A stretch of DNA of 34,078 nucleotides from Gammaproteobacteria bacterium (GTDB taxonomy: Bacteria; Pseudomonadota; Gammaproteobacteria; Coxiellales; Coxiellaceae). Of this stretch, positions 1-34,078 are shown piece by piece. Every line of letters begins with the position of its first letter. Positions within the stretch are counted from its first letter, which is position 1. The notes beneath the pieces are model-generated. The model was not told where the DNA came from and searched no databases. It saw only the letters and a list, made by a program, of their open reading frames with translations. A program made the position numbers and the translations under genes. The stretch lies in contig JAUIAD010000031.1 in assembly GCA_030425685.1 (NCBI GenBank), positions 1 through 34,078 on the forward strand. Reading direction: 5' to 3'.

Positions 1-159
1 TGTGGCGCTTTAGTAAAAGTAATGGCATCACTGAAGGCTTCCATCGCAAGATGAAACTTATACAGCGTCGTGCCTATGGATTTAAAAACTTTGAAAATTA
101 TCGACTGAGAGTTAAAGTATTATGTTCATAGAAGGTGCCCCCGGAATTGGGAAAGACCC
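1..159 (+). mobile_element. ISL3-family insertion sequence, right end (cut by window edge)
   Basis: This is the 3' end of an insertion sequence: the last codons of an ISL3-type transposase followed 28 bp later by an apparent terminal inverted repeat. Read from outside, the end is GGGTCTTTCCCAATTCC, which fits the GG(G/C)TCTTT-type termini of the ISL3 family. The left part of the element lies outside the window, so whether it is complete cannot be seen. The element points toward the tRNA-Thr gene at 392-467, with a series of partial copies of its end between them. Confidence 0.8.
3..131 (+). CDS. ISL3-family transposase, C-terminal fragment
   Basis: An open frame of 42 codons runs from the window start to TAG at 129-131. 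It contains the C-terminal signature GFHRKMKLIQRRAYGF followed by KNFENYRLRVKVLC, which is typical of the DDE transposase of the ISL3 family (Pfam DDE_Tnp_ISL3). The protein would catalyse transposition of the element. Only the C-terminal helical part is visible and the catalytic DDE residues lie upstream of the window, so activity cannot be judged. The frame is intact as far as it goes. Confidence 0.8.
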   Translation, partial: WRFSKSNGITEGFHRKMKLIQRRAYGFKNFENYRLRVKVLCS

Positions 160-384
160 AAAACTTTGAAAATTATCGACTGAGAGTTAAAGTATTATGT
201 TCATAGAAGGTGCCCCCGGAATTGGGAAAGACCCAAAACTTTGAAAATTATCGACTGAGAGTTAAAGTATTATGTTCGTAGAAAGTGCCCCCGGAATTGG
301 GAAAGACCCAAGTATTATGTTCGTAGAAAGTGCCCCCGGAATTGGGAAAGACCGAGAAAGTGCCCCCGGAATTGGGAAAGACCC
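85..384 (+). repeat. Tandem array of nested copies of the IS right end
   Basis: Three 75-bp direct repeats lie head to tail at 85-159, 160-234 and 235-309. A 44-bp partial copy (310-353) and a partial copy of about 30 bp (354-384) follow. Every copy ends in the same IS terminus (GAATTGGGAAAGACC) and later copies are shortened from their 5' side. The first unit covers the last codons of the transposase plus the terminal inverted repeat. Copies 1-2 read TTCATAGAAGG and copies 3-5 share a G/A variant form (TTCGTAGAAAG or its surviving part), so there are two sequence classes. The array ends about 7 bp from the CCA end of tRNA-Thr. Confidence 0.9.
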
Positions 385-391
385 CGAAAAT

Positions 392-467
392 TGGAGCTGG
401 CGATAAGATTCGAACTTACGACCGGCTGATTACAAATCAGCTGCTCTACCAACTGAGCTACGCCAGC
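392..467 (-). tRNA. thrU: tRNA-Thr (anticodon TGT)
   Basis: On the minus strand a full cloverleaf folds. The acceptor stem is GCTGGCG paired with CGCCAGC, the D arm is AGCTCAGTTGGTAGAGC, and the anticodon stem GCTGA/TCAGC encloses loop TTTGTAA, giving anticodon TGT. The T loop is TTCGAAT and CCA is encoded. The discriminator base is T (U73); the E. coli threonine tRNAs as I recall them have A73. It reads ACA and other ACN codons. In E. coli the equivalent gene sits directly upstream of tyrU-glyT-thrT-tufB on the same strand. Here it is inverted and separated from them by about 1.3 kb. Confidence 0.95.
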
Positions 468-513
468 ACCTCAATCTGAAGCCTCAAGCATGCGAGGCAA
501 TCTAGAGCGAGAA

Positions 514-542
514 ATTCTATGTAAACTTGATAAAAAAAGCAA
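514..542 (-). promoter_or_regulatory. Putative sigma-70 promoter of tRNA-Thr
   Basis: On the minus strand, TTGCTT (537-542) and TAGAAT (514-519) are separated by 17 bp and lie about 45-50 bp upstream of the mature tRNA 5' end. The spacing and hexamers fit a sigma-70 promoter. The predicted start near 505 would give a short 5' leader that contains an inverted repeat GCCTC/GAGGC (481-498), a possible processing hairpin. Confidence 0.6.
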
Positions 543-690
543 ATTATAAATTTCCTTTTTTACCGGGGTGTTTGTTTGGAGGTTGTAGAGAGGGTATCGG
601 CAACAAGTTGCTCTATAAATAAACAAAAAATAATGCTAATTATTGATGCAAATTATTGCATTTAATTGCTCAAAACTAGTACAGCCCTTG

Positions 691-719
691 TTTTAACTCC
701 AAGCTCTTTTGTGTATACT
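691..719 (+). promoter_or_regulatory. Possible promoter of the lipoprotein/PPTase pair
   Basis: TATACT at 714-719 is a good -10 hexamer placed about 37 bp before the lipoprotein start codon. Upstream TTTTAA (691-696) gives 17-bp spacing but is a weak -35, and TTGTTT (688-693) would need 20 bp. The rest of 540-690 has no gene. It is AT-rich and contains a perfect 6-bp inverted repeat, ATGCAA-ATTA-TTGCAT (646-661), which could be an operator, although no regulator is known. Confidence 0.4.
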
Positions 720-755
720 CATTAATTCATAGTTATATTTTTGAGGTTAATTCTG

Positions 756-962
756 ATGAAAAAAACAATACTATCAATTATCGCTGCAGGCGTAATGAGT
801 TTGGCTCTAGTCGGTTGTAATACTATGCACGGACTTGGACAAGACATTGAAGCGGGTGGTCAAGGATTGGCAAATTCTGCTGCCAAGCATGGCGCAAAGG
901 GTTCTGCAAAGAAATCTAGCGATATGACAACAAAGAAAGCTTCTGATAATAACAATAAGTAA
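756..962 (+). CDS. Small entericidin-like lipoprotein
   Basis: The product is a 68-residue protein with a lipoprotein signal peptide: MKK, a hydrophobic stretch, then the lipobox LVGC with the lipidated Cys at about residue 21. The mature part begins CNTMHGLGQDIEAGGQGL, which matches the entericidin EcnA/EcnB family pattern (CNT..G.G.D...GG). The tail is rich in Lys, Ser, Asn and Ala. Entericidins are small envelope lipoproteins linked in E. coli to stationary-phase lysis and an antidote function; whether that applies here is unknown. ATG at 756 was chosen because TGAGGT (742-747) is a well-spaced ribosome binding site; the upstream in-frame TTG at 741 overlaps that site. A PPTase gene follows 7 bp downstream, probably in the same transcript. 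Confidence 0.8.
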   Translation: MKKTILSIIAAGVMSLALVGCNTMHGLGQDIEAGGQGLANSAAKHGAKGSAKKSSDMTTKKASDNNNK

Positions 963-969
963 AGTGTAA

Positions 970-1695
970 ATGTCTCAGCCTTTAGCGTTGCCGCAAATTG
1001 GCAGTGTCGATATTTGGATAGCTTCGCTGAATTGGTCTGAGCAGGCTTTGAGTGATGGGCTGCATGGTCTTTCTTCTGAAGAGAGAACAAGAGCAGCCCA
1101 TTTTATTATTGATAAGCCTCGCAATGACTATATTGCCGCCCACCGGATCCTCAGAGATGTTTTGGCGCGCTACCTGGGTTGTCCGTCAGAGGCGGTTGTG
1201 TTTACCTTTGGGGAGCACGGTAAGCCATTTGTTGCCCCATCCTTCAAATCCGCTCTGCAATTCAATATGACCCACTCTCATGAGTCATTAGCCATAGCAA
1301 TATCACAAGAAGCCGAGGTTGGTATCGATATTGAGTTTATGAAGGAGCGCCCCTGTGAAGAGTTGGCACAACGGTTTTTTGCCAAGGAAGAAAGTGAAGC
1401 CTTATTGGCGCTGCCTGAAGCGGAGCGTTATGAAGCCTTTTTCCGCTGCTGGACTCGTAAAGAGGCCTTTATGAAAGTGGAAGGCTCCGGATTATCGTTC
1501 GGCCTTAGTAATTTTTGCGTCAGTTTGGCAAATGATGGCATGGATTGCTTGTTAACCGTCAACCAGGATGCTAAGCTTGCCCAGCGTTGGTCATTAGGTT
1601 CAATTGAGGTTTGTAAAGGGTATGCGGCAGCCATTTCCATGGTAGGTAAGCTCAAGTCATTGAATTATCATCATTGGGAACAGTGTTCTAGCTAA
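970..1695 (+). CDS. 4'-phosphopantetheinyl transferase, Sfp type
   Basis: The product is a 241-residue enzyme that transfers the 4'-phosphopantetheine arm of coenzyme A to a serine of an acyl or peptidyl carrier protein. Visible family motifs are FNMTHSHE (residues 98-105), the Mg-binding VGIDIE (Asp120, Glu122) and WTRKEAFMK (residues 161-169, catalytic Glu165). The length of about 240 and the two-lobed layout fit the Sfp/AcpT/HetI group, not the short AcpS group. The start ATG lies 7 bp after the lipoprotein stop with only a weak ribosome binding site, which suggests translational coupling. No carrier protein or synthase gene is nearby, so its substrate cannot be inferred. The position between a tRNA-Thr and the tRNA-tufB operon suggests insertion into an ancestral tRNA cluster. 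Confidence 0.92.
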   Translation: MSQPLALPQIGSVDIWIASLNWSEQALSDGLHGLSSEERTRAAHFIIDKPRNDYIAAHRILRDVLARYLGCPSEAVVFTFGEHGKPFVAPSFKSALQFNMTHSHESLAIAISQEAEVGIDIEFMKERPCEELAQRFFAKEESEALLALPEAERYEAFFRCWTRKEAFMKVEGSGLSFGLSNFCVSLANDGMDCLLTVNQDAKLAQRWSLGSIEVCKGYAAAISMVGKLKSLNYHHWEQCSS

Positions 1696-1720
1696 TATTC
1701 TATTTTTTTACAAGTTTTAG

Positions 1721-1749
1721 TTGACATCTTGGGCGACCTTGCTCAAAAT
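1721..1749 (+). promoter_or_regulatory. Promoter of the tRNA-Tyr-Gly-Thr-tufB operon
   Basis: A consensus TTGACA (1721-1726) is followed after 17 bp by CAAAAT (1744-1749). It lies about 50 bp before mature tRNA-Tyr and just after the PPTase stop. The leader holds a small hairpin, CTCAA-TTTTT-TTGAG (1756-1770). This is the expected place for the promoter driving the tRNAs and tufB; I see no terminator before tRNA-Trp and secE. Confidence 0.75.
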
Positions 1750-1800
1750 ACTGTGCTCAATTTTTTTGAGAAGAGAGAGCAAAGATTTAAAAAAAGACGT

Positions 1801-1882
1801 GGAGGGGTACCCGAGCGGTCAAAGGGACCAGACTGTAAATCTGGCGGCTTAGCCTTCGGAGGTTCGAATCCTCCCCCCTCCA
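1801..1882 (+). tRNA. tyrU: tRNA-Tyr (anticodon GTA)
   Basis: This is a class II tRNA with a long variable arm. The acceptor GGAGGGG pairs with CCCCTCC, the anticodon stem CCAGA/TCTGG encloses CTGTAAA with anticodon GTA at 1835-1837, and the T arm is GGAGG-TTCGAAT-CCTCC. The discriminator is A at 1882. The next bases are TAC, so CCA is not encoded and must be added by the CCA-adding enzyme, unlike the other four tRNAs in the window. First gene of the tRNA-tufB transcript. Confidence 0.96.
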
Positions 1883-1892
1883 TACCTACGCT

Positions 1893-1940
1893 AATAGAAG
1901 ACAGGGGATAGGGCATTGACTCTGTCTCCTGCCTTCTATT
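1893..1940 (+). other. Spacer hairpin between tRNA-Tyr and tRNA-Gly
   Basis: AATAGAAG (1893-1900) pairs with CTTCTATT (1933-1940), then after one mismatch CAGG pairs with CCTG, around an internal loop of 22 nt. It fills most of the spacer between the two tRNAs and lacks a T tract, so it is more likely an RNA-processing signal than a terminator. Confidence 0.55.
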
Positions 1941-1949
1941 ATGTGTAAC

Positions 1950-2023
1950 GCGGGTGTAGTTCAACGGTAGAACCTCAGCCTTCCAAGCTGATGGTGTGGG
2001 TTCGATTCCCATCACCCGCTCCA
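1950..2023 (+). tRNA. glyT: tRNA-Gly (anticodon TCC)
   Basis: The acceptor GCGGGTG pairs with CACCCGC. The anticodon stem TCAGC/GCTGA encloses CTTCCAA, giving TCC. The T arm contains TTCGATT, the discriminator is T, and CCA is encoded (2021-2023). It reads GGA and GGG codons. It has the same neighbours as the E. coli glyT gene. Confidence 0.96.
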
Positions 2024-2049
2024 CTTGTTTTGTGGAGCTGTTAGAAAGG

Positions 2050-2124
2050 GCCCACATAGCTCAGGGGTAGAGCACTTCCTTGGTAAGGAAGAGGCCACCG
2101 GTTCAAATCCGGTTGTGGGCTCCA
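2050..2124 (+). tRNA. thrT: tRNA-Thr (anticodon GGT)
   Basis: The acceptor GCCCACA pairs with TGTGGGC. The anticodon stem CTTCC/GGAAG encloses TTGGTAA, giving GGT, and CCA is encoded. It reads ACC and ACU. Like the TGT isoacceptor at 392-467 it has U at the discriminator position, so U73 seems to be the rule for threonine tRNAs in this genome. tufB begins 32 bp downstream. Confidence 0.96.
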
Positions 2125-2155
2125 GTATATAAGATAAAATTTGGAGGAGTATTCC

Positions 2156-3346
2156 ATGTCTAAAGAGAAATTTGTACGCGAAAAGCCACACGTTAATGTC
2201 GGCACCATTGGTCACGTTGATCATGGGAAAACAACATTAACAGCAGCGTTGACAAAGTGCTTGGCGGAAAAATTTGGTGGTGAAGCACGTGCTTTCGATC
2301 AGATTGATAATGCGCCTGAAGAAAGAGAACGTGGAATTACCATTGCAACCTCACACGTAGAATACGAAAGCGATAACCGTCATTACGCGCACGTTGACTG
2401 CCCAGGACACGCTGACTACGTGAAAAACATGATTACCGGTGCTGCGCAAATGGATGGTGCTATCTTAGTAGTATCAGCTGCTGACGGCCCTATGCCACAA
2501 ACACGTGAGCACATCGTGTTAGCAAAACAGGTTGGTGTACCAAGCATCGTTGTATTCTTAAATAAAGCAGACATGGTTGATGATGCTGAATTGCTAGAAT
2601 TGGTTGAAATGGAAGTACGTGAGTTGTTAAGCAGCTACGATTTCCCAGGTGATGACACACCTATCATTGTTGGGTCTGCATTGAAAGCTTTAGAAGGTGA
2701 CAGCAGCGACATCGGTGTTCCAGCGGTTGTTAAATTAGTACAAACAATGGATGAATACTTCGAAGAGCCAAAACGTGATATCGATAAGCCCTTCTTGATG
2801 CCGATTGAAGATGTATTCTCAATTTCTGGTCGCGGTACGGTAGTAACAGGCCGTATTGAGCGCGGTATTGTTAAAGTGGGTGAAGAAATTGAAATCGTTG
2901 GTATTCGTGAAACCACTAAGACAACTTGTACGGGTGTTGAAATGTTCCGTAAGTTGTTAGACGAAGGTCAAGCGGGTGATAACGTTGGTATCTTATTACG
3001 TGGTACGAAGCGTGAAGATGTAGAACGTGGTCAAGTATTAGCGAAGCCAGGTTCAATCACACCGCATACAAAATTTGAAGCAGAAGTTTATATTCTGTCT
3101 AAAGAAGAAGGTGGCCGTCATACACCATTTTTCAAAGGTTACCGTCCACAGTTCTACTTTAGAACGACTGACGTAACTGGCATGGTGACTTTACCAGAAG
3201 GTGTCGAAATGGTGATGCCAGGCGATAACATCAAGATGGACGTAGAATTGATTGCTCCGATTGCGATGGATGATGGTTTACGCTTTGCGATTCGTGAAGG
3301 TGGACGTACTGTTGGCGCAGGTGTGGTAACTAAGATTATTGAATAA
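2156..3346 (+). CDS. tufB: Elongation factor Tu, first copy
   Basis: The product is the 396-residue EF-Tu GTPase that delivers aminoacyl-tRNA to the ribosomal A site. GTPase motifs are GHVDHGKT (residues 19-26), RGITI (59-63), DCPGH (81-85) and NKAD; domains 2 and 3 are complete. ATG at 2156 is preceded by GGAGGA (2143-2148); an upstream in-frame TTG at 2141 overlaps that site and is rejected. The protein is identical to the second copy at 18839-20029. The DNA differs only by synonymous changes near both ends, with the interior 2525-3180 identical. It is cotranscribed with upstream tRNAs, and tRNA-Trp starts 7 bp after its stop. Confidence 0.98.
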
Positions 3347-3353
3347 TAAAAAT

Positions 3354-3429
3354 AGGCCAGTAGCTCAATTGGCAGAGCGACGGTCTCCAAAACCGTAGGT
3401 TGGGGGTTCGATTCCCTCCTGGCCTGCCA
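3354..3429 (+). tRNA. trpT: tRNA-Trp (anticodon CCA)
   Basis: The acceptor AGGCCAG pairs with CTGGCCT. The anticodon stem ACGGT/ACCGT encloses CTCCAAA with anticodon CCA. The T loop is TTCGATT, the discriminator is G, and CCA is encoded. It lies between tufB and secE; the short spacers suggest it is cut from a tufB-secE precursor transcript. Confidence 0.96.
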
Positions 3430-3463
3430 GATTTAGCTGGCAGAAAAAATTGAGAGAGTATTT

Positions 3464-3835
3464 ATGGGTGCAAAAGGTGCAGTACAGCCAAAAACACGCT
3501 TTGATGGATTAAAGTGGACGCTGGTATTTTTGCTAGTGGCAGCTGGTATTGTAGCAAATGAATATTTTGCGACGGTGGCATGGTCTATTCGTGCTGCCGT
3601 TGGCATTATTGCTGCCGCTGTTGTTCTCTTAATTGCTGCGCAAACGGCAAAAGGTCAGAAAGCGTGGGGTTTTTTTAAAGGCTCGCGCACTGAATTACGT
3701 AAGGTTGCATGGCCATCGCGTCAAGAAACCGTACAAACAACGCTTATCGTTGTTGCCGTTGTTGTGCTGATGGCCCTCATTTTATGGGGTCTAGACAGTT
3801 TATTTATGTGGTTTGTCGGTCAGGTAACGGCCTAA
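3464..3835 (+). CDS. secE: Preprotein translocase subunit SecE
   Basis: The product is a 123-residue inner-membrane protein of the SecYEG translocon that clamps SecY. Three hydrophobic segments are visible at about residues 17-34, 42-60 and 90-112. The conserved cytoplasmic motif [15 protein letters not shown] precedes the last membrane segment. The length and three-segment form match gammaproteobacterial SecE. ATG at 3464 follows GAGAGA. nusG starts 24 bp downstream. Its partner secY is at 29235-30563. Confidence 0.97.
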
Positions 3836-3858
3836 AAGAGAACGATACGAGGGTACGA

Positions 3859-4401
3859 ATGTCAGAAGTTAAAAAGCGTTGGTACGTTATTCATGCTTAT
3901 TCAGGTTATGAAAACTATGTAGTGCGTGCGCTTAAAGAGCGCATTCGTCTTAAAGAGCTTGATGATAAGTTCGAAGAAATTATTGTTCCTACCGAAGAAG
4001 TTGTAGAAATGCGCTCAGGGCAAAAGCGTAAAAGCGAGCGTAAGTTTTTCCCTGGTTATGTATTAGTTCAAATGGAAATGGATGATGTCACGTGGCACTT
4101 GGTCCGAAGTGTTCCGCGTGTTTTGGGTTTTATTGGCGGTACCGCTGAAAAACCAGCCCCTATCTCTGATAAAGAAGCTAATGCAATCTTGCAACGGCTT
4201 GAAGAAGGTGAGAATAAACCTAAGCCGAAAGTATTATTTGAACCTGGTGAAATGGTTCGAGTCACAGAAGGACCTTTTGCAGACTTTAACGGTGTCGTTG
4301 AAGATGTGAACTATGAGAAGAATAGATTACGTGTATCTGTTCTTATTTTTGGTCGCTCAACACCGGTTGAACTTGAGTTTGGCCAAGTTGAGAAGAACTA
4401 G
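3859..4401 (+). CDS. nusG: Transcription termination/antitermination factor NusG
   Basis: The product is a 180-residue factor that binds RNA polymerase, suppresses pausing, and links it to Rho and to ribosomal S10. The N-terminal NGN domain begins [13 protein letters not shown], contains [10 protein letters not shown] and covers about 120 residues. The C-terminal KOW domain ([19 protein letters not shown]) ends at VEKN. ATG at 3859 matches the normal family length; a longer in-frame reading from 3709 lies inside secE and is rejected. It is paired with secE, as in most bacteria. Confidence 0.98.
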
Positions 4402-4417
4402 TTTTTTTAAACAAAAA

Positions 4418-4453
4418 TGGGGAGCTTATTTGCTAAGCGTTTGCACCCAGGAG
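4418..4453 (+). promoter_or_regulatory. Possible L1-binding translational operator before rplK
   Basis: The rplK leader folds into an outer stem TGGG (4418-4421) with CCCA (4446-4449) and an inner stem GCTTA (4424-4428) with TAAGC (4434-4438). They are joined by an asymmetric internal loop (GA opposite GTTTGCA). The 3' arm overlaps the first base of the rplK ribosome binding site AGGAG (4449-4453). This is where L1 represses the rplK-rplA message in E. coli. The assignment rests on position and shape only. Confidence 0.5.
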
Positions 4454-4460
4454 TAAAAAA

Positions 4461-4895
4461 ATGGCAAAGAAAATAAATGCGTATATCCGCTTACAAATTA
4501 AAGCGGGTGAAGCGAATCCTAGTCCACCGGTTGGTCCTGCTTTAGGTCAACATGGTGTCAATATCATGGAATTTTGTAAAGCATTTAACGCGAAAACGCA
4601 AGAAATTGAAAAAGGCTTGCCGATTCCCGTTGTTATTACTGTTTATGCAGATCGTAGCTTTACATTTATTACCAAAACCCCACCAGCATCCGTTTTATTG
4701 AAAAAAGAATTGGGTTTAAAGAGCGGTAGTGGCACGCCTAATACGCAAAAAGTAGGTAAGGCAACACGCGAGCAGCTTGAAAAAATTGCAAAGATTAAAG
4801 AGCCTGACTTAACAGCTGCTGATTTAGATGCAGCGGTAAGAACGATTGCTGGTACAGCACGTAGTATGGGTATCGAAACTGAGGGGGTTGAATAA
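4461..4895 (+). CDS. rplK: 50S ribosomal protein L11
   Basis: The product is a 144-residue protein of the GTPase-associated centre that binds 23S rRNA with L10 and contacts EF-G and RelA. The N-terminal thiostrepton-site motif [15 protein letters not shown] is at residues 21-35, and the RNA-binding C-terminal domain contains [11 protein letters not shown]. The proline pair at 22-23 is unaltered, so there is no sign of resistance mutation. The start at 4461 follows AGGAG. Its stop overlaps the rplA start by one base (TAATG), giving coupled translation. Confidence 0.98.
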
Positions 4896-5587
4896 TGGCT
4901 CGTGTATCAAAAAGAGTAAAAGCTTACAAAGAAAAGCTTCAACCTGGAAAAGCCTATCCACTAGAAGAAGCGATTAAGCTTGTTAAAGAATGCGCAAGCG
5001 CTAAATTTGTTGAAGCTATCGATGTTTCTGTCAATTTAGGCGTTGACGCACGTAAATCAGACCAAAACGTTAGAAGCGCAACCGTATTACCACATGGAAC
5101 AGGTCGTCAAGTTCGTGTTGCTGTATTTGCCCAGGGTGCAAATGCTGAAGCTGCTAAAAATGCCGGTGCAGATGTTGTTGGTTTTGAAGATTTAGCTGAA
5201 GACGTTAAGAAAGGCAATATGGAATTTGACGTTGTTATTGCTTCACCGGATGCAATGCGTGTTGTTGGTCAATTGGGGCAAATCTTAGGTCCACGCGGCT
5301 TAATGCCAAACCCTAAAGTTGGCACCGTAACACCTGATGTGGCAACAGCGGTTAACAATGCAAAGCGTGGTCAAGTCCGTTACCGCACAGATAAAAACGG
5401 TATTATCCACTGCACCATCGGCAAAGCAAACTTTGAACCGAATGCAATTGCAGAGAACTTAGAAGCCTTGTTGGCAGACTTAAAGAAAGCAAAGCCAACA
5501 GCAGCAAAAGGTACTTACTTTAAGAAAGTAACCTTGTCGAGCACAATGGGCCCTGGCGTCGTTGTGGATCGAGCAAGCTTTGCTTAA
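4895..5587 (+). CDS. rplA: 50S ribosomal protein L1
   Basis: The product is a 230-residue L1 protein that forms the mobile stalk at the E site and, in E. coli, represses its own rplK-rplA message. The two-domain fold is recognisable from the conserved central segment [17 protein letters not shown] and the C-terminal [16 protein letters not shown]. The length is close to the usual 230-234 residues. The start overlaps the rplK stop. A structured leader of about 210 bp separates it from rplJ. Confidence 0.98.
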
Positions 5588-5605
5588 TAAAGAATTCGCG
5601 ATAAG

Positions 5606-5797
5606 CGTTGCTTTAGTATCTAAAGCAACGTCAATCGTCGGAGACCGTGGGTGCATTAAGACTTGTAAAAGAATTAATGCTTAATGTCTAGGAAGATGCC
5701 CACGCAGACGGTGATATCGACTCAGAAATAAAAATGGTCGGTCACCATTGGGGAAAAGCAGGAGACTGCTTTTTGATGAAAAAACTGGAGATAGACA
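5606..5797 (+). promoter_or_regulatory. rplJ leader (L10-type) with terminator-like hairpin
   Basis: The 210-bp gap before rplJ is highly structured. A perfect 10-bp hairpin, CGTTGCTTTA/TAAAGCAACG, lies at 5606-5630. A long stem pairs CGTGGG (about 5647-5652) with CCCACG (5699-5704) around an inner GCATTAA/TTAATGC arm. GGTGA then pairs with TCACC (5720-5746 region). Finally AAAAGCAG-GAGA-CTGCTTTT (5754-5773) is capped by a GNRA loop and followed by T. This is the place of the L10-leader RNA that autoregulates rplJL. The last hairpin looks like an attenuator, but its T tract is short. Confidence 0.7.
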
Positions 5798-6325
5798 GTG
5801 GCATTAAACTTAGAGCAGAAAAAAGAGATAGTCTCGGAGTTAGCTGAAGTGGCAAAAAATTCAATTTCAGCCATCGCAGCCGATTACCGTGGTTTGACCG
5901 TTTCTGAGATGACCGACTTGCGTGCAGGTGCCCGTGAAAAAGGCATTAAACTGCGTGTCTATCGCAACACTCTAGCACGTTTAGCACTGAAAGATACGTC
6001 TTTTGAGTGCCTAAAACCTGCGTTATCAGGGCCAATCGTCTTGTTGTTTTCACAAGATGAGCCTGGTGCAGCGGCGCGGCTGATACGTGATTTTGCAAAA
6101 AAGAACGATCAGTTAGAAGTTAGAGGTTTAGCGATTGACGGTCAGTTTCTTGAAGCTGATCAGCTTAAAGCGGTGGCAAGCTTGCCGTCTCGTGATGAGG
6201 CGATTGCACAACTGATGTCTGTAATGCAGGCGCCAGTGACCAAGTTTGTACGTACGCTTAACGAACCAGTTGCTCAATTTGTACGAGTAATGGGTCAAAT
6301 ACGCGATCAGAAAGAAGCAGCTTAG
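5798..6325 (+). CDS. rplJ: 50S ribosomal protein L10
   Basis: The product is a 175-residue base of the L7/L12 stalk. The N-terminal rRNA-binding domain is recognised by AADYRGLTVSEMTDLR and KLRVYRNTLARLAL. The C-terminal helix (about 145-170, VRTLNEPVAQFVRVMGQI) carries L12-dimer binding sites. It starts with GTG at 5798, supported by GGAG (5787-5790) 7 bp upstream. rplL follows after 51 bp. The L10(L12) complex is expected to bind the upstream leader and repress translation. Confidence 0.97.
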   Translation: MALNLEQKKEIVSELAEVAKNSISAIAADYRGLTVSEMTDLRAGAREKGIKLRVYRNTLARLALKDTSFECLKPALSGPIVLLFSQDEPGAAARLIRDFAKKNDQLEVRGLAIDGQFLEADQLKAVASLPSRDEAIAQLMSVMQAPVTKFVRTLNEPVAQFVRVMGQIRDQKEAA

Positions 6326-6376
6326 AAGCGTGATACAAGAGACGCAAAAAACAATTTTATTTTTGGAGTAAAAAAA

Positions 6377-6754
6377 ATGGCAGAAGTAAGTAAAGAACAA
6401 ATTTTAGAAGCAGTAGCTAACATGAGTGTTATGGACATTTGTGACCTAGTGAAACAAATGGAAGACAAATTCGGTGTATCTGCAGCAGCAGCTGTCGCAG
6501 TAGCAGGTCCGGCTGCTGGTGGTGAAGCCGCAGTAGAAGAGAAGACTGAATTTGACGTTGTCATGACAAGCTTTGGTTCTAACAAGATCGCCGTAATTAA
6601 AGCAATCCGCGCAATTACTGGTTTAGGTCTTAAAGAAGCTAAAGAAATGGTTGAAGGCGTTCCAGCAACTGTTAAAGAAGCAGTGGCTAAAGACGAAGCT
6701 GAAACCGTTAAGAAACAGCTTGAAGAAGCTGGCGCTACTGTTGAACTTAAATAA
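6377..6754 (+). CDS. rplL: 50S ribosomal protein L7/L12
   Basis: The product is a 125-residue stalk protein present in several copies per ribosome that recruits translational GTPases. It has an N-terminal dimerisation helix pair (1-33), an Ala/Gly/Val-rich hinge (about 35-52), and a C-terminal domain with [15 protein letters not shown] and [14 protein letters not shown]. Start ATG 6377 follows TTTGGAG. A large hairpin lies between its stop and rpoB. Confidence 0.98.
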
Positions 6755-6772
6755 TTTAAGTTCATCAACTTT

Positions 6773-6828
6773 GGAAGGAGCTCTCGTTTTAGGCGAGCGC
6801 TCCTTCCTGATTTTGTCAGTATACTGAC
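6773..6828 (+). promoter_or_regulatory. rplL-rpoB intergenic hairpin (attenuator or RNase III site)
   Basis: GGAAGGAGC (6773-6781) pairs with GCTCCTTCC (6799-6807), with an inner CTCG/CGAG extension around TTTTAGG. A second perfect palindrome, GTCAGTATACTGAC, lies at 6815-6828. No long T tract follows the main stem, so full termination is unlikely. In E. coli this interval holds a partial terminator and an RNase III cleavage site that lower rpoBC expression relative to rplJL, and the same role is likely here. Confidence 0.75.
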
Positions 6829-6856
6829 TTGATTAGCTCTAAGATGAGGAATGCTC

Positions 6857-9800
6857 ATGAGTGTTGAGACAATTAAGACCGAAGCAAATTTTATAGCAAA
6901 TTCGTTTACAGAGAAAAAGCGTGCACGCTTAAACTTGGGAAAACGTGGAAGAGAGGTCTTGAAGACGCCATTCTTACTGGCTACACAGATTAATTCGTAT
7001 GAAAAGTTTTTGCAAGCTGAGCTTAAGGCCGATGAGCGCAAAAACATTGGTTTGCACTCTGCATTTCAAACAGTATTTCCTATCGAAAGCTATTCTGGTT
7101 ACGCACAACTAGAATATGTAAATTATACGTTGGGCGAAAGCTTATTCAACGTCAAAGAATGTAAGTTACGTGGTTTAACTTATGCAGCGCCACTAAAAGT
7201 GAAAATGCGCTTAACGATTTATGATAAAGAAGCGCCCGCAGATAGTAAAACCATTAAAGATATTAAAGAACAAGAAGTTTATATGGGTGAAGTGCCCTTA
7301 ATGACAGAAACGGGTAGTTTCGTGATTAATGGGACTGAGCGCGTTGTGGTATCGCAGTTGCATCGCTCCCCAGGTGTTTTCTTTGAGCATGATAAAGGTA
7401 AAACGCACTCTTCTGGTAAGCTCCTTTATTCTGCACGTGTTATCCCTTACCGTGGTTCATGGTTGGATTTTGAATTTGATCCTAAAGATTGCTTGTTTGT
7501 TCGTATTGACCGTCGTCGTAAAATCCCTGCAACGGTTATTTTACGTGCGTTAGGTTACGGTGCCGAAGAAATCTTAGAAATGTTTTATGCCAGCAATACC
7601 TTGCATTTTGGTGCTGATGACACTGTTACCTTAGAGCTTGTGCCTAAGCGACTTCGTGGTGAACTAGCAACAACGGATATTACAGATCCTTCTTCTGGTA
7701 AAGTCATCGTTGAAGCAAATCGACGTATCTCAGGTCGCCATATTCGCTTAATTGAGAAAGCGGGTATTAAGCAATTAACGCTTCCAGATGAATATCTCGT
7801 TGGCAAGATGATTGCTAAAGCGATTATTGATAAAGAAACGGGTGAAGTATTGGTTCCTGCAAACCAAGAAATTACCACTGACGTTATCGAAAAATTAAGA
7901 GAAAATAATATACAAACCATACAGACGTTGTATATCAATGAAATTGAGTGTGGTCCTTATGTTTCTGATACCATGAAGATTGACTCAACCACGAATCAAT
8001 TAGAGGCATTGGTTGAGATCTACCGCATTATGCGTCCGGGTGAGCCACCAACAAAAGATGCCGCAGAAGCATTATTCCAGAATTTATTTTTTACCGAAGA
8101 TCGTTACGATTTATCAGCCGTTGGTCGTATGAAGTTTAACTTCCGTGTTCATCGTGAAGATTTGACAGGATCAGGCGTACTTTCGAAAGAAGATATTGTC
8201 GAAGTATTGCGTGAGTTAGTCAGCATCCGTGACGGCAAAGGCCAGGTTGATGATATCGATCACTTGGGTAACCGACGTGTACGTTGTGTTGGTGAAATGG
8301 CTGAAAACCAATTTAGGGTTGGTCTAGTTCGTGTTGAGCGTGCGGTAAAAGATCGCTTAAGCTTAGCCGATCTTGATACCTTAATGCCGCAAGATTTAGT
8401 AAACGCTAAACCTGTTTCTGCTGCTATCAAAGAATTTTTTGGTTCAAGCCAGCTATCACAGTTTATGGATCAGAATAACCCATTATCTGAAATCACCCAT
8501 AAACGTCGTGTTTCAGCATTAGGCCCAGGTGGTTTGACACGTGAGCGTGCCGGTTTTGAGGTTCGTGACGTGCATCCAACTCACTATGGTCGTGTTTGTC
8601 CTATTGAAACACCTGAAGGTCCAAACATTGGTTTGATTAACTCCTTAGCTGTGTTTGCTAATACGAATGAATATGGTTTCTTAGAAAGCCCTTATCGTAA
8701 AGTAGAAGGTGGCTCTGTAACCAATGAATTCCAATACCTATCAGCGATTGAGGAAGGTGATTATTACATTGCGCAGGCGAATACCAATATCGATGAAAAT
8801 GGCATATTGACAGATGAATTAGTGTCTTGTCGTTTCCGCGGTGAATTTACCTTAACAACACCAGAGAAAGTTAATTTTATGGATGTGTCGCCGCGACAAA
8901 TTGTGTCGGTGGCTGCGTCTTTAATTCCTTTCTTAGAGCATGATGATGCTAACCGTGCGTTGATGGGATCGAATATGCAACGCCAAGCAGTACCAACAAT
9001 TTGTCCTGAAAAACCATTGGTTGGAACAGGTATGGAACGTGTTGTTGCCATTGATTCTGGTGTTACTGTTAGTGCTAAGCGTGGTGGTATTATCGACTCA
9101 GTTGATGCTTCACGTATTGTTGTCCGTGTACACTCTGATGAAACCGGTGACGATGATATCGGTGTTGATATTTACAACCTAACTAAGTTTACTCGCTCTA
9201 ACCAAAGCACTTGTATGAATCAGCGTCCGATTGTTGACGTTGGTGATAACGTGCAAAAAGGTGATGTATTAGCGGATGGACCATCGACTGATTTAGGTGA
9301 GTTGGCCCTAGGGCAAAACTTATTGGTCGCCTTTATGCCGTGGAATGGTTATAACTTTGAGGATTCCATTCTGATTTCGGAACGCCTGGTTGAAGAAGAT
9401 CGTTTTACAACGATTCATATTCAGGAATTAACGTGTGTTGCACGTGATACAAAACTAGGTTCTGAAGAAATTTCTGCTGATATTCCTAACGTTGGTGAAG
9501 GCGCACTGTCTAAGCTTGATGAAGCTGGTGTGGTGCATATCGGTGCTGAAGTCGAACATGGCGATATTTTGGTGGGTAAAGTAACGCCGAAAGGTGAAAC
9601 GCAATTAACACCAGAAGAAAAATTATTACGCGCTATTTTTGGTGAAAAAGCATCAGACGTTAAAGATAGCTCCTTGCGCGTACCACCAGGAACTAGCGGT
9701 ACCGTTATCGATGTTAGGGTCTTCACACGTGAAGGCGTTAAAAAAGATCAACGTGCGCTAGAAATTGAAAAAGCAGAGCTAGTTAAAGTTAAGAAAGATA

Positions 9801-10984
9801 TTAGCGATGAACTACGTATCCGTGTAGAAGCTTTATTTGAAAACTTAGGCGCTTACTTAATTGATCAAGTTGTTGAAGGTGGCCCAAATAAAATTAAACG
9901 TGGCACAGCTATTACGCAAGAATACTTAAACGAAGTAGAGCGTGAAAAATGGTTTGAAATTCGTTTACAAGACGATGCTGCTACTAAGCGTTTGGAAGCT
10001 GCTCATGATCATTACAAGCAACTCAACAAAGATGCGGAAGCAAAACTTAAAGTAGAACGCAAGAAATTAACGCAAGGTGATGATTTAGCACCTGGCGTGA
10101 TTAAGATTGTTAAAGTCTACTTGGCGGTTAAGCGTCGTATTCAACCTGGTGATAAGATGGCGGGTCGTCACGGAAACAAAGGTGTTATTTCTATGATCGT
10201 ACCGGTCGAAGATATGCCTTATCTTGAAGATGGAACACCCGTTGATATCGTTCTGAATCCACTCGGTGTGCCATCTCGTATGAACATCGGACAGGTATTG
10301 GAGACTCACTTAGGTTGGGCGGCAAAAGGTTTAGGTGCGCAGATTCGCAAACTACTGCAAGCGAAAGCTGATACGGACGAGCTGCGTAATCAATTGCAGG
10401 CGGTTTATGACCTAAGCCCATCACACCAGTTTGATCCTGCAACGTTGAATGAAAAAGAAGTGAAGACCTTGGCGCATAATCTAGCTAATGGTGTACCAAC
10501 AGCAACGCCTGTTTTTGATGGTGCAACCGAAGTGAAGATTAAAAATATGCTTAAGATGGCTGGTTTACCACAATCAGGTCAAACCATTTTAACCGATGGG
10601 CGCACAGGTAAGCGATTCGAAAGACCGGTAACCGTTGGTTACATGTACATGCTTAAGTTGAATCACTTAGTGGACGACAAGATGCATGCGCGCTCAACCG
10701 GATCATACAGTTTAGTGACGCAACAACCGCTAGGTGGTAAAGCCCAGTTTGGTGGTCAGCGATTCGGTGAGATGGAAGTATGGGCGCTGGAAGCTTATGG
10801 CGCAGCATATACACTACAAGAAATGTTAACCGTTAAGTCGGATGACGTGAATGGTCGTACACGCATGTACAAAAACATCGTTGACGGTGATCATCGTATG
10901 GATGCAGGTATGCCTGAGTCCTTCAATGTGTTGGTCAAAGAAATTCGATCTTTGGGTATCGATATTGGTCTCGAAAACGAGTAA
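6857..10984 (+). CDS. rpoB: RNA polymerase subunit beta
   Basis: The product is a 1375-residue catalytic beta subunit, about 30 residues longer than the E. coli protein. The rifampicin pocket is easily read: [24 protein letters not shown]. Residues D538, H548 and S553 correspond to E. coli D516, H526 and S531, all wild type, which predicts rifampicin sensitivity. The C-terminal part contains [10 protein letters not shown] and [21 protein letters not shown], as expected. ATG at 6857 was chosen because GAGGA (6846-6850) lies 6 bp upstream; the ATG at 6851 directly abuts that site. rpoC follows after 40 bp. Confidence 0.98.
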
Positions 10985-11024
10985 TAGGGCGTCTTTAAAG
11001 TTTAATTAAATCGGGAGAACGGCA

Positions 11025-14000
11025 TTGTCATTGCAACCGAGAGAGCAAAATCCACGAATGGGTGGTAGATCTTCCATGGGAGATCTTGTAAAGCAGCTTA
11101 AGAGCGATCGAAATGCAGCTGATTTTAATGCGCTACGCATTAAACTCGCTTCACCAGAAGAAATTCGTTCTTGGTCTTTTGGCGAAGTCAAAAAGCCTGA
11201 AACGATTAACTATCGAACCTTTAAACCTGAGCGTGAAGGTTTATTCTGTGCCAAGATTTTTGGTCCTATTAAAGACTACGAATGTTTGTGCGGTAAGTAC
11301 AAACGTCTTAAACACCGCGGTGTGGTTTGTGAAAAATGTGGTGTTGAAGTTACCTTGGCGAAGGTACGTCGTGATCGTATGGGGCATATTGAACTTGCTT
11401 GTCCTGTTGCTCATATCTGGTATTTGAAATCACTTCCTTCTCGTATTGGTTTGCTTTTAGATATGACCTTACGTGATATTGAACGTGTACTTTATTTCGA
11501 AGCCTACGTCGTTGTTGATGCCGGCATGACACCTTTGGAGCCAGGTCAGCTTTTATCTGAAGAAGCTTACTTAGATGCGCTTGAAGAATACGGTGATGAT
11601 TTTACTGCGTTGATGGGTGCTGAAGCAGTTCAACACTTGTTACGTGATTTGGATGTCGAAGCAGAAGTGCAGGCATTACGTGATGAGTTGCCAAAAACAA
11701 CCTCAGAAACCAAAATCAAAAAACTAACCAAACGACTTAAAGTCTTATTGGCTTTCCAAGAGTCAGGTAATAAGCCTGAATGGATGATTTTAAATGTCCT
11801 TCCTGTATTGCCACCAGATTTACGACCTTTAGTGCCTCTTGATGGTGGTCGTTTTGCAACGTCAGACTTGAATGATTTATATCGTCGTGTGATTAACCGA
11901 AATAATCGTTTAAAACGACTTTTAGATTTAAACGCACCGGATATTATTGTTCGTAATGAAAAACGTATGCTACAAGAATCTGTTGACGCATTGTTGGATA
12001 ATGGTCGTCGCGGTCGAGCCATTTTAGGTTCTAACCGTCGTCCATTAAAATCCCTTGCTGATATGATTAAGGGTAAGTCTGGTCGTTTTCGTCAAAACTT
12101 ATTAGGTAAACGTGTAGACTACTCAGGTCGTTCCGTTATTGTGGTGGGACCTGCATTGAAATTGCATCAATGTGGACTACCGAAAAAAATGGCTTTAGAG
12201 CTCTTTAAACCATTTATCTTTAGTAAACTGCAACGTCGTGGTTTGGTAACCACCATTAAAGCAGCGAAGAAGATGGTGGAAAGTGAAGTACCTGAAGTAT
12301 GGGATATTCTGGATGAAGTTATTCGCGAACACCCAATCCTGTTAAACCGTGCGCCAACCTTGCATAGGCTAGGTATTCAAGCATTTGAGCCGGTGCTAAT
12401 TGAAGGTAAAGCGATTCAATTACACCCACTTGTTTGTACCGCTTATAACGCTGACTTTGATGGTGACCAAATGGCGGTTCACGTACCGTTGACCCTGGAA
12501 GCTCAGTTGGAAGCGCGTGCGTTGATGATGTCTACTAATAACGTACTTCACCCTGCAAACGGTGAGCCGATTATTGTGCCAACGCAGGACGTTGTCTTAG
12601 GTCTTTATTACATGACACGTGAATCTGTGAATGCAACCGGTGAAGGTATGCAGTTTGCTAGCGTTGATGAAGTGCTTCGTGCCTATGAAAATGGCAATGC
12701 ACATTTACATGCGCGTGTGCAAGTGCGTATTAAAGAAAACGTTTTTAATGAGCAAGGTGTGCTAGAAGAAGCAACTCGTATCGTAAAAACAACAGTAGGT
12801 CGTGTGTTACTGTGGGAAATTGTTCCTGATGGTCTAGCGTTTGAGTTAATTGACCGACCCATGACGAAAAAAGCAGTTTCTGCCTTATTGGACGTCAGTT
12901 ACCGTAACCTAGGTTTAAAAACAACGGTTATTTTTGCCGACCAGCTAATGTATACCGGTTTCCGTTATGCAACTTACTCTGGTGTGTCGATTGGTGTTGA
13001 TGATCTCGTTATTCCTAGCGAGAAAGAAGACATTATTGCTAAAGCTGAAGATGAAGTACGTGAAATTGAGCAGCAGTTTGCTTCTGGTTTGGTGACACAA
13101 GGTGAGCGCTATAACAAAGTCGTTGATATTTGGTCGCGTACAAACGATCAAGTAGCCAAAGCGATGATGGAGCGCATTTCCGTTGAAACGGTTAAAGATG
13201 TAGAAGGTAATGCTGTTGACCAACCTTCCTTCAACTCTATTTACATGATGTCAGATTCTGGTGCTCGTGGTTCGGCCGCGCAGATTCGACAGCTAGCAGG
13301 TATGCGTGGTTTGATGGCAAAACCGGATGGCACTATTATCGAAACGCCGATTACGGCTAACTTCCGTGAAGGGCTAAACGTACTACAATACTTTATTTCG
13401 ACTCACGGTGCGCGTAAAGGTTTGGCCGATACCGCGTTAAAAACCGCAAACTCCGGTTACTTAACACGTCGCTTGGTTGACGTAGCACAAGACTTGGTGG
13501 TCACAGAACATGATTGTGGTACCACAGACGGCTTAGAGATGACGCCGCATATTGAAGGTGGTGATGTTGTTGAACCATTGCATGAGCGTGTATTAGGACG
13601 TGTTGTGGTTGAGCCTGTTATTAATGCACGCACCAACGAAGAAGTGATACCAGCTGACACCATGCTAGATGAAGGTTTGGTGAAAGTGCTTGAAGAGCAT
13701 GGTGTTGATCGCGTCAAAGTACGTTCAGCGATTACTTGTGAAACGAACTATGGTATTTGCTCATTGTGTTATGGCCGTGATTTAGCGCGCGGACATATGG
13801 TCAATGTCGGTGAAGCGGTTGGTGTTGTTGCGGCGCAATCAATTGGTGAGCCAGGAACGCAGCTTACTATGCGTACCTTCCACATTGGTGGTGCGGCTTC
13901 TAGAGCAACCGCAGCAAATAACATCCAGGTTAAATCAGACGGTAAGATTAAGTTAAATAACCTTAAGACTGTGCAACAAACCAATGGAAACCTTGTTGCC

Positions 14001-15353
14001 GTTTCTCGTTCGGGTGAACTTATTGTTGTCGATCAAAATGGCCGCGAGCGTGAAAAATATAAAGTACCTTATGGTGCAAGTATTACGGGTCAAGATGGCG
14101 CACCTGTTGAAGCAGGCCAGGTTGTTGCACAATGGGATCCACACACTCACCCCATTATCACTGAAGTTGCAGGCCGCTTGAAGTTTGCTGATATGTTAGA
14201 TGGCGTTACGATGAATCGCCAAACAGATGAGCTTACAGGTTTAAGTAGTATTGTAGTGACAGCAGCTAAACAACGCAGTTCTAGTGGTAAAGAGCTACGT
14301 CCAATGGTTAAGTTGGTCGATGAAGATGGTAATGATTTATTCTTGCAAGGTGGCAAGGTGCCCGCGCATTACTTCTTACCCGAAGGTACTATCTTAACAA
14401 AAGAAGATGGTTCAGAAGTGGGTGTTGGTGATGTTGTCGCGAGAATCCCACAAGAAACATCGAAGACACGTGATATTACCGGTGGTTTGCCACGTGTAGC
14501 TGACTTATTTGAAGCACGTAAACCGAAAGACTCTGCTATTTTGGCAGAAATTTCCGGTGTGGTGAGCTTTGGTAAAGACACCAAAGATAAAGGTCGTTTG
14601 GTTATTACTGCGGAAGATGGCACTGTCCATGAAGAGCTAATACCTAAGTGGCGTCATGTGAACGTGTTTGAAGGTGAAACGGTTGAAAAGGGTGAGGTGA
14701 TTGCTGAGGGCCCAACAGAACCGCATGATATCTTACGATTATTAGGTGTTAACGCTTTATCAAACTACATCGTCAATGAAGTGCAAGACGTCTATCGTTT
14801 ACAAGGTGTGAAAATCAATGATAAGCACATTGAGGTCATTGTCCGTCAAATGTTGCGTAAAGTTGAAATTACTGGTGCTGGAGACACAGATCTTCTACCC
14901 GGTGAGCAAGTGGAAATGTATCGTGTACGTGAGATCAATGGCCAGATTGCTAAGCAGGGCGGAATTCCTGTGAGCTACATGCCGGTATTATTAGGTATTA
15001 CGAAAGCATCGTTGGCGACAGAGTCCTTCCTATCAGCTGCGTCGTTCCAAGAAACAACACGCGTGCTAACGGGTGCTTCTGTAGCCGGTAAGCGTGATGA
15101 TCTACGTGGCTTGAAAGAAAATATCATCGTTGGGCGTATTATTCCTGCCGGTACAGGATATGCCTACCATGAGAAACGCCAAGCTGCACGATTAGCTGCT
15201 ATTACGGATGTGGTAACTGCTGCTCCTGAGGAAGATAAAGGTGTAACAGCAACAGAGGTAGAGCAAGCTCTGAGTGAAGCGCTGAAATCTTCGCCAGCAG
15301 AGGGTGAAGGATCTACAGATACGGCAGTTGAAAAAGAGAAATCTGCAGACTAA
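11025..15353 (+). CDS. rpoC: RNA polymerase subunit beta'
   Basis: The product is the 1442-residue beta' subunit. Zinc site 1 is [20 protein letters not shown], the active-site loop is [12 protein letters not shown] with Mg-binding D477, D479 and D481, and zinc site 2 uses EHDCGTT plus [11 protein letters not shown]. The offset to E. coli numbering at the active site is exactly 17. Translation from ATG 11076 (MGDLVKQLK) would therefore align residue for residue with E. coli, while the TTG at 11025 adds 17 residues. TTG has a good ribosome binding site (GGGAG, 11013-11017, 7 bp away) and ATG 11076 has only GGTGG. I keep TTG, with the start uncertain. Confidence 0.95.
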
Positions 15354-15430
15354 AGCGATGTAGGTGTGAGGGCAGTGGCATGCGTTCACAACAGCACATT
15401 GCTGATAAATGAGTGCCTTGCGCACTAAAT

Positions 15431-15475
15431 AAGCTCCCTCCTGGCGAGTTCGGCAGGAGGGAGCTTTTACTTTTT
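15431..15475 (+). terminator. Rho-independent terminator after rpoC
   Basis: A perfect 13-bp stem, AAGCTCCCTCCTG (15431-15443) with CAGGAGGGAGCTT (15454-15466), encloses a 10-nt loop and is followed by TTACTTTTT. It is a strong intrinsic terminator that closes the rpoBC transcript. Between the rpoC stop and this stem (15354-15430) I see no gene. Just beyond it are two overlapping AT-rich palindromes at 15477-15496. Confidence 0.93.
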
Positions 15476-15558
15476 AGATCATTTTTTGATCAAAAAGCAA
15501 ATACCTGCTAAAATTCGATGAATTTGCGGCATATGAGCAACAATTATGCCTAAGCAGC

Positions 15559-15588
15559 TTGACAGAGGTGGTGACCTTTATTTAGAAT
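15559..15588 (+). promoter_or_regulatory. Promoter of the str operon
   Basis: TTGACA (15559-15564) and TAGAAT (15583-15588) are spaced by 18 bp. The following segment CCCCGCTCCCCG is GC-rich around the expected start site, as in promoters under stringent (ppGpp) control. Transcription would start near 15595, leaving a leader of about 108 nt before rpsL. Since the rpoC terminator is strong, this should be the main promoter for rpsL-rpsG-fusA-tufA and probably for the S10 genes beyond. The rest of 15476-15558 shows no gene. Confidence 0.8.
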
Positions 15589-15650
15589 CCCCGCTCCCCG
15601 TTGCGTATTATTCGCGATGAGAGCTTGATTTGCCCAGATCACAAGTCAGA

Positions 15651-15691
15651 GCACGTTAGCTCAGATGGTATATTCGGGGTTTGATTTTTTG
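15651..15691 (+). pseudogene. Possible tRNA remnant in the rpsL leader
   Basis: GCACGTTAGCTCAGATGGTA (15651-15670) has the form of a tRNA 5' acceptor strand plus D-arm start (the AGCTCAG..GGTA box). Four bases later CGGGG-TTTGATT-TTTTG (15675-15691) has the form of a T arm whose 3' strand has turned from C to T, since its pairs are one C-G and four G-T. The anticodon arm and 3' acceptor strand are missing, so this cannot be a working tRNA. Its 3' end overlaps the first G of the rpsL ribosome binding site. Chance resemblance is possible. Confidence 0.4.
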
Positions 15692-15703
15692 GAGTAGCAT
15701 TGA

Positions 15704-16078
15704 ATGGCGAGAATAAATCAATTAGTTAGAAAGCCGCGTAAGCGAAAAGCGAAGAAAAGCGATGTGCCAGCGCTAGAGCGTTGTCCGCAACGCCGTGGAG
15801 TTTGTACTCGAGTTTATACAACAACCCCGAAAAAGCCTAACTCGGCTTTACGTAAGGTTGCTCGTGTACGTATCACCAATGGTAGTGAAGTGACTGCTTA
15901 TATTGGTGGTGAAGGCCACAACCTGCAAGAACACTCCGTGGTTCTGATTCGTGGTGGTCGTGTAAAAGATTTACCGGGTGTGCGTTACCACGTTGTCCGC
16001 GGTAGCTTGGATACGGCTGGTGTATCAGGACGTCGTCAAGGACGTTCTAAATATGGTGAAAAGCGACCTAAAGATTAG
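15704..16078 (+). CDS. rpsL: 30S ribosomal protein S12
   Basis: The product is a 124-residue decoding-centre protein. [16 protein letters not shown] and [12 protein letters not shown] are present. The two lysines whose replacement causes streptomycin resistance are wild type, so sensitivity is predicted, and the Asp in VKDLPG that RimO methylthiolates in E. coli is present. Start ATG 15704 follows GGAG (15691-15694). First gene of the str operon; rpsG is 46 bp downstream. Confidence 0.98.
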
Positions 16079-16124
16079 TAAAGCCATAGTAATTAATGCT
16101 TAAAGAATAATGAGGTACTAGCAG

Positions 16125-16715
16125 ATGTCTAGGAGAAAAGCAGCGCCAAAGAGAGCAATCTTACCAGACCCACTATTTCACAGTGAGGTGTTGGCTAAGT
16201 TTATCAATACGGTCATGAGCAGCGGTAAAAAGTCTGTTGCTGAGAAGATCGTGTATGGTGCTCTTAATATTGTAGTCGAACGCTCAGCTAAGAAAGCAAA
16301 GCCAGCCGAGGGTGATGATGATAAGGGTGGATCAGAAGGCGGTTCAGGTGATGGCAGCGCAGCTATAAGACCTGTTTCAGGCGATATTCGTACTAGCGAA
16401 GGTGCAAGACGTTTTGCTCTAGATCAGTTTGAATTGGCCTTAGAAAAGATTACGCCAAGCGTAGAGGTAAGATCACGCCGTGTCGGTGGCTCAACCTATC
16501 AGGTTCCTGTAGAAATCCGCTCTGCAAGACGTTCTGCATTAGCTATGCGTTGGTTAGCTGAATATGCAGGCAAGCGTAGTGAAAAGACTATGATGCAGCG
16601 ATTAGCAAATGAGCTTTTAGATGCAATTGAGGGTCGTGGTGGTGCAGTGAAGAAACGTGAAGACGTGCATCGCATGGCAAAAGCAAACCAAGCATTTGCA
16701 CATTATCGGTGGTAA
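16125..16715 (+). CDS. rpsG: 30S ribosomal protein S7 with a low-complexity insertion
   Basis: The product is a 196-residue assembly-initiating protein of the 30S head, against about 156 for the core family. The N-terminal part ([31 protein letters not shown]) and the part after [20 protein letters not shown] are normal, and it ends at FAHYRW. Between about residues 53 and 98 lies extra sequence rich in Lys, then Gly/Ser/Asp ([20 protein letters not shown]), then a charged linker. The reading frame is continuous and codon use is like the rest of the gene, so it is not a frameshift. The short gap to rpsL leaves little room for the S7 autoregulatory site known in E. coli. Confidence 0.97.
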
Positions 16716-16721
16716 TTAATT

Positions 16722-18812
16722 ATGGCAAGAGATATCCCATTAAATCGCGTTCGCAACATTGGAATTATGGCGCATATTGACGCGGGTAAAACAACGACAA
16801 CAGAACGTATCCTCTACTACACAGGTATTTCCCACAAAATGGGTGAAGTGCACGAAGGTAGTGCAGTTATGGACTGGATGGAGCAAGAGCAAGAACGTGG
16901 TATTACCATTACTTCTGCTGCGACCACTTGTCACTGGCAAGGTATGGATAAACAGTTCGACCAGCATCGCGTTAACATTATTGATACTCCTGGACACGTT
17001 GATTTCACGATTGAAGTTGAGCGTTCATTGCGTGTGCTTGATGGTGCTGTTGCTGTTTTCTGTTCAGTTGGTGGTGTTGAGCCGCAAAGTGAAACGGTTT
17101 GGCGTCAAGCAAACAAATATGGCGTTCCACGCATGGGTTTTGTCAACAAGATGGACCGTTCAGGCGCTGACTTTTTCCGCGTAGTTGAGCAAGTACAGTC
17201 TCGCTTGAAAGCTAACCCAGTGCCAATTCAGTTCCCAATTGGTGCCGAAGAAAATTTTGAAGGCGTTGTGGATCTTATTCGCATGAAAGCTATCTACTGG
17301 AATGAAGAAGATCGCGGCATGACCTATGAAGCGCGTGATATTCCAGAAAACATCAAGCTTGAATGTGAAGAATGGCGCGAAAAAATGGTTGAAGCAGCTG
17401 CTGAAGCCAGTGAAGAATTAATGGAAGCTTACCTAGAAAATGGTGATCTTTCTACAGAGCAAATTAAACAGGGCATACGCCAGCGTACATTGAACAATGA
17501 AATTGTACCGATGCTTTGTGGAACTGCTTTCAAAAATAAAGGTGTGCAGGCATTACTAGATGCAGTAATCGAATACATGCCAGCACCAGTTGATGTTCCA
17601 GCTATTCAAGGTGAAAACGAAGACGAAACACAGGGTGAACGTCCTTCTTCCGATGATGCGCCTTTTGCTGCATTAGCTTTTAAAATCATGACCGATCCTT
17701 TTGTTGGTACGTTAACATTTATGCGTGTCTATTCAGGGGTATTGAAGTCAGGTGATTCAGTTTACAACCCAGTAAAACGCAAGAAAGAGCGTATTGGTCG
17801 TATCCTGCAAATGCACTCTAACTCACGTGAAGAAATTAGAGAAATTCGTGCTGGTGACATTGCTGCCGCTGTTGGCTTAAAGAATGTTACAACTGGTGAT
17901 ACCTTGTGTGATCTTAAGCAAATTATCACGCTAGAACGCATGGAATTCCCAGAGCCCGTTATTGATGTAGCGATTGAGCCTAAGACCAAAGCCGACCAAG
18001 AAAAAATGGGTGTAGCATTGGGTAAGTTGGCACAAGAAGATCCATCTTTCCGCGTACGCACAGATCACGAATCAGGACAGACAATTATCGGCGGTATGGG
18101 TGAGCTTCACCTTGAAATTATCGTTGATCGTATGCTGCGTGAATTCAAAGTCGAAGCGAATGTAGGTAAGCCTCGTGTTGCATATCGTGAAACTATCCGC
18201 AAGCCGCTAGAGCAAGAAGCTAAATTTGTTCGTCAAACAGGTGGTAAAGGTCAATACGGTCACGTTTGGTTACGTATTGAGCCACAAGAGCCTGGTGCCG
18301 GTTTTGAATTTGTTAACGAAATTGTTGGTGGTGTTGTTCCTCGCGAATATATCCCTGCTGTTGAAAAGGGTGTTAAGGAACAAATGGAAAACGGTATTAT
18401 TGCTGGTTTCCCCGTTGTAGACGTAAAAGTCGCTCTTTACGATGGTTCCTACCACGATGTTGACTCCAGTGAAATGGCGTTTAAAGTCGCTGGTTCTATG
18501 TGCTTCAAAGAAGGCGCAGGTAAAGCGGATCCAGTTCTCTTAGAGCCCATTATGAAGGTTGAAGTTGTCACACCTGAAGACTACATGGGTGATGTAGTAG
18601 GTGACTTAAACCGTCGTCGTGGACTGATTCAAGGTATGGACGAAGGTCCTGCCGGTAAAGTAGTAGATGTTGAAGTACCATTGGCTGAAATGTTTGGCTA
18701 CGCAACTGACTTGCGTTCCTTAAGCCAAGGTCGTGCAACATACACGATGGAATTTTTAAAGTACGCTGAAGCACCATCCAGTATTGCTGAAGCCGTAATT
18801 AACAAACAATAA
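16722..18812 (+). CDS. fusA: Elongation factor G
   Basis: The product is a 696-residue translocase GTPase that moves tRNAs and mRNA after peptide bond formation. G motifs are AHIDAGKT (residues 17-24), [14 protein letters not shown] (88-92) and NKMD (142-145). Domains III-V are complete, including [10 protein letters not shown] and the tip motif [19 protein letters not shown]. It starts 6 bp after the rpsG stop. A standard-length housekeeping EF-G; tufA follows after 26 bp. Confidence 0.98.
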
Positions 18813-18838
18813 AGCAAGTTAAACTAACGAGGTAAACC

Positions 18839-20029
18839 ATGTCTAAGGAAAAATTTGTACGCGAGAAGCCACACGTTAATGTCGGTACCATTGGTCACGT
18901 TGATCATGGGAAAACAACATTAACAGCAGCGTTGACAAAGTGTTTGGCAGAAAAGTTTGGTGGTGAAGCACGTGCTTTCGATCAAATTGATAATGCGCCT
19001 GAAGAAAGAGAACGTGGAATTACCATTGCAACCTCACACGTAGAATACGAAAGCGACAACCGTCACTACGCGCACGTTGACTGCCCAGGACACGCCGACT
19101 ACGTGAAAAACATGATTACCGGTGCTGCGCAAATGGACGGTGCTATCTTAGTAGTATCAGCTGCTGACGGCCCTATGCCACAAACACGTGAGCACATTGT
19201 GTTAGCGAAACAGGTTGGTGTACCAAGCATCGTTGTATTCTTAAATAAAGCAGACATGGTTGATGATGCTGAATTGCTAGAATTGGTTGAAATGGAAGTA
19301 CGTGAGTTGTTAAGCAGCTACGATTTCCCAGGTGATGACACACCTATCATTGTTGGGTCTGCATTGAAAGCTTTAGAAGGTGACAGCAGCGACATCGGTG
19401 TTCCAGCGGTTGTTAAATTAGTACAAACAATGGATGAATACTTCGAAGAGCCAAAACGTGATATCGATAAGCCCTTCTTGATGCCGATTGAAGATGTATT
19501 CTCAATTTCTGGTCGCGGTACGGTAGTAACAGGCCGTATTGAGCGCGGTATTGTTAAAGTGGGTGAAGAAATTGAAATCGTTGGTATTCGTGAAACCACT
19601 AAGACAACTTGTACGGGTGTTGAAATGTTCCGTAAGTTGTTAGACGAAGGTCAAGCGGGTGATAACGTTGGTATCTTATTACGTGGTACGAAGCGTGAAG
19701 ATGTAGAACGTGGTCAAGTATTAGCGAAGCCAGGTTCAATCACACCGCATACAAAATTTGAAGCAGAAGTTTATATTCTGTCTAAAGAAGAAGGTGGCCG
19801 TCATACACCATTTTTCAAAGGTTACCGTCCACAGTTCTACTTTAGAACGACTGACGTAACTGGAATGGTTACTTTACCAGAAGGTGTAGAGATGGTGATG
19901 CCAGGCGATAACATCAAGATGGACGTAGAATTGATTGCTCCGATTGCGATGGATGATGGTTTACGCTTTGCGATTCGTGAAGGTGGACGTACTGTTGGCG
20001 CCGGTGTGGTAACGAAAATTATTGAATAA
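18839..20029 (+). CDS. tufA: Elongation factor Tu, second copy
   Basis: The product is a 396-residue EF-Tu identical in protein sequence to the copy at 2156-3346. Start ATG 18839 follows ACGAGGT. The two genes differ at about 14 synonymous sites in the first 369 bases and 7 in the last 166 bases. The 656 bases between (19208-19863) are identical. It closes the classic str operon after fusA, and rpsJ begins only 35 bp downstream. Two copies raise the supply of the most abundant translation factor. Confidence 0.98.
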
Positions 20030-20064
20030 GGGATAAATCCTGTATTCATAACAGAGGTAAAATT

Positions 20065-20388
20065 ATGGCTGTTGTAAATAACAATCAACGGATAAGAATC
20101 AGACTTAAGGCTTTTGATCATAAGCTGATTGATACTTCAACGCGTGAAATCGTTGACACGGCAAAGCGTACAGGTGCGATTATTCGTGGTCCTATTCCGT
20201 TGCCGACAAAAATTGAGCGTTATACGGTGTTGATTTCTCCTCACGTTGATAAAGACGCAAGGGATCAATATGAGATCCGTACGCACAAACGATTGGTTGA
20301 GATTTCACAGCCAACTGATAAAACCATTGATGCGCTTATGAAATTGGACTTAGCTGCTGGCGTAGATGTTCAGATTAGCGTTGAGTAA
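20065..20388 (+). CDS. rpsJ: 30S ribosomal protein S10
   Basis: The product is a 107-residue protein of the 30S head that also binds NusB and NusG in antitermination. [13 protein letters not shown] at the N-terminus and [19 protein letters not shown] near the C-terminus identify it. The N-terminus MAVVNNNQ is a few residues longer than in E. coli. Start 20065 follows AGAGGT. First gene of the S10 cluster, but only 35 bp after tufA, so the long L4-responsive leader of enterobacteria is absent. Confidence 0.98.
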
Positions 20389-20412
20389 TTTTGTAGGGGC
20401 TGGAGAATAGAA

Positions 20413-21063
20413 ATGTCACTTGGACTAATAGGTAAAAAATGTGGAATGACTCGGATCTTTACCGAGGATGGCGTATCCATACCGGTTACCGTCGTTGAGG
20501 TTATTAATAACAAAATAACACAGATCAAGACGGATGAGACCGATGGTTATTGCGCAGTACAAATATCCGCTGGTAACAGGCTTTCAAATGTCACTAAGCC
20601 TATGGTTGGCCACTATGCGAAAGCAGGTGTTGAGCCAGGTGACATTATTCGCGAGTTCCGCGTGAAAGACGCAGCTGAACTGGCTGACAGAAAAGTTGGT
20701 GATGAGATTAAAGTAGATCTTTTCGAAGAAGGCCAGAAAATCGATGCTCAGGGCTTAAGCCGTGGTAAAGGTTTTGCAGGTACTGTAAAACGTCACAACT
20801 TTAAGACGCAAGATGCTACTCACGGTAACTCGTTATCTCACCGCGCACCAGGCTCAATTGGCCAATGTCAAACACCAGGTCGTGTATTGAAAGGTAAGAA
20901 AATGGCTGGTCATATGGGTAATGTAAACCGCACCGTACAGAGCCAGAAGATCGTTAAAATTGATATCGAGCGTAACCTAATCCTGATTAAAGGTGCTGTT
21001 CCAGGTGCACCAGATGGCAAGGTTATCATAACTCGCTCAGTGAAAAGCAAGGGGGATAAATAA
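20413..21063 (+). CDS. rplC: 50S ribosomal protein L3
   Basis: The product is a 216-residue early-assembly protein reaching the peptidyl transferase centre. It begins [18 protein letters not shown]. The central loop carries [18 protein letters not shown], with the conserved Gln region methylated by PrmB in E. coli; the next residue is Cys where E. coli has Asn. The stop overlaps the rplD start by one base (TAATG). Confidence 0.98.
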
Positions 21064-21680
21064 TGGAGCTGCAAATTATTGAATATGGCAACGCTTCAGC
21101 CTCCACAATCGAAGTTTCAGATGTTGCTTTTGGTACAGAGTTTAATGAAGGCTTAGTGCACCAAGTTGTAACAGCGTATCGTGCTGCAGGACGTGCAGGA
21201 ACGAAAGCACAAAAAACACGAAGTGAAGTCAGTGGTGGTGGAATCAAGCCATGGCGTCAAAAAGGGACTGGTCGTGCGCGTGCTGGAACCATTAGAAGTC
21301 CAATATGGAGAACGGGTGGTGTTACTTTCGCAGCAAAACCAAGAAATCATGCGCAAAAAGTTAATAAGCGTATGTATGCTGCTGCAATGAAATCAATTGT
21401 ATCTGAGTTAGTTCGTCAAGAACGTTTAGTGATCGTCAACGAGTTTTCAGTTGCTGAGCCAAAAACAAAAGTTTTAGCAAGCAACCTGAAAGAACTTGGT
21501 TTGGACAAGGTATTGATTCTTGTCGACGGTGAAGATAAAGCGCTAAGCTTGTCAGCTCGTAATATCCCTTATGTATATGTTAGCGATGCTGCAAAAGTAG
21601 ATCCAATTAGCTTAATCTCATCTGAAAAGGTTCTTGTAACCGTAGCAGCGCTTAAGAAGCTAGAGGAGCGATTAGCATGA
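21063..21680 (+). CDS. rplD: 50S ribosomal protein L4
   Basis: The product is a 205-residue protein lining the exit tunnel. The long internal loop is visible as [18 protein letters not shown] and WRTGGVTF, residues about 58-90. In E. coli L4 also represses the S10 operon through the rpsJ leader, which is not present here, so that second role is doubtful in this organism. The stop overlaps the rplW start by four bases (ATGA). Confidence 0.98.
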
Positions 21681-21967
21681 ACCAAGAAAGACTATTATCA
21701 ATTTTAAAAGCACCGCATGTCTCTGAAAAAGCAGTATCCGGCACTCGCCAATACGCTTTCAAGGTCATCAAGGACGCAACAAAGATTGAAATCAAAAAAG
21801 CTGTCGAGCAAGTTTTTGACGTAACAGTTGAAGCTGTGCAAGTGACAAATGTAAAGGGCAAGCAAAAGCGTTTCGCGCAACGGTTAGGTCGCAGAAAAGA
21901 CTGGAAAAAAGCCTATGTAAAGCTTGCAGAAGGTAGTGAAATTGAAATGGCCGGTGGCCAAGCGTAG
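21677..21967 (+). CDS. rplW: 50S ribosomal protein L23
   Basis: The product is a 96-residue protein at the tunnel exit, the docking site for trigger factor and [13 protein letters not shown] near the N-terminus and [15 protein letters not shown] near the C-terminus are typical. The start ATG 21677 overlaps rplD by four bases. rplB follows after 12 bp. Confidence 0.97.
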
Positions 21968-21979
21968 GAGCGTTGAGTA

Positions 21980-22807
21980 ATGCCTGTAGTAAAAGCAAAA
22001 CCAACTTCACCAGGGCGTCGCTTTGTAGTCAAAGTTGTTAACCCTGAGTTACATAAAGGCCGACCTCATGGTCCGCTAGTAACAAGTAAAAACCGTATCA
22101 ATGGACGCAATAATGCTGGTCGCATTACTGTACGTCGTCGTGGCGGTGGTCATAAGCGTAGTTACCGTATTGTTGATTTTAGACGCAACAAAGATGGTAT
22201 CCCAGCGAAAGTAGAGCGTATTGAGTATGACCCTAATCGCAGTGCGAATTTGGCGTTAGTACTTTATGCCGATGGTGAAAGACGCTATATTATCGCCCCT
22301 AAAGGCGTTAAGGCTGGTGCAGAATTATATTCAGGCATTGAATCACCCATCAAACCAGGTAACTGTTTGCCAATGCAAAATATACCGCTAGGTTCGACTA
22401 TTCACTGTATTGAATTACGACCAGGTAAGGGTGCTCAGATGATGCGAAGTGCTGGAACTTCAGCGCAATTAGTTGCTAAAGACGGCATTTACGCGATTTT
22501 ACGCCTCAGATCAGGTGAGATGCGCAAAGTGTTAGCCAGCTGTCGTGCAACGATAGGTGAAGTGTCTAACTCAGAGCATAACCTGCGATCTCTTGGTAAA
22601 GCAGGTGCTAATCGTTGGCGCGGTAAGCGACCAACCGTTCGAGGTGTGGCAATGAACCCGGTTGATCACCCACATGGTGGTGGTGAAGGTAGAACCTCCG
22701 GTGGGCGTCATCCAGTGAGCCCAACAGGTGTTCCGGCGAAAGGGTTTAAGACACGTAAAAATAAACGAACCAAGAAAATGATCATTCGTGATCGTAGAAA
22801 GAAATAA
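21980..22807 (+). CDS. rplB: 50S ribosomal protein L2
   Basis: The product is a 275-residue protein needed for subunit association and peptidyl transfer. The nearly invariant C-terminal motif [15 protein letters not shown] contains the histidine tied to activity. The N-terminal [19 protein letters not shown] and the RNA-binding core [14 protein letters not shown] are also present. Normal length; it is within the S10 cluster. Confidence 0.98.
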
Positions 22808-22822
22808 GAGTGAGGTATAAAG

Positions 22823-23101
22823 GTGCCAAGATCAACTTATAAGGGACCATTTGTAGACGATCATCTACAGAAGAAGGTCGAAAATGCAGTCGCTAAAAAT
22901 GACAAACGTCCTATCAATACATGGTCAAGACGTTCAATGGTTACTCCTGAAATGGTTGGACTGACAATAGCTGTCCATAATGGCCGCCAACATGTGCCGA
23001 TTTACATTTCAGAAAACATGGTTGGTCATAAACTTGGTGAGTTTGCACTAACGCGTACCTTTAAAGGTCACGCGGCTGATAGAAAAGGTAAGAAGGGGTA
23101 A
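22823..23101 (+). CDS. rpsS: 30S ribosomal protein S19
   Basis: The product is a 92-residue protein of the 30S head that pairs with S13 near the A site. [17 protein letters not shown] and [14 protein letters not shown] are family motifs. The start is GTG at 22823, preceded by GTGAGG (from 22810). No ATG alternative fits the conserved N-terminus. rplV begins 6 bp after the stop. Confidence 0.97.
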
Positions 23102-23107
23102 TAAGCA

Positions 23108-23452
23108 GTGAACGTAGCAGCTAAAATGAAATACGCTCATATCTCTGCGCAGAAAGCACGATTGGTTGCTGACCAAATACGTGGTATGCAAGCAGAAGAA
23201 GCGATTGATTTATTACGCTTTAGCCCAAAAAAGGCAGCTGGATTAGTGAGTAAAGTACTAAACTCAGCGATAGCCAATGCGGAGCATAATGAAGGGCTTG
23301 ATATTGATGAGCTCAGAGTAGCAAAAATATTTGTCGACGAAGGCCCAACAGCAAAGCGCTTTAGAGCGCGGGCACGTGGACGAGGTGATCGTATATTGAA
23401 GCGTGGTTGCCATATTACGGTTGTCGTTAGTGACGCGCGAGGAGAAGGTTAA
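23108..23452 (+). CDS. rplV: 50S ribosomal protein L22
   Basis: The product is a 114-residue protein whose beta-hairpin lines the exit tunnel at the macrolide site. [16 protein letters not shown] and [16 protein letters not shown] are typical, and the hairpin [16 protein letters not shown] has no visible insertion or deletion of the resistance type. A GTG start at 23108 gives the usual N-terminus and has AAGGGG upstream; an ATG at 23126 would shorten it. The stop overlaps the rpsC start by one base. Confidence 0.96.
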
Positions 23453-24126
23453 TGGGTCAGAAAGTCAATCCTACTGGGATTCGTTTAGGTATTACAGAAC
23501 GTTGGACATCCAACTGGTATGAAGGTAGTAAAGCATCTTATGCAGACAACCTAAATGATGATTTAAAAGTAAGAAAATTACTACGTGAACGCTTAAAAGG
23601 CGCTAGCGTAAGCCGGATTCAAATTGACCGACCTGCTCGAAATGCAAAAATTGCTATTTATTCTGCACGTCCTGGTGTGATTATCGGTAAGAAGGGCAGC
23701 GAAATTGAAGTTCTTAAGAATGAAATTTCAAAAATGATGAATGTCCCTGTCCACATCAGTATAGAAGAAATTAGAAAGCCTGAGCTTGATGCAAAGTTAG
23801 TCGCTGAAAGCGTTGCACAGCAATTAGAGCGTCGTGTTATGTTCAGACGTGCTATGAAGCGCGCCGTACAAACAACCATGCGTCAAGGTGCTTTGGGTAT
23901 TAAGATCAGCCTCGGTGGTCGTTTGGGTGGAGCTGAAATTGCGCGTACAGAATGGTACCGTGAAGGCCGTGTACCACTACATACTTTCAGAGCAGATATT
24001 GATTATAACACTGCAGAAGCACACACCACCTATGGTGTTATTGGTGTAAAAGTTTGGATCTTCAAAGGTGAAGTGCATGCTACTAAAGAAGTAGAAGCTG
24101 AAACTGAAGAACAAGAAGGTAAATGA
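23452..24126 (+). CDS. rpsC: 30S ribosomal protein S3
   Basis: The product is a 224-residue protein at the mRNA entry site with helicase function. It begins [14 protein letters not shown]. The type II KH domain carries the GKKG loop at residues 79-82, and the C-terminal domain has [21 protein letters not shown]. The acidic tail ends EEQEGK. The start overlaps the rplV stop (TAATG). Confidence 0.98.
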
Positions 24127-24153
24127 TAAGAAGGTAACTGGGAGAAATCGACA

Positions 24154-24567
24154 ATGCTTTCACCGAATAATAGAAAATTCCGTAAAGATTTCAAAGGTCG
24201 AAATCGTGGAAAAGCCAAACGAGGAACTCAAGTGAGTTTTGGTGAGTTTGGCATAAAAGCAACGGGTTTAGCTCGCATTACTTCACGTCAAATTGAGGCA
24301 GCACGTCGTGCGATTACTCGTCACATTAAACGTGGTGGTAAAGTTGTTATCCGTATTTTTCCAGACAAACCAATCTCTAAAAAGCCTTTAGAAGTTCGTC
24401 AAGGTAAAGGTAAAGGTAGTGTTGAGTATTGGGTAGCTTTGGTTCAACCAGGTCGAGTTCTTTTTGAACTTGAGGGTGTTTCAGAAGAACTAGCCCGTGA
24501 AGCATTTGCACGAGCGGCAGCAAAACTGCCAGTGGGTATAGTTTTTGCTAAACGAGAGATCATGTAA
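24154..24567 (+). CDS. rplP: 50S ribosomal protein L16
   Basis: The product is a 137-residue protein that orients A-site tRNA near the 5S rRNA. It is recognised by [30 protein letters not shown] and [12 protein letters not shown]. The Arg in PLEVRQGKG, hydroxylated by YcfD in E. coli, is present. Length matches the family. The stop overlaps the rpmC start by one base. Confidence 0.98.
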
Positions 24568-24761
24568 TGAACGCAAAAGAATTATTAGAAAAGTCGGCGG
24601 AAGAGCTTAACAAAGAGCTTATCGAATTAAGAAAAGAGCAGTTGAGCTTAAGGCTTCAACGAGGCATGGGTGAAGCGCCAAAACCTCATTTATTTACCCA
24701 GGTTCGTCGTAATATTGCTCGCGTCAAAACAATCCTGGCTCAGAAGGAGAAAATGGCATGA
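24567..24761 (+). CDS. rpmC: 50S ribosomal protein L29
   Basis: The product is a 64-residue two-helix protein near the tunnel exit next to L23. [21 protein letters not shown] and [15 protein letters not shown] match the family. It overlaps rplP upstream by one base and rpsQ downstream by four bases (ATGA), so all three are translationally coupled. Confidence 0.97.
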
Positions 24762-25021
24762 GTGATAGCAACGAAAAAATAGTACGCACCCTGACCGGGA
24801 AAGTTGTCAGCAATAAAATGAAAGATTCTATTGTTGTGTTAGTAGAACGCCGTGTTAAGCACCCTAAGTATGGTAAATTTATCAAGCGTTCGACTAAAGT
24901 GCACGCTCATGATGAAGGAAATACGTGCCAAATCGGTGACTTAGTCACGGTTAAAGAGTGCAGACCAATCTCCAAAACTAAGAACTGGACATTGGTAGAA
25001 ATTAAAGAAAGAGCTGCTTAG
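24758..25021 (+). CDS. rpsQ: 30S ribosomal protein S17
   Basis: The product is an 87-residue OB-fold protein binding the 5' domain of 16S r[22 protein letters not shown] and [15 protein letters not shown] are family hallmarks. It is the last gene of the S10 group, and a 114-bp gap with a hairpin and a promoter candidate follows. Confidence 0.97.
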
Positions 25022-25033
25022 CAAGACATAAAT

Positions 25034-25052
25034 AGCCCCGAAACCAATGGGG
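25034..25052 (+). other. Hairpin after rpsQ at the S10/spc boundary
   Basis: GCCCC (25034-25038) pairs with GGGGC (25048-25052) around GAAACCAAT. It lacks a T tract, so at most a partial terminator or a processing or mRNA 3'-end stabilising structure. Confidence 0.5.
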
Positions 25053-25079
25053 CAAATTGCTGGTAATTTTAATAGGCAG

Positions 25080-25088
25080 TGGTATACT
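25080..25088 (+). promoter_or_regulatory. Extended -10 promoter candidate before rplN
   Basis: TGGTATACT matches the extended -10 form TGNTATAAT with one change, about 48 bp before rplN. A -35 is weak: TTGCTG (25057-25062) would need a 20-bp spacer. Its place equals that of the E. coli spc promoter, so an internal promoter for rplN onward is likely. Confidence 0.6.
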
Positions 25089-25135
25089 AGTTTGCTTTTC
25101 TGAAAGCGAAGTGACCATTGCGATGGAGATAAGTA

Positions 25136-25501
25136 ATGATACAGACACAATCAGTCGTAGATGTAGCTGATAACAGTGGCGCAAAACGTGTTATGTGCAT
25201 CAAGGTGTTAGGCGGTTCTAAACGTCGAACAGCCGGTATTGGTGATGTTATTAAAGTAAGCATTAAAGAAGCAATGCCGCGCGGAAAAGTTAAGAAAGGT
25301 GATGTGATGCTAGCTGTTGTCGTACGTACGCGTAAAGGTGTCCGACGTGACGATGGTTCAGCAATCCGTTTTGATGGTAATGCGGTTGTTTTGCTTAACC
25401 AGCAAAAGCAGCCTATTGGCACTCGTGTTTTCGGCCCAGTAACACGTGAATTACGTGCTAAGTATATGAAAATTGTTTCATTGGCCCTTGAGGTTTTGTA
25501 A
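25136..25501 (+). CDS. rplN: 50S ribosomal protein L14
   Basis: The product is a 121-residue protein at the subunit interface and the RsfS binding site. [20 protein letters not shown] is the invariant N-terminus, and [19 protein letters not shown] is typical. Start ATG 25136 follows GGAG. First gene of the spc group. Confidence 0.98.
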
Positions 25502-25532
25502 CAGCAAGTTTTACAAGAGCGTGGATTGACTT

Positions 25533-25874
25533 ATGGCAATGCGAAAAATTAAAGTAGGCGACACTGTAAAGGTTTTGACCGGAAAGTGTAAAGGACAAAC
25601 TGGAAGAGTCATGAAGGTTCTTTCAAAAGGTGATCTGCCACAAAAAGAGCGACTTCTCGTTGAAGGCGTTAACATGGTGAAAAAGCATGTTCGCGGTAAC
25701 CCTGATAAAGGTATACAAGGCGGAATTCAAGAGAGAGAAGCAAGTATTCATGTGTCGAATGTTGCTTTATTAAACCCAAACGATGACAAAGCAAGTCGTG
25801 TTGGCTTTAAATTTTTAGAAGATGGCACAAAGGTTCGTTATTTTAAATCGAATGGCGAAGTCGTTGATATTTAA
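25533..25874 (+). CDS. rplX: 50S ribosomal protein L24
   Basis: The product is a 113-residue assembly initiator protein. The N-terminal KOW motif is [20 protein letters not shown], followed by [14 protein letters not shown] and [20 protein letters not shown]. It is about nine residues longer than in E. coli, partly from extra residues in [10 protein letters not shown] before VEGVN. The second ATG two codons in (25539) is an alternative start. Confidence 0.96.
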
Positions 25875-25893
25875 CTTATTTTGAGTAGAAATC

Positions 25894-26442
25894 ATGGTTG
25901 AGTTGCAAGAGCAATACAAAAAAACAATAAGAACGGATTTGCAAAAGCAGTTCGGTTATAAAAGCATTATGCAAGCCCCTGGTGTTAAGAAGATAACTTT
26001 AAACATGGGCTTGGGTGAAGCTATTGCCGATAAGAAAATCATTGCTAATGCAGTTGGTGATTTGACAAAAATTGCAGGTCAAAAGCCTGTGGTAACCTTA
26101 GCACGTAAATCGATTGCTGGTTTTAAAGTTCGTGAAGAATGGCCAATCGGTTGCAAGGTTACACTTAGAAAAGAGCGTATGTATGAATTTTTACAGCGTT
26201 TGATTTCTATAGCTATCCCACGTATTCGTGATTTCCGTGGATTTTCAGTGAAATCATTTGATGGACGTGGAAATTATAGTTTAGGTATTCGTGAGCAGAT
26301 TGTGTTTCCTGAAATTGACTACGATAAAATTGATGCAATTCGTGGCTTGGACATCACAATTACAACCACTGCGAATACAGATAAAGAAGGTAGCGCACTG
26401 TTGTCTGCGTTTGGTTTTCCGTTTAAGGATCTTGAGGCTTAA
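25894..26442 (+). CDS. rplE: 50S ribosomal protein L5
   Basis: The product is a 182-residue 5S rRNA-binding protein of the central protuberance. [34 protein letters not shown] and [10 protein letters not shown] are diagnostic. rpsN begins 3 bp after the stop. Confidence 0.98.
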
Positions 26443-26445
26443 GAT

Positions 26446-26745
26446 ATGGCAAAGAAAAGTTCAATAGCAAAAAACCTTAAGCGTGCGTTGAAAGCAGCTA
26501 GGGCTGCAGAAAAACGTACTGCATTAAAGTTAGCTATTAAAAAGGGTTCACCAGAAGAAAGTGAAGCAGCATTAGCAAAACTGCAAAAGTGCGACCGAAA
26601 TGAGAGTAAAATCAGAGTCCGTGAACGTTGCCGTCAATGTGGGCGTCCATGCGGAACATACCGTAAGTTTGGTTTATGTCGCATTCACTTACGTGAAGCT
26701 GCAATGCGTGGCGATGTGCCAGGCTTAAAGAAGGCGAGTTGGTAG
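26446..26745 (+). CDS. rpsN: 30S ribosomal protein S14, long form with zinc-ribbon residues
   Basis: The product is a 99-residue S14 of the long type ([19 protein letters not shown], ending [17 protein letters not shown]). Unusually it has CRQC at residues 62-65 and CRIH at 78-81, separated by 12 residues. That is the exact spacing of the zinc ribbon in short C+ S14 proteins, where the fourth ligand is Cys. Typical long S14 proteins, such as E. coli with RQTGRPHG and LSRI, have lost these residues. Additional Cys are at 49 and 69. Zinc binding is inferred from spacing only. Confidence 0.97.
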
Positions 26746-26756
26746 GAGTTTCCTGA

Positions 26757-27158
26757 ATGAGTATGCAAGATCCCATATCTGATATGTTGACACGAGTTCG
26801 TAATGGACAGTCTGTTGCGAAAAAAGAAGTAGCTATGCCTATGTCTAAGCAAAAGTTAGCTATTGCGAATATTTTGAAAAAGGAAGGCTTTGTTAACGAT
26901 GTTGTTGAAGCTGCAAATGATCAAACTGGACATCCTGAGTTGGTTATTGTGCTTAAGTATCACAACGGCAAGCCTGTTATTACTAAGCTAACACGTTATA
27001 GCCGACCAGCTTTACGTGTCTATAAGGGTAAAGATGACCTCCCTAAAGTTAAAAATGGCTTAGGTGTTGCTATTATATCCACCAACCAAGGCGTAATGTC
27101 TGATCGTGAAGCGAGAAAGCGTGGTATTGGCGGCGAAATTTTGTGTTTCGTAGAGTAG
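26757..27158 (+). CDS. rpsH: 30S ribosomal protein S8
   Basis: The product is a 133-residue protein binding the central domain of 16S rRNA and, in E. coli, the spc mRNA at rpl[17 protein letters not shown] and the C-terminal [21 protein letters not shown] are typical. ATG 26757 is chosen by analogy with family starts; ATG 26763 is possible. The spacer before rplE is too short (19 bp) to show an obvious S8 site by eye. Confidence 0.97.
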
Positions 27159-27168
27159 GAGTTGGATA

Positions 27169-27705
27169 ATGGTAAGTCGAGTCGCAAAAAGCCCGGTTGA
27201 AGTTCCTAAAGGTGTCGATATTAAATTAACACCTGAACTTATTACTGTTAAAGGTAAATTGGGTGAATTAACACATAATATCCATGCACTGGTTACAGTT
27301 TCACAAGAAGACAGTGCGATTACTTTTGCCCCTGCTAATGGTGAGACTAAAGCAAATGCTTTAGCAGGAACAACCAGAGCACTTATTAACAATATGGTTA
27401 AAGGTGTTAGTGAAGGGTTTGAACGAAAACTGCTGCTAGTTGGAGTCGGATACCGAGCCAAAGCGCAAGGTAAGACATTAAACTTGAGTTTAGGTTTTTC
27501 TCATCCTGTTGACGTTACTATGCCAGAAGGCGTAACAGCAGAAACACCATCGCAGACTGAAATAGTTCTTAAGGGCGCTGATAAACAACAAGTTTGTCAG
27601 GTGGCAGCAAATATTAGAGCTCTTCGTCCACCAGAGCCTTATAAAGGTAAAGGTGTTCGTTATCACGATGAGCGTGTTATACAGAAAGAAGGTAAGAAGA
27701 AATAA
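27169..27705 (+). CDS. rplF: 50S ribosomal protein L6
   Basis: The product is a 178-residue two-domain protein near the factor-binding site. [12 protein letters not shown]-like N-terminus (here [15 protein letters not shown]), the RNA-binding [22 protein letters not shown]-type segment and the C-terminal [15 protein letters not shown] identify it. The stop overlaps the rplR start by one base. Confidence 0.98.
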
Positions 27706-28058
27706 TGGATAAGCAGAAACAACGTTTACGCCGAGCCGCTAGAGCTCGAGCAAGAATAAAGCGTTTAGGTGCAACACGTTTAACCGTGCACCGTTCGCTT
27801 AACCATATCTGTGCGCAAGTTATTGCACCTTGTGGTTCAAAGGTGTTAGCGGCTGCGTCAACCGTGGAAAAAGAACTGAGAGGCAGTCTTAAACACACGG
27901 GTAACGTAGAAGCTGCTGCGTTAATAGGTAAAACAGTAGCAGAACGTGCATTAAAAGCTGGAATCAAAGATATTGCTTTTGATCGTTCTGGTTATAAATT
28001 TCATGGCCGTGTGAAGGCGTTGGCAGATGCAGCGCGTGAAGCAGGCTTAGAGTTTTAA
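27705..28058 (+). CDS. rplR: 50S ribosomal protein L18
   Basis: The product is a 117-residue 5S rRNA-binding protein. [18 protein letters not shown] and the C-terminal [20 protein letters not shown] are characteristic, and the basic N-terminus ([18 protein letters not shown]) binds RNA. TAATG overlap with rplF. rpsE follows after 43 bp. Confidence 0.98.
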
Positions 28059-28101
28059 TTCGTGGCTTTAGTCACGTTAAATTTAGATAAAGGGTAACTC
28101 A

Positions 28102-28608
28102 ATGAGAAGTGCTGCTGCAGAAACAATTACAGACGGTATACAAGAAAAGCTAGTCGCGGTGCGCCGTACTGCCAAGGTGGTGAAAGGTGGACGTGTCTTT
28201 GGTTTTTCCGCTTTGGTTGTTGCTGGTGATGGCGATGGCAAAGTTGGTTTTGGCATGGGTAAGGCGAGAGAAGTACCAGTTGCAATTCAAAAGGCAACAG
28301 AAGCCGCGCGACGCAGCATGGTTCAAGTTCACTTACATGGCACAACGATTCAGCATCCGATTAAAGCTAACCATGGTGCTAGCACCGTCCTAATGATGCC
28401 TGCTCCTGATGGTACCGGTATTATTGCGGGAACAGCGATGCGTGCTGTTTTTGAAGTTATGGGTATTGAAAATATCTTAGCTAAGTGTATTGGTTCATCT
28501 AACCCCATTAATGTTGTTAGAGCTACTATCAAAGGCTTACAAGAAATGGAAACACCTGAATCTATGGCTGAGAAACGTGGTCTAAGCATTGAAGAGATTA
28601 TGGAGTAA
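28102..28608 (+). CDS. rpsE: 30S ribosomal protein S5
   Basis: The product is a 168-residue fidelity protein at the mRNA entrance. The dsRNA-binding-like domain has [20 protein letters not shown] followed by [13 protein letters not shown], and the C-terminal domain has [19 protein letters not shown] and [15 protein letters not shown]. The loop where spectinomycin resistance maps appears wild type (VVKGGR). rpmD starts 4 bp after the stop. Confidence 0.98.
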
Positions 28609-28612
28609 CGTC

Positions 28613-28798
28613 ATGGCGGCAAAAAAATTAAAAGTCACTTTAGTAAAAAGTAAATTCGGCAGAAAGCCAGGCCATAAAGAATGCGTTCACGGTTTGGGCT
28701 TACGCAAAATTCGTCAATCTGTTGAAGTTGAAGATACACCTTGCATTCGTGGAATGATTAATAAGGCTGCTTACTTGTTGAAAGTAGAGGAAATTTAA
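28613..28798 (+). CDS. rpmD: 50S ribosomal protein L30
   Basis: The product is a 61-residue small 50S protein: [36 protein letters not shown] and [16 protein letters not shown] cover the whole family profile. ATG 28613 gives the normal length; a longer in-frame reading from 28589 lies inside rpsE and is rejected. rplO begins 1 bp after the stop. Confidence 0.97.
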
Positions 28799-28799
28799 C

Positions 28800-29234
28800 A
28801 TGCATTTGAATACACTGTCGCCAGCAAAGGGCGCAAGAAAAAATAGAAAACGAGTAGGCCGTGGTATTGGTTGTACAGACGGTAAAACGTGTGGACGTGG
28901 ACACAAAGGGCAAAAGTCTCGCCGTGGTGCTTCCAGAATGGCTGGTTTCGAAGGTGGTCAAATGCCTTTGCAACGTCGTATTCCAAAGTTTGGTTTCAAC
29001 TCACGTAAAGCGCTAGTTACAACTGAAGTTAGATTAGATGCGCTTAACAAGATTCAAGGCGATACCGTTGATTTATTAGCATTACAAGCGGCTGATTTGG
29101 TCACTCGTAAAGTGAAGCACGTTAAAATTATCGGTAGTGGTAAAATTGAAAAATCATTGACAGTACGCGGGTTAGGATTGACCCAAGGTGCAAAAGCAGC
29201 TATCGAAGCTGCAGGTGGCAAAGTAGAGGATTAA
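28800..29234 (+). CDS. rplO: 50S ribosomal protein L15
   Basis: The product is a 144-residue late-assembly protein. [29 protein letters not shown] and [17 protein letters not shown] are diagnostic of the extended N-terminal half, and the globular C-terminal half ends [13 protein letters not shown]. secY starts at the base after its stop codon. Confidence 0.98.
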
Positions 29235-30563
29235 ATGTCAAAAGCAAAGCTGGGCGGATCACTCTCGCAAGGTGGTTTAGGAGAACTTAAAAAGCGTTTA
29301 CTATTTGTATTTATCGGCATTATTGTTTATCGATTTGGCGCTTATATACCTGTGCCCGGCTTAGATCCAGCCAAGCTTAGCTCATTATTCCATCAACATT
29401 CCTCAGGCTTATTGGGCATGTTTAACATGTTCTCTGGTGGTGCGTTGAGCCGAATGACCATCTTTGCGATGGGTATTATGCCTTATATCTCCTCCTCGAT
29501 TATCGTGCAGATGTATACGCAAATTTCACCTAAATTTCAGCAGCTTAGAAAAGAAGGTGAGGCTGGCAAACGCAAAATGAACCAGTACACGCGTTACGGT
29601 ACAATTATTCTTTCATTTGCGCAGTCACTATTTATGACTCGATGGTTAGTTCATAGCGGGGTTGTGTTGAATCCTGGTTTGGGCTTTTACTTTATCTCTA
29701 TTATTACCCTTGTTACTGGCACCATGTTTTTAATGTGGTTAGGTGAACAAATGACTGAACGAGGCATTGGTAATGGTATCTCGCTTATCATTTTTGCTGG
29801 TATCGCTTCTAGATTCCCATCAGCTATCGGGCAGCTTTTCCTGCAGGTGAGTCAAGGTCAAATGCAGGTGATTACATTATTCGTTATTATTGCCGTCGTT
29901 ATATTAGTTACATTAGCGGTAGTATTCATTGAGCGAGGTCAGCGTAAGATTACTATCAACTATGCTAACCGTCAGCAGGGTCGCAAAATGTATGCGGCAC
30001 AAACTAGCCATTTACCACTGAAAATCAATATGGCTGGTGTTATCCCAGTTATTTTTGCTCAAAGTATCATACTATTCCCTGGCATGGTGGCTAAATTTCT
30101 AGCAACCACTAAGGGCTTTGGTTGGCTTAATGATGTGGCATTGGCTCTATCGCCAGGCAACCCCGGATATATCGTTTTATTCGCTATCGCTGTGATTTTC
30201 TTCAGTTTTTTCTATACTGCATTGACTTTTAATCCTAAGGAAACGGCTGATAACCTCAAACGTTCAGGCGCTTTTATCCCAGGAATACGTCCAGGACAAC
30301 AAACTGCGCAGTACATTGATAAAGTAATGACTCGCTTAACCTTAGCAGGTTCGCTATACTTGGCCCTGGTCGCATTATTACCACAAATTTTGATCTCTAA
30401 ATTTCAGGTTCCGTTTTACTTTGGTGGTACCTCGTTATTGATCGTTGTTGTGGTTGTGATGGACTTTATGGCTCAGGTTCAAGCGCATTTGATGAGTCAC
30501 CAGTATGAGTCATTAATGAAGAAAAGCGGGTCAAAAGGCTCAAAAATTGGCCTGATTCGGTAA
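29235..30563 (+). CDS. secY: Preprotein translocase subunit SecY
   Basis: The product is the 442-residue channel subunit of the Sec translocon, an inner-membrane protein with ten predicted membrane helices. [10 protein letters not shown], the plug-region [36 protein letters not shown] and the cytoplasmic loop [22 protein letters not shown] are conserved motifs. The start is directly adjacent to the rplO stop. It works with SecE (3464-3835); rpmJ follows after 13 bp. Confidence 0.98.
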
Positions 30564-30576
30564 TTGGAGAAGAATG

Positions 30577-30690
30577 ATGAAAGTAAGAGCTTCTGTGAAG
30601 AAAATTTGCCGTAAGTGCAAGATTATTCGCCGAAATGGTGTTCTTCGCGTTATTTGCGAGGATGCACGTCATAAGCAGAGACAAGGTTGA
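30577..30690 (+). CDS. rpmJ: 50S ribosomal protein L36
   Basis: The product is a 37-residue zinc-ribbon protein, the smallest ribosomal protein: [20 protein letters not shown] then [17 protein letters not shown]. The zinc ligands C11, C14, C27 and H32 are all present, so this is the zinc-binding (C+) type. Two ATGs are adjacent; the second (30577) gives the family N-terminus and a better distance (7 bp) from GGAG at 30566-30569. Last gene before the spc/alpha boundary. Confidence 0.97.
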
Positions 30691-30729
30691 TCTGCTAGTT
30701 TTTAATCAGGATGGCACTTGATTTTTGGG

Positions 30730-30759
30730 GGCTTAGAGGGTATTCTAAGCCGCTTTTTT
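30730..30759 (+). terminator. Terminator-like hairpin between rpmJ and rpsM
   Basis: GGCTTAGA (30730-30737) pairs with TCTAAGCC (30744-30751) around GGGTAT, followed by GC and six T (30754-30759). It has the form of an intrinsic terminator at the spc/alpha boundary. No convincing promoter or alpha-operon S4 pseudoknot is seen in the 33 bp between it and rpsM, so partial read-through is likely what supplies rpsM-rplQ. Confidence 0.75.
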
Positions 30760-30792
30760 AGAGAATTATTAGTATCTTGGAGTTAATAAAGA

Positions 30793-31152
30793 ATGGCTGC
30801 ACGAATAGCAGGTGTTAACATACCAGACAATAAGCACGTTAGAATTGGCTTACGCGCCATTTATGGCATCGGTAATACGCGAGCATTAGACATATGTACT
30901 GCAGCTGGCGTTAATCCAACAAGTAAAGTTGCTGAGCTAAGTGAACAAGAATTAGACCTACTTCGTGGAGAAGTGGCTAAGTTTACCGTTGAAGGTGATT
31001 TACGTCGTGAACGCTCAATGAATATTAAGCGTATGATGGACATGGGTTGTGAGCGAGGCATCCGCCATCGTCGCGGCTTACCAGTTCGTGGGCAAAGAAC
31101 AAAGACCAATGCTCGCACGCGTAAAGGTAAACGTAAACCAGTACGCGGTTAG
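30793..31152 (+). CDS. rpsM: 30S ribosomal protein S13
   Basis: The product is a 119-residue protein of the 30S head contacting P-site tRNA and bridging to the 50[41 protein letters not shown] and the basic tail [10 protein letters not shown] match. First gene of the alpha group; SD TTGGAG lies upstream. Confidence 0.98.
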
Positions 31153-31184
31153 ATATTAATATTATTAAAGGGTTAGGCTAAAAG

Positions 31185-31556
31185 ATGGCTTCAAATCGTA
31201 AAAATCGAATTGTGACTGAGGGTGTAGCGCACATCCACGCGACATTTAATAACACCAAGATCAGCATCACTGATACGCAAGGTAACTTGCTTTGTGCATC
31301 CTCATCAGGTGCTTGTGGATTTAAAGGCTCCAGAAAAGGTACACCTTACGGTGCGCAATTAGCGTCTGAAGCAGCTGCTAAGAACGCCGCAGACAATTTT
31401 GGTATGAAACGTATTGCTGTAAAAGTCAGAGGCCCAGGTGCTGGACGTGATTCCGCGATGCGTGGTTTACGAACTGCTTTAGAAATAACAAGTTTTGAGG
31501 ATAGAACACGTTTACCACATAATGGTTGTCGTCCTCGTAAGAAGCGTAGAGTGTAG
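31185..31556 (+). CDS. rpsK: 30S ribosomal protein S11
   Basis: The product is a 123-residue platform protein near the mRNA exit and Shine-Dalgarno helix. [34 protein letters not shown] and the C-terminal [14 protein letters not shown] are typical. It is slightly shorter than E. coli at the N-terminus. Confidence 0.98.
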
Positions 31557-31568
31557 GAGTTTATAGTA

Positions 31569-32189
31569 ATGGCTAGATATCTAGGACCTAAATGTCGTTT
31601 ATCAAGACGCGAAAAAACTGACCTTGAGCTTAAAAGTGGTATACGTGCAATTGATTCCAAATGTAATATCGAACGCACTCCAGGCCAGCAGTGGCAGCGT
31701 CGTGGACGTACTACTGACTATGGCATCCAGTTGCGCATGAAGCAATTGATCCGTCGTTATTATGATGTATTAGAGAAGCAATTCCGCAACTATTACAAAC
31801 AAGCCGATCGTATCAAGGGATCAACCGGTGATAACTTGCTTAGCTTATTAGAAGCACGTTTGGATAATGTAGTTTACCGTATGGGTTTTGCTGCTACACG
31901 TGCGGAAGCTCGTCAATTAGTCAGCCATAAATCTATATTGGTTAATGGCCAAGTCGTCAATATTCCTTCTTACCAAGTGCAACCTGGTGATGTTGTTGAA
32001 ATCCGTAGCAAAGCTAAAGGGCAATTACGAATTAAAGCAGCACTTGATTTAGCACAACAAAGGCAGGCAGTTTCTTGGCTTGAAGTTGACGCAAAGAAAA
32101 TGGTTGGCACCTATAAGGAAAATGCTGATGTCGCTGAATTGCCATCAGTCTTTAAAGTTAACCTTGTTGTTGAGTTGTATTCCAAGTAA
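31569..32189 (+). CDS. rpsD: 30S ribosomal protein S4
   Basis: The product is a 206-residue primary 16S rRNA-binding protein and, in E. coli, the translational repressor of the alpha operon. It begins [15 protein letters not shown]. The S4 RNA-binding domain has [20 protein letters not shown] and the C-terminus is [10 protein letters not shown] Cys at residue 9 replaces the usual Leu/hydrophobic residue. rpoA follows after 11 bp. Confidence 0.98.
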
Positions 32190-32200
32190 AGGGCATTAAC

Positions 32201-33184
32201 ATGCAGAATATTCATAAGAACTTCCTTACGCCTAAGAACATACATGTAGATGCGGTAAACCCTACCTTATCTCGAATTGTTCTAGAGCCACTAGAGCGTG
32301 GTTTTGGCCATACATTAGGAAATGCGTTAAGACGTATCTTGCTCTCATCTATGCCTGGTGCAGCGATTACAGAAGTAAGCATTGATGGCGTGCTTCACGA
32401 ATACAGCTCTATTGAAGGTGTTAGAGAAGACGTTGTTGATGTCTTGTTGAACCTAAAAGGCGTTGCTATTAAGCTTGAGAGCCGTGATGAAGTTACTTTA
32501 ACTTTACACAAAAGCGGCGTTGGACCTATTGTTGCTGGCGACATTCAAACTGATCATGGTGTTGAAGTCATCAATCCAGAGCATGTGATTGCTCATTTAA
32601 CGAAAGATTGTGATTTTAATATGTCGTTAAAAGTGTCACTTGGCCGTGGATATGAGCCTGTTAATACACGCTTATCTAACTTAGAGTCGCGCACGGTTGG
32701 TACACTTTACTTAGACGCATCTTACAGCCCGGTCATTCGTATGTCTTACCAAGTTGAAAACGCACGTGTTGAAAAGCGTACTGACTTGGACAAGCTTGTT
32801 ATTGAATTGCAAACTGATGGTACTTTAGATCCTGAGGAAGCTATCCGCAGATCAGCAACTATCTTACAGCATCAGTTAGCAGCTTTTGTTGAGTTACAAC
32901 ATGAAGATTTTATCGAGTCTTCATCGAAAGAAGAACAAGTTGATCCTGTATTGTTGCGTCCTGTGGACGATTTAGAATTAACCGTTCGCGCAGCAAACTG
33001 CTTAAAAGCAGAAAATATTTACTATATTGGTGACCTAGTACAACGATCTGAAAACGATCTACTAAAGACACCAAATTTAGGCAAGAAGTCATTGATGGAA
33101 ATCAAAGGTGTATTAGCTCAGCGTGGTTTGAGCTTAGGCATGGCAGTTAAGTCATGGCCGCCTGAAGATTTACACGATAAATAA
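32201..33184 (+). CDS. rpoA: RNA polymerase subunit alpha
   Basis: The product is a 327-residue subunit. The N-terminal dimerisation domain has [20 protein letters not shown], and the C-terminal DNA- and activator-binding domain has [18 protein letters not shown] with R263 equal to E. coli R265, then [16 protein letters not shown]. The offset of two to E. coli numbering shows no large insertions. It assembles with beta and beta' encoded at 6857-15353. Confidence 0.98.
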
Positions 33185-33210
33185 TTGAAAAGTAATTTGG
33201 AAATTTTATT

Positions 33211-33588
33211 ATGAATCATCGTAAAAGTGGTCGTAAATTAGGTCGAAACAGCAGTCACCGAAAAGCAATGTTTCAAAACATGGCTGTTTCATTGTTAAAC
33301 CATGAGTTGATTAAAACAACACTGCCTAAAGCAAAAGAGCTAAGGCGAGTCGTTGAGCCTCTGATTACCTTGGCTAAAAATGATAGCGTAGCGAATCGTC
33401 GTTTGGCATTTAGCCGCTTACGTGATAAAGCTGCTGTTGCTAAGCTTTTTACCGAAGTAGGCCCTAAGAACAAAGAGCGCCCAGGCGGCTACTTACGTAT
33501 TTTAAAATGCGGCTTACGCTCAGGTGACACAGCACCTATGGCTATAGTAGAACTTGTAGAGCGAGATGAGCAGGACGCTGAAGAGTAG
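33211..33588 (+). CDS. rplQ: 50S ribosomal protein L17
   Basis: The product is a 125-residue tunnel-exit protein. [20 protein letters not shown] is the invariant N-terminus, followed by [20 protein letters not shown] and the C-terminal [20 protein letters not shown]. Last gene of the alpha group, closed by a terminator 40 bp downstream. Confidence 0.98.
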
Positions 33589-33627
33589 ATTAAGCTCTCC
33601 TATTTCTTTTTGCTAGCTAAAAGACTT

Positions 33628-33654
33628 AAAACCGGACCCAGTGTCCGGTTTTTT
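33628..33654 (+). terminator. Rho-independent terminator after rplQ
   Basis: AAAACCGGAC pairs with GTCCGGTTTT around CCAGT, giving a 10-bp stem whose 3' arm runs into a six-T tract (33649-33654). It ends the whole ribosomal protein cluster. Confidence 0.93.
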
Positions 33655-33752
33655 ATTTGGCATAGGAGTGTATACACATACAGGATACCTGTTTAAATCT
33701 TAGAGATTTAAGCACCAAGCCAAGCTTTTATTACTCCGTGGGCGCTTCGTAG

Positions 33753-33772
33753 GGGCGCGGCATGCTGCGCCC
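33753..33772 (+). repeat. REP-like palindrome, copy 1
   Basis: GGGCGCGGCATGCTGCGCCC is nearly perfectly palindromic (6 bp GC arms plus inner pairing). The form, with flanking GTAGG, resembles GC-rich dispersed intergenic repeats that stand out from the AT-rich surroundings. The interval 33661-33951 has no gene; it holds this and related palindromes and a small TAAATCT-TAG-AGATTTA hairpin. Confidence 0.65.
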
Positions 33773-33820
33773 GCAAGCATCCGCGGCACCGGAAAATCAT
33801 TCAGTCACCCTCACCTAAAT

Positions 33821-33840
33821 GGGCACAGCATACTCTGCCC
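33821..33840 (+). repeat. REP-like palindrome, degenerate copy 2
   Basis: GGGCACAGCATACTCTGCCC matches copy 1 at 15 of 20 positions, most of the differences being G to A transitions. It still folds with one C-C mismatch. A third partial match, CATGCTGCGACCC, lies near 33883-33895, next to a CCTATGC/GCATAGG inverted repeat (33894-33916). Confidence 0.55.
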
Positions 33841-33951
33841 CTGCGGGTTGTAAATGACCAATGTGCAAACTCAGACTAAACACATGCTGCGACCCTATGC
33901 CTTTAGGCTGCATAGGTTGTCATTTGCAATATTGTAGTATCTTATTGTAAC

Positions 33952-34078
33952 GTAAGCGTTCTAGTTGATTATTTATTCAGTTTTTCAAGAGATGTGTTAA
34001 AAGGTAAAAGAGCCCTGTATTCATCGCTTGTTTTGCAGTCGCGGATACGGTTTAGCATATAGTTAAAGTAGTTTTCTG
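33952..34078 (-). mobile_element. IS66-family insertion sequence, right end (cut by window edge)
   Basis: GTAAGCG at 33952-33958 matches the conserved start of IS66-family terminal inverted repeats. It lies 10 bp outside the stop codon of a minus-strand frame whose C-terminus resembles the IS66 transposase (33969-34078). Together they indicate that an IS66-type element begins here and runs past the right edge of the window. Confidence 0.65.
33969..34078 (-). CDS. Probable IS66-family transposase, C-terminal fragment
   Basis: On the minus strand 35 codons are open from the window edge to TAA at 33969-33971. The peptide NYFNYMLNRIRDCKTSDEYR followed by ALLPFNTSLEKLNK resembles the C-terminal domain of IS66 transposases, which ends in a YL..VL..I....T....ALLPWN pattern. 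The catalytic core lies outside the window. The fragment is short, so the family call depends on the ALLPFN motif and the adjacent GTAAGCG terminus. Confidence 0.6.
   Translation of the reverse strand, partial: ENYFNYMLNRIRDCKTSDEYRALLPFNTSLEKLNK

What the first reader, a model, noticed from the sequence alone, without database searches (positions are those of the whole stretch)
85..384. Nested, progressively shortened tandem copies of an IS terminus beside a tRNA gene
Five copies of the ISL3-type right end are stacked: three of 75 bp, then 44 bp, then about 30 bp. All share the same 3' boundary and lose sequence from the 5' side. Two sequence classes (copies 1-2 and 3-5) show the array is not a single recent slippage. 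A plausible inference is repeated one-ended or aborted transposition, or replication slippage anchored at the IS end next to the tRNA 3' end. The repeats also contribute IR-like sequence just downstream of tRNA-Thr, where they might act in 3' processing or termination.
Basis: seen in the sequence. Interest (0 to 1): 0.6.

Follow-up and report, generated by a model that had tools for sequence, protein, structure and literature searches.

The report
Stacked ends of a tRNA-targeting transposon
Next to a tRNA gene lie five stacked copies of one end of a small jumping gene, and comparison with related bacteria suggests that this kind of element usually lands just behind tRNA genes, facing the same way, so that broken ends of earlier arrivals pile up there.

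Summary
The array is real. Window 85-384 holds five right-end copies of an ISL3-type insertion sequence (75, 75, 75, 45 and 30 bp). All end at the same terminal base, 7 bp from the 3' end of tRNA-Thr(TGT). Copy 1 is the resident element's own end.

The larger finding is where such ends lie. Of 81 right ends of this transposase clade that could be judged, 50 lie within 300 bp of an intact tRNA or tmRNA gene, and all 50 face its 3' end. Another 19 lie behind a tRNA 3' fragment. Twenty-eight other ISL3 loci had no tRNA; of 30 IS3-type loci from host genomes, 2 had one, on the other side.

Nineteen of the 81 carry stacked right ends. Five join clearly different elements, and junctions resemble the clade's external targets. 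I read the array as repeated same-direction insertions behind one tRNA, each into the previous element's right end, whose distal remainder was later lost. Slippage cannot explain mixed arrays, but could explain the second identical 75-bp unit. How the remainder is lost is inferred. Ten paper searches found no general account of this targeting, only one isolated Legionella case.

The parts
3..131 (+). C-terminal 42 residues and stop of the resident ISL3-family transposase (rest beyond the contig edge)
   Evidence: PF01610, 49 bits; NF033550, below its full-length cut-off
85..159 (+). Right-end copy 1 (75 bp), the resident element's own right end; overlaps the end of the transposase gene
160..234 (+). 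Right-end copy 2 (75 bp), identical to copy 1
235..309 (+). Right-end copy 3 (75 bp), second sequence class (two base differences)
310..354 (+). Right-end copy 4 (45 bp), second class, changed terminal base
355..384 (+). Right-end copy 5 (30 bp), nearest the tRNA
385..391 (.). 7-bp spacer between the outermost terminus and the tRNA
392..467 (-). tRNA-Thr(TGT), 3' end facing the array

Best explanation
The array is a pile of stumps left by repeated insertions of a tRNA-targeting ISL3-family element. Elements of this transposase clade (about 1.29 kb, 8-bp AT-rich target duplication) insert into the DNA just behind the 3' end of tRNA and tmRNA genes, with the right end (transposase C-terminal side) toward the RNA gene (shown by comparison of loci, not by experiment). 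A later element arriving behind the same tRNA lands in the right end of the earlier one, in the same direction, at an AT/T-rich site, and so leaves a truncated right end between itself and the tRNA (supported by junction structure and mixed arrays). The distal remainder of the older element is then lost, by deletion beside the new element's left end or by recombination between copies (inferred). In the window this happened up to four times: stumps of 30, 45, 75 and 75 bp, then the resident element. The second 75-bp unit may instead be a simple duplication. How the transposase finds tRNA genes is unknown; I think it reads DNA at the tRNA 3' end, because right ends also sit behind tRNA 3' fragments (inferred).
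For: 50 of 81 right ends within 300 bp of an intact tRNA/tmRNA, all 50 facing its 3' end, 19 more behind a 3' fragment; controls 0 of 28 (other ISL3) and 0 of 30 (rve_3, C-side). Clade on one side of a branch, 100/100. Stacked right ends at 19 of 81 loci; 5 of the 19 join clearly different elements. 22 junction 8-mers match a preference matrix from 55 external sites (mean top fraction 0.23; 20 unique 8-mers P = 6.5e-5). The same internal site ([GT]ATAATTT) is cut in four arrays of different hosts (L002, L076, L084, L156). Exact 8-bp duplications in 5 of 19 elements with a readable left end. An older element's remainder lies beyond the left end in L076 and L178.
Against: The window's own three distinct cuts rank only 0.33, 0.05 and 0.43 in the preference test. 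None of the 4 full arrays with a readable left end (L061, L076, L178, L183) keeps a target duplication with either flank, and L061 and L183 have no older remainder within 1.6 kb. In the mixed array L141 the inner element is itself truncated and no older remainder shows in 8 kb (L176). 12 of 81 loci have no tRNA or fragment by the automatic rule; L135, L169 and L175 have none by eye. The 81 are not all independent (several per genome; related species share loci). L178 lies beside assembly gaps.
Confidence: 0.75

Rival explanations
1. Replication slippage or unequal crossing-over duplicated the resident right end step by step; the tRNA plays no part in making the array.
For: Copies 1 and 2 in the window are identical 75-bp units, which a simple duplication would give; the copy 1-2 variant was not seen at the other right ends of this genome.
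Against: 5 of 19 arrays join right ends of clearly different elements; junctions resemble external targets; outer boundaries sit at the element terminus.
Confidence: 0.1
2. One-ended joining: the right end of one copy is joined straight to a site in the right end of a sister copy, without full insertion, giving a stump plus the element in one step.
For: Explains why 4 of 4 readable arrays lack a target duplication and why L061 and L183 have no remainder. The copy 1-2 variant occurs only at this locus among the right ends seen, which fits a local donor.
Against: Older remainders exist beyond the left end in L076 and L178; mixed arrays need a donor of another type. No direct evidence for one-ended events.
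Confidence: 0.12
3. The association is with genomic-island attachment sites, not with tRNA genes as such: the elements ride with islands or follow integrases.
For: 19 of 81 right ends lie behind tRNA 3' fragments, as island junctions do; some lie in integrase-like sequence (L064, L077, L082, by eye); an attachment-like motif is frequent behind the tRNAs concerned.
Against: Many sites lie 6-13 bp behind intact tRNAs with no motif, among them the window's array and L003; the L062 copy sits in the tmRNA terminator with a clean 8-bp duplication.
Confidence: 0.2
4. Assembly artefact: the stacked copies were created or mis-ordered by the assembler at a repeat.
For: The window begins at a contig edge inside the transposase gene, and contigs C42 and C50 also end inside it. 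Several relatives' arrays contain assembly gaps.
Against: The copies differ in length and sequence. Arrays occur in a two-contig genome (L061, L063) and in a record labelled complete (L076).
Confidence: 0.04

Closest known systems
ISL3 family insertion sequences (NCBIfam NF033550, Pfam PF01610)
   Same: Transposase domains, imperfect terminal inverted repeats, 8-bp AT-rich target duplication
   Different: This clade lies behind tRNA/tmRNA 3' ends in one direction; 28 other ISL3 loci examined had no tRNA
IS1202 family 'dif hunters' such as ISAjo2 (PMC10132070: abstract and passages seen)
   Same: A one-transposase element always found in the same orientation next to a precise chromosomal target
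   Different: TnsB-like transposase, 5-bp duplication and dif/pdif target; a word search of that text found no 'tRNA' and no 'tandem'
Tn7-like transposons and CASTs with tRNA attachment sites (PMC11406308: passages seen)
   Same: Insertion at tRNA genes as safe sites
   Different: They use TniQ/TnsD proteins or guide RNAs; here the 1.29-kb elements have room for little beyond the one transposase
Genomic islands integrated by tyrosine recombinases at tRNA 3' ends (recalled; also mentioned in PMC6617341, passage)
   Same: Same genomic address, the tRNA 3' end
   Different: Large elements with an integrase that rebuild the tRNA; here a DDE transposase with 8-bp duplication behind the tRNA
Yeast Ty1/Ty3 and Dictyostelium TRE retrotransposons (recalled)
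   Same: Insertion beside tRNA genes as a safe zone
   Different: Retrotransposons guided by RNA polymerase III factors

Membership tests
ISL3 family | ISL3-type DDE transposase | tested here: met
   Relative's full protein P0002: PF01610 197 bits, NF033550 272 bits (cut-off 180); window fragment P0001: PF01610 49 bits
ISL3 family | Imperfect terminal inverted repeats | tested here: met
   Left-end model positions of about 42-75 match the right-end terminus in reverse, in relatives; the window's left end is not available
ISL3 family | 8-bp target duplication (family value recalled) | tested here: met
   Exact 8 of 8 in 5 of 19 relatives' elements with a readable left end; not testable in the window
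ISL3 family | Size of about 1.3-2.3 kb (recalled) | tested here: inconclusive
   17 of 19 are 1282-1291 bp, at the lower edge
IS1202 family (dif hunters) | TnsB-like transposase, 5-bp duplication, dif target | tested here: not met
   ISL3 domains and 8-bp duplication; target is behind tRNA genes
Tn7-like transposons with tRNA sites | Separate targeting protein (TniQ/TnsD) or guide RNA | tested here: not met
   Elements of about 1.29 kb with a 390-402 aa transposase leave no room for a second targeting gene; a small RNA was not looked for
Tyrosine-integrase genomic island | Integrase inside the element and duplicated tRNA 3' end as boundary | tested here: not met
   The element's gene is an ISL3 transposase and its duplication is 8 bp; neighbouring islands may exist

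The most novel reading that the evidence does not exclude
A clade of one-gene ISL3 elements finds tRNA genes through the same DNA site that genomic-island integrases use. The left end of Legionella-type elements carries a 15-bp motif (AAATCAAGGA-C/G-TTAG, one half of a palindrome, in 10 of 14 left ends). The same motif, in the same direction, lies 2-14 bp behind the tRNA 3' end in 14 of 56 intervals between a tRNA and a right end, 0 of 56 in reverse, and in 1 of 30 control tRNA flanks. The transposase, or an integrase bound there, could steer insertion to island attachment sites, as proposed for XerC and the dif hunters. The stacked right ends would then record successive arrivals at one attachment site. 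Against it: the window's array site lacks the motif, so do most other sites, and elements of G353 and G099 lack it in their left ends.
Probability: 0.25. Interest if true: 0.8.

Novelty: new variant of a known kind. Interest (0 to 1): 0.62.

Why it matters
Insertion sequences are mostly taken to insert nearly at random or at loose AT-rich sites (recalled); the few with a precise target are valued because they show how a lone transposase can choose a site. Here a one-gene element appears to use the safe zone behind tRNA and tmRNA genes, in one direction, in Legionella and several other gammaproteobacteria. The stacked right ends are a readable history of arrivals at each tRNA. If confirmed, this makes it testable how a DDE transposase recognises tRNA genes and how such elements share these sites with genomic islands.

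Tried and rejected
Slippage as the general cause was rejected because of mixed arrays and target-like junctions. Clean recombination collapse after nested insertion was tested by asking whether the outermost target 8-mer reappears beyond the left end; it does not in the 4 full arrays that could be read, so the loss step is left as inference. A terminator role of the array was looked for and not found on the tRNA strand. An assembly artefact is judged unlikely. The attachment-motif idea was tested: it holds for a minority of sites and not for the window, so it is kept only as the novel case; its shuffle control moved blocks of two bases, and its 30 control tRNA flanks partly come from the same tRNA clusters. 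Ten answered paper searches listed no general account of tRNA-targeting ISL3 elements; passages of three papers were read (one abstract), the rest were seen as listings only.

Rows dropped before counts: of 95 loci scanned with the right-end model, 5 gave no hit (L006, L097, L099, L137, L151). The others gave 100 locus-strand entries; 19 were dropped (10 left-end cross-matches, 9 with the outer end missing), leaving 81. Left out beforehand: L066 (same place as L078), L031 (identical to L029), L098 and L100 (no C-terminal match). L006, behind tRNA-Glu by eye, is not in the 81. L070 has further partial right-end matches that I did not analyse. Controls used the best 30 loci of each search; 2 of the ISL3 ones belong to the clade and were left out; their distances were measured from the domain edge, not from an element end. 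One of the two IS3-type loci with a tRNA (L197) lies beside the L162 array itself. In the tree 19 of the 28 control loci gave a usable protein; several sit on long branches, and one (L226) is mostly masked letters. Junction test: 22 of the 31 junctions listed; left out were those with assembly gaps, very short stumps, an eroded outer end, or an exact repeat. 5 of 60 external sites were left out of its matrix because they end in right-end pieces or are eroded.

Full report
WHAT IS THERE. The window is the start of a contig (G000:C4:1-34078; genome 3.84 Mb in 74 contigs). Bases 3-131 encode the last 42 residues and stop of an ISL3-family transposase. Five copies of the element's right end overlap or follow it: 85-159, 160-234, 235-309 (75 bp each), 310-354 (45 bp) and 355-384 (30 bp). 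All end at the element's terminal base. Seven bases further on is the 3' end of tRNA-Thr(TGT), complement 392-467. Copies 1 and 2 are identical; copies 3 and 4 differ from them at the same two bases, and copy 5 at the one of these that it reaches. The right ends checked at C42, C50, C14 and C30 carry the copy 3-5 bases.

THE OTHER COPIES IN THE GENOME. A search of the own genome gave six places. Read by eye, each has its terminus toward a tRNA 3' end or a CCA-ending tRNA 3' fragment: tRNA-Thr (C4), tRNA-Lys (C50), tRNA-Glu (C19, a diverged copy), and fragments at C42, C14 and C30. C42 has a second array, with pieces of 65, 45 and 9 bp before the full end.

RELATIVES. Right ends and transposases were collected from other genomes by sequence alone, without regard to tRNAs. 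In the drawn sample of the class, 8 of 369 genomes had a close match. Named hosts include Coxiellaceae bacterium SSA3, an Arenicellales MAG, L. adelaidensis and other Legionella species. Of 81 right ends that could be judged, 50 lie within 300 bp of an intact tRNA or tmRNA gene; all 50 face its 3' end, none the 5' end. Distances run from 6 to 268 bp (median 44); the genes are tRNA-Arg 10, Pro 8, Met 6, Leu 6, Phe 6, Thr 4, Lys 3, Asn 3, Glu 2 and tmRNA 2. Nineteen more lie behind a tRNA 3' fragment. The fragment finder gave 12 hits, true ones included, in 420,668 strand-bases of 20 long loci outside intact tRNAs. Six opposite-direction fragment hits are all at loci whose intact tRNA is tRNA-Arg. 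Of the 12 loci without either, four show a tRNA or tmRNA 3' fragment by eye (L140, L149, L166, L173) and L065 a possible 12-base piece of the tmRNA 3' end; L094 has tRNA-Phe at 492 bp, L077 and L082 a fragment at 366 bp, L075 one at 730 bp; L135, L169 and L175 show none. The loci are not all independent: several come from one genome, and some related species share a locus.

CONTROLS. Twenty-eight ISL3 loci outside the clade, the best of a class-wide search of 274 genomes, have no tRNA at all. Of 30 rve_3 (IS3-type) loci from 14 host genomes of the clade, none has a tRNA on the C-terminal side and two have one on the other side; one of these (L197) lies beside the L162 array itself. In a maximum-likelihood tree of 11 clade transposases and 19 usable controls the clade is one side of a branch at 100/100; several control rows sit on long branches.

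ANATOMY OF INTACT ELEMENTS. Of 19 elements with a readable left end, 17 measure 1282-1291 bp; the ends are imperfect inverted repeats. An exact 8-bp duplication is present in five: gttttttt, cattaatt, ctttgctt, aattaaaa and cattattc. The first lies in what looks like the T-tract of the terminator behind tmRNA (by eye). Three more agree at 6 of 8 bases; eleven at 5 or fewer.

STACKED RIGHT ENDS. Nineteen of the 81 loci carry two or more right ends in a row, and L140, by eye, another. Three others (L091, L152, L163) end in stumps of 7-9 bases of the terminus. Pieces range from 9 to 663 bp; outer boundaries are the element terminus except where assembly gaps or an eroded piece (L063) intervene. 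In five arrays (L096, L133, L141, L145, L172) neighbouring pieces come from clearly different elements. The same internal site ([GT]ATAATTT) is cut in the C42 array of this genome and in L076, L084 and L156. A preference matrix from 55 external sites places the 22 usable junction 8-mers at a mean top fraction of 0.23 among positions in up to 230 bp of element; for the 20 unique 8-mers the chance of so low a mean is 6.5e-5. The window's three distinct cuts rank at 0.33, 0.05 and 0.43, so the support comes from the set, not from this array alone.

HOW IT WORKS. Supported by comparison: clade-wide placement behind tRNA genes in one direction; repeated arrivals at one tRNA, also by different elements; termini joined to target-like sites inside older right ends. 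Inferred: the newest element is the one farthest from the tRNA, and older ones lost their distal part. In favour of loss after nested insertion: older remainders lie 1.3 kb beyond the left end in L076 (two pieces, 98-99% identical) and directly at the left end in L178 (100% over 88 bp, beside an assembly gap); the single copy L079 has 35 bp of another copy there. Against a simple picture: L061 and L183 have no remainder within 1.6 kb, the mixed array L141 shows none in 8 kb, and the 4 full arrays with a readable left end keep no target duplication. Deletion beside the left end, recombination between copies, or one-ended joining to a sister copy would each fit part of this.

WHAT IS KNOWN. The element belongs to the ISL3 family by domains, repeats and duplication length. 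Its target choice resembles the dif-hunting IS1202 family (PMC10132070, abstract and passages) and tRNA-using Tn7-like transposons (PMC11406308, passages), but transposase, target and duplication differ from the first, and the separate targeting protein or guide of the second is missing. One isolated case is in print: an ISL3 element between a methionine tRNA and a type II secretion gene in L. oakridgensis (PMC6617341, passage), where the authors treat it as one example of tRNAs as integration sites. Ten paper searches found no general description; subscription journals and ISfinder were not available.

VERDICT. As a repeat it is debris; as a pointer it leads to a tRNA-targeting ISL3 clade whose arrivals at each tRNA can be read from stacked right ends. 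I rate it a new variant of a known kind, interest 0.62.

Noticed in passing
left ends of L074, L075, L079, L080, L082, L083, L087, L091, L094, L095; tRNA flanks: A 15-bp left-end motif (AAATCAAGGA-C/G-TTAG, half of a palindrome) recurs in the same direction 2-14 bp behind the tRNA 3' end in 14 of 56 tRNA-to-right-end intervals, 0 of 56 in reverse, and 1 of 30 control tRNA flanks. It looks like an island attachment core.
   Followed up: partly
L002, L004, L005 (own genome) and L069, L071, L072, L081, L083, L087, L091, L096 among others: Right ends often sit behind tRNA 3' fragments, which look like junctions of genomic islands; whether the island or the element came first is open.
   Followed up: partly
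L021, L024 (G033), L029, L033 (G055): Decayed right ends survive 6-13 bp behind tRNA-Pro and tRNA-Thr in small one-contig genomes of the same family, with no intact transposase read there.
   Followed up: partly
window 1800-2124 and 3354-3429: tRNA-Tyr, Gly, Thr(GGT) and Trp flank a gene that I take by eye for elongation factor Tu (2141-3346); no right end was found behind these tRNAs.
   Followed up: no
L156 (G406:C13:1218100-1220200): Two right-end sets lie between two tRNA genes that point toward each other (tRNA-Met and tRNA-Phe), each set facing its own tRNA.
   Followed up: no
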